In this document: in pieces, positions 1-64,000 of the stretch
Layout: each line of letters begins with the position of its first letter
Numbering within the stretch: position 1 is the stretch's first letter
From: Halopelagius longus
Lineage (GTDB): Archaea > Halobacteriota > Halobacteria > Halobacteriales > Haloferacaceae
Direction of reading: 5' to 3'
Assembly (NCBI RefSeq): GCF_900100875.1
Contig: NZ_FNKQ01000001.1
Span: 558,001 to 622,000, forward strand
Length of the DNA: 64,000 nt
Position numbers and translations under genes: made by a program
The notes under the pieces: model-generated
What the model saw: the letters and a program-made list of their open reading frames with translations, nothing else
What the model was told of the DNA's origin: nothing
The model's database searches: none

Positions 1-2139
1 CTCGAACTCGCGGGCGTCGGCGTCGATGCGGTTGAGGTACCCGTTCTCGAGGCTGACCCGTTCGCGCCCTAACTCGAGCAGGCGCTCGAGTTTCTCGTCG
101 AACGACGCCCGCGAGTCGGCCACGATATCGTACAACTCCCGCTGATACCGCTCGTGTTTCTTTCGCTCTTCGATGTTCCGAACGAGTGCGAGCACGAGGT
201 CGCGGCCGTCGAGCGTGATCGTAGAGCCGGTGACCTCCACCGGGAGGTCGTGGCCGTCCTGGTGGCGACAGTGGAGGTCCTCGCTCCACGCCGACCCGTT
301 TCGGCGCACCTCCTCGAGGAACGTGCAGAACGATTCCAGTTCGTCGGGGTGCAGGTCGGACGGACGAAGCGACAGGAGTTCCTCGCGCGCGTAGCCGGTC
401 AGCGCGACGGCCGCGGCGTTCGCGTCCACCAGTTCGGCCGCGTCGGGGTCGAAGATGAGGATGGCCTCGTCGCTCTGCTCGAACACCGTCTCGAACCGGT
501 TCTTCGTCTGGCGGAGTTCGGCTTCGCGCCGCTTTCGCTCGGTGACGTCGTGCGTGACCGCCACCTGAACGGTCGTCCCGTCGGGCCGTTCGAGGGGCGC
601 CGCGTGGGTTTCCATCTGGCGGCGCGTCCCTTCGAGGCCGACGATGTCGAACTCCAAGGTTCCGGTCTCACCGCGGCAGATTCGCTCGTTGAACTCGCGG
701 AACCGCTCGCGGTCCTCGGGCGCTATCAGGTCGTAGACGCACGCGCCGGTCACGTCCGCGCTCGCGTCCGCCTCCACCATCTCCACTCCGGCGGGGTTCA
801 TCTGGAGCAGGGTCCCGTCGGGGGCGACGGTCTTGATGCATTCGGGCGTCGTCTCGATGACCGCGTTCAGGTGCTCCGTTCGCTCGCGGAGTTCGCGCTC
901 GTGCCGTCGACGCTCGAGTTCGTACTTCACCCACTGCCCCATGAGGTGGACGAACGTGCGTTCCGCGTCGGAGACGGAGTCGTCGCGGGGTTCGGTCGAG
1001 ACGAACCAGAACGTCCGGTCCTCGTCCCCGTCCATCTCCAGGTGGGTGCCGAGGTACGACCGCACGCCGAACTCCCGGTAGCAGCGGTTGCCCTCGAAAC
1101 CGGCGTCGACGGGGTCAGTCACGGCGTCGGTGAGGCCGTCTTTCGCCACGATTCGACAGTACGTCTCCGAGAGGTCCGCCCGCGCGCCGGGGACGAGGTG
1201 GTCGTGGTCGCCGCTCACCGCCTCGACTTCGAAGAAGTCGGTGTCCGAGTCCACCTTCGCCAGCCCGCCGACTTCCATGTCGAACCGCTCACAACCCACC
1301 TCGAACAGCGCGTGGAGCTTCTCATCGAACCCGCGGTCGGGGTCGGCCGTGATCTCGTAGCAGGTCCGGAGGAACCGCTCGCGGTCCTGTATCTCCGCCT
1401 TCGCGGCGACTCTGTCCCGAAGCGTCCGGAGTATCCGGTCGTTCTCGCGAGAGAGCGCGTCCTCGCCGAAGAACTCCTCGGGCGGCGTGTAGTAGAAGTT
1501 GTGACACACCGCGCCGTCGTAGATGAGATGCGGGTGACAGCGGACGACGTCCCGGATGGCTTCGGGCGAGAATCGGTCGCGGTTGTACTGACAGATCGCC
1601 AGCGACTCCGTCTCGGCGAACAACTCGTTTATCTTCTGCTCGTACTCCATGAACCGCTCGATCGACGTGTCGCTCTCCGGGACCCACGTCATCTCGGCGA
1701 CGATTCTGAGGGCGGCGTACTCCTCGGTGGCCTCGTCGACGGTGTCGGCGTAGAAGTCGATCATCTCGTCGGCGTCGAACGCGCCGTTCCGGAGGTACGT
1801 CTCCTGGACGGTGGGAAACGACAGGGCGCCGGAGTCGACGGCGGCGTCGACGTCGATACCGCCCTCGCGGAGGACCGCTTTCACCTCCTGTTCGGTACTC
1901 TCGTCGACGACGTACAGGATTCGTTCCCCGCGGTCGAGTCCGTGGCGGACGAACGGGACTGCGGCGGCGAACTTCTCCTCGGGGGTTTCGTAAACGTGGG
2001 CGAAGTGATCGTTGCAGTAGTGGCCGTCGACCTCTTCGACGGGGCCGTCGAACTCCGGGCTGGACTGGAACGCCTCGAGTCCGACCTCGAGGGTCGCCGC
2101 CCCGCCCGTCCGGTCGTTCGAGGAGGCGTGCTTACTCAT
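1..2139 (-). CDS. MEDS/GAF/PAS sensory protein (partial, C-terminus beyond window)
   Basis: The reading frame is open from the ATG at 2139 (MSKHASSNDR) to the left edge, giving 713 codons with no stop. Residues about 28-215 resemble a MEDS (DcmR-type sensory) domain, with YVVDEST and later YTPPEEFFGED before the next domain. A GAF-like domain follows at about 245-410, then two PAS domains at about 418-535 (NAVIETTPECIKTVAPDG) and 545-655 (VFEQSDEAILIFDPD). A second GAF-like domain is just starting at the edge. Haloarchaeal proteins with this order are cytoplasmic signal sensors that end either in a histidine kinase or in a bacterio-opsin-activator-type helix-turn-helix, and the window cannot tell which. 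The gene runs in the same direction as secY and was probably its downstream neighbour before the cassette at 2421-4858 inserted. Confidence 0.8.
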   Translation of the reverse strand, partial: MSKHASSNDRTGGAATLEVGLEAFQSSPEFDGPVEEVDGHYCNDHFAHVYETPEEKFAAAVPFVRHGLDRGERILYVVDESTEQEVKAVLREGGIDVDAAVDSGALSFPTVQETYLRNGAFDADEMIDFYADTVDEATEEYAALRIVAEMTWVPESDTSIERFMEYEQKINELFAETESLAICQYNRDRFSPEAIRDVVRCHPHLIYDGAVCHNFYYTPPEEFFGEDALSRENDRILRTLRDRVAAKAEIQDRERFLRTCYEITADPDRGFDEKLHALFEVGCERFDMEVGGLAKVDSDTDFFEVEAVSGDHDHLVPGARADLSETYCRIVAKDGLTDAVTDPVDAGFEGNRCYREFGVRSYLGTHLEMDGDEDRTFWFVSTEPRDDSVSDAERTFVHLMGQWVKYELERRRHERELRERTEHLNAVIETTPECIKTVAPDGTLLQMNPAGVEMVEADASADVTGACVYDLIAPEDRERFREFNERICRGETGTLEFDIVGLEGTRRQMETHAAPLERPDGTTVQVAVTHDVTERKRREAELRQTKNRFETVFEQSDEAILIFDPDAAELVDANAAAVALTGYAREELLSLRPSDLHPDELESFCTFLEEVRRNGSAWSEDLHCRHQDGHDLPVEVTGSTITLDGRDLVLALVRNIEERKKHERYQRELYDIVADSRASFDEKLERLLELGRERVSLENGYLNRIDADAREFE

Positions 2140-2420
2140 CCAGCCCCCTCCTCGCCGCGTCCGTCACGCGATAGCCACTGAGTGCAGGTGTCGAAACGAT
2201 GTGCGCGTGGTGCTGAGAAGAGACCCGTCCGCTCGTCTGCCGGCCCGGCGGTCGCTATCGAAACCCTATCCATTTAGCGAACAGAGGACAGGGGTAGACA
2301 AAAGGCCATCGCGGTCCGTGTTCTCACAGTTATCGAGCGACGTAACTCGCCTCGGTGAAGAAAAACGAAAATCGGTTCGCGAGGGCTGCCCGCGAAGTAG
2401 TCCGCGTCGGTCGCGGTTAG
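2140..2420. other. Non-coding spacer between the sensor gene and the secY-like repeat
   Basis: No convincing gene is present. The part next to 2420 holds the terminator-like structure listed separately. The part next to 2139 would carry the promoter of the sensor gene, but no clear TATA box stands out at the expected distance. Confidence 0.6.
2357..2395 (-). terminator. Probable ancestral secY terminator, now separated from secY
   Basis: Read on the minus strand, a G+C-rich hairpin (arms 2378-2385 and 2389-2394, with one bulged base) is followed by the T-rich tract complementary to 2359-2370. It lies about 25 bases beyond the secY-like stop codon in the left direct repeat. This is where a terminator would be expected if secY once ended there. 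Confidence 0.5.
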
Positions 2421-2440
2421 TCGCCGAACATCTGGCGCAT
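2418..2440 (-). repeat. Left copy of the secY 3'-end direct repeat (att-like)
   Basis: On the minus strand this reads as the last seven codons of SecY (MRQMFGD) plus a TAA stop. The 20 bases at 2421-2440 (tcgccgaacatctggcgcat) are identical to 4859-4878. The flanking tta is shared, with one mismatch (g at 2420, a at 4858) that changes Asp GAC to GAT silently. The similarity stops at 2441, so this is a fragment and not a second secY. Confidence 0.85.
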
Positions 2441-2722
2441 GATAGGTGTGCCCTCAACATATCTCTAATAAACCGGACTATATTGCCGGTATCACTTCCT
2501 TTGGTGGGCTGTATACTAGTCTTGAACGGGATAAGCGATTTCCGTACGTTCATGGACTGTCTTCAATTTCTGTAAGTATGTTCGGTCTCGTGAGGGTACG
2601 CAGCGGGATCATCTATTGTTGGAGCGATGGTGGATGGTGTGAATTTAGTAACCGAAGTGACTGACCAATTATAGGCAGTCGCCGTCGAGGTGAAGAGTTG
2701 TTCCCTCGTCAGAGAACCCTGC
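2441..2722. other. A+T-rich non-coding left part of the cassette
   Basis: No gene can be supported in these 282 bases. A short inverted repeat (2472-2476 with 2486-2490, accgg and ccggt) is present and could be a terminator for the three-gene operon or an integration-associated site. Nothing else stands out. Confidence 0.4.
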
Positions 2723-3625
2723 TCAGATGAAGTGAACGACGATAATAAGAACGAGGGTGACGACGTGGACCCGCGGCATTAGTCGGTCACTCGCATTCTC
2801 TCGGTACCGACGGATGAAGGTGTCGTCACCCTCCTGTTCGTCTGAGTCTGATATATCTCTTTGTCTCTTCATGCGTGCTAGGTAGTACCGGCTCGGGTCA
2901 ACCTCACGGAACGCCGCCATGGTAAGGGGGACAGCGAGCAGCATGAACCCAATATAACAAATCAGGATTAGCCCAGCTACCTCCTGTCGTGTTGCAGATA
3001 ACGTCATCCCAGCCAGCATCATCGGACTATCGGCAGGGGTCTGAAGTACCTCGCCAACGAGAAGTGCCCCACCGGCTATGGCGAGACCGACAAACTGCGC
3101 TGGCAAATGGACCTGGTCGGCAGCAGTAACGGCTACTTGGACGACCTCCCTCTGCGCCGACTTATTCCCTGTAATCTCATCAACTGCCCTATCGTTGAGT
3201 TCGACCGGAGTTGGCACGTTCCCCTCTCTACCACCAGCACCTGTCTCGTCGTCACCACCTCTCACCTCGCCTCCGTCAGCCGTCTGATTCCTATCGTCAT
3301 CATCGCTACCGGCGTCACTATCACCATTTGGAGTCTCCTGGGATTCACCTTCGGTGTCAGTGGGGGACTCCGGGCCTGCAGTCTGTTCTTCGTAGAGGTC
3401 CTCGAATGGAAGTCCATGAATCTGGATGATTCTTCGCAGAGCCGTCGGTGCATGATCTCCCGCTGGGCCGTCGACGCTCAGGATATTTCTCCCCTCTAGC
3501 GAGAGGTATCCCAGCAGCACGACAAAAGGTATCAGTTGAATCGCGAACAGCACCCATCCATCACTCCCAGTACACGAACCTGTCGTCCCCTGACTTAGTG
3601 GCTGAAGAACGGATCCAACGTCCAT
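2723..3625 (-). CDS. Four-helix membrane protein of unknown function (cassette gene 3)
   Basis: This 300-residue protein has no recognised family. One hydrophobic helix lies near the N-terminus (about 23-43). It is followed by a long acidic linker (about 75-130, full of D, E, G and S). Three more helices lie at about 170-195, 210-235 and at the extreme C-terminus (VTLVLIIVVHFI). The linker next to the first helix is probably soluble. The start codon overlaps the end of the Cys-rich gene upstream by 31 bases, so the two are almost certainly translated from one transcript. Codon choice is less G+C biased than in the flanking genes, consistent with transfer. Function is unknown; a membrane-anchored partner of the upstream proteins is only a guess. 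Confidence 0.6.
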   Translation of the reverse strand: MDVGSVLQPLSQGTTGSCTGSDGWVLFAIQLIPFVVLLGYLSLEGRNILSVDGPAGDHAPTALRRIIQIHGLPFEDLYEEQTAGPESPTDTEGESQETPNGDSDAGSDDDDRNQTADGGEVRGGDDETGAGGREGNVPTPVELNDRAVDEITGNKSAQREVVQVAVTAADQVHLPAQFVGLAIAGGALLVGEVLQTPADSPMMLAGMTLSATRQEVAGLILICYIGFMLLAVPLTMAAFREVDPSRYYLARMKRQRDISDSDEQEGDDTFIRRYRENASDRLMPRVHVVTLVLIIVVHFI

Positions 3626-4104
3626 TTTGTCGAAAATGGTGGCTTATTACTACCTGGCGTTTTGTAGCTCACGTTGAACTGGACAGGCTCTTGGTTATTG
3701 GAATTGGTGCAATTACCGTTGTTCTGTATTGTGAACACTATACGCCCGTACTCGTACGAATCGAGAATGAAGTCGTCATTCGGTGGGCTGACGGACAGAC
3801 ATCCCGGAGAAGTTGTGTTAATGAATACCTTCTGACGTCCTGGATCCCAGAAGGCTACCTCCACACAGACTTCTATTTCATCCGGGCTGATCGTCTGACA
3901 GTGGTCATCGCAGTTCCCCATCGTTGTCCCCTCGCCCTTATACTTGGAGTTCGTGTGCTTGCCCTTTCGCGTGCAGCAGGCGACACCCGATGTCCACCCC
4001 GAGAGCTGATTCAACCGGATGCCCTTTCCCGGTGGCGTTGAGTTCTCGTCTGACGAGTTGTCACACCAACACTCCGAATACCCTTGTGACAGCTGGCCCA
4101 TCAT
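3595..4104 (-). CDS. Cys-rich protein of unknown function (cassette gene 2)
   Basis: This 169-residue protein starts at one of two adjacent ATGs (4104 or 4101); the frame also extends to an upstream TTG at 4128. It contains nine cysteines, in a CWC pair, a CC pair, a CDDHC motif and three further singles, which is unusual for a haloarchaeal cytoplasmic protein. The C-terminal half reads like a beta-sandwich (GRIVFTIQNNGNC and VQFNVSYKTPG, similar in style to CARDB/Ig-like folds). No signal peptide is evident. The gene sits 36 bases after gene 1 and overlaps gene 3, so it is the middle of an operon. Metal binding or disulfide cross-linking are possible roles, but neither is shown. Confidence 0.55.
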   Translation of the reverse strand: MMGQLSQGYSECWCDNSSDENSTPPGKGIRLNQLSGWTSGVACCTRKGKHTNSKYKGEGTTMGNCDDHCQTISPDEIEVCVEVAFWDPGRQKVFINTTSPGCLSVSPPNDDFILDSYEYGRIVFTIQNNGNCTNSNNQEPVQFNVSYKTPGSNKPPFSTKWTLDPFFSH

Positions 4105-4140
4105 AACTCTTAGTGACAACTCCCACAAGTATCAACGTTT

Positions 4141-4698
4141 TCAAGCGTTATCAAATAGATAAGTCGAGACCTCTTGGGGGTCTATGGGTTCGATCGTCGC
4201 TGGTGGGACAACTTCGAGATACCACGCGATGATGGAACTATCGTGTGCCTTCCGGTCGATTTCAAGAGCGAACGTATGCAGACCGTCGGCAGAGAGTTCC
4301 CCGAGAAGCTCCCTATCAGGGGTGTTGAGCCAATGAACCCGAATTACGTCGTCTGCGTTCACAAGCTCGACGGTCCCAAGTGGCTCAGCGTCCGTCCGAT
4401 CTTCTATGAGGTCCCTGAATAATGTTCGTATCTTTGAATGGTCAACAGGAACTCCATGTTCATCAAACAGGCGGACAGGCTTGAAGGGACTGGCTACCTG
4501 CGCTGGACGATCGCTAGATGGGTGGTGCGCCAACAAGAAGTCCTCGATCGATGTCTCTGTGTTCCATCGATAGCCAACGATGTCTTCGTCCGTCACCGAC
4601 TTCGACCGAAGCTCCGTTCCATTGAGGGAGTAGACCTCTCGTTCAATTGGACGCTCTGGGTCTGGCACAGAGCGAACGGGATGGGGTTGATGGGGCAT
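4141..4698 (-). CDS. Unknown soluble protein (cassette gene 1)
   Basis: This 185-residue protein matches no family that I recognise. It starts with an ATG at 4698 (MPHQPHPVRSVPDPE) and has no membrane segment or signal peptide. It looks like a compact alpha/beta protein with a C-terminal beta-rich section (FALEIDRKAHDSSIIAWYLEV). It is the first gene of the three-gene cassette operon. A TATA-like TTTTTTAA on the minus strand, about 50 bases upstream, is a plausible promoter. Its A and T content is higher than that of the ribosomal genes next door. Confidence 0.55.
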   Translation of the reverse strand: MPHQPHPVRSVPDPERPIEREVYSLNGTELRSKSVTDEDIVGYRWNTETSIEDFLLAHHPSSDRPAQVASPFKPVRLFDEHGVPVDHSKIRTLFRDLIEDRTDAEPLGTVELVNADDVIRVHWLNTPDRELLGELSADGLHTFALEIDRKAHDSSIIAWYLEVVPPATIEPIDPQEVSTYLFDNA

Positions 4699-4745
4699 GG
4701 GATTGGTAGGATCGCCTCGCGACTGTGGGTACCTATTTGTAGGCC

Positions 4746-4758
4746 TAGTTAAAAAACT
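4746..4758 (-). promoter_or_regulatory. Probable promoter of the cassette operon
   Basis: Minus-strand AGTTTTTTAACTA is the only clear TATA-like sequence upstream of the first cassette gene. It would place a transcript start near 4722, about 24 bases before the ATG at 4698. Confidence 0.4.
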
Positions 4759-4800
4759 TCGTCGGCTGAAACGGCTACTCTGTTCGGTCTGTCAATTACT

Positions 4801-4838
4801 GCAAAAGAAAACGATAATCCGGAAACGTTCTCCGGATT
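4801..4838 (-). terminator. Present secY terminator, inside the cassette
   Basis: Seventeen bases beyond the secY stop on the minus strand, a hairpin with arms AATCCGG (4816-4822) and CCGGATT (4832-4838) precedes a T-rich tract complementary to 4801-4813. Because it lies inside the direct repeats, the cassette appears to have brought its own terminator for the interrupted gene. Confidence 0.65.
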
Positions 4839-4854
4839 GCTGCGTTAGTGTTGC

Positions 4855-6321
4855 TTAATCGCCGAACATCTGGCGCATCATCGGGTGCATCTCCATGAGC
4901 TGCTCCTCTGCGATCTCCTCGTACAGCTTGTACGTGATGGAGACCGTAAGCAGCAGTCCCGTACCGGAGACTTGGCCGATGGTGCCCAGCATGTTCGCCA
5001 TGACCGCGAGCAGACCGACGAGCGCGCCGCCGATGACGGTCACCTGCGGGATGTACCGCTCCATCACCTTCTCTATGACCTGCGGGTTGCGTCGGAAGCC
5101 GGGAATCTGCATCCCGGAGTTCTGGATCTGCTTTGCGGTCGATTCCGGACCCATCCCCGTCGTCTCGACCCAGAAGATGGCGAACACCGCGCCGCCGACG
5201 ATCATGAACGTCAGGTCGATGAGCACGCGGACGATGATCTGGGCGGGGTCCGCGGAGGTGAACCCGAGGAACCACATCCAGTCGGCCCGCGATTGGATGG
5301 GCGCGAGGTAGTAGAACAGGCCGCCGGTGACCTGTCCGCCGTTGTACGCGCCGAGCCACGCCGGCATCCCGCTCCACGAGCTGTTCAGGAACTGACCCAG
5401 GAACTGGATGTTCGCCTGAAGCGCGCGGACGAGGATCATCGGCAGGACGCTCGCGTAGATGAGCTTCACCGGGAAGCGACCGCGGGCGCCCTTCACGCGG
5501 GCGTGCGAGAGGGGTATCTCCACGCGGACGCTCTCCGCGTACACGACGATTGCGAAGATGAGCACCGTCGTGATGAGCGCGAGCAGCTGGCCCTGTCCGA
5601 GGAAGATGTCGGACAGACCGCCCGGCGAGAGCGGCGACCCGATGTCGGTCGCACCCGTGAGGATGCCGACCCACGTCGGGAAGAAGCCGGAGTTCCCGCC
5701 GAGGGCTTCCCAGCTGAACAGCCCGGCGACGAGCTGTTGGCTCACGCCTGCGATGATGAACAGTCCGACGCCGGACCCGACCCCCCACTTGCTCACGATT
5801 TCGTCCATGAACAGGATGAGGATGCCGCCGACGAACATCTGAGCGAAGATGAGCGTCTTCACGCCCCCGACGCCGATGCCCAGCGACTGTGCGATGGACT
5901 GGTCGGCGGGCAGGAATCCGCCCGCGAACACCATCGGCAGACCGGTCAGACAGATCATCACGACGACCAGCAGCTTCTGCAGGCCCTGATAGAGCACTTG
6001 GTCGCGCGGGTCGTCGGTGTCGAGTCCTAGCAGGTCGGCCCCACCCAACAGCTGCAGGACGATGCTCGCCGTGACGATGGGACCGATACCTAACTGCAGT
6101 ATCGAGCCCTGCTGTCCAGCGAGGATACTACGGAACTGTCCGAACAAGTCGGTCGATGATGTCGTGTCCAGTCCGAATAGTGTGACGTTCGTGAGGAAAA
6201 AATACATCACGAGAATGCCAGCTGTCCACGCGAGCTTCCGGCGGAACGGGACGTGTCCCTCCGGACGCGCGACTGCGGGCATTCGCGTCAGCACCGGTTC
6301 GGCGGCCTCCTTCCATCCCAT
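4855..6321 (-). CDS. secY: Protein translocase subunit SecY
   Basis: This 488-residue protein is the central channel of the Sec translocon (Sec61-alpha homologue), which moves unfolded proteins across or into the cytoplasmic membrane. The start MGWKEAAEPVLTRMP, just after the uL15 stop, gives the usual archaeal length; longer forms of the frame run into uL15. About ten hydrophobic helices follow, beginning with LAWTAGILVMYFFLTNVTLF, and the plug-region sequence is typical. SecY ends the ribosomal operon, as in most archaea. Its last seven codons form the right-hand copy of the direct repeat described at 4856-4878, so the stop codon itself may have been supplied by the integrated cassette without changing the protein. 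Confidence 0.97.
   Translation of the reverse strand: MGWKEAAEPVLTRMPAVARPEGHVPFRRKLAWTAGILVMYFFLTNVTLFGLDTTSSTDLFGQFRSILAGQQGSILQLGIGPIVTASIVLQLLGGADLLGLDTDDPRDQVLYQGLQKLLVVVMICLTGLPMVFAGGFLPADQSIAQSLGIGVGGVKTLIFAQMFVGGILILFMDEIVSKWGVGSGVGLFIIAGVSQQLVAGLFSWEALGGNSGFFPTWVGILTGATDIGSPLSPGGLSDIFLGQGQLLALITTVLIFAIVVYAESVRVEIPLSHARVKGARGRFPVKLIYASVLPMILVRALQANIQFLGQFLNSSWSGMPAWLGAYNGGQVTGGLFYYLAPIQSRADWMWFLGFTSADPAQIIVRVLIDLTFMIVGGAVFAIFWVETTGMGPESTAKQIQNSGMQIPGFRRNPQVIEKVMERYIPQVTVIGGALVGLLAVMANMLGTIGQVSGTGLLLTVSITYKLYEEIAEEQLMEMHPMMRQMFGD
4856..4878 (-). repeat. Right copy of the secY 3'-end direct repeat (att-like)
   Basis: This copy is the genuine secY terminus. Bases 4859-4878 are identical to 2421-2440. 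Codon-level similarity ends immediately upstream: the left copy diverges at the first base beyond the repeat. Confidence 0.85.
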
Positions 6322-6322
6322 G

Positions 6323-6829
6323 TTACTCTTCCGAGCCTTCCTCGTCGGTGTTGTTATCTTCTTCGACTTCGTCCTCGGCGGCTTTTTCGGCGCGTTCGGA
6401 GAGCTCAGCGCTTCCGTCGGCCGATTCGATGAGTTCGACCGCACCGGCGGTGAACGCGTCGGCGACGACGTGCAGCTCCTGTCGGACCTGTCCGCCGCCG
6501 AGCACTTTCACCACGTCCGCCTCGTAGCCGTCCTCGGCCACGTCGCGGGCGTCGATATGGTACGCGTCGCCGTCTTGCTCCGCGACGCCGTCGGCCGCGA
6601 GCAGTGCGGCGTCCTCGTCCAGCTTCTGGACCTTCACTTCGACGACGGTGTCTTGGGCGTCTTCCGGGCGCTTGAAGCCGTGTTTCCCGAGCGGTTCGTA
6701 GTTGTGGAACTCGTGTTTGGCGCGTCCCGCGCGGCCGCGGCCGCCGCGGTGACCGGCACCGCGCCGGTTCTTGTGCGTGCCGCCGCCGTGGGTGCGAGAC
6801 CCGCGCTGGCGTCGTTTCTTGGACGTCAT
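6323..6829 (-). CDS. rpl15: Ribosomal protein uL15
   Basis: This 168-residue large-subunit protein binds 23S rRNA near the central protuberance. It starts at MTSKKRRQRGSRTHGGGTHKN, and the Gly/Arg/Lys-rich N-terminus (GAGHRGGRGRAGRAKHE) is diagnostic. The C-terminal tail is very acidic, as is common in halophiles. The start overlaps the end of uL30 by four bases (ATGA), and secY follows after one base. Confidence 0.97.
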   Translation of the reverse strand: MTSKKRRQRGSRTHGGGTHKNRRGAGHRGGRGRAGRAKHEFHNYEPLGKHGFKRPEDAQDTVVEVKVQKLDEDAALLAADGVAEQDGDAYHIDARDVAEDGYEADVVKVLGGGQVRQELHVVADAFTAGAVELIESADGSAELSERAEKAAEDEVEEDNNTDEEGSEE

Positions 6830-7290
6830 CGCATATCCTCCAGCAGTTCGTTTATCTGCTCTGTGGTGTGCTTTCCGAGTTGGCCACCCTCCTTGGTGAC
6901 GTGCTTCTGGCCTCGGTGGCCGCCGCGCGGCGGGTGAAGCCGGAGCACCGGCGAGACTCCCTGCTCGCGGAGCGTCGTCTCCTCGTCGACGAGCGCCTGC
7001 GCGAGCGCCGAGAGGTCGTCGTAGTCGGTGTTCTCGGAGACCCACTCGTCGTCCACGTCGGCGGAGCCCTCCTCGGGCTCGGCGCGCTTTCGCAGCACGG
7101 TCTCGACCGCGTCCACGGTGGGTTCACCGTGGGCGACGTAGTCGTTGACCTTCGTTATCATGCCGCGGTACGTCTCCGTCTCCGGAACGAACGTACAGTG
7201 GTTGACGCTGTGGACGTTCAGCATCTTCAGCGTGTCGCGGACGGCGTCGCTCATGTTGACGTCGCCGCGGAGTTGGACGATAGCCTGCAT
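6826..7290 (-). CDS. rpl30: Ribosomal protein uL30
   Basis: This is the archaeal-type long form (154 residues), starting [22 protein letters not shown] ferredoxin-like core is followed by the extended C-terminal part (LRLHPPRGGHRGQK). It overlaps uS5 by one base and uL15 by four, so it is translationally coupled within the operon. Confidence 0.97.
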   Translation of the reverse strand: MQAIVQLRGDVNMSDAVRDTLKMLNVHSVNHCTFVPETETYRGMITKVNDYVAHGEPTVDAVETVLRKRAEPEEGSADVDDEWVSENTDYDDLSALAQALVDEETTLREQGVSPVLRLHPPRGGHRGQKHVTKEGGQLGKHTTEQINELLEDMR

Positions 7291-7937
7291 TATTCGTCCG
7301 CCTCCTGCTGAACTCGTCGCGCACGACGGGGCACTCGGGACTGCGACGCGTTCTGCAGCGCGTTGTACGTCGCCTTCGCGAGGTTGACCGTCGTACGGGT
7401 GTTTCCGTTCGAACGGGTCCAGGCGTCCTGCACGCCGGCCAGTTCGAGGATGTTGCGGACCGTCTCGGCGGCCGCGAGGCCGAGACCCTGCGGAGCGGGC
7501 ATGATCTCGACCGTCACGGAGCCGGCCTTACCGGTGGCCTTCCGCGTGAGCGAGTTCACGCCGCCCGCGGAGTCTTCCCACGACCCCGACCCGCGGTCGA
7601 CTTTGATCATGTTGAGCTTCGCCACGCCGATGGCCTTCTGGATGGCCGATCCGACCTGGTCGTCTCGCGCCTCGGCGTAGCCGAGGTAGCCGTCGCGGTT
7701 ACCGACTGCGACGACGCAGCGGAACTTCACGCGCCGACCGGAGTCGGTCATGCGCTGGACCATGTTGATGTCGAGCACCTCGTCGTCCAGTCCGGGGAGG
7801 AGCTGGTCGACGATCTCGGACTCCTTGAGCGGGAGTCCCGTCTCGAGCGCTTGGTCCATGGACGTGACGTCTCCGTTCTGTACCATGCGGCCGAGCCGCG
7901 TGCGCGGCTCCCAGCCGTTGTCGTTACGTTGGCTCAT
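7290..7937 (-). CDS. rps5: Ribosomal protein uS5
   Basis: This 215-residue small-subunit protein helps decoding fidelity and mRNA helicase activity at the entry channel. The double-stranded RNA-binding S5 domain ([22 protein letters not shown]) and the C-terminal alpha/beta domain ([21 protein letters not shown]) are both clear. It overlaps uL18 by four bases. Confidence 0.97.
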
Positions 7938-8488
7938 TCGTCCTCCTGTAGTCGCGCGAGCACCTCGTCGAAGTGCTCGGGCAGTTCTGTGGCGTCGAAG
8001 TCCCCGCTGTAGAGCGGTTCGTCGAGCTGTTCTGCGTACTCGGCGATGTGTTCGCCGCGGTTACGCGACCAGTCGGCGAGAACCGCTTCGTTGTGGGGGA
8101 TTTCGAGCCCCGCGTCGATTGCACCTTCCTGTACTGCGAATACCTTGTTGCCGGGGGTAGCCGTGTTGAGGCCGATGTCGAGGACCGCTTCCTCGAGACC
8201 GGCGTCTCGCGCCCGCAGGCCCGCGAGGTACCCCGTGAGGTACGCGCTGGGGATGTTGCCCGTGGGGGCTTCCCAGCCGTACTCTTCGAGGTCCTCGGAG
8301 CTCGCGGCCGCGTGCGTCGTGTCGCCGTCCGGACCGGGCGAGATCAGCTGCGCCCTGACGTGCTTGTTGCTCACGCGAGCAACGAGGCGTGGCTTGCCCG
8401 ATTTCAGCAGGCGCAACCTCTGGTGGTAGTCCGTCCGAACTTCGCGGCGGCGACGCATCGGCACCTTGTAGCGTGGTCCTGTCGCCAT
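7934..8488 (-). CDS. rpl18: Ribosomal protein uL18
   Basis: This 184-residue 5S rRNA-binding protein starts at [21 protein letters not shown]. The open frame continues upstream, but that part lies inside eL19 and has no protein-like character. The typical segment [18 protein letters not shown] and the acidic C-terminal extension of archaeal L18 are present. Confidence 0.97.
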
Positions 8489-8490
8489 TG

Positions 8491-8943
8491 TTAGATCTCC
8501 ACGTCGTAGTTGTTCCGAATGTACGCTTCGAGTCGGTCGACGCTGTCGAACTCGCCACCGGACGCCTTGTTGTACAGCGTGCGGTACTGCGTCGGCGTCA
8601 GCGGTCCGTCGTCCCGAAGCTCCTTCAGGCGACGGCGCTGGGCGCGGATTCGACTGACCCACTCGTCTTTCCTGTTCTTCCGGCCGCCGGACTTCCCTTT
8701 GCGGGAGCCGGGGCCCTTGCGGTGACCGTAGGCGCGCTTCTCCGCGCGCTCGCGGGCACGACCCTTGGAGTTACCCTTCGCGTCTTCGACGCGAATCGTG
8801 CCTTGATCGACGAGCTCGCGGATGTCCTCGCGCGTGATGGCCTCCGCTATCTCTGCCTGTTCCTCGGGGTCGAACCAGATGCGGCTCTTACCGACGTCCA
8901 AGACGTCGGCAGCCATCCGGCGCTGTGCCTTCAGATCGGTCAT
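8491..8943 (-). CDS. rpl19e: Ribosomal protein eL19
   Basis: This 150-residue protein is of the archaeal/eukaryotic-only L19e family. It has the characteristic N-terminal [21 protein letters not shown] and a basic middle region ([20 protein letters not shown]). It contributes to the large-subunit surface near the tunnel exit and to intersubunit contacts. It overlaps eL32 by four bases. Confidence 0.97.
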
Positions 8944-9647
8944 TCCTCACTCACCTCGACTTCGACGTAGGTGGGGTTGAGGACGCGAATCTCGCGTTCC
9001 TCGGCCTCCTCCTCGATACGCTCGCGCTTGCGAGCGCCGACGCCGGAGGCGATGCGGACGGCCTCGGTGGCCGGGTCGACGCCTTCGAGGTCGTCCGTGT
9101 TGTGCACGTGGACCTCCTCGAAACCGGAGGGGTGCAGGTCGCGGGCGGCCTTCGGCGAGCGGAACCCCGCCTCGACCTTCGGACCCTTGCCCTTGATTCC
9201 GCGGCGCTGCTTCGAGAGGCCGCCGCGGGGCTTCCGCCACGACTCGGGCGTCCGCTTCTTCTTGTGGTAGTCCTGTCGCCGGAAGGCGGGCTTGCCCTCG
9301 CGGTGCTTCTGTGCGAGCGCGGCCGCCTTCTCGTCGTCGAGTTCGGGCGTCTTGTCGGCGTGGCCGCGGGGACGGAGTTCCGTCTCGACGTCCTCCTCGG
9401 CTTCGGCCTCCTCCTCGCCTTCGTCTTCGACTTCGGCTTCGGTCTCTTCTTGGACTTCGAGTCCGCCGACGTCGGCCTTGATACGGGCCGCGAGGGCGTT
9501 ACCGACGCCCTCGACGTCGGCGAGTTCCGACTGACTCGCAGCCTTCACGTCTTCGATCGTTTCGTAGCCGGCTTCGCGGAGCGCCTCGGCCTTCGAGGGC
9601 CCGACGCCGCTTATGTCTTCGAGTTCCTGAATTTCGTCGGCGGACAT
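8940..9647 (-). CDS. rpl32e: Ribosomal protein eL32 with N-terminal helix-hairpin-helix domain
   Basis: The 235-residue protein has two parts. Residues about 1-65 form helix-hairpin-helix repeats ([19 protein letters not shown] and [15 protein letters not shown]). An acidic linker then leads to the conserved L32e domain from about residue 120 ([20 protein letters not shown]). The extra N-terminal domain is known from haloarchaeal eL32 and may add RNA contacts. Its stop abuts the eL19 start with a four-base overlap. Confidence 0.96.
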
Positions 9648-10184
9648 TTAGGCACCACCCAACTGTGGCTTCTCGGTGATGTAGACACCGTCTTGGAACA
9701 CGCGCTGGTCTTTGTCCTTCACGCGCGTGAGCTGTTCGATGTCTGCGGCGGTCTGTCCGACGTCCTCTTTCGAGGGGCCGGACAGCGTGATCTCTTCGCC
9801 GTCGACCTGTACTTCTGTCGCGCCGCGAATCTTCGCGCGGCGCGGCGACTTCTCGCCGAGGAAGTTCTCGATGACGACCTCGCTCCCTTCCACGTTCACC
9901 TGCATCGGGAAGTGGGCGTAGAAGACTTCCATCTTGTACTCCCACCCCTCGGTGACGCCGTGGAGCATGTTGGTCACGTGGCTCTCGAACGTTCCTACCG
10001 TGGCGTTCGTCTTCGCGTCGGTGTTTTCGGATTCGATGACGACCTGACCGTCATCGACGCCGACGCTGATGTCGGGGTACCAAAGCGTCTTCGTGACGCT
10101 GCCGTTCGGTCCCTCCACGGTGAGATCGAGGTTCTTCACCTCGGCCGAGACGTCGTCCGGAATGTCGATTTCGATTCTGTTCAT
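9648..10184 (-). CDS. rpl6: Ribosomal protein uL6
   Basis: This 178-residue protein with two L6 domains binds 23S rRNA near the factor-binding site. It starts MNRIEIDIPDDVSAEVKNLDL and ends with the typical RVFQDGVYITEK segment. Its stop is directly next to the eL32 start. Confidence 0.97.
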   Translation of the reverse strand: MNRIEIDIPDDVSAEVKNLDLTVEGPNGSVTKTLWYPDISVGVDDGQVVIESENTDAKTNATVGTFESHVTNMLHGVTEGWEYKMEVFYAHFPMQVNVEGSEVVIENFLGEKSPRRAKIRGATEVQVDGEEITLSGPSKEDVGQTAADIEQLTRVKDKDQRVFQDGVYITEKPQLGGA

Positions 10185-10188
10185 GGTC

Positions 10189-10581
10189 TCAGTAGACGTA
10201 GGCGATTACTTGGCCACCGATGCCCTGTTCGCGGGCCTCGTAGTGGCTCATGACGCCGTGGCTCGTCGTGACGATGAGCGTCCCGTAGTCGCGGGCGGGG
10301 AGGAACCGCTTCTCCCACTTCTCGAACTCGTCCGCGCCCGCGGAGTAGCGGGGCTTGACGGCGCCACATTCGTTGATTGCGCCTTTCAGTTCGACCTCGA
10401 ACGTACCGGCTTTCCCGTCGTCGACGAACTCGAAGCCGTCGACGTACCCGCGGTCGTAGAAGACCTCGAGCACGGAGCCGATTACGTTGGAGGCGGGCTG
10501 TACCGTGTGGGACAGATGCCCGACGCTCTCGGCGTTGTTCACGCCTGCGAGCGCGTTCGCGAGTGGGTCATTTCCTGCCAT
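10189..10581 (-). CDS. rps8: Ribosomal protein uS8
   Basis: This 130-residue primary 16S rRNA-binding protein starts [18 protein letters not shown]. The C-terminal motif [17 protein letters not shown] is the conserved S8 RNA-binding signature. It is separated from uS14 by three bases. Confidence 0.97.
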
Positions 10582-10584
10582 AGT

Positions 10585-10761
10585 CTATCGGTACTTCTTG
10601 AATCCCATGCTGCGAGCGACCTCGCGGAAGCACTGGCGACAGAGGAAGATGTCGTACTTGCCGACGAGGCCCTGCTTGCGGCCGCAGCGTCGGCACTCCT
10701 TCTCTTGGCCAGTCCGCCGCGCGGCGTGCTCGCCCGTCTGTTCTGTTTCGCTTTCGCTCAT
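10585..10761 (-). CDS. rps14: Ribosomal protein uS14, zinc-binding form
   Basis: This 58-residue protein reads [15 protein letters not shown] at its start and ends [14 protein letters not shown]. The two CxxC pairs (CRRCG and CRQC) form the zinc site of the archaeal/zinc-type S14. Its ATG overlaps the uL5 stop by four bases and its TAG lies just before uS8, which is the canonical position. Confidence 0.96.
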
Positions 10762-11279
10762 TCTGTGACCTCCACGTCGAATTCGGATTCGACGAACGCG
10801 ACGGCGTCCTCGACGGTCATCCGGTGCGCGTTCGGAATCGAGCGCGTGACCTTGTCACGCTTCTTCACGCGGTATCCGGGGCGGACGAGGTTGACCGTCA
10901 CGTCCAGCCCGTAGATACCGATCTGCGGGTCGTACTCCTGGGAGGGGAACTCGGTGTGCTCTTCGACGCCGAAGCTGAAGTTCCCCGTCTCGTCGAACAT
11001 CTTCCGTCGGACGTCCGCGAGGGGAAGCGCCGTCTCGAGGAACTCGACCGCCGCGTCGCCGCGGAGGGTGACCTTCGTTCCGATGGGGTCACCGCGTCGC
11101 GCGCCGAACGGCGTCGCGTCGCTCGATGCGAGCGTCTGCACGGACTCTTGGCCCGTGATCTCCTCTAAGATGTCCTCCGCGTTGGCGAGTTCGCGCCCGC
11201 CTTCGCCGACGCCCATGTGGACGACGACTTTCTCGATCTGCGGCTTGCGCATCTCGTGGAACTCGGCGGACTCGCTCAT
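10758..11279 (-). CDS. rpl5: Ribosomal protein uL5
   Basis: This 173-residue protein binds 5S rRNA and contacts P-site tRNA. It starts [21 protein letters not shown]. The segments [18 protein letters not shown] and [18 protein letters not shown] are typical of archaeal L5. It overlaps eS4 and uS14 by four bases each. Confidence 0.97.
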
Positions 11280-11992
11280 TCGTCGTCACCTCCGTCGGTG
11301 AAGTTCTCGTCGATGACGACGACGTACTGTTCGACCGTCTCGAACTCGCCGTCCTCCGTCTCGACGGTGACGGCGTTGTCGCCGCTTCCGGGCGTGACGA
11401 TTATCTCGGAGACGGTGCCGACTTCCCCGGAGTGGGTGCCGTCGACGGCCGTCACGAGTGCGCCCTCCTCGTAGGGGAAGTGCGCGACGACGTCCTTCGT
11501 CTCGTTGTCGACGACGAGGGAGTCGCCGGTGCTGTACTCGGCGGCCTCCTCGTCGTCTTCGAGACGGATGTTCGCGCCGTCGTGGAGCGTAATCTGCGTC
11601 GCTCCGCCCTTGACGTTCTGCTTCCGAACGATCTTGCCGAGGCGGCTGTCCGCCGATTCGGCGTCGATGGGCGTGAGCGCGAGACGGCCACCCTGCTCGG
11701 GGAAGACGCGGAAGTACTCCTCCCGTTGGGTGAACGCGACGATGTCGAACATCCCGACGGGACGCTGTTCGTCGCTGACCGTGTCGCCGTTGATGAGCAC
11801 GTTGCCCTCGTTGAGGGCGTAGCGCGCTTCCTTCTTCGAGTCCACGTAGCCGAGAACGTCGCGCAGCAGGATGAGGAGGGGAACCCCGTCCTCACCGTGC
11901 GGCCCGGCGCCGGCCTTGACCGTGAACGTGTTCTCTTTGCGCTCGATCGGCCACGAGTTCGGGGCCGACAGTCGCTTCTGGTGTCGCGTCAT
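11276..11992 (-). CDS. rps4e: Ribosomal protein eS4
   Basis: This 238-residue protein contains an S4-type RNA-binding domain ([19 protein letters not shown]), the central S4e domain and a C-terminal KOW motif ([13 protein letters not shown]). It starts [20 protein letters not shown]. It is specific to archaea and eukaryotes, and sits between uL24 and uL5 as expected. Confidence 0.97.
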
Positions 11993-12348
11993 TCGTTATC
12001 CTCTCCGTTGAGACGCGCCTCGCGACGCTCGTCTTCGAGGTCCAGTTCGACGACGCGAAGGTTGCTCGAGTCGAGCGGACGGGGAACTTCCTCGCCGTCC
12101 GCCTTCGCGATGGTCACGTCTTCGACGTGCACGACCGCGTCTTTGAGGTCGACGTCGACGACTTCGGCTTCCGTTCCGGCGTAGTCGCCGCGGAGCACTT
12201 CCACCGTGTCGCCGACGTTGACGCGGACGTTCCGCTGTCCGTACTCCTCGCGGAGGTCGTCGGACAGCGTCGCGCGGACCTGCTTCTGACGTTCGTGCAG
12301 AGGCGCGTTCTGCGTCTGTTTTCGCTGTTTGCTTGGTTGTCTCGTCAT
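11989..12348 (-). CDS. rpl24: Ribosomal protein uL24
   Basis: This 119-residue protein initiates large-subunit assembly. It starts [21 protein letters not shown]. Its KOW motif ([20 protein letters not shown]) is clear. It overlaps eS4 by four bases. Confidence 0.97.
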
Positions 12349-12351
12349 AGT

Positions 12352-12750
12352 CTATACGATCATCGTCGCTGTGGACGCGATGCTTCCGAAGCGCTCGGCA
12401 ACTTCGCGCGCGATGGGACCCTTGATCTCGGTCCCGCGAGGCTCCTCCATCTCGTCGATGATGACGGCGGCGTTGTCCTCGAACTTCACGCGCGTGCCGT
12501 CGGGCCGACGGATCGACTTCCGCTGGCGGATGATGACGGCTTCGAGCACTTGGCGACGCATCTCCGGCGTCCCCTTGGTCACCGAGACGGTGACCTTGTT
12601 ACCGATGCCCGCTTTGGGCTGTCGATTCTTCGTACCCGAGTAGCCGGCCACGCTGATGACCTTCAGTTCGCGAGCGCCGGTGTTGTCGGCGCAGTTGATG
12701 AGCGAACCGCGACCGACGCCCTTCGTGACGTCCGCCTTCAGTGCTTCCAT
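12352..12750 (-). CDS. rpl14: Ribosomal protein uL14
   Basis: This 132-residue beta-barrel protein lies at the subunit interface. The signature [20 protein letters not shown] and the segment [18 protein letters not shown] are conserved. Its start overlaps the uS17 stop (TGATG). Confidence 0.97.
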
Positions 12751-13076
12751 CAGTCGTCACCTCCGACGATCTCGACCACGACGTGAGCCTTGGTCTTCGA
12801 AAGCGGTCGGGTTTCTGCGATACGTACCGTGTCGCCTTCCTCGAGGTCCATGCACGGGGGTGCGTGGGCCGGAATTCGACTACGCCGCTTCATGTAGCGG
12901 TCGTACTTGGGGACGCGAACGTCGTATTCGCGTTCCACAACGACGGTTTTCTCCATGTCTGTGGAGGCGACCGTACCCTCGAGCGTCTGTCCTCGCACGG
13001 AAAGCGTTCCGTGGAACGGACAGTTCGCGTCGGAGCAAGCCTCCTCCGGTTCTTCTACGTTCAGTCCTATCGCCAT
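12750..13076 (-). CDS. rps17: Ribosomal protein uS17
   Basis: This 108-residue OB-fold protein is a primary 16S rRNA binder. It starts [21 protein letters not shown], the archaeal N-terminal extension with two cysteines, and contains [20 protein letters not shown]. Its first ten bases overlap the end of rnp1. Confidence 0.97.
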
Positions 13077-13531
13077 GTTGAGTCACCTGCCTTCTCTGTT
13101 CGCAAGGCGGGTCGTGAGAGCAGACGTGCGCCATCCACCGTAACGTAGGCCACGCCCTCGCAATTCTCGGACGGGTTCCGAGAAGCCGCCGAGGTGTCCT
13201 CGGCGAGCCCCTCAGACTGACCGGCTAATCCGCCGGCAGTTTCCGAGGGAAGTTTGGACGCGGTCCCCGACGCCTTGTCGGCGTCGGCGGCTTCATCTGT
13301 GCGCACGGACCCCGTATCGGGGTCTGTCGCGGACGGAATCTCGAACCGCAGGGTCGCGCCCTGCTTCGGCACCTGACTGACCCGAGAGCCGGTATCGACG
13401 TGTAGCGTGCGCATCGTCTCGACGACGATACGCCCCGCTATCCCGACCAAGTCGGGGTTCGCGGCGTCTACGACCTCCACGCGGAGGCCGTTGAGTTCGT
13501 GTCGCGTGAGGGTCTCGGGTGTCAGTGCCAT
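13067..13531 (-). CDS. rnp1: Ribonuclease P protein component 1 (Rpp29/Rnp1)
   Basis: This 154-residue protein subunit of RNase P removes 5' leaders from pre-tRNA together with the catalytic RNA. The Sm-like core is visible in two parts: residues about 1-68 ([25 protein letters not shown]) and the C-terminal [17 protein letters not shown]. Between them lies an insertion of about 60 residues rich in S, A, D, E and T, which makes this protein longer than most archaeal Rpp29. Its place between uL29 and uS17 is conserved in archaea. Confidence 0.93.
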
Positions 13532-13538
13532 CGGTTCG

Positions 13539-13754
13539 TTACTCCTCGTCTTCGAAGTCGCCCTCTTCGCGCTGAATCGTCTTGATGCGCGCGATGGTCG
13601 ACTTCAGTTCGCTGACGCGGCCGGGGTTCTCCGGCGCGCCGCCGGCCGCCTGCACGGCCTTCGTGTTCAGCAGTTCCGTTTCGAGGTCCTCGACTTCCGC
13701 CTCGCGTTCGGCGGGAGTCATGTCTCGGATCTCTTCGGGGTAGAGTATCGCCAT
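13539..13754 (-). CDS. rpl29: Ribosomal protein uL29
   Basis: This 71-residue two-helix protein sits near the exit tunnel. It starts [21 protein letters not shown], and the central [20 protein letters not shown] matches the archaeal form. It is flanked by uS3 and rnp1. Confidence 0.96.
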
Positions 13755-13757
13755 GGA

Positions 13758-14693
13758 TTACTCCTCCGTTTCCTCTTCGTCTTCGTCGGCCTCGTCGGCC
13801 TCTTCCATCTCGGCGACGAGGTCGGACGCTTCCGCTTCGACGTCTTCGTCGAGTTCGTCGAGTTCCGCTTCCTCCTCGTCGGAGTCCGCGGACTCCTCGT
13901 CTTCGTCGCCCTCGGCGGGGACGTCCTCGGTCTGCTCGACGACTTCCTCGACGATCTCCTCGTCGATGACCTCCTCGGGCTCCTCGTCGGGCACTTCGAC
14001 GTCTTCCTGTTCGACTTCGGGGATCTCCTCGGGTTCGTCCTCGAGGAGTTCCTCGACGCCTTCGGTCTCTGCGGTCTGTTCGACCGGTTCGACCTCCGCT
14101 TCCTCGTCGATCTCGAAGTCGTCCGGGAGGACCGCTCCCGGCGGGATTATCTTGACCGTGACGCCGATGGTGCCGAGCTTCATCACGGCGACGCCCTGCC
14201 CCTCGTCGACGATCTCTTGGGCGGGTTCGCCGTTGTGCTTGATGTAGCCGCGGTTGAACTTCTCCACGCGCGAGCGTGCGCCCGTGACCTTCCCGGAGAG
14301 GACGATTTCGGCGCCGAGTGCGCCGGCGTCCATGATGCGGTCGATGGTCGTGTGGCCCGCCTTCCGGAAGTACCAACCGCGTTCGAGTGCGTTGGCGAGG
14401 CGGTCAGCGACGATTCGCGCGTTGAGGTCGGGTTCGTCGACCTCCTGGACGTCGATCTGCGGGTCGTCGAGGTTGAAGCGGTTCTCGAGTTCCTTGGTCA
14501 CCTTGCGGATGTTCTTTCCGCCCTTCCCGATGACCATCCCGGGCTTCTCGGCCTTGAGGACGATCTGGGTCCCCATCGGGGTCTTCGCGACCTCCATGCC
14601 GCCGTAGCCGGCGCGGCCGAGTTCGTCCGCGAAGAACTCGTCTATCTGAGACCGCTGGAGTCCGTCTTCGATGAACTGGTGTTCGTCAGCCAT
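13758..14693 (-). CDS. rps3: Ribosomal protein uS3 with long acidic C-terminal tail
   Basis: This 311-residue protein lines the mRNA entry channel. The KH domain contains [19 protein letters not shown], and the S3 C-terminal domain ends near residue 205. The last hundred or so residues are almost entirely Glu, Asp, Val and Ala, a halophile-specific tail beyond the normal family length. Its ATG shares a base with the uL22 stop (TAATG). Confidence 0.96.
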
Positions 14694-15154
14694 TATTCCT
14701 CGACCTCCTCGATGATGAGTTCGACGTCACAGAGCGTGGTGTTGAACGGGTCCGCCCGGCCGAAGGCGCGGGGCTTGCGACCCTGCTGTTCGCCCACCTT
14801 GTGTGCCGCGACGTGCATGATCTCCATCGCGCGTCCGTCGAACCCCTGTTCGTCGGCGTTCGACGCGACGTTCTGCAGGAGTTCGAGGAACGCCTTCGAG
14901 GCCTTCTCGGGGTAGCGCCCGGCGTCCCAGCCGTCGATGTCGGAGCGGTGCCCGACACCGGTGTTGTGCTGCTTGAACGGGACGGAGCGCTCGCCGTCGA
15001 TGACGGCCTCGAGGTACTCCTCGGCCTCCTCGACGGTCATGCCCTTGATGGCACGCGAGATGGCCTTGCTGTGCTTGAGGCTTATCGGCCGGTCGCGGAG
15101 CATCCCCTTGGCGGAGGTGTCCGGGTCGGCCTTGACGCTGTAGTTGATTCCCAT
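14693..15154 (-). CDS. rpl22: Ribosomal protein uL22
   Basis: This 153-residue protein has a loop that reaches the peptide exit tunnel. It starts [21 protein letters not shown] and contains the conserved [15 protein letters not shown] segment. It lies directly between uS19 and uS3. Confidence 0.97.
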
Positions 15155-15157
15155 GGG

Positions 15158-15583
15158 TTATTTGAGCGGTACGAACTTCGAGGACCGGGTCGCGCCGATA
15201 CCGGCCTGCCCGTGCTCGACCGAGTTACGGGTCAGCTGGAACTCGCCCAGGTAGTGCCCGATCATCTCGGGTTCGATCTGGACGCGCTCGAACGACTGCC
15301 CGTTGTACACCGCGAACGTCTTGTCGACGAACGACGGGAGGATGGGCATGTCGCGGAGGTGCGTCCGGAGCGGCGAGTCGGCCGTCTCCTGAGGGTCCGC
15401 TTCGCGGACGTCCTCGAGGAGCTTCTCGTGTTGGCGCGAGAGTCCTCGCTTGATGGTTCGCCGCTGACGTGCGGGAAGCAGTTCCACTACCTCTTCGAGC
15501 TCCATCTCCTGCAGCTCGTCGAGCGTGTAGCCGCGGTAGGTGAACTCCTCACCTTCACGGCCGGTACGGTATTCCGAACTCAT
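15158..15583 (-). CDS. rps19: Ribosomal protein uS19
   Basis: This 141-residue protein of the small-subunit head starts [21 protein letters not shown]. The motif [19 protein letters not shown] is the conserved S19 signature, and the N-terminal extension is archaeal. Confidence 0.97.
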
Positions 15584-15586
15584 GGT

Positions 15587-16315
15587 TTAGTTGCCTCCTT
15601 TGCCGCCGCGACCGGTGCGCTTGGAGGCGATGTCGCCGACCTTCCGGCCCGGCGGTGCGTTGCGCGAGACGGACTTCGGGCGGCCGGGGTGCTGGCGGCC
15701 GCCGCCACCGAACGGGTGGTCGACCGCGTTCATGGCGACGCCGCGGACCCGCGGCCACTTGATGCCGCGCGCTTTCATCTTGTGGTGCTTCTTTCCGGCC
15801 TTCACGAACGGCTTCTCCGTGCGGCCGCCACCGGCGACGACGCCGATGGTGGCGCGGCACTCGGGGTTCAGCCGCTTGACCTCGCCCGAGGGCAGCTTCA
15901 CGACCGCCACGCGGCGGTCGTGGGTGAGAAGCTGCGCGCTCGTACCCGAGGCGCGGGCGAACTTGCCGCCGTCGCCGACTTGGCTCTCGACGTTGCAGAC
16001 CGGGACCCCTTCCGGAATCTCGGCCAGCGGCAGCGTGTTGCCGGGCTTGATTTCGGCGGAGACGCCGACTTGGATCGTGTCGCCGACCGCGATGCCCTCG
16101 GGTGCGAGGACGAGTCGCTGGTCGCCGTCGTCGAACTCGACGGCCGCAACGGGTGCGCTGCGGGCCGGGTCGTGTTCGATGTCGACGATGGTACCGGAGA
16201 CTGTATCCTCCTCTTCGGACTTCTTGTGCGATAGTTCGGCCTTGTAGCGGTGCGACGGAGCCCGGAACGTGGGCGTGCCGCGTCCGCGACGTTGGCCTTG
16301 AATTCGTCGTCCCAT
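15587..16315 (-). CDS. rpl2: Ribosomal protein uL2
   Basis: This 242-residue protein is needed for subunit association and peptidyl transfer. It starts MGRRIQGQRRGRGTPTFRAPS. The C-terminal HPFGGGGRQHPGRPKSVSRN carries the conserved histidine loop. It follows uL23 after two bases. Confidence 0.97.
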   Translation of the reverse strand: MGRRIQGQRRGRGTPTFRAPSHRYKAELSHKKSEEEDTVSGTIVDIEHDPARSAPVAAVEFDDGDQRLVLAPEGIAVGDTIQVGVSAEIKPGNTLPLAEIPEGVPVCNVESQVGDGGKFARASGTSAQLLTHDRRVAVVKLPSGEVKRLNPECRATIGVVAGGGRTEKPFVKAGKKHHKMKARGIKWPRVRGVAMNAVDHPFGGGGRQHPGRPKSVSRNAPPGRKVGDIASKRTGRGGKGGN

Positions 16316-16317
16316 TG

Positions 16318-16569
16318 TTAGAACACCCCGATTCGCGAGGCGACTTCCTGCGCGTCGTCGTCGTCGCTCAGACGAACGGTTGCCTTCTTCGTGCCCTTCG
16401 GAGTCACCTGCGTGTTGACTTTCTCGATGGACACTTCGTAGCGCGATTCGATCTCCTCGACGATCTCCGGCTTCGCGGCGTCGAGGTCGACGATGAACTG
16501 GAGCTTGTTGTCGAAGTCCATCTCGTTCATCGCCTTCTCAGTGACGAGGGGGTGGCGAATGACGCTCAT
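16318..16569 (-). CDS. rpl23: Ribosomal protein uL23
   Basis: This 83-residue protein forms the docking site for the signal recognition particle at the tunnel exit. It starts MSVIRHPLVTEKAMNEMDFDN and overlaps uL4 by four bases. Confidence 0.97.
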   Translation of the reverse strand: MSVIRHPLVTEKAMNEMDFDNKLQFIVDLDAAKPEIVEEIESRYEVSIEKVNTQVTPKGTKKATVRLSDDDDAQEVASRIGVF

Positions 16570-17312
16570 CGGTCGGCCACCTCCTCGATTGCGCTCTCGG
16601 TGAAGACCGTCAGGCGACCGGCGTGCGTGCCGGGCGCGAGGTCCTCGGCGTTGACGTCGGACGCCGTCGCCACGTCGACGCCGGCGAGGTTCCGAGCCGC
16701 CTTCGAGGGCTCCTCGCTCGTGACGAACAGGATGGACTTCGGTCGCGTGTACTTGCGACCGCGTGCCTTGCCCTGTCCGGCCTTGACCTTCTTGTTGTCC
16801 TCGGAGCGTTCGACGTCCGCGTAGACGCCGACCGATTCGAGGAAGGAGACGACCTCCTTCGTCTTCACGAGGTCCTCGAACTCGTCGGAGACGACGAGGG
16901 GGAGTTCGACGTCGTCGTCGAACCGGTGTCCTCGCTCGGAGACGAGTTCGGGGTCCGTCGTGGCGGCCAGCGCCGACCGGACGGCGAGTTTCCGCTCCTT
17001 CTTGTTGATGTCCTTCCCCTGGTCCTTCTCGGCCTTCGGCGGGTGCGCCTTGCGGCCGGAGACAGCGTGCGGGACGCGTCGGGCGACGCCGTTCTGGCGC
17101 GGGTCGTGGGACATGCCGCGACCGCTACCCATGGACTCGGCGGGAGTCCGCATCCCGGCGTAGGGGTCGGAGCCGTACGCCTGCTTTCGGTTTGCCTGCG
17201 CGGCGATGACTGCACGCTTGATGAGGTCCGGACGGTAGTTCGTCTCGAAGACCTCGGGGAGATCGAGCGTGCCCGACTCGTCGCCGTTCAGGTCGCGAAT
17301 TGTTGCCTTCAT
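16566..17312 (-). CDS. rpl4: Ribosomal protein uL4
   Basis: This 248-residue protein has a long loop that lines the exit tunnel. It starts MKATIRDLNGDESGTLDLPEV, and the motif GRGMSHDPRQNGVARRVPHA belongs to the extended loop. It lies immediately after uL3. Confidence 0.97.
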   Translation of the reverse strand: MKATIRDLNGDESGTLDLPEVFETNYRPDLIKRAVIAAQANRKQAYGSDPYAGMRTPAESMGSGRGMSHDPRQNGVARRVPHAVSGRKAHPPKAEKDQGKDINKKERKLAVRSALAATTDPELVSERGHRFDDDVELPLVVSDEFEDLVKTKEVVSFLESVGVYADVERSEDNKKVKAGQGKARGRKYTRPKSILFVTSEEPSKAARNLAGVDVATASDVNAEDLAPGTHAGRLTVFTESAIEEVADR

Positions 17313-17315
17313 TGG

Positions 17316-18332
17316 TTATCCCTGGTTCGATGCCGTGGAGACGTAGCGCACCTCGGGGTCGAGGCGCGGTTGGTCGTTCGGTCGGACGGCCGGGCGGAAG
17401 CGCAGGAGGCGCTTGTTCGGGCCCGGCAGCGAACCCTTCACCAAGGCGTACGGGCCGTCGACTTCGCCGTAGTTGACGAAGCCGCCGTCCACGGACGCCT
17501 CGTTGCCCTCACCGATGTCGATGAGGCGCTTGTTGAGTTCCGTCCGCTGGTGGTAGCCGGTCTGCCCCTGCTGGGGGACCGTCGAGCGGACGCGGGAGGG
17601 GTTCCACGGGCCGAGGTTACCGATACGGCGCCGCCAGCCCTGACGGGCGTGTTTGCCCTTCCGCTTCTGGACGCCCCAGCGCTTGACGGGGCCCTGGGTG
17701 CCCTTCCCCTTCGTGACGCCTGCGACGTCCATGTACTCGCCCGCGCGGAACACGTCGGACATCGCGTGCTCGCCTCCGTCTTCGAGGAGGTCGAGACCGA
17801 AGTCCAGCCGTTCCTGCACGGAGCCACCGCCGATGCGGTTCTCCATGACGTCGGGCTTCTTCTTGGGGACGTTGTTCATCGGGCCGGGGACCGTGTGGAC
17901 GATGAGACGCAGGTCGTCGATGTCGCCGGCCTCGACGGCCGAGCGAAGTTCGTCTGCGTCCTCCTCGAAGGAGTCCTCGTTCGGGAGGTCGAGGACGCGG
18001 TCGAGTTCGTCGTCGAACTCGGACGCCCACACCTCGGTCACCGGTTGCATTCCGTACGCCGTCTGTTCGTAGGCTCGAAGGGCCACCGCGCGCATGGGTG
18101 GGGTCTCGACGACGGTCACCGGAACGGCCTCCTCCATCCCTTCGCGGGGGGAGTTGGACTCGTCGTTGACCATCATCACTTGGGTCATACCGGCTTTGTA
18201 GCCGGCGAAGCCCTGGAGACCCGGCGACCCGTCGTCGTCGGGCCACGAGCGGATGCGCGGGATTTCGGAATCCACACGCTTGCGCGGGCTGTAGCCCATC
18301 GAACCCTTTCGTGGTCTGCTTGGTTGTGGCAT
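17316..18332 (-). CDS. rpl3: Ribosomal protein uL3
   Basis: This 338-residue archaeal-type protein is an early 23S rRNA binder that reaches the peptidyl-transferase centre. It starts MPQPSRPRKGSMGYSPRKRV. The segment GVTKGKGTQGPVKRWGVQKR is the conserved L3 core. It is the first ribosomal protein of the operon and lies four bases after the methyltransferase gene. Confidence 0.97.
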   Translation of the reverse strand: MPQPSRPRKGSMGYSPRKRVDSEIPRIRSWPDDDGSPGLQGFAGYKAGMTQVMMVNDESNSPREGMEEAVPVTVVETPPMRAVALRAYEQTAYGMQPVTEVWASEFDDELDRVLDLPNEDSFEEDADELRSAVEAGDIDDLRLIVHTVPGPMNNVPKKKPDVMENRIGGGSVQERLDFGLDLLEDGGEHAMSDVFRAGEYMDVAGVTKGKGTQGPVKRWGVQKRKGKHARQGWRRRIGNLGPWNPSRVRSTVPQQGQTGYHQRTELNKRLIDIGEGNEASVDGGFVNYGEVDGPYALVKGSLPGPNKRLLRFRPAVRPNDQPRLDPEVRYVSTASNQG

Positions 18333-18336
18333 GTTT

Positions 18337-19173
18337 TCACTCCGTGAGAGTCAGGGGAGCCAGCGACGCGAACATCGCTTCTTCGGTTCGCACCACTTGG
18401 CTGCCCTGTCGCGGAATCGTATTGAGCCAGAGGTCGAACCCCGGACCGTCGGAGGGTTCGACTGACACCTCCTCGGCGTCGACGCCGAGGATTTCCGGAA
18501 GCCCTCGCCCGGGCGATCCGAAGACGACGGTCGCTCCGTCCCGCTCGATGCGGGACGAGAGGTCCGCCAGCCTTCCGACCGTCAACGGCTCCCCGAAGCG
18601 AGACGTCGCGATGGCGACGCCCGCGTCGGGGCGGTCGAGCGCTTCTTCGAGGCCCATGCGGGACACGTCGAAACCCGGGAGGGGTTCGTCGACGATCCGC
18701 GCACGGACCGGTTCTCGCGAAGAGATCCTGATGGCGACGCGCTCCCCCTCTCGCACCTCCATATCCGACGGGGTGTAGAGGGAGACCGGGTGTTGCATTC
18801 CGCAATTGACCCGAACGCGACCGTCAGGTCCGACCTCGGTCACGATTCCCTGTTGTAACGACCCCGAATCGTCTGATTCGGAGCCGGTCGTAGACGCGAC
18901 GCGCAGGGGTGGTAAGACACCGACGTACTCCAGTTCGTCGCGCCGCCCCCACACCTCCTTTCGGAGGTACGGCGGCGTGGCGGCGTACCGCAGCACGGTT
19001 TCGACGAACCCGCTCCCCCAGCGTCGTTCGCCTTCCGTATCGGGGAAGACGACGAGCCTGTCCGCCCGGAACACCGTCGCCGCGCGGGCGACGTAGCCGA
19101 TTTTGCGAGTTGCCTCGCGTTTGTCCTCGGCTTCCCGGACGAGGGAGGACGGCACGAGTACGCTGAGTGTCAT
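18337..19173 (-). CDS. SPOUT-family RNA methyltransferase (DUF171/COG2106 type)
   Basis: This 278-residue protein is probably a SAM-dependent RNA methyltransferase of the archaeal/eukaryotic SPOUT1 (C9orf114) family. That family is annotated as a putative RNA uridine N3 methyltransferase, and the target in this organism is not established. It starts MTLSVLVPSSLVREAEDKRE at the ATG at 19173; upstream in-frame sequence would cross the promoter. The N-terminal region contains AATVFRADRLVVFPDTEGER and KEVWGRRDELEYVGVLPPLR. The C-terminal part carries the knotted SAM site (VVFGSPGRGLPEIL and LNTIPRQGSQVVRTEEA). It is the first gene of the ribosomal operon, four bases before uL3, which suggests a role in ribosome biogenesis. 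Confidence 0.88.
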   Translation of the reverse strand: MTLSVLVPSSLVREAEDKREATRKIGYVARAATVFRADRLVVFPDTEGERRWGSGFVETVLRYAATPPYLRKEVWGRRDELEYVGVLPPLRVASTTGSESDDSGSLQQGIVTEVGPDGRVRVNCGMQHPVSLYTPSDMEVREGERVAIRISSREPVRARIVDEPLPGFDVSRMGLEEALDRPDAGVAIATSRFGEPLTVGRLADLSSRIERDGATVVFGSPGRGLPEILGVDAEEVSVEPSDGPGFDLWLNTIPRQGSQVVRTEEAMFASLAPLTLTE

Positions 19174-19225
19174 ACCGAGCCCTTCATCGTCACGTCTAGA
19201 CTGTACTCCCACTACCTGAAGCGTG

Positions 19226-19233
19226 ATTAAAAG
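19226..19233 (-). promoter_or_regulatory. Probable promoter of the ribosomal operon
   Basis: The minus strand reads TCTTTTAAT here, a TATA-like box about 54 bases upstream of the ATG at 19173. It would start the transcript near 19202 with a leader of about 29 bases. No other candidate in this spacer is closer to the gene. Confidence 0.45.
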
Positions 19234-19343
19234 ACTAGCGAATCGTACTCCGGGCTGTGAGCGCTTGACACCCACGTCGGCGGGACTTTCGTGCGTCGTT
19301 AAACCATGGGTTCAGCACCCACGTCGTCTTCCGATTCGCAAGT

Positions 19344-19351
19344 CTTATTTA
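19344..19351 (+). promoter_or_regulatory. Probable promoter of tRNA-Gly
   Basis: The sequence cttattta lies 44 bases upstream of the mature tRNA 5' end and is the strongest TATA-like match in the spacer. It fits a pre-tRNA with a short 5' leader. Confidence 0.5.
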
Positions 19352-19394
19352 TCAACCCGGCGTTACCGATTAATGCAGACGAAGACCGCGACAC

Positions 19395-19465
19395 GCGCTG
19401 GTAGTGTAGTGGTATCACGTGACCTTGCCATGGTCACAACCTGGGTTCAAATCCCAGCCAGCGCA
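19395..19465 (+). tRNA. tRNA-Gly (anticodon GCC)
   Basis: The 71-base sequence folds into a full cloverleaf. The acceptor stem GCGCTGG pairs with CCAGCGC, with discriminator A. The anticodon stem TGACC pairs with GGTCA around the loop TTGCCAT, and the T stem CTGGG pairs with CCCAG around TTCAAAT. The anticodon GCC reads glycine codons GGC and GGU. No intron is present and CCA is not encoded. Confidence 0.97.
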
Positions 19466-19485
19466 CTTCTCTCAAGAATCACACG

Positions 19486-19516
19486 GCGAGTGACCTCCGT
19501 GTCACTCGCCTCTGTT
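19486..19516 (+). terminator. Hairpin after tRNA-Gly, probable terminator
   Basis: A perfect nine-base stem (gcgagtgac at 19486-19494 with gtcactcgc at 19501-19509) is followed by the T-containing tract ctctgttt. It begins 20 bases after the tRNA. Confidence 0.6.
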
Positions 19517-19537
19517 TGCGGTTGTGTGCGGAGTCGG

Positions 19538-19553
19538 TGGGATTTGAATCAGG
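19538..19553 (-). repeat. Inverted fragment of the tRNA-Gly T arm
   Basis: The reverse complement contains TTCAAATCCCA, identical to the T loop and 3' half of the T stem of the tRNA-Gly gene about 90 bases upstream. Flanking bases do not complete a cloverleaf, so this is a fragment. Confidence 0.5.
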
Positions 19554-19577
19554 GAGCGAACGGACGTGAGCGACCGT

Positions 19578-19607
19578 GGTTCAACTCCCAGCCAGCGTAC
19601 TTCTCTC
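19578..19607 (+). repeat. Direct copy of the tRNA-Gly 3' end
   Basis: These 30 bases match 19444-19473 (T arm, acceptor 3' strand and seven or more bases beyond the gene) at 28 positions. No 5' half of a tRNA is present. A displaced tRNA 3' end of this kind is the usual scar of an element that integrated at the tRNA gene and was later mostly lost. Confidence 0.7.
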
Positions 19608-19739
19608 GAACGCTACTCGACGAGCGCCGAGTCTCGCCGACGTTCACCGCGCTTCGCTCGAAAAATCCCGCCTCCGATGACTTCTTTCGCTGGGACTCCG
19701 TCCTCGGGTCCGAATGTGTGGACGGTGCCGCGTCGGTCG

Positions 19740-21023
19740 TCAGTCGGTCGTGGAAGCGGCACCCTCGGGGGAACCCGCCTTTCTGAGGCTTTTGAGCCGC
19801 CAGTAGAGGACGCCGACGATGACGAGGCCGACGACGACGAGGGCGTTGATGATGTACAGGGCCGTCGTGTAGTTACCCGTGGCTTCGAGGACTAGCGAGG
19901 CGATCTGCGGGCCGGCGACGCCGGCGACGCTCCACGCCGTGAGCGCGTAGCCGTGAATCGCGCTGACCTCGTCGGTGCCGAAGAGGTCGCTGAGGTACGC
20001 CGGGAGGCAGGCGAACCCGCCGCCGTAGCAGGTGATGACGAGGAACATCAGCCCCGCCAGAAGCCAGACGCCGGCGACCTGCGGCATCACGAAGAAGGCG
20101 GCGATCTGGATGACCATGAACGCCGCGTACGTGGTGGTCCGGCCGATGTAGTCCGACAGGGTGGACCAGAAGATCCGACCGCCGCCGTTGAAGATGCCGA
20201 TGTACCCGGTGATGAACGCGGCAGTCGTGGCGGTCGCCCCGCCGATCTGCTGGAGCATCGGCGACGCGAACGCGAGGAGCATGATGCCCGCGGTGACGTT
20301 GATGAAGATGATGAGCCAGAGCAACCAGAAGCGCAGCGTCGTCCGCGCTTGCGTCGCGGTGAGGACGTCGAGGCCGGAGAGCGCCCCGGTCGCCTTCTCG
20401 TGTGCGCCCTCCACGTCCTGCATGTCCTCGGGGAGCCATCCCTCGGGGGGCTTCGCGAGGTAACTCGCGCCGAGCGTCATCAGCGCGAAGTAGAGCGTAC
20501 CGAGCGCGAAGAAGGTCGTCGCGACGCCGTAGTTCTGGATGAGGAAGTTACCGAGCGGTCCCGTGAGCAACGCACCGGCACCGAAGCCCATGACCGCGAG
20601 GCCGGTCGCCATGCCTCGCCGGTCGGGGAACCACTCGACGAGCGTCCCGATGGGCGAGATGTACCCGAGGCCGAGTCCCATCCCGCCGATGACGCCGAAC
20701 GTGGCGAGAAACAGCGGGAGGCTTCCGATCGTAACGCTGACTCCCGAGCCGACCATCCCGAGACCGTACAGGACGGCCGCGGAGAGGCCGGCTTTCCGCG
20801 GGCCGTACTTCTCGACGTACTTGCCGAGGAACGCGGCAGTAAACCCGAGGACGAATATCGCTATCGAGAACGCGAGCGTGACTTGGGAGGTTGCCCAACC
20901 CTCCGCGTCTCGTAGCGGAATCTGATAGATGCTGTACGCGTAGATGCTCCCTATCGAGAGGTGAATTGCAACGGCCGACAAGGCGATCAACCAACGATTC
21001 TTGCCGGACTCGGTGCGTGACAT
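19740..21023 (-). CDS. OFA-family MFS transporter
   Basis: This 427-residue major facilitator protein has twelve hydrophobic helices and belongs to the oxalate/formate antiporter (OFA) family, whose members carry small carboxylates such as oxalate, formate or lactate. Typical features are the N-terminal IHLSIGSIYAYSIYQIPL, the loop GKYVEKYGPRKAGL, and GLGLGYISPIGTLVEWFPDR between helices four and five. The ATG at 21023 is preferred over an in-frame GTG six bases upstream. A TATA-like TTATGATAATT lies about 27 bases before it. The gene is monocistronic between the tRNA scar and a histidine kinase. The substrate cannot be read from sequence. Confidence 0.9.
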   Translation of the reverse strand: MSRTESGKNRWLIALSAVAIHLSIGSIYAYSIYQIPLRDAEGWATSQVTLAFSIAIFVLGFTAAFLGKYVEKYGPRKAGLSAAVLYGLGMVGSGVSVTIGSLPLFLATFGVIGGMGLGLGYISPIGTLVEWFPDRRGMATGLAVMGFGAGALLTGPLGNFLIQNYGVATTFFALGTLYFALMTLGASYLAKPPEGWLPEDMQDVEGAHEKATGALSGLDVLTATQARTTLRFWLLWLIIFINVTAGIMLLAFASPMLQQIGGATATTAAFITGYIGIFNGGGRIFWSTLSDYIGRTTTYAAFMVIQIAAFFVMPQVAGVWLLAGLMFLVITCYGGGFACLPAYLSDLFGTDEVSAIHGYALTAWSVAGVAGPQIASLVLEATGNYTTALYIINALVVVGLVIVGVLYWRLKSLRKAGSPEGAASTTD

Positions 21024-21082
21024 ACCCACTCATCCATTACGAATTATCATAAGCATCATGGCCCCCAGGAGGGGCGGACGAT

Positions 21083-22228
21083 TTATCGCGCCGACAGCGC
21101 GGACAACTCGCCCGCGGAGTCGGTCCGAGACTCGGCCGCCTCGGAGTCGGGGCGCGGGAACGCGACGCTGAACACGCTCCCGTCCGGTCCGGTCTCGGTG
21201 AGTTCGACGTTCGCCCCGTAGCGGTCGGCCAACCGGCCGATGATGGTGAGTCCGATGCCGTGGTCGGTCCGACCCGTCGTACTCTCGAAGAGGGCGTCGC
21301 GTTCCGATTCGGGGACGCCGGGGCCGTTGTCGGCCACACGCACGGTTACCGTCTCGGCGGTGGCCGTCGCGGTTACGGTGACTCGCGGCGGTCGGACGTC
21401 GTTGTGTTCGACGGCGTTGGCGAGCAGATTCGAGAAGATTCGCCGGAGAAGGTCGTCCGCCATCACGTAGATATCGTCGGGGACCGTCGCCTCCGTTTCG
21501 ACGCCCTCGTAGCGGTCCTGAACCTTGAGGAGTTCGTCGTGCAGGACTTCGCTGAGGTTCACCCGCCGGAGGGTGGGTTCCTCCTCTATGGTCCGAAGCA
21601 GTAGCCGAACGTCCTTCGTGACCCTCGTGAGGTCCGTCGCCTGCCGTTCGATGACGCCCGCGTACTGGCGCGTCGTCTCGTCGGCCGCGGCGTCGTCGAG
21701 AAGCGACGCGTACCCCTCGATGACGTTCGCCGTGTTCAACACCTCGTGGCGGAGCAACGCGTTGAGGTAGTCGAGGAGTTCGCGGCGTCGTTCGAGTTCC
21801 TCGGCCCGGACGGCGGAGCGTTGAGCGATGGCTTCGCGGTGTATCGCCTTCGCCTCGTAGTACCCGATGAGAAAGCCGATGCCAGCGCCGAAACTGACGG
21901 CCCACCGGATCCATCCGACCAGAGTAACCGCGTCGTCTGTCGGCATCGCCACCATCAGGGCGACGTTGATGAGGCCGAAGACGGCCATCCCGCCGACACA
22001 CCACTGCAGGACGCGGCCGTATCGTTCCCGGTCCAACGGCAACCGAGCGAGTTGGTACCCGCCGACTACCAGACCGACGACGAACGGGAGGCTTGTTACC
22101 ACGCCGATGATGTATTCGAGGGATATCGAATACGAAAAGACGAACGTTGCGGAAATTTCAGCGCTGAGAACTACGCTCAGAAGAAGACCGAGCCCCATCA
22201 CGACGTGCGGCACCCGGTCGTTTTGCAT
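21083..22228 (-). CDS. Membrane sensor histidine kinase
   Basis: This 381-residue kinase has four N-terminal membrane helices (about 9-33, 40-62, 76-97 and 108-125). A coiled linker and the phospho-acceptor box LLRHEVLNT (His near 161) follow. The ATPase domain shows the N box (FSNLLANAVEHND), G1 box (VRVADNGPGVP) and G2 box (DHGIGLTIIGRLADRYG). It probably senses a membrane or external signal and phosphorylates an unlinked response regulator, since none is adjacent. The ATG at 22228 is chosen over a TTG six bases upstream because a TATA-like box sits 27 bases before it. Confidence 0.9.
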   Translation of the reverse strand: MQNDRVPHVVMGLGLLLSVVLSAEISATFVFSYSISLEYIIGVVTSLPFVVGLVVGGYQLARLPLDRERYGRVLQWCVGGMAVFGLINVALMVAMPTDDAVTLVGWIRWAVSFGAGIGFLIGYYEAKAIHREAIAQRSAVRAEELERRRELLDYLNALLRHEVLNTANVIEGYASLLDDAAADETTRQYAGVIERQATDLTRVTKDVRLLLRTIEEEPTLRRVNLSEVLHDELLKVQDRYEGVETEATVPDDIYVMADDLLRRIFSNLLANAVEHNDVRPPRVTVTATATAETVTVRVADNGPGVPESERDALFESTTGRTDHGIGLTIIGRLADRYGANVELTETGPDGSVFSVAFPRPDSEAAESRTDSAGELSALSAR

Positions 22229-22252
22229 TACCAACTCTGGTAAGGAAACGAG

Positions 22253-22260
22253 ATATTATA
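22253..22260 (-). promoter_or_regulatory. Promoter of the histidine kinase gene
   Basis: The sequence atattata, read as TATAATAT on the minus strand, is centred about 28 bases before the ATG at 22228. This indicates a leaderless transcript. Confidence 0.65.
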
Positions 22261-22319
22261 ATGATAACGGTGGTCCGATTGTCACGTCGTCGGCGCGACA
22301 GCTCTCGGGGCGACGCGAG

Positions 22320-22553
22320 TTACTCCTCGCCGATACCGAGGCCCAACGTGTTCGCCGTCTCGACGCGGGCGAGTCCGTCCATCGAACAGAGCCTTTCGAC
22401 GCCCTCCTCGGGGAGGGTGACGAGCAGAGACCCGAAGCGGAGTTCGTCCTCGACGGACCCGCCGACGTCCGAGACGGCGTCCGCTACCGCGGAACGCGTG
22501 ACGTCGGACTCCTCGTCGAGTTCGACGACCAGCGACGCCGTCTCGTCGGGCAT
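22320..22553 (-). CDS. Small acidic protein resembling a protease-inhibitor (I9-like) domain
   Basis: This 77-residue protein starts MPDETASLVVELDEE; a start five codons further upstream (22568) is possible. The alternating pattern (beta strand VVELD, helix RSAVADAVSDVG, strand DELRFGSLLVTLPEEG, helix VERLCSMDGLARVE) resembles the I9 propeptide/inhibitor fold attached to subtilisin-like proteases. No protease gene is adjacent. The similarity is judged by eye only, and the function is unknown. Confidence 0.55.
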   Translation of the reverse strand: MPDETASLVVELDEESDVTRSAVADAVSDVGGSVEDELRFGSLLVTLPEEGVERLCSMDGLARVETANTLGLGIGEE

Positions 22554-22638
22554 CGGGTCCTCGCACATGCGCCGGACCGGGTGAGAGCGGTACATACCCG
22601 ATGCGACGGACGCGAACCTCAAAAAGGAGAGCGTCGAG

Positions 22639-22950
22639 TCAGTTCTCGGGCCAGTAGGAGAGCGACCCCCGCCCCGCGGAGCAGTCGGGACAGGACGGCG
22701 GGAACGACGCCACCGACCCGACGGCCCCGCATTCGGCGCAGTACCAGACGAGGAACGCCCCGTCGCCCCCTCTCGCGGCGTCGCGGGGCGTCGCGTCCGG
22801 AGTCGGGCGGGCGGTTCGGGTACGGGAACGAGAACGGGCGCGGGCGTTCGCGGCCGTCGCGGGCCCCGCGTCGATGCTGGGTTTGGGGTCCACGCGGGCG
22901 CGGGGGCGGCGGCGCGGCGGGTGTCGTTGCGAGGAGGTTCGGGAACTCAT
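22639..22950 (-). CDS. Small zinc-ribbon protein
   Basis: This 103-residue protein has an Arg/Pro-rich disordered N-terminus. Its C-terminal rubredoxin-like zinc ribbon has two CxxC knuckles (WYCAECGAV and PSCPDC). It starts MSSRTSSQRHPPRRR at 22950, about 27 bases after a TATA-like CTTTATAG. Such small zinc fingers are abundant in haloarchaea and their roles are mostly unknown. Confidence 0.65.
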   Translation of the reverse strand: MSSRTSSQRHPPRRRPRARVDPKPSIDAGPATAANARARSRSRTRTARPTPDATPRDAARGGDGAFLVWYCAECGAVGSVASFPPSCPDCSAGRGSLSYWPEN

Positions 22951-22971
22951 GCCTCCTGTACGCGTCCCCAG

Positions 22972-22981
22972 ACTATAAAGT
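22972..22981 (-). promoter_or_regulatory. Promoter of the small zinc-ribbon gene
   Basis: Minus-strand CTTTATAGTC is a good archaeal TATA box about 25 bases before the ATG at 22950. Confidence 0.55.
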
Positions 22982-23049
22982 CAGTGTATCTCTTAGGTCA
23001 GTAAAATTTGATTGTCTCCGTCGCGCGTCGGTCCCCACCGGCGCGTCCG

Positions 23050-24138
23050 TCACGCCTCCTCGGAGTCGTTCTCCCCGTCGGCGGGGTACCACCGGAGTTC
23101 GACGCCCACCGGACCGCCGGGGAGGACGGACGACGTCTCCGTATCGACGGCGACGCCGTCGGGCGGCGGCAGTTCGATGGACTCCCCGTCCGCGGTGACG
23201 ACGACGGCGTCCCCGCCGTCGAGGAGTTCGTCGAGTCGTCGGACGGCGGCGACGAGTTCGCGGCGCGAGGCGTGGACGCCGTCGTTTCCGACGGGGGCGA
23301 CGCCCCCGAACGCGGGTTCGATGTTCACGTCGTGACTCCGGTTCGAGAGGACGGCGTTGACGACTGCGCCGAGGAGGATGACGAAGCCGCTGAAGTAGAG
23401 CCACGTCAGGAAGACGAGGACGCCCGTGATGGCGCTACTGTTCGGCGCGGTGGTCGAAACGGCGAGGTAGACGCGAAACAGCGACTCGAACGCCGCGAGG
23501 CCGACGGCGGCGACGAGCGTTCCGGGGAGCACTTCGAGGACGCCCACGTCCGCGTCCGGAAACACGTAGTACATCGGGTAGAACGCCAGCGCGAGTCCGA
23601 GGATACCGAACAGGCGCGCGAGAACCCACTCGAACGGCCCGGCGCCGGCCACGACGCCCGCGACGGCGTCGCCGACCGTACTGCCGACGAGGACGGCCGC
23701 CCCGAAGGAGAAGAGGACGAGGAGTCCGTCGGCGAGTTGGTCGAGAAACGAGTTCTCGGCCCCCGACTCGTAGATGCTGGAGAAGGCGGTGTCGAGGCCG
23801 CGGAAGATGCGGAGCGTCCCCCACAGGAGGACGATGCCGCCGAAGAGCGACACGCTCGTCGAACGCGCGGCGTCGGTGAGTTCGGAGACGAACTCGTCGC
23901 GCGCGCCCTCGGTGAGGACGGCCCCCGCGGCGGCGACGACGCTCTCGTAGAGGCTCTGGTCCCCGACGGCGGAGACGACGACGAGCAACAGCACGAACAG
24001 CGGAAGCAGCGAGACGAACGCGTGGTACGCGATGCTTCCGGCCATGAACGGTAACTTCTCCGCCCGCGTCTCGTGGACGATCGCGCGCGCGACGGCGACG
24101 GCGCGCGAGACGCGCCCGCCGCCCGGTTCCCTCACCAT
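23050..24138 (-). CDS. YihY/BrkB-family inner membrane protein
   Basis: This 362-residue protein has six or so membrane helices and the family core KLPFMAGSIAYHAFVSLLPLF near the N-terminus. The later segments LWGTLRIFRGLDTAFSSIY and ITGVLVFLTWLYFSGFVILLG are also typical. A soluble C-terminal region of about 90 residues follows. The start MVREPGGGRVSR at 24138 is chosen because the longer frame runs into the divergent promoter region. The family was once called ribonuclease BN in error, and its transport or envelope function is not settled. Confidence 0.9.
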   Translation of the reverse strand: MVREPGGGRVSRAVAVARAIVHETRAEKLPFMAGSIAYHAFVSLLPLFVLLLVVVSAVGDQSLYESVVAAAGAVLTEGARDEFVSELTDAARSTSVSLFGGIVLLWGTLRIFRGLDTAFSSIYESGAENSFLDQLADGLLVLFSFGAAVLVGSTVGDAVAGVVAGAGPFEWVLARLFGILGLALAFYPMYYVFPDADVGVLEVLPGTLVAAVGLAAFESLFRVYLAVSTTAPNSSAITGVLVFLTWLYFSGFVILLGAVVNAVLSNRSHDVNIEPAFGGVAPVGNDGVHASRRELVAAVRRLDELLDGGDAVVVTADGESIELPPPDGVAVDTETSSVLPGGPVGVELRWYPADGENDSEEA

Positions 24139-24273
24139 ACCGGTGTTTCCCGCGTCCGGTACCAAAAGCCGACGGCGGTCCGCCGTCGCCCGCGAGTGGA
24201 CCCGACCGGAGCGGACCCCCCACCGGACCGAATCGGACCTAGTCTCAAGGCCCGCGCACGTGTGGGTTCGCGT

Positions 24274-24591
24274 ATGACAGTCATCGCGATGCTGAGCGTG
24301 GCACCGGTCGTCGAAGGGAGCATGTCCGACCAAGTGGCGGAGGCCGTCGCCGCCTTAGACGAGTTCGACGTCTCCTACGAGACGAACCCGATGGGGACGG
24401 TGATAGAGGCCGACGACGTGGACACCCTGCTCGACGCCGTCGCCGCGGCCCACAAAGCCGTCGACGCCGACAGGGTGAGCACGTTCCTGAAGATAGACGA
24501 CAAGCGCGCCTCGGACCAGAGCGCCGCGGACAAAGTCGCGGCCGTCGAGGAACACCTCGGCCGCCCGGCGAGGAAGGACAGAGACGAGTAA
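24274..24591 (+). CDS. MTH1187-family thiamine-binding protein
   Basis: This 105-residue protein starts MTVIAMLSVAPVVEGSMSDQV and has the ferredoxin-like core of the MTH1187/YkoF family (SYETNPMGTVIEA). Members bind thiamine or its pyrimidine precursor, probably as carriers or sensors. It is divergent from the BrkB gene and lies 69 bases before mch. Confidence 0.85.
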   Translation: MTVIAMLSVAPVVEGSMSDQVAEAVAALDEFDVSYETNPMGTVIEADDVDTLLDAVAAAHKAVDADRVSTFLKIDDKRASDQSAADKVAAVEEHLGRPARKDRDE

Positions 24592-24631
24592 TCGTCGCCG
24601 TCGGCCCCCCTCCGACGCGAACTACCAACTC

Positions 24632-24639
24632 CTTTAGGA
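24632..24639 (+). promoter_or_regulatory. Promoter of mch
   Basis: The sequence ctttagga lies about 26 bases before the ATG at 24661. This spacing fits a leaderless mRNA. Confidence 0.5.
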
Positions 24640-24660
24640 CGTGACGACGAACCACCGGCC

Positions 24661-25608
24661 ATGGAATCCATCAATCGCATGGCCGTCGAGTTGATCGACG
24701 AGGCCATCGACTTCGCCGACGAACTCCGCGTCGTCCCCTACGAACTCGATTCGGGGGCGACGGTGCTCGACTTCGGGGTGGACGCCGAGGGCGGCGTCGA
24801 GGCGGGACTCCTCCTCGCGGAGATACAGACGGCGGGGCTGGCGACGGTCCAGACGCGGATGGACGAGGTGGCCGGGACGCCGATGCCGCACGTCGAACTC
24901 CAGACGGACCACCCCGACGTCGCGGTGCTCTGCTCGCAGAAGGCCGGATGGGAACTCACCTTCGAGGACCCCGAGTTCGACGGACTCGGCTCCGGTCCCG
25001 CCCGCGCCCTCGTCGGCGAGGAAGACGAGTTCCGGGCGGTCGGCTACTTCGACGAGTTCGACCTGACCGTGTTGGCCGTCGAGGCCATCGACCTGCCGGG
25101 CGACCAAGTGGCAGAACACGTCGCGGAGACGGCCGGCGTCGAACCCAGCGGCGTCTTCCTGCCGACGTTCGCCTCCGGCTCTACCGTCGGGAGCGTCACC
25201 ACCGCCGCCCGTGCGGCCGAGATGGCCGTCTTCCGCCTCTTCGAACTCGGCTACGACCCGACGAACGTCCTCTCGGCGTTCGGGTCGGCACCGCTGGCGC
25301 CCGTCAGTTACGACGAGGGCGTCGCGATGGGCCGGACGAACGACGCCCTCGCGTACGGCGGCGAAGTCCACCTCACCGTCGCCGAGGAGTTCGACGAGTT
25401 CGACCAAGTGCCCTCCACCGCCCGCGACGAGTACGGCAAGCCGTTCGAGCAGATATTCGACGACGCGGGCTGGGACTTCTACGAGGTTCCCGCCGAGGTG
25501 TTCGCGCCCGCGAAGGTCACGATAGACGTGGTCAACGGGCCGACGTACGCCTTCGGCGAGACGGACGAGGACCTCCTCGCGGAGTCGTTCGACCTGCGGA
25601 CGTCGTGA
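24661..25608 (+). CDS. mch: Methenyltetrahydromethanopterin cyclohydrolase family protein
   Basis: This 315-residue protein is Mch, which interconverts methenyl- and formyl-tetrahydropterin in one-carbon metabolism. It starts MESINRMAVELIDEAIDFADE and shows the family sequence MPHVELQTDHPDVAVLCSQKAG and the C-terminal ARDEYGKPFEQIFDDAGWDFY. Haloarchaea are generally thought to use tetrahydrofolate, so the physiological pterin of this enzyme is uncertain. Its stop overlaps the GTG start of the next gene, which implies coupling. Confidence 0.92.
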   Translation: MESINRMAVELIDEAIDFADELRVVPYELDSGATVLDFGVDAEGGVEAGLLLAEIQTAGLATVQTRMDEVAGTPMPHVELQTDHPDVAVLCSQKAGWELTFEDPEFDGLGSGPARALVGEEDEFRAVGYFDEFDLTVLAVEAIDLPGDQVAEHVAETAGVEPSGVFLPTFASGSTVGSVTTAARAAEMAVFRLFELGYDPTNVLSAFGSAPLAPVSYDEGVAMGRTNDALAYGGEVHLTVAEEFDEFDQVPSTARDEYGKPFEQIFDDAGWDFYEVPAEVFAPAKVTIDVVNGPTYAFGETDEDLLAESFDLRTS

Positions 25609-26093
25609 AGTTCAAACTCGTCCCCGAACCCCCGGCCTCTCTGGACCGGGTCGCCGAGGCCCAACGCGCCGTCCCACTCGTCCCCGGGTCGGAGGACGAC
25701 TGCTGTGAGCGTCTGATGCGCCGCCTCGACTTCCCGAGTCGCGACGTGGCGCGGACGTGGCTCACCTTCCTGCGCGCCCTCGAACTCGCCGAGCAGACGC
25801 CGGAGGGGAGTTTCGTCCGTCGCCGGACCGACCCGACGCCCGACCACCTCCGGCGCGCCTTCCGCGAGCGAATCTTCGGGGCCGAAGACGTGCGCTCGAT
25901 GCTCTCTTCGGACCCGACGACCGTAGACGAGGCGTTCGCGGCGTTCGAAGGGCGGGTGCCCGTCTGGGAGCACCACAAGAACCCCAACGAGTGGCGGACG
26001 ATATGGCGCGACAGGGTGGAGACGATGCTTGAGTGGTTCGTCCTGTTGGGTGTGGCCGAGAAGCAGGACGGTGGGTACGTGTTGACGGAGTGA
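25605..26093 (+). CDS. Conserved hypothetical protein coupled to mch
   Basis: This 162-residue protein begins at a GTG that overlaps the mch stop (GTGA), reading VKFKLVPEPPASLDRVAEAQR. It is rich in charged and aromatic residues, with a WLTFLRALELAEQTPEGSFVR segment and a C-terminal wHTH-like stretch (WFVLLGVAEKQDGGYVLTE). No enzyme motif is seen. The tight coupling suggests a role tied to one-carbon metabolism or its regulation, but that is inference from position only. Confidence 0.8.
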   Translation: MKFKLVPEPPASLDRVAEAQRAVPLVPGSEDDCCERLMRRLDFPSRDVARTWLTFLRALELAEQTPEGSFVRRRTDPTPDHLRRAFRERIFGAEDVRSMLSSDPTTVDEAFAAFEGRVPVWEHHKNPNEWRTIWRDRVETMLEWFVLLGVAEKQDGGYVLTE

Positions 26094-26190
26094 GCTAGGG
26101 GAAAGAAGGCGGATAGGTAAGCTGGTCCAAGTGGGTACTCTCAGAAGGCCGTGCCGAAATTAGATGTGTTAGCGGACCATCAAACGAATC

Positions 26191-26583
26191 ATGTCGGTAA
26201 CCCCAGAAGCAGAGGCTGAAATAAGCAAAGGCGGTCTGACTGTGAGAATCCGCCTCGGCGAGGATCAGATTTACCGACTTGCTGGAGGCCGTGTTACGTG
26301 TGGGCTAGTTGGCGGAAAGAACATGAGCGGCGGAAATCCGGGGGTGATCATAAACAGCTCCATCAGCAACCCTGATGCACCTGAGATATACCCCGGTGAC
26401 GAGGTGACGGTTCGATTAACGTACGGAGATCGAACAGCCGAATTCCCTGCCAAAGGGACAAAAAGTACCGTTTCCAATCCGGCGGCGTTCAAAGCTGTAA
26501 GAGGAAAACAGCCCGTAGGTAGCTTTGAAGAGTACGAGAAAGTGAAACAGATGCTAAAGCAGGCGGAGTCTGATAGCAAGTAA
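26191..26583 (+). CDS. Orphan hypothetical protein, atypical composition
   Basis: This 130-residue protein (MSVTPEAEAEISKGGLTVRI) has no recognised family. The middle looks beta-rich and the C-terminus is a charged helix (EEYEKVKQMLKQAESDSK). It is far richer in A and T and in Lys, Ser and Asn than its neighbours, and its surrounding spacers share this composition, so it may have been acquired by transfer. A TATA-like aaattaga lies about 27 bases upstream of the ATG, so it is probably expressed. Confidence 0.55.
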   Translation: MSVTPEAEAEISKGGLTVRIRLGEDQIYRLAGGRVTCGLVGGKNMSGGNPGVIINSSISNPDAPEIYPGDEVTVRLTYGDRTAEFPAKGTKSTVSNPAAFKAVRGKQPVGSFEEYEKVKQMLKQAESDSK

Positions 26584-26643
26584 ATCGGTTAAAACGGGCT
26601 CAGTAAGTGCTCAGTTCATCAAGGGTCCGCGTAAGCGGCTATC

Positions 26644-27933
26644 TCACGCGCCGGTCGGCGCGGACGGTACGTCACCGCTCGACTCCTCGCCGTGACGCTC
26701 CCGGAGTCGCCGGATGCGCTCCGGAATCGGCGGGTGGGACATGTGGAACGCGGCGTACGCCGGGTGCGGGAAGGGGTTGCTGAGGTTCTCGCCCGCCAGC
26801 GTCGCCAACGCCTCCGAGAGGGGTTCCGGGTCGCCCATCACGTCGGCGGCGAAGTCGTCCGCCTCGCGTTCGTGCGCCAAGGAGAGGCGGTTCGTCAGCG
26901 GCGACGTGAGCGAGAGAACCGGCCCGGCGAAGAGGACGCCGACGACCAGCCCAGCGTACGTCACCTCGGGGAGCGAGAACGCCGCGTACGCCCACTCCGA
27001 GGACGTGACCCACCCGAGGAACGCGAAGACGACGGCCATCCGGACGGCCGAGAGGCCGAGTTGCTTCCAGATGTGCGCGCGCTTCCAGTGGGCGAGTTCG
27101 TGCGCTAACACCGCCTGCATCGCCCGGCGGTCCATCTGTTCGATGAGCGTGTCGAACAGGACGACGCGCTTCGTCCGCCCGAACCCGACGAAGTAGGCGT
27201 TCGAGTGCGACGACCGGCGACTGGCGTCCATCTCGTACACCTGCTCGCAGTCGAACCCGGCGCGGTCGAACACGTCCTCGACGGCGTCTCTGAGCGCTCC
27301 GGCCTCGACGGGTTCGAAGTCGTTGAAAAGCGGCGCGACGAACCGCGGGTAGATAACGAGCATCGCCAACGAGAGGCCGACGACGGCCGCCCACCCGGCG
27401 ACGGGCCAGAGGGTCGGAAGCAGTTCGACGGCCCCGAGGACGATACCGGCGACGACGGCGGCGAACGCCCCCGAGAGGACGACTCCGAGGGCGAGGTCCC
27501 GAAGCCACAGGCCGACCGTCTGGTTGTTGAAGCCGAAGCGCTCCTCGATTCGGAACGTCTTCCACGCGTCGAACGGCGCGGCGAGCACCCGACTCCCGAC
27601 GGCGGCGGCGACGACGAGAACCACCCCCTGCGCGACGGGCGGGAGGCCCGTCTCCGTCAGTGCGACCACCGCGTCGGCGAACGCCCCCGAGAGGAGGACG
27701 GCCAACAGAACCAGCAGGCTCACCCACGACTGCGCGCGCGAGAGGACCGTCTTCGCCCGTTGGTATGCGAGGAGGCGGTCCGTGTCATCGACGCCGAGTT
27801 CGTCCCGCACCCACTCTTCTGCGGTGCGCACCGCGCGAGCGCCGTACGTCAGGTTCAGGTAATCGAGCGCCGTGAACAGCAGTTCCGTACCCGCCAGCAG
27901 TGCGGCCAGTGCCAGCGCGAGTTGCGATACCAT
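26644..27933 (-). CDS. M48-family membrane metalloprotease (Ste24/CAAX protease-like)
   Basis: This 429-residue membrane protease has the zinc motif HELAHW at about 278-283. The third ligand lies in the later helix LAHEREADDFAADVMGD. About six hydrophobic helices surround it, and the N-terminal peptidase_M48_N-like region (FRIEERFGFNNQTVGLWLRD) is typical of Ste24 homologues. In archaea the substrate is unknown; membrane protein quality control is likely. The gene stands alone on the minus strand. Confidence 0.93.
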   Translation of the reverse strand: MVSQLALALAALLAGTELLFTALDYLNLTYGARAVRTAEEWVRDELGVDDTDRLLAYQRAKTVLSRAQSWVSLLVLLAVLLSGAFADAVVALTETGLPPVAQGVVLVVAAAVGSRVLAAPFDAWKTFRIEERFGFNNQTVGLWLRDLALGVVLSGAFAAVVAGIVLGAVELLPTLWPVAGWAAVVGLSLAMLVIYPRFVAPLFNDFEPVEAGALRDAVEDVFDRAGFDCEQVYEMDASRRSSHSNAYFVGFGRTKRVVLFDTLIEQMDRRAMQAVLAHELAHWKRAHIWKQLGLSAVRMAVVFAFLGWVTSSEWAYAAFSLPEVTYAGLVVGVLFAGPVLSLTSPLTNRLSLAHEREADDFAADVMGDPEPLSEALATLAGENLSNPFPHPAYAAFHMSHPPIPERIRRLRERHGEESSGDVPSAPTGA

Positions 27934-28057
27934 CTCACTCCCGTAGTGGGGTCCGGAGGAACGTAAGCGCCGCGGAGACGCGACGTGCGTCGGGGAGACG
28001 CCGGGAGATGCGACGACCCACCGGTTCGGCCGCCGCCCGACGCAGTCGTTCCCCGAC

Positions 28058-29035
28058 TCAGTCGTCGCCGACCGTCTCCGTCGGTCCGGACCCGCGTCCG
28101 CGGGGGAGTCGCTCGAAGACGACGAGTTCGTCCGGGAGCGACAGCGACGCCACCTCGTACCCCGCCCGGAGCCAACTTCGGGCGTGGGGGTGGGACTCCT
28201 CGCTGTTCGTCCACCACTGCCGCCAGTTCCGCGCGGAGTCGGGCACGGGCGCGCCGAGGACGACTTCCAACTCCGCGAAGGAGAGTCGGACGCGGTCGAG
28301 TTCGTGGTCCGCGAGGTAGTCGTACAGCGGTCCGTACTTCCCGCTCGGCGGCGACCCTCGACGGACCGTCCCCGCCGCGTCCGACCCGGCGGCGCGGTTC
28401 GTCGTCGCGTCGTCCGTCGCCGCGTCGTCCGTCGCCGGGCCGTTCGTCGTCACGTCGCCCGATTCTCTCCGATTCGAGGCGGCGGACGCCGCGTCCGCCG
28501 TCGCTTCCGCCGCGTTGGCGACTGCGGCCTCCACCGCCGCCTCGCCGTCCTCGCGGTTCCACGCCGCGTCGAACGCCGAGAGGAGGTCCCCGCGGATGAT
28601 GCGGCGGAGCGCCCCGTTCTCCTCGTCGGTCCCCTCGAAGTCGGCCGTCGAGTGGAGGTGGACGTGCACGTCCTTCCCCGCGCGGGCGGCGTGGAACACG
28701 TTCGTGTTCACTCGACAGACCCGCTCGGCGCCGCCCTCGTAGCAGTCGGCCGGCGAGACGTCGCCGTACCCAGACGAGAAGCGGTCGGCCACGTCGGCCG
28801 CCTCGCCGACGTACACCGCCTCGTCGTCGACGGTGACGAGGTAGACGCCGGGACGCGACGCTCGGGGGTCTCTCACCTCGAACCGACAGAACGGCCCCCA
28901 GCCGTCGCTGTGGACCGCGCGTTCGTCGGACGCTTCGTACTCGCGTTGCGGCGTCTGGACTGCGACGACGCCGTCGTCGGTTCGGTCGGGGTCGAGACGG
29001 CTGACCGTCTCGAACTCGTACCCGCAGACTTCCAT
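28058..29035 (-). CDS. GIY-YIG-like nuclease fused to a DUF7662-like domain
   Basis: This 325-residue protein has two domains joined by a low-complexity linker. The N-terminal half resembles a GIY-YIG fold (PGVYLVTVDDEAVYVGEA, then ADRFSSGYG and N-containing strands). The C-terminal 75 residues (YGPLYDYLADHELDRVRLSF through NWRQWWTNSEESHPHARSW) resemble DUF7662, a small domain often found with nucleases and restriction-type proteins. The linker repeats ATDDA/ATTN-type units. The start MEVCGYEFETV at 29035 is preferred over one twelve codons upstream. A role in DNA cleavage or defence is possible but unproven. Confidence 0.65.
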   Translation of the reverse strand: MEVCGYEFETVSRLDPDRTDDGVVAVQTPQREYEASDERAVHSDGWGPFCRFEVRDPRASRPGVYLVTVDDEAVYVGEAADVADRFSSGYGDVSPADCYEGGAERVCRVNTNVFHAARAGKDVHVHLHSTADFEGTDEENGALRRIIRGDLLSAFDAAWNREDGEAAVEAAVANAAEATADAASAASNRRESGDVTTNGPATDDAATDDATTNRAAGSDAAGTVRRGSPPSGKYGPLYDYLADHELDRVRLSFAELEVVLGAPVPDSARNWRQWWTNSEESHPHARSWLRAGYEVASLSLPDELVVFERLPRGRGSGPTETVGDD

Positions 29036-29114
29036 GCGTCGCCTCTCTGCGGCACCTACAAAAACGTTCACTCGAACGAGAACGAATTCGGCGGCTCGCG
29101 CCGACCCGCCGCGG

Positions 29115-30731
29115 TCACTCGCGGTTGACTTCCGTGACGGTGCCGACGCCCTTCGACCGCCCCTCGCGGAAGACGAAGCGTTGGCCCTCCTCGACCAGAT
29201 ACGGGCGGAACTTGAACTCCACCGTGGCGGTGCCGGTGTCGCCGGGGAGCAACTGCCCGCCCTCGGGGTGGAAGACGACGGCCTCGCTCAGCGTCTCCAA
29301 GTGGACGACCGGTTCGTAGCCGTCGCGGATGCGCGTCGGGTGGTTCAGCACCATCACTTCCGCCTCGAACGACCGGACCGGACTCGGGTTCGCGTCCGCC
29401 GGGAGCAGCACCATCCCGCGCTCTAACTCCGACTCCTTGATGCCCTTGAGAGCGATGCCGACGATTCGCCCCGCCTTCGCCCGGTCGACCCGGTGGTAGT
29501 GCATCTCGATGGAGCGAACCTCCACCTCGCGGAACGACCCGTCCGGCATCGGGCCGACGAGGAGTTCGTCGCCCGCCTCGACGCTGCCGGAGTTGACCGT
29601 GCCCGAGGCGACGGCGCCGACGCCCGTCACGGAGTACGACCGGTCGATGTACATCCGGAAGTCCTCGCGCGCCTCCGAGACGGTCTTCGGCAGGCCCTCG
29701 AACAGGTCGTTGAGCGCGTCGATACCCTCCATCGTCACCGCGCTCGTACGGACGATGGGGACGACGGAGTCGCTTATCTCCTCTATCGCGCTCTCGACGC
29801 CGTAGCGCTCGACGAGAAGCGGCGTCCGACCCACGTCGCGCAGGAGGCGTTCGACCTCCCGTTCGACTTCGAGGGCGCGTTCCTCCGAGACGGCGTCGGC
29901 CTTGGTGATGGCGACCAGCGTCGGCAGTTCCATCGCCAACAGGATGCCGAGGTGTTCGCGCGTCGTCTTCGTCGGCCCGTCGTCGGCGGCGACGACCAAC
30001 AAGCCGTAGTCGAGTCGCTGGCCGACGAGGCCGCGAATCGTCGTCCGGAGCCACGGTTCGTGGCCCACCGTATCGACGAAGGAGACGAGTCGGTCGGCCT
30101 CTTGGACGACTCTCGCGCGGTCGGACTTCCGGTGGGGGTTGTCCATGTGGACGGGGCCGTCGTCGCCGAACCCGTAGACGGCGTACGAGAGGTCCGCCGA
30201 CAGGCCGCGTTCGACTTCGTGCGGTTGCACGTCGAGGAAGCCGCGGGTGCTTCCCTGTCCGTCGTCGGCCTGCCCGGTGACGAGAGAGCCCACGAGCGTC
30301 GATTTTCCGTGGTCTACGTGTCCGGCGGTGCCGACGACGATGTGGTCGTCGTCCGTATCGAGGACGGCACCCTCGCAGACGGTGGCGACGCCGACGAGTC
30401 CGCGTTCGGCGCTATCGTCTCCGACGCCCCACGTCTCCACGTCGTCGATGTGCGCGCCGGCCTCCTCGGCCAGCAAGGAGAGGACGTCCATCGATTCGGA
30501 GAACGCCGCGGGACTGATGCCCGCGATGCCGCCGTCGTCCGTGACGCCGACCACGTACGTCGCTTTACCGTCGCCGGACAGGACGCGGTGTCGGAGTTGG
30601 GCGGCCAGACTCTCCATCCGGCCGTCCGAGAGGTGGACGTCCCGGGAGAGCCGTTCCTTGAACTCGATGCTTCCGCCCTCCTCTTCTCCGCGCTCTAGGG
30701 CCTCTTCGAGAACGGCCCGGTCCGCGCTCAT
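29115..30731 (-). CDS. GTPBP1-like translational GTPase
   Basis: This 538-residue GTPase has an N-terminal region of about 130 residues with GSIEFKERLSRDV and ATYVVGVTDDGGIAGIS, like that of GTPBP1. The G domain follows: G1 GHVDHGKS at about 137-144, then DTVGHEPW (G3) and ITKAD (G4). EF1A-like beta-barrel domains II and III complete it. Relatives help with elongation or mRNA surveillance. The start MSADRAVLEEALERGEEEG at 30731 avoids the upstream promoter-like sequence. The gene is separated from the GIY-YIG gene by 79 bases. Confidence 0.9.
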   Translation of the reverse strand: MSADRAVLEEALERGEEEGGSIEFKERLSRDVHLSDGRMESLAAQLRHRVLSGDGKATYVVGVTDDGGIAGISPAAFSESMDVLSLLAEEAGAHIDDVETWGVGDDSAERGLVGVATVCEGAVLDTDDDHIVVGTAGHVDHGKSTLVGSLVTGQADDGQGSTRGFLDVQPHEVERGLSADLSYAVYGFGDDGPVHMDNPHRKSDRARVVQEADRLVSFVDTVGHEPWLRTTIRGLVGQRLDYGLLVVAADDGPTKTTREHLGILLAMELPTLVAITKADAVSEERALEVEREVERLLRDVGRTPLLVERYGVESAIEEISDSVVPIVRTSAVTMEGIDALNDLFEGLPKTVSEAREDFRMYIDRSYSVTGVGAVASGTVNSGSVEAGDELLVGPMPDGSFREVEVRSIEMHYHRVDRAKAGRIVGIALKGIKESELERGMVLLPADANPSPVRSFEAEVMVLNHPTRIRDGYEPVVHLETLSEAVVFHPEGGQLLPGDTGTATVEFKFRPYLVEEGQRFVFREGRSKGVGTVTEVNRE

Positions 30732-30937
30732 AGCCGCGGGTAGGTAACCATCCGCTAAAACCCTTTCCGTGACTTGGTTACCCATGTCACAATAGAATAT
30801 TGGGCTTTCGGACCCTCTTCTGCACCGAATTTAGCCGGGGAAGACAGTATCTGCCACGAACCTGTCTGTCGAACGGAGTCCGTCGCCGAACCCGTCGAAA
30901 ACTCCGGGGCCGCCCGAACCCGGTCGGCCGCCGCCCG

Positions 30938-31465
30938 TCAATCGCTGAGTCGTTCGTACGCGCGGTTGACGCGCTTGAACGTCTCCTCGTCGCCCGAGTC
31001 GGTGTCCGGGTGGACTTCCTTCACCCGGTTTCGGTAGGCCCGCTTTACCTCGTCGTCCGTGGCGTCGGCGTCGAGTCCGAGCGTCCGGTACGCCTCCGCC
31101 TCCGACGGTTCGTTCGAGGGACGGGGGCCGACGGTCCTCTGCCGGCCGCCGCCCGTCCGCCGCCCGCCGTCGGCGGTTCCGCCCGCACTCGCCGCCCGGC
31201 GTCCCGGTCCGAACCCCTCGAACCCGCCGGGACCCCTGGACGCGTCGTTGGCCCGGCGTTCCCCCGCCGTTCGCTGACGCGCCCGCGTCCGCGTTCGCGC
31301 TTCGAGGCGACCGCTGGCGTGGTACCACAGGAAGTAGGTGGCGACGCCGAACGGCACCGCGACGGCGAAGAGAAACAGTTGGTACGCGAGTGCGAGGACG
31401 ACGAAGAGCGTAGTGAGACCTGCGAACACCGCGGCGAGGCCGATGAGAAGCCGGTCTCTGTCCAC
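30938..31465 (-). CDS. Membrane-anchored J-domain protein
   Basis: This 175-residue protein starts at a GTG (VDRDRLLIGLAAVFAGLTTLF) and has two N-terminal membrane helices. A Gly/Arg-rich linker separates them from a C-terminal J domain. The J domain reads AYRTLGLDADATDDEVKRAYR, carries the HPD motif near residue 152, and ends FKRVNRAYERLSD. It probably recruits DnaK to the membrane. Membrane J proteins of this layout are common in haloarchaea. Confidence 0.85.
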   Translation of the reverse strand: MDRDRLLIGLAAVFAGLTTLFVVLALAYQLFLFAVAVPFGVATYFLWYHASGRLEARTRTRARQRTAGERRANDASRGPGGFEGFGPGRRAASAGGTADGGRRTGGGRQRTVGPRPSNEPSEAEAYRTLGLDADATDDEVKRAYRNRVKEVHPDTDSGDEETFKRVNRAYERLSD

Positions 31466-31545
31466 GCTCTCCGTTCGAAGCGCAGGACCGTAAGCGTCTC
31501 GCCGACGGCCCCCGGACTCAAGTTCTGCGAGTCCATCCCCTCGAT

Positions 31546-31743
31546 ATGAGCCGTTCCAGCCTGTGCGAGATATGCGAGTCGCGCCCGGCCACCAACGTCT
31601 GCCCGCGATGCGGCGCGCAGGTGTGTGATCAGGACTTCGACTCCGAGCACCGGATGTGCGAGTCCTGCCTCTCGTCGGTCCAAGGAGAAGACGACGTGAG
31701 TCCGGGGTACGACGACGGCCCCGGCGGCGGCGTGAGCGACTGA
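31546..31743 (+). CDS. Small HIT-type zinc-finger protein
   Basis: This 65-residue protein starts MSRSSLCEICESRPATNVCPR. It carries four cysteine pairs (CEIC, CPRC, a later C, and CESC) in the order of a zf-HIT-like or B-box-like double zinc site, followed by an acidic, Gly-rich tail. It is divergent from the J-domain gene. Confidence 0.75.
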   Translation: MSRSSLCEICESRPATNVCPRCGAQVCDQDFDSEHRMCESCLSSVQGEDDVSPGYDDGPGGGVSD

Positions 31744-31770
31744 GACGGCCGAGCGTCCGAAACTGCGCCG

Positions 31771-32586
31771 CTACTCCGCCGCCTCGCGGTGTCGGTTCAG
31801 CCGCATCTTCAGTTTCCGGGCCGCCTGCCCGGACGCCTTCGCGAACGACTCCCCGGCGTCCTCGCCCGCGAAGATGATGCCCCGCGAGGAGTTCACGAGG
31901 CCGACGCCGTCGGCGAGTCCGTACTCGACGGCGGCCTCCGCGTCGCCGCCCTGCGCGCCGATGCCGGGGACGAGGAACGGCAGGTCGGGCACCTGTTCTC
32001 GAAGCGACTCCAGTTCCTCGGGGGCCGTCGCGCCGACGACGAGGCCGACGTTCCCGTGTTCGTTCCACAGGTCCGCGAGGGCGGCGACGCGTTCGTAGAC
32101 GGCCTCTCCGCTCGACAGTTCGAGGTCCTGTAAGTCCGACCCGCCGGGGTTCGACGTGCGACAGAGGATGAAGACGCCCTTCTCCGATCTGTCGAGGAAC
32201 GGTTGCAGCGAGTCCCGCCCCATGTACGGGTTGACGGTGATGGCGTCCGCCTCGTCCAGCAACGCCGCGTACTTCCGCGTCGTGTTGCCGATGTCGGCGC
32301 GTTTCGCGTCCAGTAGGACGGGCACGTCCTTCCCGTGGGCGTAGGCGATGGTCTCCCGGAGCGACCGCCACCCCTCGGCGTCCTCGTAGAACGCGGCGTT
32401 CGGCTTGTAGCAGGCGGCGTGTTCGTGCGTCTCGTCGATGATGCGCCGGTTGAACGCCCACCGCGGGAGGTCTTTCTCCTTGAGGTGGTCGGGGATTCGG
32501 GAGCGGTCGGGGTCCAAGCCGACGGAGACGACGCTGTCGACCCGGTCGATACGGTCGCGGAGGCGGTCGAAGAACGACTGCGGCAT
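31771..32586 (-). CDS. pyrF: Orotidine 5'-phosphate decarboxylase
   Basis: This 271-residue enzyme makes UMP from OMP, the last step of de novo pyrimidine synthesis. It starts MPQSFFDRLRDRIDRVDSVVS. The active-site LLDAKRADIGNT and the phosphate-binding GIGAQGGDAE motif near the C-terminus mark the type-2 form. A substrate-binding GLDPDRSRIP is also present. It sits next to an amidohydrolase on the same strand, 32 bases downstream. Confidence 0.95.
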   Translation of the reverse strand: MPQSFFDRLRDRIDRVDSVVSVGLDPDRSRIPDHLKEKDLPRWAFNRRIIDETHEHAACYKPNAAFYEDAEGWRSLRETIAYAHGKDVPVLLDAKRADIGNTTRKYAALLDEADAITVNPYMGRDSLQPFLDRSEKGVFILCRTSNPGGSDLQDLELSSGEAVYERVAALADLWNEHGNVGLVVGATAPEELESLREQVPDLPFLVPGIGAQGGDAEAAVEYGLADGVGLVNSSRGIIFAGEDAGESFAKASGQAARKLKMRLNRHREAAE

Positions 32587-32618
32587 CGACGTTGCTGTGC
32601 GCCGCGCCGACAAGGGGT

Positions 32619-34181
32619 TTACTCTTCGCTCGCGTCGCCGGTCGAGTCGCGGAGGCCGTCGTAGACGACGCGCCCGCCGACGACGGTGGCCGCCACGTCG
32701 ATGTCGCGGAGGGTGTTCGGATGCTCCCACGGCGACTCCTCCAGGACGACGAGGTCCGCCGCCTTCCCGGGTTCGACGGTTCCGAGGCGATCCTCGTCGA
32801 ATCCCGCGTACGCCGCACCCGAGGTGTACGCCCGGAGGGCCTCCGTCACGCCGAGTCGTTGGTCCTCGTCGGGCGCGTTCACCGCGTGGTGGACGCCGAG
32901 GAGGGGGTCCAACGGCATGCAGTCGCTCCCGAACGCGAGGGGGACGCCCGCGTCGCGCAACGCCGCGTAGCGGTTCGTCTCCGTCCGCCTCTCGCCGAGT
33001 CGGGACTCGTATAGGCCGCCCTCCCGCGCCCACTTCAGGAAGTTCGGCTGGACGGAGGCGACGACGCCGAGTTCGGCGAAGCGTTCGACCGTCTCGTCGT
33101 CGGTCAGTTCCGCGTGTTCGACGCGGTGTCTCGACGCTTCGGGATCGTCGCACGCCTCGTAGGCGTCGAGGACCGCGTTCACGGCGGCGTCGCCGATGGC
33201 GTGGGCGGACATCTGCAACCCCGCCTCGTCCGCGCGTTCGACGATGGCCTCCAGTTCCCCGGGGGCGACGACCCACTGGCCCGTCTCCTCCGGCGCGTCG
33301 TCGTACGGTTCGGTGAGTTTCGCCGTCCGTCCGCCGAAACTGCCGTCGGTGAACGTCTTGACTGCCCCGACGCGGACCATCCCGTCGCCGTGGTTCGTCT
33401 TCAGGCCGAGGTCCACGAGGGAGTCGAGGTGGTCCGACCAGTAGTTGAGGCGCACGCGCAGGGTCAACTCGCCGTCGCGGTCCAACTCGCGGTACACCGC
33501 GGGCGCGTTGGACTTCCGAACCATGTCGTGGATGCCGGTCACGCCGCGTTCGTTCGCGTGCGCCTGCGCGGCCCGGACGAGTCGCTCCATCTCCGCCTCG
33601 TCGGGTTCTATCTCCCCGTACAGCACGTCCGCCGCCTCCTCGACGAGGACGCCCGTCAGGTCGCCGCCCTCGCGTCGCACGTCGCCGTCGGGCATCTCCG
33701 CCGCGTGCCTGTCGAGGACGACGCCGTTGACCGACGCGACGTGCATGTCCTCGCGGAAGGCCGCCACCGGTCGGTCCGCGGAGACGGCGTCCAAGTCGTC
33801 ACGGGTGAGGTAGCGGTCGTCGTCCCACGTACTCTCGTCGTAGCCGAAGCCCAGAATCCACTCGTCGTCCGTCTCCGCGGCCCGCGCGCGGAGTCGTTCG
33901 ACGCACTCCTCCGGTCCGGACGCCCCCGAGAGGTCGGCGTGGACGAGGGCGCGCCCGACCATCGGGAGGTGGGTGTGAGCGTCGACGAACCCGGGCAGGA
34001 CGACGCGCCCGCCGAGTTCGACCGTCTCCGTCTCGGTGCCGACGAGGAACGAGATGTCGTAGGAACTGCCGAGGCGGACGATTCGCCCGTCGCGGACGGC
34101 CGCCGCCTCGTGCGTCTCGTCGGCGTCCGAAAGGGTATGGACCTCCCCGTCGAGGAGGACGAGGTCCGCGGCGTCTGTCAT
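32619..34181 (-). CDS. Amidohydrolase family protein (YtcJ-like)
   Basis: This 520-residue metal-dependent hydrolase has the beta-alpha barrel motifs LPGFVDAHTHLPM, SAHAIGDAAVN, HRVEHAELT and FGSDCMPLDP. A C-terminal composite domain closes it (GTVEPGKAADLVVLEESPWE). The start MTDAADLVLLDGEVHT at 34181 is chosen over an upstream frame extension. The substrate is unknown; relatives hydrolyse N-substituted formamides and other amides. Confidence 0.9.
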   Translation of the reverse strand: MTDAADLVLLDGEVHTLSDADETHEAAAVRDGRIVRLGSSYDISFLVGTETETVELGGRVVLPGFVDAHTHLPMVGRALVHADLSGASGPEECVERLRARAAETDDEWILGFGYDESTWDDDRYLTRDDLDAVSADRPVAAFREDMHVASVNGVVLDRHAAEMPDGDVRREGGDLTGVLVEEAADVLYGEIEPDEAEMERLVRAAQAHANERGVTGIHDMVRKSNAPAVYRELDRDGELTLRVRLNYWSDHLDSLVDLGLKTNHGDGMVRVGAVKTFTDGSFGGRTAKLTEPYDDAPEETGQWVVAPGELEAIVERADEAGLQMSAHAIGDAAVNAVLDAYEACDDPEASRHRVEHAELTDDETVERFAELGVVASVQPNFLKWAREGGLYESRLGERRTETNRYAALRDAGVPLAFGSDCMPLDPLLGVHHAVNAPDEDQRLGVTEALRAYTSGAAYAGFDEDRLGTVEPGKAADLVVLEESPWEHPNTLRDIDVAATVVGGRVVYDGLRDSTGDASEE

Positions 34182-34232
34182 GTTCGAGGTGGCGACGGCC
34201 GCGGGCAAAACGGTTGGGATGGTCGGCGGCCG

Positions 34233-34640
34233 CTACCGGCCGGCGGAGCGTTCGTCGTCCACGTCGTCCACGTCGAACGTCCGCACGAACCGGTCGCGGA
34301 CGTTCGTGACCGTCTCCGTCTCTCCTCGGCTCTCCTGTCCGTCGAAATCGTCGAGCGCGCGGACTATCTCGGTCGCCTCCGTCCGAGAGAGCTGAATCTC
34401 GTGGGTTCCGCCGTCGTCGTCGAAGATGTTCGAGAACACGTCGGAGATGTTGCGGTCACCGCCGCCGCCGGTCTGGCCCTCGTCGAAGTCGAACTCCCGT
34501 TGGAGGAGGCTCTCGACGTTGAGGACCCGTTCCTCCTCGCGCCGTCCGGTCGCTCTCGTCTCGTACTCCGAGAGCGCGTTGATCACTTCCCGCGCTTCGC
34601 CCTTGCTCAGTTCGATTCCCGTTGAGTTTGTGTCGTCCAT
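34233..34640 (-). CDS. Small acidic protein with two tandem copies of one module
   Basis: This 135-residue protein (MDDTNSTGIELSKGEAREVI) contains an internal duplication. The first copy is ELSKGEAREVINALSEYE followed by VESLLQREFDFD. The second is QLSRTEATEIVRALDDFD followed by VRDRFVRTFDVD. The linker contains a Gly run and the segment DVFSNIFDDDGG. It is a conserved-looking haloarchaeal type with no assigned function, divergent from hmgA. Confidence 0.7.
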   Translation of the reverse strand: MDDTNSTGIELSKGEAREVINALSEYETRATGRREEERVLNVESLLQREFDFDEGQTGGGGDRNISDVFSNIFDDDGGTHEIQLSRTEATEIVRALDDFDGQESRGETETVTNVRDRFVRTFDVDDVDDERSAGR

Positions 34641-34774
34641 GGTGGCCTCTCGGCGACAAATTTGGTTCGCGGGAGGGAAATCACGTTTGGCCCCGCCGGG
34701 GTCCGTTCGACGGGCCGCGGGCGGGGGACGCAGAATGGGTAACTGTTAGGGCGGCCGCCGGGAAACGAGGGGAC

Positions 34775-36010
34775 ATGACCGACGAGACGGATTCCGGGTC
34801 CGGGGACGCGGCGACGCTCGCGGAACGCGTCCGCGACGGCGAACTGCGACTGCACGAGTTAGAGGACCACGCCGACGCGGATACGGCGGCGGCGGCCCGT
34901 CGCCTCCTCGTCGAGGAGGACTCCGGCGCGTCACTCGACGCCGTCGGGGACTACGGCTTCCCCGCCGAGGCGGCGGACGCGAACATCGAGAACATGGTCG
35001 GCGCGGTGCAGGTTCCCCTCGGCGTCGCCGGTCCCGTCCACGTGAACGGCGGGGCGCTACAGGGCGAGCGATACCTCCCGCTTGCGACGACGGAAGGCGC
35101 TCTCTTGGCGAGCGTCAACCGCGGGTGTTCCGTCATCTCCGCCGCGGGCGGCGCGGCGGCGCGCGTCCTCAAGTCGGGGATGACCCGCGCGCCCGTCTTC
35201 CGCGTCGAGGACGTGGTGGAGGCGGAAGCCCTCGTCGAGTGGGTGCGCGATAACCGAAGCGCGTTGGCCGAGGCGGCCGAATCGACGACGAGTCACGGCG
35301 AACTGGAGGAGGTGACGCCGTACGTCGTCGGCAACTCCGTCTACCTGCGGTTCCGCTACGACACCAAGGACGCGATGGGGATGAACATGGCCACCATCGC
35401 CACCGAGGAGGCCTGCGCCGTCGTCGAAGAGGAGACGGCGGCCGAACTCGTCGCCCTCTCGGGGAACCTCTGTTCCGACAAGAAACCGGCCGCCATCAAC
35501 GCCGTCGAGGGCCGCGGACGGACCGTCACCGCCGACGTGAAGGTTCCGCGCGAGGTGGTCGAGAGCCGACTCCACACGACGCCGGAGGCAGTCGCCGAAC
35601 TGAACACGCGGAAGAACCTCGTCGGGTCGGCGAAGGCGGCGAGTCTCGGCTTCAACGCCCACGTCGCCAACGTCGTCGCCGCGATGTTCCTCGCGACGGG
35701 GCAGGACGAAGCGCAGGTCGTCGAGGGCGCAAACGCCATCACCACCGCCGAAGTCCGGGACGGGGACCTGTACGTCTCCGTCTCCTTGGCCAGCCTCGAA
35801 GTCGGCACCGTCGGCGGCGGGACGAAACTGCCGACGCAGGCCGAGGGACTGGACGTGCTCGGACTCCGCGGCGGCGGCGACCCGCCGGGGTCGAACGCGG
35901 ACGCCCTCGCGGAGTGCATCGCGGTCGGTTCCTTGGCCGGTGAACTCTCTCTCCTCTCGGCTCTCGCCTCGCGGCACCTCTCCAGCGCTCACTCGGACTT
36001 GGGGCGCTGA
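34775..36010 (+). CDS. hmgA: HMG-CoA reductase (class I)
   Basis: This 411-residue enzyme reduces HMG-CoA to mevalonate with NADPH, the committed step of isoprenoid and archaeal ether-lipid synthesis. Catalytic motifs are visible: ENMVGAVQVPLGVAGP, DAMGMNM, SDKKPAAIN, GTVGGGTKLPTQ, and a C-terminal His in SRHLSSAHSDLG. It starts MTDETDSGSGDAATLAERVRD at 34775. It is the target of statins in haloarchaeal genetics. Confidence 0.97.
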   Translation: MTDETDSGSGDAATLAERVRDGELRLHELEDHADADTAAAARRLLVEEDSGASLDAVGDYGFPAEAADANIENMVGAVQVPLGVAGPVHVNGGALQGERYLPLATTEGALLASVNRGCSVISAAGGAAARVLKSGMTRAPVFRVEDVVEAEALVEWVRDNRSALAEAAESTTSHGELEEVTPYVVGNSVYLRFRYDTKDAMGMNMATIATEEACAVVEEETAAELVALSGNLCSDKKPAAINAVEGRGRTVTADVKVPREVVESRLHTTPEAVAELNTRKNLVGSAKAASLGFNAHVANVVAAMFLATGQDEAQVVEGANAITTAEVRDGDLYVSVSLASLEVGTVGGGTKLPTQAEGLDVLGLRGGGDPPGSNADALAECIAVGSLAGELSLLSALASRHLSSAHSDLGR

Positions 36011-36016
36011 GACCCG

Positions 36017-36538
36017 CTACAGTTCGCCGAGTCGCTCTCTCGTTTTTCGGTCCTCCGACGCCGCGGCGTCGGTTCCCGTTCCGGGGGTTCCCTCGTCGCC
36101 GGCCGTCGCGTCCTCCACCTCCAACAGTCGCTCGACGCGCCGGTCGAACTCCTCGTCGTCGAGTTCGCCGCGGGCGTACCGCGCCCGCAACTCGCTCACC
36201 GGGTCGTCGTCCGCGGCCGCCTCTCGGGCGTCTCTCGTCGGGTCCGCCTCCGGCGGGGCCGCCTCGGCCTGTTCGGCGACGCCGCGGGCGAGGTGGTACG
36301 ACGCGAGGCAGAACGCGACGCCGAGGAGGAGGAAGACGAACGCGACGGGGTTGCCGACGTAGAGGTCCTCCGGGAGGAACCCGAGCCCCCAAATCGGCAA
36401 CCCGCGCAGGGGGGTGCCGACCAGCAGCCTGCTTCCCCCCTCGAAGACGAGGGGGACGCCGAGGAGTGCGCTCCCGACGGCGTACGCCGTCCGAGTGGAG
36501 GGGTCTGACGGAACGTGTCGGTGGACCAACTCTCGCAT
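36017..36538 (-). CDS. Two-helix membrane protein with C-terminal SHOCT domain
   Basis: This 173-residue protein has two hydrophobic helices (AYAVGSALLGVPLVFEGG and PVAFVFLLLGVAFCLASYHL). A SHOCT domain follows (DPVSELRARYARGELDDEEF and RRVERLLEVED), with an acidic tail. SHOCT domains mediate oligomerisation. The function is unknown. The gene converges on hmgA, with only six bases between the ends. Confidence 0.8.
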   Translation of the reverse strand: MRELVHRHVPSDPSTRTAYAVGSALLGVPLVFEGGSRLLVGTPLRGLPIWGLGFLPEDLYVGNPVAFVFLLLGVAFCLASYHLARGVAEQAEAAPPEADPTRDAREAAADDDPVSELRARYARGELDDEEFDRRVERLLEVEDATAGDEGTPGTGTDAAASEDRKTRERLGEL

Positions 36539-36604
36539 ACTCGAACGTCCCGGCTCGTGGATAATGTAGATTACTGGACGTTCGGCCGTCTCCGCGCCCC
36601 CGCT

Positions 36605-36964
36605 TCACGCCGACGCGCCGATGCCGAGTCGCTCCAACGGTCGCAGGAGGGCGACGGTGCCGACGAACAGCAAGCCGACGCCGACGGCGAGCGTCCGCGT
36701 TCCGGCCGCCGTCGCGGGGCCGACCGACGCGCCGACGGCGGTCAGAAGCCATCCGACGCCGGTCAGAGAGAGGCCGAGGCCCCGCCGACGCTGTCCGTGG
36801 ACGACGGCCGCGGCGGCGAGAACGGTGTAGCCCGCGAGGAACGCTCCGCCCGCGGCGACGAGTCGCCCGCCCGCCACTGCGGCGATTGCGCCGACGAGAA
36901 ACAGCGAGAGCACCGCTCCGCGGACGGTTCGTCCGGCGCGGGCGGCGGCGCGGGCGTCGCTCAT
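36605..36964 (-). CDS. Small four-helix membrane protein
   Basis: This 119-residue protein starts MSDARAAARAGRTVRGAVLS. It has about four hydrophobic helices, Ala- and Gly-rich, for example TVRGAVLSLFLVGAIAAVAG and LLFVGTVALLRPLERL. It has no recognised family and follows the pattern of many haloarchaeal small membrane proteins. Confidence 0.65.
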   Translation of the reverse strand: MSDARAAARAGRTVRGAVLSLFLVGAIAAVAGGRLVAAGGAFLAGYTVLAAAAVVHGQRRRGLGLSLTGVGWLLTAVGASVGPATAAGTRTLAVGVGLLFVGTVALLRPLERLGIGASA

Positions 36965-37119
36965 ACCGGCCTCTCGGCGGCGGGGGGAGCAAAACGTTTC
37001 GCTCTCGGTTTCACTTTCACTTCCGCCGCGCACCGTTGGCTCGCTTTTACCCCGTATCGGGCCGTCGTTCGATGCGCATCCGCTCGCGTCCCCCCGCGAC
37101 GGGTGCGACCCCCTCGCCC

Positions 37120-37347
37120 ATGTCCGAACGAATCTCCGCACCGGCGTCCGAGACGGCCACCGAGGGTCGCCCGTCACCCCCCGAGACCGCCTCTCGCGGC
37201 GCCGGTTCCGACGCTTCGTCCGACGGGGACGCCGACGCCGACGACTCCGCGGTCAGAACCGCCACGCGCCTCCTGCGCCTCCTGAAGGTGGCGCTCGGCG
37301 CGGTCGTCTCGTTTCTGACCGCGTTGAAGCTCCTCGGCTTCCTCTGA
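37120..37347 (+). CDS. Possible small tail-anchored protein
   Basis: This 75-residue frame starts MSERISAPASETATEGRPS, has a disordered acidic middle and ends with one hydrophobic helix (VALGAVVSFLTALKLLGFL). An upstream start at 37072 is also open. The hydrophobic end supports a real protein, but no family is recognised. Confidence 0.4.
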   Translation: MSERISAPASETATEGRPSPPETASRGAGSDASSDGDADADDSAVRTATRLLRLLKVALGAVVSFLTALKLLGFL

Positions 37348-37356
37348 GTGCCCGAC

Positions 37357-37890
37357 TCAGAGCAGTCGGTACCGCCCGCGCGACTCGGAGGCGTCGCCGC
37401 GCCGCACGAGGCGTTCGAGCACGTCCCGCGCCGTCTCGCCGTCGATACCGCGCTCTTCGGCGTAGGCGGCCACCTCCTCCTCCGTCGGCCGGTCGCCCTC
37501 CCGGAGGGCGTCTCGCACCACGTCGAGTCGGTTCGACGACCCGGTCTGGGACCCCTTCGACGCGCGTTCGCCCGCCTCGTCCACGGCGTCGGCGTCGAGG
37601 CCCGATCCTTCGAGGTACTCCCTGTCGTCGATGCCCGACTCCTCGACGAGTCGCTCCATGTCGGCGACGTGCGCCGTCTCCGCGAACGCCTCGCTGTCGC
37701 CGCGCTTCTTCGCCAAGAGGGCCGCCCGCGCCTGTCGGGCCGCCTGCCTGTCTTCCTCCTCGGCGAACCGGCGGAGTTTCTTCGCCCGGTGGGTCTTCCC
37801 GCACCGGGGGCAGTTCGCGGACTCCTGCGTGCGAGGGTCCGACAGGAGCCACATGTTCCCGCACTCGTTGCACCCGACGACGGCGTACAT
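37357..37890 (-). CDS. DUF5817-type zinc-ribbon/winged-helix protein
   Basis: This 177-residue protein starts MYAVVGCNECGNMWLLSDPRT. Its zinc ribbon has two CxxC knuckles (CNECG and CPRCG). A basic stretch, then a C-terminal winged-helix-like part follow (VAAYAEERGIDGETARDVLE and LVRRGDASESRGRYRLL). Such proteins are widespread in haloarchaea and may bind RNA or DNA. No experimental role is known to me. Confidence 0.8.
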   Translation of the reverse strand: MYAVVGCNECGNMWLLSDPRTQESANCPRCGKTHRAKKLRRFAEEEDRQAARQARAALLAKKRGDSEAFAETAHVADMERLVEESGIDDREYLEGSGLDADAVDEAGERASKGSQTGSSNRLDVVRDALREGDRPTEEEVAAYAEERGIDGETARDVLERLVRRGDASESRGRYRLL

Positions 37891-37984
37891 ACCCCCGCTA
37901 CCTCGTCTTCGGGTTTGAATGTTGCTTCGCGCCCGCGGCACCGCCCGGCCGGACGTTTATGGTCCGCGGGTGCGGCCCTCTCGC

Positions 37985-38347
37985 ATGGAACGCGTCTCCG
38001 CAGACGACGCCGAGTCGGTCGAAGCCGTGCCGGACGTCGAACTCACGATGCTCGCGGGAGCCTCGCGCCTGAACGTTCAGCGGTTCCGAATCGGGGCCGG
38101 GGCGACGGTGCCGAGACACAGTCACGAACAGGAGCAGGTGGGGTACGTCACCGCCGGCGAGTTGGTCTTCCTCGTCGGCGACGAGGACGACCCGGAGGAG
38201 GTGGTCGTCGGCGAGGGCGACTCCTTCGCCTTCGAGTCCGAGGAACCCCACGCCGCCGAGAACCGCGGCGACGCGCCCGCCGAAGGGGTCGATATATTCA
38301 GTCCGCCGCGAACCGCGGCCGACTGGGGCGACTCCGGCGACGAGTAG
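37985..38347 (+). CDS. Cupin-domain protein
   Basis: This 120-residue single-cupin protein starts MERVSADDAESVEAVPDVELT. The first cupin motif is GATVPRHSHEQEQVGYVTAGE, with the metal-binding His-X-His and Glu. The second is near DSFAFESEEPHAAENRGD. The ligand or reaction is unknown. It is divergent from the DUF5817 gene and ends 72 bases before icd on the opposite strand. Confidence 0.88.
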   Translation: MERVSADDAESVEAVPDVELTMLAGASRLNVQRFRIGAGATVPRHSHEQEQVGYVTAGELVFLVGDEDDPEEVVVGEGDSFAFESEEPHAAENRGDAPAEGVDIFSPPRTAADWGDSGDE

Positions 38348-38419
38348 TGGTCGCGTCCCTTCGGCGTCCGCGCCGTCGGGTCGGATAAAAAAGAGGAGAG
38401 TCGAATCGGACGGGTTCGC

Positions 38420-39682
<1,263 letters not shown>

Positions 39683-39890
39683 GAACAATCCCCTATTTCC
39701 AGACCGGGCCTAAAGTGCTACCGTTATCGGCGCGAACGGCGGGAGACGGTACCGGACGGCCGGACGCGGCGAGGCCGGCCGTCGCCCCTTCGAGCCGTCG
39801 AGTCGAATCTCGAACGGTGTCGTCTCCGCGGTGCTCCGAACGTCCTCGTCGGGGGCCGCCCGCGCCGCCTCCCGCCCGCCGATTCGACCC

Positions 39891-40598
39891 TCAGTCCCGA
39901 ATCGCACCGACGAGGCCGAGCAACTGTTCGGGGCCGCTTTGGAGAAGCGCCCGCGGGAACCGCCGCCGCGCGCCGTCGAGGGCGGTGTCGAGTGCGGCCG
40001 AGGCGTCCTCGAAACAGCCGGTTCCGTGCCCGAAGACGATTCGCTCGGGGTCGAACTCGGCGAACGTCTCTCGGGGCGGGGTGAGGCGGGCGGTGAGAAA
40101 GAGGCCGATTCGCTCCTCGCCGACGGGCGTTCCCTTGGTCGAACTCATCACGTCCGGCACGTAGAGAGTGCCGTCCGACTCGCGGTACGCGACCGCTTCC
40201 CGCCACCCCGGAAGCGGGTCGAGGCGGGAGATTCGGAACCCGGAGTCGCCCAACTCGCGGTCGTACCGACGGATTTCGGCGTCCGTGCGGTCCTCGACTC
40301 GGTCCATCCACCGCGGGAGGTAGACGGGAACGTCGTGTCGCCGGGCGAAGACGCCGGCGTCGCGGGCGTGCCAGTTCGAACAGACGGCGACGCCGACCAC
40401 CTCCCCGAGTTCGCCCACGAGTTCGTCCGCGCCGGGCGCGTCGATCGGGTCCAACAGCCAGACGCCGCCGTTCGACCCCCGAACGGCGTGGGAGGCTCGC
40501 CGGCCCGCCTCCTCGGGGTGGGAAAACCACCCGACGCCGCCGTCCCACTCGTCTATCCGTTCGAGACCCGCAGACGACGACCGGTCGTACACCTTCAT
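39891..40598 (-). CDS. Degenerate metallo-beta-lactamase-fold protein
   Basis: This 235-residue protein (MKVYDRSSSAGLERIDEWDG) has the layout of MBL-fold hydrolases. The usual HxHxDH metal motif is reduced to SNWHARDAG, so normal dinuclear zinc binding is unlikely. A later VFGHGTGCFEDA matches the third MBL motif (GHG). Such degenerate members are known in haloarchaea as hypothetical proteins. A binding rather than catalytic role is plausible. Confidence 0.7.
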   Translation of the reverse strand: MKVYDRSSSAGLERIDEWDGGVGWFSHPEEAGRRASHAVRGSNGGVWLLDPIDAPGADELVGELGEVVGVAVCSNWHARDAGVFARRHDVPVYLPRWMDRVEDRTDAEIRRYDRELGDSGFRISRLDPLPGWREAVAYRESDGTLYVPDVMSSTKGTPVGEERIGLFLTARLTPPRETFAEFDPERIVFGHGTGCFEDASAALDTALDGARRRFPRALLQSGPEQLLGLVGAIRD

Positions 40599-40732
40599 GG
40601 GCGGACGCTCGCTCCCCCGGTCGATGTTTCTTTCGTTCAGTTGTCACGTCACTCCGACGAGTCCCGGCTCTCGTCCCCTCGACGGCGGGCGATATCGGCA
40701 CGACTTTTCTCGGGGCGGTCCGAGCGTCGCGT

Positions 40733-41620
40733 ATGCGAGTAATCGTCCACGGCGGCGCAGGCGGCGTGCCGGACGAACCCGAACCGCGACAGGCGACGCT
40801 CGACGAGGCGGCGGAGACGGGCGCGGCGTCCGAGACGCCGGTCGATGCGGTCGAGGCGGCCGTCAGAGTGCTGGAGACGGACCCCGCGTTCAACGCGGGC
40901 GTCGGCGGCGCGGTCCAGTCGGACGGCGTCGTCAGAACCGACGCGGGCCTGATGACCAGTGACCGGGATGCGGGTGCCGCCGCGGGGATGGCGGGCGTCG
41001 AACACGCCGTCTCCGTCGCCCGCGCGGTGATGGAGGAGACGCCGCACGTCCTCGTCGCGGGCGACCCGGCGGTGGACCTCGCGTCCGACTTCGGCGTCGA
41101 GACGGACTGCGACCTGTTCACCGAGGAGACGCGAGCGCGGTGGGACGACGCCGACCCGCCGGCGGGTTCGACGCGGGACCACCTGGCGTGGTTGGACGCC
41201 CGGTTCGGCGAGACGACGGCAGACCCGACGGACGAGTCGGACCTCTCGGACCACGACACCGTCGGGGTCGTCGCCTCGGACGGCGAGACGTTCGCCGCCG
41301 CCACCTCCACCGGCGGCCGGTGGTTCGCCCTCGCGGGGCGCGTCGGCGACGTGCCCCAAATCGGGTCGGGCTTCTACGCTGCCGCCGCGGGCGGGGCGTC
41401 TGCGACGGGCGCGGGCGAAGACATCGCCAAGACGACGCTCTCGCGGCGCGCGGTGCGACACCTCGAACGCGGACTCGACGCCCAGACGGCCGCCGAGACG
41501 GCCATCGACGAGTTCGGCGAACTCACCGGCTCCGAGGCGGGCGTCATCGTCTTAGACGACGAGGGGGTCGGGCGGGCGTTCAACTCCGAGGGCATGCAGA
41601 CCAGCGTCGCGGAGAAGTAG
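40733..41620 (+). CDS. Isoaspartyl peptidase/L-asparaginase (Ntn hydrolase)
   Basis: This 295-residue plant-type asparaginase removes isoaspartyl residues or deaminates asparagine. It is made as a precursor that self-cleaves before the nucleophilic Thr near 176 (SDHDTVGVVASDGE). Other motifs are MRVIVHGGAGGVPDE at the start, DPAFNAGVGGAVQSDG, and GRVGDVPQIGSGFYA. It lies 60 bases before an SDR gene on the same strand. Confidence 0.93.
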   Translation: MRVIVHGGAGGVPDEPEPRQATLDEAAETGAASETPVDAVEAAVRVLETDPAFNAGVGGAVQSDGVVRTDAGLMTSDRDAGAAAGMAGVEHAVSVARAVMEETPHVLVAGDPAVDLASDFGVETDCDLFTEETRARWDDADPPAGSTRDHLAWLDARFGETTADPTDESDLSDHDTVGVVASDGETFAAATSTGGRWFALAGRVGDVPQIGSGFYAAAAGGASATGAGEDIAKTTLSRRAVRHLERGLDAQTAAETAIDEFGELTGSEAGVIVLDDEGVGRAFNSEGMQTSVAEK

Positions 41621-41680
41621 CCCCGCGCCCCGGTGGCCGCTTCCACGTCCCTTTAGCGGCTTCGAGCCGTACGCTCGTAC

Positions 41681-42616
41681 ATGTCAGACGATTGGACAGC
41701 GGAGCGGATGCCGGACCTCTCCGGCAGGCGAGTCGTCGTCACGGGCGCGAACAGCGGACTCGGATTCGAGGCGACGAAGGCGTTCGCTCGAAAGGGCGCA
41801 CACGTCGTGATGGCCTGCCGGAGTCGCGAACGCGGGCGCGATGCGATGGTGGACGTGCGGGAAGCGGTTCCCGGCGCGTCGTTGACCCTCGGGAAACTGG
41901 ACCTCGCGGACCTGGATTCGGTGCGCGCGTTCGCCGAGACGTTCGACGAGGAGTTCGGGTCGCTCGATATCCTCTGCAACAACGCGGGCGTGATGGCCAT
42001 CCCCCGACGCGAGACGGAACAGGGGTACGAGATGCAGTTCGGCGTCAACCACCTCGGCCACTTCGCGCTCACGGGCCTCCTGTTCGACGCCCTCCGGGAG
42101 TCGCCGGGCGAGTCGCGCGTCGTCACGCAGTCCAGCGGCCTCCACGAGAACGGGGAGATGGACTTCGACGACGTAGACGGCGAAGAGGAGTACGACAAGT
42201 GGGAGGCGTACGCCCAGAGTAAACTCGCGAATCTGCTTTTCGCCTACGAGTTACAGCGACGACTCGGCGACGCGGGTATCGACGACGTGACGAGCGTCGG
42301 CTGTCACCCCGGCTACGCCGCGACGAACCTCCAGCGACGCGGCCCGGAGATGGCGGGGTCGAGACTCCGACTCGCGGCGATGCGCGCCGCGAACGCCCTC
42401 GTCGCCCAGAGCGCCGAGACGGGTGCGCTTCCGATGCTGTACGCCGCCACCGCCGACGACGTAACGGGCGGCGACTACGTCGGTCCGACCGGGTTCAGGA
42501 ACATGCGCGGTTACCCCGGCGAGAACGAGTCGAGCGACCTATCGCACGACGAAGCGGACGCCCGCCGCCTCTGGGAACTCTCCGAGGAGCGCACGGGCGT
42601 CGCGTTCGACATCTGA
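41681..42616 (+). CDS. Short-chain dehydrogenase/reductase
   Basis: This 311-residue SDR enzyme has the cofactor motif TGANSGLGFEA (from residue 21), NNAG in LDILCNNAGVMAI, and the catalytic YxxxK as Y177 and K181 in EAYAQSKLANLLFAYEL. It resembles retinol-dehydrogenase-like members of the family. The Arg in MACRSRERGR suggests NADP preference. The substrate is unknown. Confidence 0.92.
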   Translation: MSDDWTAERMPDLSGRRVVVTGANSGLGFEATKAFARKGAHVVMACRSRERGRDAMVDVREAVPGASLTLGKLDLADLDSVRAFAETFDEEFGSLDILCNNAGVMAIPRRETEQGYEMQFGVNHLGHFALTGLLFDALRESPGESRVVTQSSGLHENGEMDFDDVDGEEEYDKWEAYAQSKLANLLFAYELQRRLGDAGIDDVTSVGCHPGYAATNLQRRGPEMAGSRLRLAAMRAANALVAQSAETGALPMLYAATADDVTGGDYVGPTGFRNMRGYPGENESSDLSHDEADARRLWELSEERTGVAFDI

Positions 42617-42681
42617 GGCCGTCGGCGTCGTTCGGTTCTCGTCACGGAGCGCTCGATGTCCCTCGCAGAAGAACACCGCAT

Positions 42682-42864
42682 TCACCGTCGCCGGACGATT
42701 ATCACGGCCGCCACTGATGCGAGGAGAGCGACGCCCACCGCGACGAGATTGGCCACGACGCCCACTCCGGCGAAAACGCCACCGATCAAATGCGCGAGTA
42801 CGAACGCCGTTCCGAAAACCGTCACGTCTCGCCAAAGCGAGGACTCTGTTTCTGCCTTTCCCAT
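42682..42864 (-). CDS. Small two-helix membrane protein
   Basis: This 60-residue protein (MGKAETESSLWRDVTVFGTA) has two hydrophobic helices (VFGTAFVLAHLIGGVFAGVG and LVAVGVALLASVAAVIIV) and a basic C-terminal end (RRR). No family is recognised. The hydrophobic pattern is too regular to be a shadow of another gene. Confidence 0.6.
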   Translation of the reverse strand: MGKAETESSLWRDVTVFGTAFVLAHLIGGVFAGVGVVANLVAVGVALLASVAAVIIVRRR

Positions 42865-43020
42865 CCGCCGACCTCTCTCGCGGGAAAGATAAAGTATCTA
42901 ACCATTCCGTGCGAAAACGGCCGAAACGCTTCCCGCGTCGCGGGGACCATCTCGACCGGTTTCCCGGGGCGTCCGCACATCCGAAGAAGTGTCTTGCGTC
43001 GTTTCGTCTAAGGGAACAGC

Positions 43021-43653
43021 ATGAGTCAACAGCAGTCCGATCGAATCACCGTCTACGCCGACTACGTCTGTCCGTTCTGCTACCTCGGGCGGCAGTCCTT
43101 AGCGCAGTACCAAGACTCCCGCGAGGAGGAACTGGAGATCGACTGGCACCCCTTCGACCTGCGGAGTCAGAAGCGCAATCCCGACGGCACCATCGACCAC
43201 TCCGTAGACGACGGCAAAGACGAGGAGTACTTCGAGCAGGCCAAACAGAACGTCCGCCAACTCGCGGAGAAGTACGACGCCGAGATGGTCCAAGAGCTAG
43301 TCAAAGACGTCGACTCCCTGTCCGCGCAGGTGGTCTCGTACTACGTCAAAGAGCACTACCCCTACGAGACGTGGCTCGACTTCGACACGTCGATTTACGA
43401 AGCGCTCTGGCAGGACGGCGAGGACATCGGCGACGAGGACGTGCTGGTCGAACTCGCAGAAGACGCCGGCATCGACGCCGAGGAGGTCCGCTCCGCTCTC
43501 GACGACGAGAACCTCAGAGAGGAGGTCCGTCAGCGGTTCACCGAGGCCCAACAACAGGGCGTGACGGGCGTGCCGACGTTCGCGTACGACGGGTACGGCG
43601 CGCGCGGTGCGGTGCCGCCGGAGCAACTGCGCCGACTCGTCGAGGGAACGTAA
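43021..43653 (+). CDS. DsbA/FrnE-family thiol oxidoreductase
   Basis: This 210-residue protein has the thioredoxin-fold active site CPFC (Cys17 and Cys20) near its N-terminus, a long helical insertion, and the cis-Pro loop GVTGVPTFAYDGYG. FrnE-like members act as disulfide isomerases or quinone-linked reductases in the cytoplasm. The protein is very acidic. It is convergent with the HxlR gene, and its redox role fits the electrophile-stress genes that follow. Confidence 0.93.
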   Translation: MSQQQSDRITVYADYVCPFCYLGRQSLAQYQDSREEELEIDWHPFDLRSQKRNPDGTIDHSVDDGKDEEYFEQAKQNVRQLAEKYDAEMVQELVKDVDSLSAQVVSYYVKEHYPYETWLDFDTSIYEALWQDGEDIGDEDVLVELAEDAGIDAEEVRSALDDENLREEVRQRFTEAQQQGVTGVPTFAYDGYGARGAVPPEQLRRLVEGT

Positions 43654-43672
43654 TCGGACCGTTCGGTTCGGA

Positions 43673-44113
43673 TTACTCGGCTTCGGCCTTCGCCTTCGGC
43701 GCGGACTCGCTCTCCGCGTCGTCTTCGTCCGTCTCGGCGTTCGTCTCCGCGGCGTCAGCCGGGTCCTCACCCGCGGGCGGGGAGTGTAACCACTCGTCCG
43801 CCCACGCCTCTATCTCGTCGAACACCGGACAGAGCGACCGACCCTTCGGCGTGAGCGAGTAGAACGTCGCCACGGGCGCGTCCTCCTCCAACCGTCGGTT
43901 CACGAAGCCGAGTTCCTGCAGGTCGTCGAGGACGCGCGAGAGGGTCCGCGAACTCGCGTCCGTCGAGCGCTTCAGTTCGTTGAACCGCTTCTCCCCGTCC
44001 TGGAGGTCGTGCAAGACGATGAGTCGCCACTGGGACCCGATCTGTTCGAGCGATTCGACGACCACGCACGCCTCCTCGTTTGACTGCTGAATTTCCGGGG
44101 ACACTAGTGTCAC
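43673..44113 (-). CDS. HxlR-family transcriptional regulator
   Basis: This 146-residue regulator has the HxlR winged helix with the N-terminal cysteine (EACVVVESLEQIGSQWRLIVL, then KRFNELKRSTDASSRTLSRVL). A Glu/Ala-rich acidic tail is added. It starts at a GTG at 44113 inside a perfect palindrome (gtcacc-t-ggtgac, 44109-44121). In bacteria this family includes quinone and aldehyde sensors that use the N-terminal Cys. It is divergent from a glyoxalase-fold dioxygenase, its likely target. Confidence 0.88.
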   Translation of the reverse strand: MTLVSPEIQQSNEEACVVVESLEQIGSQWRLIVLHDLQDGEKRFNELKRSTDASSRTLSRVLDDLQELGFVNRRLEEDAPVATFYSLTPKGRSLCPVFDEIEAWADEWLHSPPAGEDPADAAETNAETDEDDAESESAPKAKAEAE

Positions 44114-44121
44114 CTGGTGAC
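44109..44121. promoter_or_regulatory. Candidate HxlR operator 1 (palindrome over the GTG start)
   Basis: The sequence gtcacctggtgac is a perfect palindrome with a one-base centre. It contains acctggtgac, which recurs as acctggtaac at 44160-44169. Confidence 0.55.
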
Positions 44122-44153
44122 GCGTTCGTCCGGGAACGTCTATATGGTTTCGG

Positions 44154-44177
44154 TTCCTTACCTGGTAACGTAAGGAA
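44154..44177. promoter_or_regulatory. Candidate HxlR operator 2 (inverted repeat in the divergent promoter)
   Basis: Perfect eight-base arms ttccttac (44154-44161) and gtaaggaa (44170-44177) flank ctggtaac. The centre shares the acctggtaac core with operator 1. A TATA-like tctatatgg lies just upstream, so a bound regulator would block the dioxygenase promoter. Confidence 0.6.
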
Positions 44178-44208
44178 ACCGGCAGAGAGCCGGTCCGTTA
44201 CGCTCACC

Positions 44209-45147
44209 ATGCAAACAGACGGAATCCACCACGTGACCGCCGTTTCGGGCGACCCGCGGGAGAACGTCCGCTTCTACGCGGACGTCCTCGGACTTCGCCT
44301 CGTGAAGCGGACGGTCAACTTCGACGATACGTCGACGTACCACCTCTACTACGGGGACGAGACGGGGTCGCCGGGCACCGCCTTGACCTTCTTCCCGTTC
44401 GGGGAGGGTCGGCCGGGCCGCCCCGGGCGCGGGCAGGCCGTCGCAACCGCCTTCGTCGTCCCCGAGGGGAGTCTCGACTACTGGACCGACCGCTTCGCCG
44501 AACACGGCGTGTCGGCGGCGGAACCGACCGAACGCTTCGGGGCGGGCGTCGTAGCCTTCGAGGACGAAGACGGGCAACCCCTCGAACTGGTCGAGGGTGA
44601 GACGGACATCGAACCGTGGGCGGACGGCCCCGTACCGGCCGAGAACGCCGTTCGAGGCTTCCACGGCGTGACGCTCCAGTCGGCCGCGCCGGAGTCCACG
44701 GGCCGCGTCCTCGAACTCCTCGGCTTCGAGAAGGAGGCGGCGGAGGGCGAACGCGTCCGGTACCGCGCGGCGGGCGACCGGGCGAACGTCGTGGACCTCC
44801 TCGAACGCGAGAGTCCGCGCGGGCGGCCCGGCGTCGGCACCGTCCACCACGTCGCCTTCCGTGCGGAAGACGAAGAACAGCAACTGCAGTGGCGCGAGGA
44901 ACTGTCGAACGCCGGGCAGAACGTCACGCCGCAGAAGGACCGCCAGTACTTCCAGTCTATCTACTTCCGCGACCCCGGCGGCGTCCTCTTCGAGATAGCC
45001 ACCGACGGCCCGGGGTTCACCCGCGACGAGTCCGTCGAGGAACTCGGATCGTCGCTGAAACTGCCGCCGTGGTTGGAGGACGACCGGGACAGACTCGAAT
45101 CCCGACTGCCGTCTCTGGAACCGGAAGTCGAGGAGGTGAGGAACTGA
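44209..45147 (+). CDS. Ring-cleaving dioxygenase-like glyoxalase-fold protein (MhqO-like)
   Basis: This 312-residue protein has two VOC domains. It starts MQTDGIHHVTAVSGDPRENVR, with FYADVLGLRLVKRTVNFDD. The second domain holds GVGTVHHVAFRAEDEEQQL and SIYFRDPGGVLFEIATDGPG, with His and Glu metal ligands. Bacterial homologues (MhqO) are part of quinone and electrophile resistance. It overlaps the esterase gene by one base and is divergent from HxlR. Confidence 0.9.
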   Translation: MQTDGIHHVTAVSGDPRENVRFYADVLGLRLVKRTVNFDDTSTYHLYYGDETGSPGTALTFFPFGEGRPGRPGRGQAVATAFVVPEGSLDYWTDRFAEHGVSAAEPTERFGAGVVAFEDEDGQPLELVEGETDIEPWADGPVPAENAVRGFHGVTLQSAAPESTGRVLELLGFEKEAAEGERVRYRAAGDRANVVDLLERESPRGRPGVGTVHHVAFRAEDEEQQLQWREELSNAGQNVTPQKDRQYFQSIYFRDPGGVLFEIATDGPGFTRDESVEELGSSLKLPPWLEDDRDRLESRLPSLEPEVEEVRN

Positions 45148-45815
45148 TGGCGGACGGAAACGCGGGCGGGTCCGCGGCGGACCCCCACGGCGACCAACCG
45201 ATTCGGACGGCCGGCGAATCGCTCGATTCGGCGGACGCCGCCGTCGTCCTCGTCCACGGGCGCGGCGCGACGGCGCGGGGGATGCTCCAGTTCGCGGAGG
45301 AGTTCCACCGCGAGGGACTCGCCCACGTCGCCCCGCAGGCCCAGCGAGGAACGTGGTACCCCAACAGGTTCCTCGCGCCGATAGACGCGAACGAACCGCA
45401 CCTCACCTCCGCACTCGGGCACGTCGATAGCGCCGTCGAGATGGTCGAAGACGCCGGAATCCCCGCCGAGAAGACCCTCGTCGTCGGCTTCTCGCAGGGG
45501 GCGTGTCTCTCCTCCGAGTACGTCGCCCGCAACGCGCGTCGCTACGGCGGACTCGGCGTCCTCGCGGGCGGCCTCATCGGCCCGGAGGGGACGCCCCGCG
45601 ACTACGACGGCAGTCTCGACGGCACGCCCGTCTTCCTCGGCGTGAGCGACGACGACCCGCACATCCCCCTCGAACGCGCCGAGGAGACGGTCGAAACCCT
45701 CGAACGGATGGACGCCGACGTGACGTACGAACTGTACGAGGGACTCGGCCACGGCATCTTCCCCGACGAGATAGAACACGTCCGCGAACTCGTCGCGGGC
45801 GTACTGGACGCGTAA
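45147..45815 (+). CDS. Phospholipase/carboxylesterase (MhqD-like)
   Basis: This 222-residue alpha/beta hydrolase shows the nucleophile elbow VVGFSQGACLSSEY and the oxyanion loop VVLVHGRGATARG. The Asp (LGVSDDDPHIP) and His (YEGLGHGIFPDEIEH) of the triad are also present. It is coupled to the dioxygenase gene through TGATG, as in bacterial mhqO/mhqD-type pairs, which supports a shared role in detoxifying quinone-like compounds. Confidence 0.92.
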   Translation: MADGNAGGSAADPHGDQPIRTAGESLDSADAAVVLVHGRGATARGMLQFAEEFHREGLAHVAPQAQRGTWYPNRFLAPIDANEPHLTSALGHVDSAVEMVEDAGIPAEKTLVVGFSQGACLSSEYVARNARRYGGLGVLAGGLIGPEGTPRDYDGSLDGTPVFLGVSDDDPHIPLERAEETVETLERMDADVTYELYEGLGHGIFPDEIEHVRELVAGVLDA

Positions 45816-45928
45816 CCCGTTCGCTCCGCTCTCGTTCTCTCTTTTCTCGCGTCTTCTCTCTCCTTCTCCGTCTTCGAACGCCACCGCTCTCCGCGGGCGA
45901 ACGGACCGCGACGCTCGTCCAAGAAGAC

Positions 45929-45934
45929 TTATAA
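45929..45934 (+). promoter_or_regulatory. TATA box of the zinc-ribbon membrane protein gene
   Basis: The sequence ttataa lies directly before the operator-like motif at 45936-45953. It is about 25 bases before the ATG at 45959. Confidence 0.65.
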
Positions 45935-45935
45935 C

Positions 45936-45953
45936 TGACTAACTGGTTAGTAA
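45936..45953. promoter_or_regulatory. Operator-like motif, copy 1
   Basis: TGACTAACTGGTTAGTAA contains the perfect palindrome ACTAAC-TG-GTTAGT. It lies between the TATA box and the ATG of the gene at 45959. It differs from copy 2 (47205-47222) at only two of 18 positions. Confidence 0.75.
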
Positions 45954-45958
45954 TCCAC

Positions 45959-46408
45959 ATGAGCCAGTCCGTCTCGCGGAAGCGACCGTGGCTCGCAGCA
46001 CTGCTCGGAGCGCTCGCAACGGGACTCGGTCACGTGTACCTGCGGCGGTGGCGGCGCGCGTTCGGATGGGTGGCCGTCCTGTTCGCCGTCAGCGTCCTGT
46101 TCGTCGATCAGGCGGCGTTGAGCGCGCTCGCGGCCGGGGACGCCGTCGACGTCGCGGAGCTCACCCCCCTCCTCATCGCGGGGGGCCTCAGCATCGCCGA
46201 CGCGTACCTCCTCGCCCGCATCCAGAACGCCGCCGTTCGGCTAACCGTCACCCCGGACGGGCGACTCAACAGCTGTCCGAACTGCGGCAAGGAGCTCGAT
46301 TCGGAGCTCGACTTCTGTCACTGGTGCACGGCGGAACTCGACGACTTCGAGGCCGTCATCGCGGAACGGAGCGACGAACGCGGCCGCAGAACGCGGCAAA
46401 AGGAGTAG
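45959..46408 (+). CDS. Membrane protein with C-terminal zinc ribbon
   Basis: This 149-residue protein (MSQSVSRKRPWLAALLGALAT) has about three hydrophobic helices. It ends in a cytoplasmic zinc ribbon with knuckles CPNCG and CHWC and a charged tail. The GLGHVYLRRWRRAFGW segment is typical of the TM2-like zinc-ribbon family in haloarchaea. A strong TATA box and the shared operator motif sit immediately upstream, so it is probably controlled by the TetR regulator at 47241. Confidence 0.85.
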   Translation: MSQSVSRKRPWLAALLGALATGLGHVYLRRWRRAFGWVAVLFAVSVLFVDQAALSALAAGDAVDVAELTPLLIAGGLSIADAYLLARIQNAAVRLTVTPDGRLNSCPNCGKELDSELDFCHWCTAELDDFEAVIAERSDERGRRTRQKE

Positions 46409-46444
46409 CCGACCGAACCCGAGCGTCGAACGCCGGCGCGCCTC

Positions 46445-47056
46445 TCACTCTCGGGCGTCTCGGTTCCCCATCAGTATCGCGTCGACGTACTCGTCGGCGG
46501 TCCGTCTCGCGGCTTCGAGCGCCTCCGTCTCGTCTAACACTACCGCTCGCGTGCGAGCGCCATCCACGATAGTCATCAGCGCGCGGGTCACGTGGTCCGC
46601 GTCGACGTCCTCGAACGTGCCTTCGTCGATACCGTGGTTGATGACCGCCTTGAGCATGTACCGGAGGTACTCGTCGTTCTGTCGGAACCGCTCGTCGAAC
46701 GTCTCGTTGTGCGGCGCTTGGCTCCGCATCTCCAACATCGCGACGGAGAGGTCCCGGTGCTCCTCTGGGTTCGCGAGGAGTCTGTCGAGCAGTAACTCCA
46801 ACCGCTCTTCGGGGTCGGTCGTCTCGACGTCGCGCACCGACGCCACGAACCGTTCGAGCAGGTAGTCCAGAAAGGCGGCGAGAAGCTCCTCCTTCGTGTC
46901 GTAGTAGTAGTGAATCGCGGCGGTCGATTTGCCGTACTCCTCGGCGATTCGCTTTATCGTCAGGTCCGCGTAGCCGTGTTTCTGAAGTGCTCGGTGGGTC
47001 GCGCTCATGATCTCCTCGTTCGGGTCCGAGAAGGAACGCTCCGATGGGTCGGCCAT
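46445..47056 (-). CDS. TetR-family transcriptional regulator
   Basis: This 203-residue repressor starts MADPSERSFSDPNEEIMSATH. Its N-terminal HTH contains YADLTIKRIAEEYGKSTAAIHYYYDTKEELL, and the helical ligand-binding domain follows. It is divergent from a second TetR gene, with 184 bases between starts. It lacks the shared operator in its own immediate promoter. Confidence 0.92.
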   Translation of the reverse strand: MADPSERSFSDPNEEIMSATHRALQKHGYADLTIKRIAEEYGKSTAAIHYYYDTKEELLAAFLDYLLERFVASVRDVETTDPEERLELLLDRLLANPEEHRDLSVAMLEMRSQAPHNETFDERFRQNDEYLRYMLKAVINHGIDEGTFEDVDADHVTRALMTIVDGARTRAVVLDETEALEAARRTADEYVDAILMGNRDARE

Positions 47057-47204
47057 TACCTGCAGGGTCCACCTATAGTCGGATAACGGTTTTGACCCCG
47101 AGCGCCGAACGCCGGGATAACGTACCGTCCACTCAGTCCATATCCGTCGCTAAATCGGCCAATATATCCAATTCGTATCTGCCATCCGCATCACCAAAGG
47201 CTTT

Positions 47205-47222
47205 TGACTAACTAGTCAGTAA
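47205..47222. promoter_or_regulatory. Operator-like motif, copy 2
   Basis: TGACTAACTAGTCAGTAA contains the perfect inverted repeat TGACTA-AC-TAGTCA. It lies 19-36 bases before the ATG at 47241, so the regulator probably represses its own gene. Two of 18 bases differ from copy 1. Confidence 0.75.
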
Positions 47223-47240
47223 GTGATCGTACTAACCGAT

Positions 47241-47840
47241 ATGGACGACGACCCAGCGACGGAGATACTGGAGGCAACGTACCGGTCGCTCTGCCGACGC
47301 GGATACGCCGACCTCACGGTCGAGGACATCGCCGCCGAGGCGGACCGAAGCAAGGCGCTGGTCCACTACTACTACGACAGCAAGGAGAACCTCTTCACCG
47401 AGTTTCTGGAGTACCTCTACGAGCGATACACGGCGCACCTCGCGTCCGTGGCGGGTGAAACTCCGCGCGAACGGTTGTTCTCGCTGTTCGAGGCGGTCCT
47501 CGCCGACGAGGCTGCCACCCCCGGCGAGGAGTTCCGGACCGCGATGCTCGAAGTGAAAGCGCAAGCGCCGTACGACGAAGCGATTCAAGCGAACCTCGCC
47601 CGATTCGACGAGTACCTCTTCGAACGCCTGCGGGAGATAATCGCCGCGGGCGTCGAATCCGGCGACTTCCGCGAACGCGTCGACCCGGCCACCGCGGCCG
47701 AGTTTCTCGCGACGACTATCACGGGCGCACAGACGCGTCGCGTCGCCGTCGGCTATCCGACCGACCGACTCTACGAGACGATGACTCGCTACGCCGACAC
47801 GCATCTCCTCGTGGCGGCGGCCGCGGAGGGTTCGAACTGA
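47241..47840 (+). CDS. TetR-family transcriptional regulator heading the MATE operon
   Basis: This 199-residue repressor starts MDDDPATEILEATYRSLCRRG; an in-frame GTG at 47223 is less likely because it overlaps the operator. Its HTH region YADLTVEDIAAEADRSKALVHYYYDSKENLF is closely similar to the divergent TetR, so the two may be ancient paralogues. It overlaps the MATE gene (TGATG). Its own promoter carries operator copy 2, and copies 1 and 3 lie at nearby genes. Confidence 0.93.
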   Translation: MDDDPATEILEATYRSLCRRGYADLTVEDIAAEADRSKALVHYYYDSKENLFTEFLEYLYERYTAHLASVAGETPRERLFSLFEAVLADEAATPGEEFRTAMLEVKAQAPYDEAIQANLARFDEYLFERLREIIAAGVESGDFRERVDPATAAEFLATTITGAQTRRVAVGYPTDRLYETMTRYADTHLLVAAAAEGSN

Positions 47841-49309
47841 TGGGACTTCGACGCCGCGTCGGGTCCCTGTTCAAAGGACCCGAGGAGGTCGACCTCACCG
47901 CGGGCGGCATCGGGAAACCGCTGTTCTTCCTGTCGATGCCCATCGTCGTCACGAACCTCTTTCAGACGGCGTACAACCTCGCGGACACGTTCTGGCTCGG
48001 GCAGTACAGCACCGACGCGCTGGCGGCCATCAGCTTCGCGTTCCCGATGGTGTTTCTCCTCATCTCGCTCGGGATGGGGATATCGGTCGCCGGCAGCGTC
48101 CTCGTCGCCCAGTACACGGGCGCGGGCGAGGAACGGGAGGCGGAGTACGCCGCCTCGCAGACGATGACGTTCGCCGTCGCCGCGTCGGTCATCTTGGGCG
48201 GCGTCGGCTACTTCTTCGTCGGCGAGTTCCTCGGCGTCATGGGCGCGTCGGCGGACGTGTTGCCGATGGCGACGAGCTACATGGAGGTCATCTCGCTCGG
48301 CCTCACGTTCATGTTCGGGTTCGCCGTCTTCGTCGCCCTCATGCGGGGGTACGGCGACACAATCACGCCGATGCTCGTGATGTTCGGGTCGGTCGTGCTG
48401 AACATCGTCATCGACCCGTTCCTCATCTTCGGGTGGACGGTCGTTCGGGACGCCCCCCTCGTGGGTACGGTCGCGTTTCCCGAACTCGGCATCGAGGGTG
48501 CGGCCATCGCGACGGTGTTCTCGCGCGCGTTGGCCCTGCTCGTCGGCCTCGCGATAATGTTCCGCGGAAACCGCGGGGTGCAGATTCACCTTCGGGACGC
48601 GGTTCCGAACCTCTCGTACCTCCGACGCCTCGTCCGCATCGGCCTGCCCGCGTCCATCGAGGGGACGGGGCGAGCGCTGTCGATGAACCTGCTTCTGTTC
48701 ATCGTCGCGCTCTTTCCGGACACGGTCGTGGCCGCGTACGGCATCGGGACGCGAGTGTTCTCGGTCGTCTTCCTCCCCGCGATAGCCGTCGCTCGCGGCG
48801 TCGAGACGATGACCGGACAGAACATGGGCGCGGGAAAGCCGGACCGCGCCGAACGGGCGGCCGGACTCGCGGCGACGGTGCTCTTCGGGATACTCTCCGT
48901 CGCCGGAGTCATCGTCTGGTTCGCCGCGGCGCCCATCGCGGACCTGTTCACCACGGACCCCGAAGTCGTCGACATCGCCGCGCAGTTCCTCCGCTACGTC
49001 GCGCTGACGTTCGGGTTCATCGGCCTCATGCGGGCGTACACCGGGAGCCTCCGCGGGGCCGGGAAGACGCTCACCGCGGCGGCTATCTCCGTGTTGATGC
49101 TCGGCGTCGTCCGGTTCCCCGTCGCGTGGGTCGCCGCCGGTCCCCTCGGGGAGACGGGAATCTGGCTGTCCTTTGCGGTATCGAACGTCGCGGGGGCGGC
49201 AATCGCCTACGCGTGGTACCGCCGCGGCACGTGGCGCGAGAGCGACCTCACCGAGTCGAAGGTGGACCTCGACGAGTCCGCGGTCGAAACCCCGACCGGA
49301 GGCGACTGA
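47840..49309 (+). CDS. MATE-family multidrug/cation exporter
   Basis: This 489-residue MATE transporter has twelve hydrophobic helices and a short N-terminal cytoplasmic part (MGLRRRVGSLFKGPEEVDLT). Typical sequences are LFFLSMPIVVTNLFQTAYNLAD and GVETMTGQNMGAGKPDRAE. It probably exports organic cations or other toxic compounds by Na+ or H+ antiport. It is the middle gene of the TetR-MATE-prenyl-synthase-like operon. Confidence 0.95.
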   Translation: MGLRRRVGSLFKGPEEVDLTAGGIGKPLFFLSMPIVVTNLFQTAYNLADTFWLGQYSTDALAAISFAFPMVFLLISLGMGISVAGSVLVAQYTGAGEEREAEYAASQTMTFAVAASVILGGVGYFFVGEFLGVMGASADVLPMATSYMEVISLGLTFMFGFAVFVALMRGYGDTITPMLVMFGSVVLNIVIDPFLIFGWTVVRDAPLVGTVAFPELGIEGAAIATVFSRALALLVGLAIMFRGNRGVQIHLRDAVPNLSYLRRLVRIGLPASIEGTGRALSMNLLLFIVALFPDTVVAAYGIGTRVFSVVFLPAIAVARGVETMTGQNMGAGKPDRAERAAGLAATVLFGILSVAGVIVWFAAAPIADLFTTDPEVVDIAAQFLRYVALTFGFIGLMRAYTGSLRGAGKTLTAAAISVLMLGVVRFPVAWVAAGPLGETGIWLSFAVSNVAGAAIAYAWYRRGTWRESDLTESKVDLDESAVETPTGGD

Positions 49310-49314
49310 CCGCG

Positions 49315-50115
49315 ATGGACGACTCGCCGACGGTCCGACGGAGCGAAATCGACGCGCGACTCGAAGCGGTTCTGAGCGCCGCCGACGAGCAGGGGTTACC
49401 GGCCGTCCGGGAGACGATGGAGGGACCGACCGACAGGTGGTACGGGCGACTCGTCGCGTGGTCGTACGACTCGCTGGTCGGCGACCCCGACCCCGAGACG
49501 GCGTACCCCGCGGCGGCGGCGACCGAACTCCTCTACGGATACTGTCGCCTCCGGAGCGAACTGTTGGTCCAACTCACCGACGCGAAGGCGCACTCTCTCA
49601 CCCGGGACGAGACGGCGACCCTGCTGGCCGGAGACTACCTCCGGACCTCGGCGCACTCGCTTCTCCGTTCGGTCGCTCACCCCGACATCGCCGACTGCGC
49701 CGACGCGTTCGCGGACGTCCTCGATTCGGTCACCGACGCGTTCGTCGCCGCCTACGGCCGACCGGCCCCGTCGGATCCCGACCTCCCCCCGTTCTTCGAG
49801 AAGACGGTCGGGAGCGTCGGCGCGGGGGCCGCCGCCGTCGGAGCGACGCTGGCCGGCGCGGACGACGCTCGCCGCGACGCCTTCGCGCGGGTCGGACGCG
49901 GGTTCAGCACCGCGCGGCGCATCGAGAGGGTGCTCGATTCGGACCCCGGCACGTTCGAGGTCGTACCGCCCGCCGTGGACGAGGCGGAACTCCGGGAGTA
50001 CGCGAATCGACGGCGGAACGAGGCGCGAGAGGCGCTGGAGGAACTCTCCGCTCCCGCCGACGTGAGGGCTCCTCGGACGCTCGCCGGAGGCGACCGGCGG
50101 ACGCCCGACGGGTAG
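49315..50115 (+). CDS. Prenyl-synthase-like protein without Asp-rich motifs
   Basis: This 266-residue helical protein aligns by eye with polyprenyl diphosphate synthases (ATELLYGYCRLRSELLVQLTDAK, AGDYLRTSAHSLLRSVAHPD, and KTVGSVGAGAAAVGATLAGADD). However, neither DDxxD motif is present: the first position reads YGYCRLRSELL and the second RRIERVLD. Magnesium-dependent condensation is therefore unlikely. Binding an isoprenoid, quinone or lipid, or a structural role, is more plausible. It follows the MATE gene by five bases and is probably co-transcribed with it. Confidence 0.75.
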   Translation: MDDSPTVRRSEIDARLEAVLSAADEQGLPAVRETMEGPTDRWYGRLVAWSYDSLVGDPDPETAYPAAAATELLYGYCRLRSELLVQLTDAKAHSLTRDETATLLAGDYLRTSAHSLLRSVAHPDIADCADAFADVLDSVTDAFVAAYGRPAPSDPDLPPFFEKTVGSVGAGAAAVGATLAGADDARRDAFARVGRGFSTARRIERVLDSDPGTFEVVPPAVDEAELREYANRRRNEAREALEELSAPADVRAPRTLAGGDRRTPDG

Positions 50116-50122
50116 ACGCCGA

Positions 50123-50278
50123 TTACCGCGCGGACAACTTCTCTCCGACCCACAGGAGCAACAGAACGGGCAGGAGCGGAAGCATGACGACTACCGTTAT
50201 CCCGAAGATGAGGTATCCGAACGTGCTCATCTCGACGTTCGTGAAGTCGGTTCGGGGGCGACGTACTGCTCTCGTCAT
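50123..50278 (-). CDS. Small membrane protein under the shared operator
   Basis: This 51-residue protein starts MTRAVRRPRTDFTNVEMSTF; a shorter start at 50230 is also possible. It has one strong hydrophobic helix (YLIFGITVVVMLPLLPVLLLLWV) and a basic C-terminal end. It converges on the prenyl-synthase-like gene, eight bases away. Operator copy 3 lies about 28 bases before the ATG. It may be a small efflux accessory or envelope-stress protein. Confidence 0.6.
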   Translation of the reverse strand: MTRAVRRPRTDFTNVEMSTFGYLIFGITVVVMLPLLPVLLLLWVGEKLSAR

Positions 50279-50305
50279 GTTCGGTCGTACGTGCTCGTCC
50301 GACAA

Positions 50306-50323
50306 AAACTAACTGACTAGTAA
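50306..50323. promoter_or_regulatory. Operator-like motif, copy 3
   Basis: AAACTAACTGACTAGTAA matches copy 1 at 14 of 18 positions, including the ACTAACT and TAGTAA half-sites. It lies in the promoter position of the small membrane protein gene. Confidence 0.6.
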
Positions 50324-50549
50324 GTAACTGGGGTAGCGTCCGGCCGATAAACGCGAATCTAACCCGGTAGGGGGCAGTAGGGCGCTGACGGAAAAGTCAG
50401 ACGAGAGGTTCGGGAGACGGCGACGGCGTCCGGCGACGAGGCGCGTCAACTCGAACGACTCGGGTACCGCTATGACGGTACGCTCGGGGAGGACGCTCGG
50501 CGACGCTCAACCCATCAGTTAATACCTCTCGGCGTCCGAGGAGTGTTCT

Positions 50550-51365
50550 ATGAAGATGCAGGGGGAGCGATTCAACGGCGATGCGCGAGTGCTCCACCGC
50601 CGGGCGGTCAGGACACCCCTCCCCGACGAGGACGCAGAACGACTGTTCCACGAGAACATGATGCGGGTCGCTGACGCCCAAGAGCGGAAGGCGGAGATGC
50701 TCGCGGACCCCGACATTCCGCTGTTGACCGCCTACGAGGAGGAACTCGACCGACTGGCCGAGAGTTTCAGACACCGCCTCCGACGGACCGCGGGCGACGA
50801 CTACAGGGAGGTTGCGATGGCGTACAACCGGGGCGAACGCGACGACCGGGTCGGCGCGGTGGCGTCGTACTACTTCGAAGCCCTCTGGCGGATGCAACAG
50901 CGAACGACCGTCACGGACGCGCTGTTCTTCCCGATTATCCTGCGGTATCCGGACAGTTTCACGATAAACATCCGGTTCGCCAGCGGATACACGACGACGG
51001 AGTCGGTCCACTACGAGTCGCCGGAACACCTCTCGGAACGACTCGAAGACGAGTACGCCGAGACGTACCACGAGGAGAGCAACTTCACCCAACGGCAGGC
51101 GGCCGAGTACCTCCGCGAGATATCGCGGATAACTCGCGAGGAGTTCCCCCACCCCGACGAATCGTCGTTCGAGGAGCGGAAGTACGGCGGCATCGTCTCC
51201 GCCGGGGGGCGGAAGGGAACGGTGTTCACGTCGATGCTGAAGCGCGTCGAACCCGACCCGGACCGGTTCTCGGAACCGGTCGAGATGCCGACCCTCGTCG
51301 AAGAGGGCGCGGAGGCGAGACGGACGGAACGGGAACTACTCCGCGACGGGGAAGTGCTCCTCTGA
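50550..51365 (+). CDS. Conserved hypothetical protein
   Basis: This 271-residue protein (MKMQGERFNGDARVLHRRAV) matches no family known to me. It is mostly helical at the N-terminus, with a central beta region (FFPIILRYPDSFTINIRFASG) and a charged C-terminal third. No membrane helix or catalytic motif is evident. A TATA-like ttaatac about 27 bases upstream supports expression as a single gene. Confidence 0.65.
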   Translation: MKMQGERFNGDARVLHRRAVRTPLPDEDAERLFHENMMRVADAQERKAEMLADPDIPLLTAYEEELDRLAESFRHRLRRTAGDDYREVAMAYNRGERDDRVGAVASYYFEALWRMQQRTTVTDALFFPIILRYPDSFTINIRFASGYTTTESVHYESPEHLSERLEDEYAETYHEESNFTQRQAAEYLREISRITREEFPHPDESSFEERKYGGIVSAGGRKGTVFTSMLKRVEPDPDRFSEPVEMPTLVEEGAEARRTERELLRDGEVLL

Positions 51366-51435
51366 GGCGAGGCCGGGGTGAGAGGTGGCAATCCGTCACC
51401 CACCAATAAGGGGACGGCGACGGTACGACGACGCG

Positions 51436-52098
51436 ATGCTCGTTCTCGGTGACGCCCACGCCGACGACCCGGAACGGAGGGAGTCGCTCCTCTCTGCCTA
51501 CCGCGAGACGGACCCCGACGCCGCCCTGCAGGTCGGGGACCTCCTGCACTACGACTTGCCCGCGCCGACGTGGTTCGTCGCGGGGAACAACGAGGACTTC
51601 GACGTGGTGGACGCCCTCCGGCGCGGCGATTCGACCCTGACGGACGCGGAGCGACCGACCCTCCTCGCCAGTACCGCCGCCGACGTGGCCGGACTCCGAG
51701 TGGCGGGCCTCTCGGGTAACTACGCGCCGACGAGGTACGACGCCTCGCGCGAGGAACTGACCGGCGGGCGGCGGCGGCACTTCGTCCGATCGGAGGTCGA
51801 ACGCGCGAAGTCGCTGTCGGACGTGGACGTGTTCCTCTCCCACGAGGCGCCGCACGGCGTCCTCCGCGTCGGCGGGGGGCGCGACCCCGGGTGCGCCGCG
51901 GTCGACGAGATACTGCGCTCGGTCGAACCGGACCTCTGTCTGGTCGGTCATCACCACCGCCACGCCGAGGCGACAGTCGAAGGAACGCGCGTCGTCAGCC
52001 TCGACCCCGTCTGGGAGGCCTACTACACGCTCGACCCCGAGACGCTCGAACTCGAACGCCACCCCCGTCCCGACGGCGCGGGCGACGCCGAGGCGTGA
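51436..52098 (+). CDS. Calcineurin-type metallophosphoesterase
   Basis: This 220-residue protein starts MLVLGDAHADDPERRESLLSA, with the metal motifs DAH, QVGDLLHYD, GNNEDF, SHEAPHG and VGHHHRHAEA. It probably hydrolyses a phosphodiester, and the exact substrate is unknown. It converges on a second phosphoesterase gene. Confidence 0.9.
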   Translation: MLVLGDAHADDPERRESLLSAYRETDPDAALQVGDLLHYDLPAPTWFVAGNNEDFDVVDALRRGDSTLTDAERPTLLASTAADVAGLRVAGLSGNYAPTRYDASREELTGGRRRHFVRSEVERAKSLSDVDVFLSHEAPHGVLRVGGGRDPGCAAVDEILRSVEPDLCLVGHHHRHAEATVEGTRVVSLDPVWEAYYTLDPETLELERHPRPDGAGDAEA

Positions 52099-52135
52099 GT
52101 CCGACGCCCCGGCGCGGGCCGAACGCGGGCGGCGG

Positions 52136-52834
52136 TCAGTCGGAGTGCGAGGTGGCGGTCCGGGGCGAGACTATCTTCGAGTCGCTCCGCTCTTCGACCG
52201 TCTCCTCGGCCTCGACGGCGACGAACTCGTCGTTCCGCCAGTCGTAGGCGGTGAGTTCGCCGCCGTAGACGCACCCGGTGTCGAGGCCGACGGCGTACTC
52301 GCGGACGACCGGTTCCGCGAGCACCGTGTGGCCGAAGAACACCCGGTCGGGACCGGCGTACTCCTCCCACCAGAACGGCCGTTCGTAACTGCCGTCCGAC
52401 AGCGACCGGTTGTTCTCTAACTCCTCTACGGTGTGGTCCACGAGGTTCGTCCGCGGGTCCACGCCGCCGTGGACGACGAGCGTCCCCTCCCACGAGATGG
52501 CCACCGGGAGGTCCCGAATCCACGCCATCTGCTCGTCGCTCAGTTCGGGGAGCTGTTTGTCCCCCCGGATGAGTTTCTCCTCGTTGTTCCCGCGGACCGT
52601 CAGCATGTTCTCCGACTCGCGGACGAGGGAGACGACGCCCGCGCTGTCCGGTCCCTTCCGAACTAAGTCGCCGACGAACACCACGAGGTCGTCGGCGGTC
52701 ACGCCGAGGGTATCGAGGAGGCGTTCGAGTTCCGCCCGGCACCCGTGTACGTCGCCGACGACGTACACCTCGTCCCACCGGTCGATATCGACGCGGCGGT
52801 GCGACACGGACTCGTCGAAGGTAGGTTCGGCCAT
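52136..52834 (-). CDS. Ser/Thr protein phosphatase-type metallophosphoesterase
   Basis: This 232-residue PPP-like enzyme has the five conserved motifs VVGDVHG, VGDLVRKGPDS, RGNNEEK, VVHGGVDPR and GHTVL. Relatives are bacterial-type PrpA/ApaH phosphatases acting on phosphoproteins or dinucleoside tetraphosphates. It starts MAEPTFDESVSHRRVD at 52834. Confidence 0.92.
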   Translation of the reverse strand: MAEPTFDESVSHRRVDIDRWDEVYVVGDVHGCRAELERLLDTLGVTADDLVVFVGDLVRKGPDSAGVVSLVRESENMLTVRGNNEEKLIRGDKQLPELSDEQMAWIRDLPVAISWEGTLVVHGGVDPRTNLVDHTVEELENNRSLSDGSYERPFWWEEYAGPDRVFFGHTVLAEPVVREYAVGLDTGCVYGGELTAYDWRNDEFVAVEAEETVEERSDSKIVSPRTATSHSD

Positions 52835-53015
52835 CTGACTCTCTCAGAGCACGTCCGGACGCCTATAAACGGTTGCTAATATGTTGGGGGTGTCGTATAT
52901 AGACATCAGCGCCGGTCGTGCGCCGGACGGTCGCCTCCGTCCCTCGCTACCACGCCGACCACCGGACGGCGCGGCGTCCGCAACCTCTTTCAGACGGTCA
53001 CGCGAAGGCGCGGGC

Positions 53016-53906
53016 ATGAGTATCGGACCCCTCGACGACGAGACGGTCGAGAAGTACCGCGAGGCGGGGCGCGTTCTGCGACAGGTGTTAGACGAGGCGG
53101 CCGAGAAGGTCGAACCCGGCGTCAAACACCTCGAAGTCGCGGAGTTCGCCGAGAACCGGATCAACGAACTCGCCGACGGATGCGCCTTCCCCGCGAACAT
53201 CAGCGTCAACGAGGAGGCGTCCCACGCGAGTCCCGCCCGCGACGACGACACCGAGTTCGGCGAGGACATGGTGTGTCTCGACTGCGGCGTCCACGTGGAC
53301 GGGTACATCGCCGACGCCGCGGTGACGGTGGACCTCTCGGGCAACGACGAACTGGTCGAGGCGGCCGAGGAAGCCCTCGACGCGGCGTTGGACGCCGTCG
53401 AACCCGGCGCTGAGACGGGCGAAGTCGGCGCGGAGATAGAGGACGTCATCCGCGGGTACGGGTACACGCCGGTTCTCAACCTCTCGGGACACGGCGTCGC
53501 CCAGTGGGACGCCCACACCGGGCCGAACATCCCGAACCGCGGCACCGAACGCGGCGTCGAACTCGAAGTCGGCGACGTGGTGGCCATCGAACCGTTCGCC
53601 ACCGACGGCCGCGGCAAGGTGGGCGAGGGGTCCAAAGAGGAGATTTACAGCCTCGAACGCGACCGGTCGGTGCGGAACCGTTCGGCCCGGCAGGTCCTCG
53701 AAGAGGTGACCGAGGAGTACAAGACGCTCCCCTTCGCCTCGCGGTGGATAGACACCCCGCGCGCGGAGATGGCCATCCGCCGCCTCGAACAACAGGGCAT
53801 CCTCCACGGCTACCCCGTCCTCAAGGAGGACGACGGAAAACTCGTGAGTCAGGCGGAACACACCGTCGTCGTCACGGAAGACGGCTGCGAGATTCTCACC
53901 GAGTAA
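53016..53906 (+). CDS. map: Type 2 methionine aminopeptidase
   Basis: This 296-residue enzyme removes N-terminal Met from new proteins. It starts MSIGPLDDETVEKYREAGRV. Metal ligands appear in LDCGVHVDGYIADAAVTVD (two Asp), SGHGVAQWDAH (His), VVAIEPFATDG (Glu) and QAEHTVVV (Glu). The helical insertion of the archaeal/eukaryotic type 2 family is present. Confidence 0.96.
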   Translation: MSIGPLDDETVEKYREAGRVLRQVLDEAAEKVEPGVKHLEVAEFAENRINELADGCAFPANISVNEEASHASPARDDDTEFGEDMVCLDCGVHVDGYIADAAVTVDLSGNDELVEAAEEALDAALDAVEPGAETGEVGAEIEDVIRGYGYTPVLNLSGHGVAQWDAHTGPNIPNRGTERGVELEVGDVVAIEPFATDGRGKVGEGSKEEIYSLERDRSVRNRSARQVLEEVTEEYKTLPFASRWIDTPRAEMAIRRLEQQGILHGYPVLKEDDGKLVSQAEHTVVVTEDGCEILTE

Positions 53907-53931
53907 CGCTCTCGGACGCTCTCTCCGTCGG

Positions 53932-54129
53932 TCACGCGTTGTTCATCCGCGTCACTTCCTCCGCGCCGCACGTCGCGCAGACGGAGATTCGGTACGGTTC
54001 GCGGGAGTACACGGCGCGTTCGGAGTCACCGTTCTCCGTGCGCAGTTCCACCCGAACCCGGTGAGGCGTCTCCCGGCCGCAGTGGTCGCACGGTTCGGTT
54101 CGTACGGACGGGTCGGGACCGACTGCCAT
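53932..54129 (-). CDS. Small zinc-binding protein (DUF7835-like)
   Basis: This 65-residue protein starts MAVGPDPSVRTEPCDHCGRE; GTG or ATG starts further upstream (54168, 54156) are possible. Two CxxC pairs (CDHC and CATC) frame a beta-rich middle, and the C-terminus reads EEVTRMNNA. Such proteins are frequent in haloarchaea, with unknown function. Confidence 0.7.
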   Translation of the reverse strand: MAVGPDPSVRTEPCDHCGRETPHRVRVELRTENGDSERAVYSREPYRISVCATCGAEEVTRMNNA

Positions 54130-54233
54130 CGCCGACAGTACGTCGGGACGCGGCATGAACCTAGTCACGAGTCAACGAGCGTCACAGTCGCGTTTCCGCC
54201 GACACTAAGCGGACGCGTTTCCACGGGTCGTCC

Positions 54234-54830
54234 ATGGAGCAGTTGTTCGCACCGTGGCGCATCGAGTGGGTCGAACGGGACGACGACGAGGACTCGGAGG
54301 GGTGTCCGTTCTGCGTCCTCCCCGAACGGGACGACGACAGGGAGAGTCGCGTCGTCGCGCGAAGCGACCACGCGTTCGTCATTCTGAACAACTACCCGTA
54401 CAACCCCGGCCACGCGATGGTCATCCCCTACCGCCACACCGGCGAGTGGGGCGACCTGACCGACGCGGAACTGCTTGACCACGCGAAACTGAAGGCGGCG
54501 ACGTTAGAGGCGTTCGACGCCGCGATAGGTCCCGACGCCGCCAACGTCGGCGAGAACCTCGGCGGCGGCGCGTCGGGCGGGTCCATCGACGACCACCTCC
54601 ACACTCACGTCGTCCCGCGGTGGAACGGCGACACCAACTTCATGCCCGTCGTCGGGGACACGAAGGTGCTGGTAGAAGCCCTCGACGACACGTACGACCG
54701 CCTCCACGAGGCGTTCGCCGGCCTCGACGCCGCGGACGGGGGTGACGGTGCGACGGAGGAAGGCGACGCGACGGCGGACGCCGCGCCGGACGCCGCGGTT
54801 CGCCTCTCGTTCGAGACGGCGGCGGAGTGA
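54234..54830 (+). CDS. HIT-family hydrolase
   Basis: This 198-residue protein starts MEQLFAPWRIEWVERDDDED. It has a CPFC zinc knuckle and the catalytic HIT motif in DDHLHTHVVPRWNGD. It probably hydrolyses or phosphorolyses adenosine dinucleotides. The C-terminal tail is Ala/Asp-rich and likely disordered. Confidence 0.93.
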   Translation: MEQLFAPWRIEWVERDDDEDSEGCPFCVLPERDDDRESRVVARSDHAFVILNNYPYNPGHAMVIPYRHTGEWGDLTDAELLDHAKLKAATLEAFDAAIGPDAANVGENLGGGASGGSIDDHLHTHVVPRWNGDTNFMPVVGDTKVLVEALDDTYDRLHEAFAGLDAADGGDGATEEGDATADAAPDAAVRLSFETAAE

Positions 54831-54896
54831 CCGGCGAGAATCGGGGGCGGCGGTCCGTCCGAAGCGCCTTTGTCCTCCGGCGAATACTCCCCACCG

Positions 54897-55877
54897 ATGG
54901 AGGGGACCCGGAAGGACGTGATTCGGCGGGTCGGACTCGTCGTGTTAGCGGTCAACCTCGCTCTCGTACTCGCGAAGGGGGCCGTCTGGTGGGCGACGGG
55001 AAGTCTCGCCGTCGGGTCCGAGGCGGTCAACAGTCTCGCCGACGCCGCCTACAGCGTCATCGTCGTCGCCGGGTTGTACCTCACCACCCAACCGCCCGAC
55101 TTCGAACACCCGCACGGACACGAGCGAATCGAACCGTTCGTCGCCCTCTTCGTCGCCCTCGGCGTCTTCGCGGCGGGCGCGGGCGTCCTCTGGAACGCCG
55201 TCACGACCGTTCTGAACGGTACGTACGGGCGGAGCGCCGGTCTGGCCGGCATCGGCGTTCTCCTCGCCACCGCCGCCGTGAAGTACGGCCTCTACCGCTA
55301 CTGCCTCTCCGTCGGCGAGGACCGCCGGTCGCCGGCCATCGTCGCCACGGCGAAGGACAACCGAAACGACATCCTCACCGCCGGGGCGGCCCTCGCGGGC
55401 GTCGTCGGCGCGAGCGTCGGCCTGCCCGTCCTCGACCCGATCGCCGCCGGCGTCGTCTCTCTGGGCATCCTCTACACCGGGTACGAAATCGTCCGCGACA
55501 ACCTGAACTACCTCGTCGGCGCGGCGCCGCCGGAGGAGTTGCGCGCGGAGATTCTCGGCCGCGCCCTCGAACACCCCGAAGTCCGCGGCGCCCACGACGT
55601 GGTGGCGCACTACGTCGGCCCGGAGATAGACGTGAGCCTCCACATCGAAGTCGAGGGCGACATGACCCTCTTCGAGGCCCACGACATCGAGTCGGAGGTG
55701 GTCTCCTCGATTCGGGAGATGCCCGACGTCGACGACGTGTTCGTCCACGTGGACCCCAAGGAACTCGGCGAGTGGAAGGACGACGAGGAGGCCGACAGAC
55801 TCGCGCGGTTCCGGACGGCGACGGAGGAGGCGCAGACGAACGCCCGTCGGCCGGGGTCCTCGCCGACGGAGAAGTAG
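54897..55877 (+). CDS. Cation diffusion facilitator transporter
   Basis: This 326-residue CDF protein exports divalent metals such as Zn, Fe or Mn. It has six helices and a C-terminal cytoplasmic domain. In helix 2 the usual acidic metal site reads NSLAD (Asn at the first ligand place), and in helix 5 it is KDNRNDI. The cytoplasmic loop EHPHGHERIEP after helix 2 is conserved. The ATG at 54897 is preferred over a TTG upstream. Confidence 0.92.
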   Translation: MEGTRKDVIRRVGLVVLAVNLALVLAKGAVWWATGSLAVGSEAVNSLADAAYSVIVVAGLYLTTQPPDFEHPHGHERIEPFVALFVALGVFAAGAGVLWNAVTTVLNGTYGRSAGLAGIGVLLATAAVKYGLYRYCLSVGEDRRSPAIVATAKDNRNDILTAGAALAGVVGASVGLPVLDPIAAGVVSLGILYTGYEIVRDNLNYLVGAAPPEELRAEILGRALEHPEVRGAHDVVAHYVGPEIDVSLHIEVEGDMTLFEAHDIESEVVSSIREMPDVDDVFVHVDPKELGEWKDDEEADRLARFRTATEEAQTNARRPGSSPTEK

Positions 55878-55920
55878 CGGGTCGCTTCGCGCGGACGCGA
55901 GGATGCACCCCGTGACGGGG

Positions 55921-56136
55921 CTACACCGTCGACGGAATCTGCTCGACGGCCTCGTTACAGGTCGAACACGTCTCTTTGTCGGTAGCGACGTACACCGACC
56001 CGCAGTCCGAACACTGGAACAGCGACGCCCGCGGTCCCTCCGCCGGTGTCGCCTCCGCGTCGTCTCTCGATTCCTCCGCGTCGGTGCCCCGGAACCATCC
56101 GCCGACGGAGCGGACGTACTCGGCGACGAAGTTCAC
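55921..56136 (-). CDS. Small zinc-ribbon protein
   Basis: This 71-residue protein starts at a GTG (VNFVAEYVRSVGGWFRGTDA). The zinc ribbon has CSDCG and CSTC knuckles. It begins two bases after the stop of the winged-helix gene, so the two form an operon. Confidence 0.75.
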   Translation of the reverse strand: MNFVAEYVRSVGGWFRGTDAEESRDDAEATPAEGPRASLFQCSDCGSVYVATDKETCSTCNEAVEQIPSTV

Positions 56137-56138
56137 GG

Positions 56139-56549
56139 TCAGTCGTCACCTCCGTCGGCCACTACCGCCTGTAGGTAGGGCCGCACCTCGTCGGTGCGGT
56201 CCGCGAGCGTCACCGTCCGGTCGGCGGCGTCGTACCTGACGAACCCCGCGTCTGCCATCTTCGGGAGGTGGTTGTGGACGAGGGAGATTTCGATTCCGTC
56301 CCTCTCGTCGCCCGAACGGCCGGAGACGGGCCGGTTCGCCTCCCACTCTACGAGGTCGGTCGTCAGTTCCTTCACCGGTACCGGCAACGCAGCGGTCAGG
56401 AGGGTATCCAGAACGAATCGGCGGTGCCGATGGGAGAGAACGTCGAAAAGTTCGTCTAACCGGTCGCCGTCCGCATCGAACTCCGATGGGTCCCTCTCCG
56501 AGAGTTCGTGAGTCACGTCTGACCCGAGGGTCTCACCCCGGATAAGCAT
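56139..56549 (-). CDS. Winged-helix protein (DUF7344-like)
   Basis: This 136-residue protein starts MLIRGETLGSDVTHELSERD. Its winged helix (LDELFDVLSHRHRRFVLDTLL, then HNHLPKMADAGFVRYDAAD) is of the type common in haloarchaeal regulators. A clear TATA box (taaatata) lies about 26 bases upstream. It is followed by the small zinc-ribbon gene. Confidence 0.85.
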   Translation of the reverse strand: MLIRGETLGSDVTHELSERDPSEFDADGDRLDELFDVLSHRHRRFVLDTLLTAALPVPVKELTTDLVEWEANRPVSGRSGDERDGIEISLVHNHLPKMADAGFVRYDAADRTVTLADRTDEVRPYLQAVVADGGDD

Positions 56550-56574
56550 TATTTTACGCCCGCGTTGAATGTTG

Positions 56575-56582
56575 TAAATATA
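56575..56582 (-). promoter_or_regulatory. Promoter of the winged-helix gene
   Basis: The minus strand reads TATATTTA, a strong TATA box 26 bases before the ATG at 56549. Confidence 0.7.
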
Positions 56583-56691
56583 GCAGTTCGCGGCGATTCG
56601 TTTTGCGTTTTTCACAGCCACTCGTGTGGCAATCACAGAATTCACACCGGAAAGTGCGTTTTCCGAAACCGGAGCGAACGGGCGTGAACGC

Positions 56692-57186
56692 TCACTTCTC
56701 CTCGTCGTTCTGCCCGTTGCTGTAGGGGTCGGTGAAGAAGAAGTGGTTGAACGGTTGCACCCGTCGCTGGCGGAGCAGTTCCGAACTCTCGATGGAGAGT
56801 CCCATCTCGTGCATCGCGTCGGTCATGCGGACGGTGTCGGAAGTGTTGACCCCGACGGCTTCGACGAACAGGTTCCGACGACCGGTCAGCGTCTCCCGGA
56901 CGTCCACGACGCCGCGGACGTTGAGTATCTGTTCGACCAACTCCGAGCGTTCGGTCGGCGGGGCCGAACAGACGAAGAGTATCTGAAGCGGGAGGTTCGC
57001 CCTCTCGTAGTCGATTTTCGGGTGGTAGCCTTCGATGATCCCGTCGGATTCGAGTTCCTTGATCCGGTTCCGAACGGTGCTGGCGGAGACGTCCACCTTG
57101 TCGGCTATCTCTTGGGCCGTCCTGTTCCGCGCGTCGAGTTGGAGTTCGTGCAGAATCCCTCTGTCCACGTTGTCGAGCTCGACCAT
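56692..57186 (-). CDS. Lrp/AsnC-family transcriptional regulator
   Basis: This 164-residue regulator starts MVELDNVDRGILHELQLDAR. The HTH (QEIADKVDVSASTVRNRIKEL) is followed by the RAM ligand domain. A TATA-like CCTATTAG lies about 25 bases before the ATG. The target is unknown. Confidence 0.92.
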   Translation of the reverse strand: MVELDNVDRGILHELQLDARNRTAQEIADKVDVSASTVRNRIKELESDGIIEGYHPKIDYERANLPLQILFVCSAPPTERSELVEQILNVRGVVDVRETLTGRRNLFVEAVGVNTSDTVRMTDAMHEMGLSIESSELLRQRRVQPFNHFFFTDPYSNGQNDEEK

Positions 57187-57247
57187 ACGGAAGTAGTCGG
57201 GTGCCACGCTAATAGGGGTTCCCGGCGCGTCGCGGGGGGTGCGAGCG

Positions 57248-57850
57248 TCAGGCCTTCCCCGAGAGGAGGAGGCGGATGTACCCGAGGTAGGGGACGCGGA
57301 CCTGCGCCTTGGCGACGACCCACTCCGCGCGGACCGGTCCGGCCTCGTCGGCGATATCGCTCACTTGGTCGTACATCCCGTTGTTGTCGCCCTTCGTGAT
57401 GTACCCGTCGTGCGGGGCCGGGCAGTTCACCAGTTCTTCGCAGTCGTCGGCACCCGCGGGGATGTAGTCGGGGTTCGCCCTGTCGTACCAGTTTTCGCCG
57501 GCCGACACGTGGAAGCGCGCCCGGTGGATTATCGGCGACCCCGGAATCTGCGGCGCGTCGTAGACGACGACGTCACCCGGTTCCGCGAACCGAGCGTACC
57601 CTCGCGAGGACTCGAACGTGACGACGCCGTGTTCGTCGGCGGCGGGGGCGGCGAAGCGGTCGGCGTCCGTCACCACGACGAGGTCACCCTTCGTCATGTG
57701 CGGTTCCATGCTCGGGCTCTCGACTGCGACCATGGGCGGCCACACGCCGGTCGCTCCGAACAGGAGGAGACCGACGAGAAGCACCGCGGCGACCGTCTGG
57801 AGGAAATCGCGGACGTAGACGGGAACGTCCGGACCGGGCGTGTCGTCCAT
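57248..57850 (-). CDS. Type I signal peptidase (Sec11-like)
   Basis: This 200-residue membrane protease removes signal peptides from secreted proteins. After one N-terminal helix (TVAAVLLVGLLLFGATGVW) comes the catalytic Ser motif ESPSMEPHM. The His box (IPGSPIIHRARF) follows, then the Asp-containing GDNNGMYDQ. The Ser-His-Asp layout is that of archaeal and eukaryotic signal peptidases. Confidence 0.94.
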   Translation of the reverse strand: MDDTPGPDVPVYVRDFLQTVAAVLLVGLLLFGATGVWPPMVAVESPSMEPHMTKGDLVVVTDADRFAAPAADEHGVVTFESSRGYARFAEPGDVVVYDAPQIPGSPIIHRARFHVSAGENWYDRANPDYIPAGADDCEELVNCPAPHDGYITKGDNNGMYDQVSDIADEAGPVRAEWVVAKAQVRVPYLGYIRLLLSGKA

Positions 57851-57946
57851 CGAACTGGTGTCTGCGGTCGAACGGAAAAGCGTTGGCGGTTTCGTCGGTC
57901 GCCAGAGATGACAATTCACTTCTCGCCTCCGAACGTCCGCGGGAAC

Positions 57947-58354
57947 ATGGACGACGCCTACGAACTGGTCCGCGAACTCCCCGACCCCGAGACGTTCTGC
58001 GAACTCCGCGAGGCGGCGGGGATGGCCCCCCGGAGCGTCGAGGGCGCGCGGGCGGGCTTGCCGAACACGGTGTTCGGCGTCAGCGTCCGCCGCGACGGCG
58101 AGACGGTCGGGATGGCCCGCATCGTCGGCGATGGAGGGACCGTCTACCAAATCGCGGACATGGCGGTCCGACCGGCCCACCAAGGGCGGGGCCTCGGCAC
58201 GGCGATGATGGACGAACTCGTCGCGTACGTCGACCGCGAAGCGCCGCCGAACGCCTACGTGAACCTCTTCGCCGACGTGGACGGCTTCTACGAGCGGTGG
58301 GGCTTCGAACCGACCGCACCCGCCTCCCGCGGGATGTTCCGCCGGACGGAGTGA
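57947..58354 (+). CDS. GNAT-family N-acetyltransferase
   Basis: This 135-residue enzyme starts MDDAYELVRELPDPETFCEL; a start 13 codons upstream (57908) is possible. The acetyl-CoA site VRPAHQGRGLGTAMMDELVAYV is clear. The substrate is unknown. Confidence 0.9.
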   Translation: MDDAYELVRELPDPETFCELREAAGMAPRSVEGARAGLPNTVFGVSVRRDGETVGMARIVGDGGTVYQIADMAVRPAHQGRGLGTAMMDELVAYVDREAPPNAYVNLFADVDGFYERWGFEPTAPASRGMFRRTE

Positions 58355-58488
58355 GCGCGGACGCCACCGACCGACCGCGACGCCGACTCCTCGCCGATTC
58401 GACCGGCTACCGTTCGGTAATCCCGTCTTTCGCCGCTTCTCGACCTGTGGCCCCACCGCTTACCCGAGTCCCGACCCTCCTTCCGGGT

Positions 58489-59433
58489 ATGGACGCGATG
58501 GTCATCACGGACTTCGGCGGCACCGACGTCTTCGAACGGCGCGACGTGGAGAAACCGTCGCCGGACCCGACGGAGGTTCTCGTCGAGGTGCACGCCTCGT
58601 CGGTCAACCCGGTGGACACGAAGATTCGGCAGGCCGGGTCGTGGGCCGGCATCTCGCCGCCGACGGTCATCGGCTACGACGTCTCCGGCGTCGTCGAGGA
58701 GGTGGGCGAGTCCGTCACCGACTTCGAACCCGGCGACGAGGTGTTCTACACGCCGGAGATATTCGGGGAACAGGGCAGTTACGCGGAGTACCACACCGCA
58801 GACGAGTCCATCGTCGCCCGGAAACCGGAGACCCTCTCGCACACCGAGGCGGCGGCGCTTCCCCTCGCGGGCGGGACGGCGTGGGAGGCGATGGTCACCC
58901 GCGGCGACGTGGGCGCGGGCGAGACGGTGCTGATCCACGGCGCGGGCGGCGTCGGGGCGCACGCGGTCCAAATCGCCGACGCCGCGGGTGCACAGGTCGT
59001 CGCGACGGCGAGTCCGAAGACGGTCGACCAGACGGAGGAACTCGGCGCGGCCCGGGCCATCGACTACAACGAGGACTTCACCGAGGTGATGGACTCCGAG
59101 TTCGACGACCCCGCGGACGTGGTGTTCACCACCGTCGGCGGCGGCACGTTGGCCGAGAGCGCCGGGGTCACGCGTCCGCACGGCCGGATGATAACCATCC
59201 TCGAACCGGAGGGCGATTGGGGTGCGGCCTACCAGAAGAACTTCACCGTCCACCTCCTCTTTCTGGAACGCGCCCGCCACTACCTCGACGGCCTGCGCCG
59301 CCTCGCCGAACGCGGCCAACTCGAACCGGTCATCGACTCGGTGCTCCCGTTGGAAGACGTGGCCGAGGCCCACGAGATGGTCGAGGAGGGCGGTCTAACC
59401 GGGAAGGTGGTCCTCGACGTAGAGGGGTCGTAA
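58489..59433 (+). CDS. Zinc-type alcohol dehydrogenase-like quinone oxidoreductase
   Basis: This 314-residue medium-chain dehydrogenase starts MDAMVITDFGGTDVFERRDV. The NADPH site is LIHGAGGVGAHAVQIADAAG. Structural zinc cysteines are absent, as in the QOR/NADPH:quinone reductase branch. It may reduce quinones or enones. Confidence 0.92.
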   Translation: MDAMVITDFGGTDVFERRDVEKPSPDPTEVLVEVHASSVNPVDTKIRQAGSWAGISPPTVIGYDVSGVVEEVGESVTDFEPGDEVFYTPEIFGEQGSYAEYHTADESIVARKPETLSHTEAAALPLAGGTAWEAMVTRGDVGAGETVLIHGAGGVGAHAVQIADAAGAQVVATASPKTVDQTEELGAARAIDYNEDFTEVMDSEFDDPADVVFTTVGGGTLAESAGVTRPHGRMITILEPEGDWGAAYQKNFTVHLLFLERARHYLDGLRRLAERGQLEPVIDSVLPLEDVAEAHEMVEEGGLTGKVVLDVEGS

Positions 59434-59537
59434 CGCGTCCCGTCTCTCCGTCGAACTGCGTCCGGTGACGTGGCGGACGACCGAGCGGTCACCTCGGCGG
59501 CAAAAACGGATAAAAGTCACTCCAACTACATTTACTC

Positions 59538-60302
59538 GTGGCAGTACCTCACGTTCTCACCGGGGCAACCGTCGCTCAGGCATCGAACTCGGGGAACCTG
59601 CTCGGGGGGTTGCTCTCCAATCCGTGGTTCTACGCCGTCTTTTCGGCCGTCTCGCTCGTCGTCGGGTCGGCCGTCGGCGTCTGGGCAGAGCCGAACGAAC
59701 GGTGGCAGGCGATACTCCTCGCCGTCGGCGGCGGGTCGCTCGTCGTCTCGTTGGCGTTCGAACTGTACGACCCGGCGGTGGAGAACATCGGTAAGTGGAC
59801 CGCATCGGGCTTCTTCCTCCTCGGCGTCGGCACGTTCGGCGGACTCGACATCCTCATCGACCGGGTGTCGAACGACGAGTCCGAAGAGCAGGGGTGGGGG
59901 CTGTGGGCCAGCGTCACTACCGACGGCGTCCCCGAGAACGCGGCGATGGGGTCGCTCCTCGTCGGCAACGTCTCGGGCGCGATGGCGTTCCTGTTCGCGT
60001 TGGTCGTCACCAACGGGTCGCAGTCGATGATGTCGGGTATGAACATGTCCGAGAACCGCGGCGAGGGGAAGACGTTCGCGGCGTGGGCCGTCACGGCACT
60101 CGTCGTCGGCGGGTCGGTGCTGCTCGGCTACTGGTTCATCCCGCCCCTGCCGAAGTTCTGGCTCGGGGGCGTCCGAGCGTTCGCCGGCGGCGCGATTCTG
60201 GCGTCGCTGGCGGGCGAAATCTACCCCGACGCGTACGAACAGGCGGGGCCGTCCATCACGCTGGCGACGGCCCTCGGCTTCCTCGGGACGTTCCTCCTCT
60301 GA
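59538..60302 (+). CDS. ZIP-like metal transporter
   Basis: This 254-residue membrane protein starts at a GTG (VAVPHVLTGATVAQASNSG). It has about eight helices. The metal-site helix motif VTTDGVPENAAMGSLLVG and the following GAILASLAGEIYPDAYEQA match ZIP (GufA-type) proteins, with Asn replacing the usual His in the first. It likely imports or exchanges divalent metals. Confidence 0.8.
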   Translation: MAVPHVLTGATVAQASNSGNLLGGLLSNPWFYAVFSAVSLVVGSAVGVWAEPNERWQAILLAVGGGSLVVSLAFELYDPAVENIGKWTASGFFLLGVGTFGGLDILIDRVSNDESEEQGWGLWASVTTDGVPENAAMGSLLVGNVSGAMAFLFALVVTNGSQSMMSGMNMSENRGEGKTFAAWAVTALVVGGSVLLGYWFIPPLPKFWLGGVRAFAGGAILASLAGEIYPDAYEQAGPSITLATALGFLGTFLL

Positions 60303-60318
60303 ACGGGAACCGACCCGC

Positions 60319-61572
60319 TCAGACGGGGTCGCCGAACGCGTAGACGGTCTGGTGACTCGTCACTTCCACGTCGAGGAAGTCGCCGGGTTCGACGCCGTGG
60401 TCGGAGGCGTTCTGGACGATAATCTGGCGGTACGCCTCGTCGCGGCACTTCACGGAGTCGCCGGTGCCCTCCTCGACGGCCATCACGCGGTGCGTCTCGC
60501 CGACCATCTCCTCGTACGCCTCCGCGACGACGTCCATCTTCAACTCGGACATCTCCTTCGAGCGCTCCTTCTTCACCGTCCCGCCGAGGCCCTTCATCTC
60601 GGCGGCGTCGGTGCCGGGGCGCTTCGAGAAGCGCGTGATGTTCACCTTCTCCGGGCGGACTTCTTTGAACAGGGCCATGCTCTGGGCGTGGTCGGCGTCC
60701 GTCTCGGTGGGGAAGCCGACGATGAAGTCCGTCGAGAGCGTCCAGTACTCCAACTCCCGGTCGAACGTCTCGACTATCTCGACGAACTTCTCCACGCGGT
60801 GCTGGCGGCGCATGTCCTCTAATACCGTGTCCGAACCGGACTGGACGGGCAGGTGGATGAAGTTGTACAGCTCCTCGTGTTCGGCGAACACCTCGACGAG
60901 TTCCTCGTGGATGCCGTGGATGCCGCCGGGGTTCGCCATGCCGAGTCGGACGCGGAAGTCGCCGTCTATCTCCGAGCAGATGCGGTCCAGCAGTTCGGGC
61001 AACTTCCGGTCGCCGTCGTCCCAGCCGTAGACGCCCGTATCTTGGCCGGTGATGCGAATCTCCTTCGCGCCGGCGTGGACGAGGGCGCGGGCCTTCTCGA
61101 CGTTCTCCTCGACGGACGGCGAGTCCACGCGCCCGGTGGCGAACTTCGTGATGCAGTACGAGCAGTTCGACATACAGCCCCGGGCGATGGGGAGGATGCC
61201 GACGACGCCGTCTAAGACGGGTTCGACGCCGGGGCCGGGCGTCGGACACTCGCCGTTCGTGACGGCGGTGGGCACGTCGTCCCAGTGGAGAATCTGGGCG
61301 TCGACGTCCTCCTCGCGGAACTCCTCGCCCTGCGCGAGCGCCATACAGCCGGTGATGATGAGGTCGGCCGTCTCCTCCTCCAGTTCTTTGGCCCGGCGGA
61401 GCATGTTCCGCTCCGTCTTCTCCACGACCGTACAGGTGTTCATGATGGCGACGTCGGCCTCCTCGGGTCCGTCAACGCGGTAGTGGCCCGCGTCGCGGAG
61501 CGCGCTCTCGATGGCGCGGCTCTCGCCGCGGTTCGAGGTGCAGCCGTACGTCTCGATGTGATATCGGGCCAT
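60319..61572 (-). CDS. tRNA N6-threonylcarbamoyladenosine methylthiotransferase (e-MtaB/CDKAL1 type)
   Basis: This 417-residue radical-SAM enzyme adds a methylthio group to t6A37 of tRNAs. It starts MARYHIETYGCTSNRGESRA. It has the three N-terminal cluster cysteines (YGCTSN, NTCTVV, ITGCMAL) and the radical-SAM motif CMSNCSYC. A C-terminal TRAM domain follows (GETHRVMAVEEGTGDSVKCR). It is the archaeal/eukaryotic branch. Confidence 0.95.
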   Translation of the reverse strand: MARYHIETYGCTSNRGESRAIESALRDAGHYRVDGPEEADVAIMNTCTVVEKTERNMLRRAKELEEETADLIITGCMALAQGEEFREEDVDAQILHWDDVPTAVTNGECPTPGPGVEPVLDGVVGILPIARGCMSNCSYCITKFATGRVDSPSVEENVEKARALVHAGAKEIRITGQDTGVYGWDDGDRKLPELLDRICSEIDGDFRVRLGMANPGGIHGIHEELVEVFAEHEELYNFIHLPVQSGSDTVLEDMRRQHRVEKFVEIVETFDRELEYWTLSTDFIVGFPTETDADHAQSMALFKEVRPEKVNITRFSKRPGTDAAEMKGLGGTVKKERSKEMSELKMDVVAEAYEEMVGETHRVMAVEEGTGDSVKCRDEAYRQIIVQNASDHGVEPGDFLDVEVTSHQTVYAFGDPV

Positions 61573-61686
61573 TCGGTCGTCGTGAGATATCGGTTCGGCG
61601 GCCAAAAGCGCGACGGTACGGCCCGACGGCCGCGAACGGCGAACGTTACAGAAGAGATACACTTCGGCCGTGGTGATACGAGTCAG

Positions 61687-62334
61687 ATGCCCTCCACGGT
61701 TTCCAGACGAGACGTACTCCGCGTGTGCGGTGCGCTGTCTCTGTGTGCGGTTTCCGGCTGTCTCTCGAACGGCAGTAACGAAGCGGCGGTGGAGGCCGGC
61801 GACGACCCCTCGTGGCGGTCGTTCGGCCACGACGCCGCGAACACGAACTACGCGCCCGACGGTACTGCACCGACCGGCGGCGTCGCAGAGCGGTGGCGAC
61901 TCCGGGGCGAACGCCTGTCGGCACAGGCGGCCATCGCCGACGGCGCGGTGTACGCCCCCGTCATGACCACCGTCGTCGCCGTCGACGCCGAATCGGGCGA
62001 CGTGTTGTGGTCCCCGGACCCGGACGAGGACGCCGGCCGAGGAACGGTGGCACTCGACGCCGCGGGCGGGCAACGACGGTGGACCCTCGAAACCGGGACC
62101 GGCGACACGAACCCCGTCGTCGTCGGCGAGACGGTTTACACCGGCGGGGAGAGACTCACCGCGACGCGGCTGCGCGGCCGGGTGTCGGTCGGTCCCTTCC
62201 GAGTCGGCGCGCGTCGGTTCGCTTACCGAGGTAGCGACGGTGTGCTGCACGTCTCCGGCGGGGAGGGGTTGCTCGTCGCCTCCGTCTCCGCGGACGACGG
62301 CGGCAGCGCACTCGTCGCCTTCGAATCTGCGTGA
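61687..62334 (+). CDS. Shortened PQQ-repeat Tat lipoprotein
   Basis: This 215-residue protein has a Tat signal (SRRDVLRVCGALSLC) and a lipobox ending in Cys (AVSGC). Only parts of a beta-propeller follow (AIADGAVYAPVMTTVVAVDA and NPVVVGETVYTGGERLTATR). It is about half the length of its downstream neighbour, and blades appear to be missing from the middle. It may be a decaying paralogue or a small specialised form. No stop codon interrupts it. Confidence 0.65.
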   Translation: MPSTVSRRDVLRVCGALSLCAVSGCLSNGSNEAAVEAGDDPSWRSFGHDAANTNYAPDGTAPTGGVAERWRLRGERLSAQAAIADGAVYAPVMTTVVAVDAESGDVLWSPDPDEDAGRGTVALDAAGGQRRWTLETGTGDTNPVVVGETVYTGGERLTATRLRGRVSVGPFRVGARRFAYRGSDGVLHVSGGEGLLVASVSADDGGSALVAFESA

Positions 62335-62386
62335 CTGACTGTCTCCGTTGAGAAAGTATATGTCTGCTCGCTCACGTTCTCGGCTG

Positions 62387-63625
62387 ATGCCCTCCAACAC
62401 GTCCAGACGGCGCTTCCTCGCGGCCGTCGGCGCGGCGACCACCGCCTCCCTCGCCGGGTGCTTCGACAGCGTCGAAGAACTCGACGGCGACCTAGGAGAC
62501 GGCGGACAGGTGCCCGACGACGCGACGACCGATTGGCCCCTCCCGCACTTCGACGCGCAGGCGACGAGTTACAACCCCAATCCCGTCGGTCCGCGGGAGA
62601 AACCGTCCGTCCGATGGGACGTCGAGGGCGGGTGGCCCACCGGCCGCATCGCCGTCGTCGGCGACACGGCGTACGTCCCCCTCGCCGACAGCCTCCGTGC
62701 CCTCGACACCGCCTCGGGCGAAGAGAAGTGGCGCGTCGGCACGCGAGAGGACACGGACGCCAACTACGGGTCCCCGCAGTTCACCTCGCCCGCCGTCGTG
62801 GACGGTACGGTGTACGTCGGAACGACGGACCGGCGCGGACTCCTCGCCCTCGACGCCGCCTCCGGCGAGGAACGCTGGCGGTGGAACCCCGGTGAGGCGG
62901 ACGTCCACGCGCCCGCGGTCCCCGTCGACGACGGCATCGCCGCCGGCACGCAGGGGGGACTGGTCGCCGCTCTCGCCCCCGAGACGGGCGAGGAACGGTG
63001 GACCGTCGAGGTGTTCGGCGAGGTGTCGAGACTCGCATACTCGCCGTCTACGCTCTACGCGGGAACGACCGGCGGCGAGGTGTACAGTTTCTCCGACTAC
63101 GACGGGAACGGCCTCTGGCGGCGGAAACTCGGCGGGGCGATAGAGGCCCTCGCCGTCGAGGGGTCGAGTAGCGTCTACGCCGGGACGTTCGGCGGCGGCG
63201 TCTATCACCTCTCGGGCAGTCTCCACGCCGGTCGGACGAGATGGCACGCCGCGGACGGCCCGACGGCGCACGGCGCACTCGCACTCGCGGACGGCATCGT
63301 CGTCGGGACGGACCTCTCGCGGGCGAGGGGTCTGCACTACCGGACGGGCGAGGTGCGCTGGGAGATAGAGGGCGACTTCGGCGCGCCGCCCGCCGCGTCC
63401 GGGTCGGTGGGGTACCTCGCGGGCGACGACGTGGTCGCCGTGAACCTCGACGGCGGATACGGCCTCGGGGACGTCCGATTCGGCGCGAAACGGTGGACGT
63501 TCCCGGTGGAGGGGTACGTCGAACACGGCGTCACCGTCGCCGACGGCGCGTTATTTTTCGCGGCGAAGGGCGGAAAGAGCGAGCGAACCGAGGGCGCGGA
63601 GCCGCGCATCTACGCGCTGGAGTGA
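62387..63625 (+). CDS. PQQ-binding-like beta-propeller Tat lipoprotein
   Basis: This 412-residue surface protein starts MPSNTSRRRFLAAVGAATTAS. It has a Tat signal (SRRRFL) and lipobox LAGC. At least six propeller blades follow with repeated AVDGTVYVGT-like and LDAASGEERW-like strands. It probably anchors outside the cell. The function in haloarchaea is unknown; no cofactor-binding enzyme motif is seen. It lies 52 bases after the shortened paralogue. Confidence 0.9.
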   Translation: MPSNTSRRRFLAAVGAATTASLAGCFDSVEELDGDLGDGGQVPDDATTDWPLPHFDAQATSYNPNPVGPREKPSVRWDVEGGWPTGRIAVVGDTAYVPLADSLRALDTASGEEKWRVGTREDTDANYGSPQFTSPAVVDGTVYVGTTDRRGLLALDAASGEERWRWNPGEADVHAPAVPVDDGIAAGTQGGLVAALAPETGEERWTVEVFGEVSRLAYSPSTLYAGTTGGEVYSFSDYDGNGLWRRKLGGAIEALAVEGSSSVYAGTFGGGVYHLSGSLHAGRTRWHAADGPTAHGALALADGIVVGTDLSRARGLHYRTGEVRWEIEGDFGAPPAASGSVGYLAGDDVVAVNLDGGYGLGDVRFGAKRWTFPVEGYVEHGVTVADGALFFAAKGGKSERTEGAEPRIYALE

Positions 63626-63641
63626 GTTCTCGAACGGTGCG

Positions 63642-64000
63642 TCAGGCGTCGGGGTGCCCGGAGACGAGTTCGACGCCCGAGGACGCGCCGATTCGCTCCG
63701 CGCCGGCGTCGAACATCGCCGTCGCCTCCTCGTAGGACCCGACGCCGCCGCTGGCTTTCACGGGGAGGTACTCGGCCATCAGTTCCACGTCTTCGACCGT
63801 CGCGCCGCCGTCCGCGAACCCCGTGGACGTCTTCACGAAGTCGGCGTCCGCCTCGACGGCCGCCTCGCAGGCGCGGTGTTTCTCCTCGTCGGTCAGGAGG
63901 GCCGTCTCGATGATGACCTTCACGGGGATGGGGACGGCGGCGACGACTTCCGCGATGTCCTCCCTCACGGCGTCGTCCTCGCCGGCTTTGAGTCGCCCGA
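63642..64000 (-). CDS. deoC: Deoxyribose-phosphate aldolase (partial, N-terminus beyond window)
   Basis: The C-terminal 119 codons are present and the frame is open to the right edge. The Schiff-base Lys lies in [19 protein letters not shown], and [20 protein letters not shown] and [19 protein letters not shown] complete the barrel. The enzyme cleaves deoxyribose 5-phosphate to acetaldehyde and glyceraldehyde 3-phosphate. Confidence 0.95.

Follow-up and report, generated by a model that had tools for sequence, protein, structure and literature searches.

A predicted TetR operator in front of a MATE exporter operon and two small membrane protein genes of Halopelagius longus

Background

Operators have, to our knowledge, been identified for only a few of the archaeal TetR regulators. 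The locus described here lies in a stretch of 64,000 nucleotides from the haloarchaeon Halopelagius longus (NCBI RefSeq assembly GCF_900100875.1, contig NZ_FNKQ01000001.1, positions 558,001 to 622,000), hereafter referred to as the window. The original prediction had pointed out one 18-base operator-like motif at 45936-45953, 47205-47222 and 50306-50323, in the promoters of three nearby genes, and had assigned it to the TetR regulator encoded at 47241, as the probable repressor of itself, its exporter and two membrane proteins. This raises three questions: whether the motif copies exceed chance, whether they mark a local regulon, and which of the two TetR proteins encoded at this locus (referred to as TetRA and TetRB) would act at them. 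The answers amount to a predicted operator, with predicted targets and promoter layout, for one lineage of TetR proteins found in the Haloferacaceae, Haloarculaceae and Natrialbaceae, among them the protein of crystal structure 3CRJ.

Results and discussion

A rare inverted repeat in the window

The three motif copies are present as quoted, and exceed chance. A first, looser degenerate pattern failed to tell signal from chance when the window was scanned. The refined operator consensus is the 18-mer ACTRAYYRRTYAGTNAGT, which was learned mostly from other genomes and partly from window copies 1 and 2. With up to three mismatches allowed, the window has 12 matches to this 18-mer versus 0.84 expected, and 12 was reached in 0/100 shuffles; when the limit is lowered to one mismatch, just the three places of the original prediction remain. 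The motif is not widespread in the genome either, as in the complete 3.87 Mb only four places have one mismatch or less: the three window copies, and a fourth in the promoter immediately preceding a paralogous TetR-MATE pair on contig C6. Two genomic candidates for a wider regulon, both with two mismatches, were not taken as targets, since C1:472765 is located between convergent genes, and C6:65292 precedes a sugar-biosynthesis-like operon and shows weak symmetry.

The core of the operator is a 14-bp inverted repeat, ACTRAYYRRTYAGT, which carries a conserved NAGT extension at one end. An alignment of 47 sites from ten or more genera displayed invariant half-site letters, with the variable core positions being almost all R or Y in a palindromic fashion. 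Only two core sites were present in 242 kb of sequence away from TetR genes in the relatives.

Genes and promoters of the locus

The genes behind the motif copies are as originally described, i.e. a zinc-ribbon membrane protein, a TetR regulator heading a MATE operon, and a small membrane protein. The first of these, the zinc-ribbon small membrane protein (149 aa, 45959..46408, plus strand), has a C-terminal Pfam DUF7575 ribbon and a weak N-terminal DUF6677 match, and its ortholog adjoins TetRA in many relatives. Its TATA-like element, CTTATAAC (45928..45935, plus strand, assigned from sequence), directly abuts operator 1, the 18-mer ACTAACCAGTTAGTCAGT on the minus strand (45934..45951, no mismatches), and the sequence CTTAT(A/T)AC also abuts the operator in genomes G022 and G047. 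Operator 1 has an extra half-site on the TATA side, and is separated by 7 bp from the ATG at 45959.

TetRA (46445..47056, minus strand) and TetRB (47241..47840, plus strand) are divergently oriented BetI-type TetR regulators with 42% identity. Both contain the TetR N-terminal helix-turn-helix domain PF00440 (42.6 bits for TetRA and 45.8 bits for TetRB) and the C-terminal ligand/dimerisation domain PF13977 (TetR_C_6), all above cut-off, and TetRA matches 3CRJ with E=1.4e-96. The TetRB stopcodon overlaps the startcodon (TGATG) of the gene for a MATE-family efflux transporter of 489 aa (47840..49309, plus strand; Pfam MatE 5e-62), in which PF01554 is found in two stretches and NCBIfam TIGR00797 scores 250.8 versus a cut-off of 147.4. 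The third operon gene, orf5 (266 aa, 49315..50115, plus strand), has no Pfam family and only weak similarity to polyprenyl synthases, and comes after the MATE gene in many relatives. The TetRB-MATE promoter contains the TATA-like GCTTTT (47200..47205, plus strand), with CTTTT preceding the operator in nearly all relatives, and operator 2, the 18-mer ACTAACTAGTCAGTAAGT (47207..47224, plus strand, no mismatches); from the position of this operator, TetRB is predicted to be autoregulated.

The third gene encodes a small membrane protein of 51 aa (DUF7535, PF24379; 50123..50278, minus strand), homologs of which adjoin the system in G043, G072 and G033. Operator 3, ACTAACTGACTAGTAAGT (50308..50325, no strand assigned), has one mismatch to the 18-mer and its best 14-bp core at 50312-50325. 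The third copy was slightly out of register in the original prediction, with the 18-mer covering 50308-50325. Copies 1 and 2 were both said to contain perfect palindromes, which is true for copy 1 with its perfect 6-bp arms (ACTAAC-TG-GTTAGT), but not for copy 2, where the 6-bp arms contain one mismatch (ACTAAC-TA-GTCAGT).

All three window copies abut or overlap the TATA region of their gene, and a TATA-like CTTTT or CTTATA is found just before the site in every promoter class. The TetRA promoter is of a different kind: it has a conserved element, GGTCAAAACNGTTATCC on the minus strand (47081..47097), with GGTCAAAACNGTTATC-like versions upstream of TetRA in 13/13 regions compared (two of them degenerate), and the operator was not found in this promoter in the regions compared.

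Conservation of the operators in other haloarchaea

Orthologous loci were sampled from the family of the window and from Haloarcula, Natrinema, Natrialba, Natribaculum and Halopenitus. The operator in the TetR-MATE promoter is kept in about 40 orthologous loci of other haloarchaea, and in all intact TetRB loci compared it is located 14-18 bp before the TetRB start, right after CTTTT or a close variant. The operator in the zinc-ribbon promoter is kept in G022, G047, G084 and Natrinema hispanicum, while for the DUF7535 promoter there are aligned sites in G043 and G033 and weaker ones in G072 and G064; the putative DUF7535 operator is thus backed by few relatives, at least two to three. Among the 36 perfect sites listed for the family as a whole, 25 or more are found directly in front of a BetI-type TetR gene that is itself listed. 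A local TetR regulon consisting of the exporter and two membrane proteins is therefore a well-supported prediction, given the small number of sites in the genome, their placement in promoters, and their retention upstream of orthologous genes.

The survey also returned sites in other settings. At three loci with an orphan TetRA (L194, L195 and L198), a degenerate operator core is found some 130 bp upstream of the TetRA gene. Genome G043 has a perfect operator (L086:7306) in front of a MATE gene located further away; no TetR gene was detected next to this MATE gene, which is probably regulated in trans. At L090:3170 and L092:14836, a class-1 operator, i.e. of the type found in the window, is located about 109 bp upstream of a gene for an MscS-type mechanosensitive channel, near a zinc-ribbon-TetR operon. 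Haloarchaeal plasmids are represented too, with TetRA orthologs on 18 plasmid records of 0.17-0.9 Mb, and the system is thus partly plasmid-borne.

Which of the two TetR proteins acts at the operator

We classified 48 TetRA sequences by their TetRB partner and built a tree. TetRB is intact at 24 loci, reduced to a fragment or mini-ORF at 17, and absent from seven. Nearly all of the 17 TetRB-reduced loci have an operator that is perfect or has at most one mismatch, which in 15 of them is located between TetRA and the MATE gene; in two of the 17 (L085 and L186), no MATE gene was found nearby. The TetRB remnants are mini-ORFs or fragments of 17-84 codons, and at most of these loci a short ORF remains at the TetRB start position, with its stopcodon still overlapping the MATE start; several of these ORFs are recognisable TetRB N-termini (e.g. 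MDDGRVADISEATHSARCRYGYANL). The mini-ORFs in L178, L180, L182-L185, L187-L193 and L197, which are either remnants of TetRB or replacements for it, reach the MATE start, and nearly all end in TGATG. Apparently, the mini-ORFs are kept for translational coupling to the MATE gene. Within a clade of eight Halorubrum-like genomes, the operator changes only at R/Y positions whereas the mini-ORF drifts. Parsimony gives up to about eight changes between intact and fragmented TetRB, but the well-supported branches of the tree force only two; the tree is thus compatible with several TetRB losses, with at least two changes being forced.

These loci have direct consequences for the assignment of the repressor. 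As nearly all relatives with a TetRB fragment keep the operator, and TetRA is their only local TetR, TetRA should be at least a co-repressor, and a motif specific to TetRB was rejected on the basis of the same genomes. The original proposal of a local TetR regulon is hence well supported, but its assignment of TetRB as the regulator is incomplete in view of the 17 relatives in which TetRB is reduced. There is also evidence on the side of TetRB, as it is found with its own operator without an adjacent TetRA in L088, L089, L097 and L104, and a recognition-helix pattern ending in [IVL]H[YF], with a histidine, is common to TetRA, TetRB and other class-1 TetR proteins. An exception is the TetRB of G047 (L099), which has a tyrosine at this helix position and yet adjoins a class-1 site. 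Both TetR proteins therefore probably bind, because nearly all loci with a reduced TetRB keep the operator, TetRB occurs without an adjacent TetRA, and the recognition helix is shared. Judged from these sequence patterns, TetRA is probably the core repressor, and TetRB probably an autoregulated second repressor acting at the same operator. At the orphan TetRB genes of L088, L089 and L097 the operators have drifted (e.g. ACTAATTACTCAGT), in contrast to the perfect TetRA-MATE operators of the same genomes; TetRA and TetRB may prefer slightly different sites, and their preferences may diverge once the two are separated.

The reading we favour, and consider likely, is that of one local regulon, with TetRA as the standing repressor and TetRB adding feedback at the same three operators. 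From the computed sites and their positions, conservation, gene order and the erosion of TetRB with operator retention, we infer the following course of binding, repression, ligand release and co-induction. TetR dimers would bind ACTRAYYRRTYAGT and its NAGT extension at the three promoters, in contact with or overlapping TATA box and start region, and so block transcription of the TetRB-MATE-orf5 operon, the zinc-ribbon gene and the DUF7535 gene. TetRA, made from an operator-free promoter, would be the standing repressor, while the paralogous TetRB, with a similar recognition helix and made from an operator-controlled promoter, would provide negative feedback at the same sites. A ligand, probably a substrate of the MATE transporter, would free the repressor or repressors, upon which the exporter and the membrane proteins would be switched on together.

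A more elaborate version, which we put forward tentatively, is that the two paralogs form a shared-operator switch, in which they compete or heterodimerise and perhaps respond to different ligands, with lineages repeatedly reducing TetRB to a leader ORF that is kept only for translational coupling to the exporter. How the paralogous repressors divide their tasks is directly testable, as TetRB has been lost in many natural cases in which the operator is still present.

Two simpler assignments are each improbable. In the first, TetRA is the only repressor and TetRB, made upon induction of the operon, is a modulator that no longer binds on its own, being either a heterodimer partner or an antagonist. 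Such a role would fit with the lower conservation of TetRB compared to TetRA, and with its repeated erosion at loci that retain the operator and the MATE gene, but it is at odds with the four TetRB genes that have an operator in their own promoter and no TetRA next to them, and with the class pattern in the TetRB recognition helix. Slightly less likely still is that TetRB alone acts at all three sites, with TetRA as an unrelated neighbour: the constant distance of 14-18 bp between operator and TetRB start in every intact locus, also where no TetRA is adjacent, would be as expected, but not the perfect or near-perfect operators at nearly all 17 TetRA loci with only a TetRB fragment, nor the persistence of the zinc-ribbon operator in G084, where TetRB is a fragment as well. 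That the two proteins activate from these sites is very unlikely; some TetR proteins are indeed activators, but the sites here overlap the TATA box or follow it, and a protein bound at such a place would prevent the transcription complex from assembling. Least likely of all is that the motif represents a promoter or BRE element in general use among haloarchaea; this would explain its contact with the TATA region in every case, but is rejected by the genome scan with its four sites and the absence of the motif from the TetRA promoter, and also conflicts with the palindromic variation and the scarcity of core sites away from TetR genes in the relatives.

Paralogous TetR proteins and a putative second operator class

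The same genome contains a third TetR-MATE pair on contig C6, with two operator-like promoter sites (G000:C6:61233-61278, corresponding to L101:8236-8281), one of which has at most one mismatch. As this paralog carries the same operator, which a wider group of TetR proteins has in common, cross-regulation between the C6 TetR and the regulon in the window is possible, and a third TetR could be an operator binder in some genomes.

Another palindrome, ACCGAACGTTYAGT, is found at the same TATA-abutting position upstream of zinc-ribbon homologs in L122, L128-L131, L134, L139-L140, L142-L145 and L147, and many of these homologs share an operon with a TetRA-like TetR. The TetR proteins beside this operator have a tyrosine instead of the histidine in the recognition helix, and the combined change of residue and operator looks like a specificity switch. 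Separately, in Halorubrum-like genomes lacking TetRB (L120, L123-L126 and L146), the zinc-ribbon promoter contains a wider and different site of about ACTRAYCGNCCGRTAAGTTCGG in place of the usual operator, which counts against the reading favoured above.

Comparison with known systems

The closest protein of known structure is PDB 3CRJ, a TetR of Haloarcula marismortui encoded on plasmid pNG700 (RR_RS03650), which is a TetRA ortholog with 76% identity of the encoded protein; the plasmid-encoded protein equals the 3CRJ chain exactly over 195 aligned residues. As in the window, its gene is divergent from TetRB-MATE with a perfect operator in place, but unlike the TetRA gene of the window it belongs to another species and is plasmid-borne. 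The papers found on 3CRJ describe no function or operator, and our search of the open literature for haloarchaeal TetR operators or a role of 3CRJ returned nothing relevant. Both TetRA and TetRB have the C-terminal TetR_C_6 type of the choline-responsive BetI, but score far under the BetI equivalog TIGR03384 (67.6 and 58.1 versus 201.3 bits), and choline genes were not seen beside them.

Autoregulatory pairs of a TetR regulator and an exporter, such as those of the AcrR, QacR and TtgR type, are a textbook arrangement. The locus resembles these in having a TetR gene next to a drug-type exporter and an operator that overlaps the promoter, and the operator in the TetR-exporter promoter is conserved; the regulator's own promoter bears the operator in the case of TetRB, but not of TetRA. 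It differs from them in its archaeal TATA-type promoter, in having a MATE rather than an RND or MFS transporter, in the two paralogous TetR proteins around one operator, and in the two extra membrane-protein genes. The TetR-exporter pair is thus the known part of this system, whereas its distinctive features are an operator probably shared by two paralogs, the repeated erosion of one of these, and the addition of two membrane proteins.
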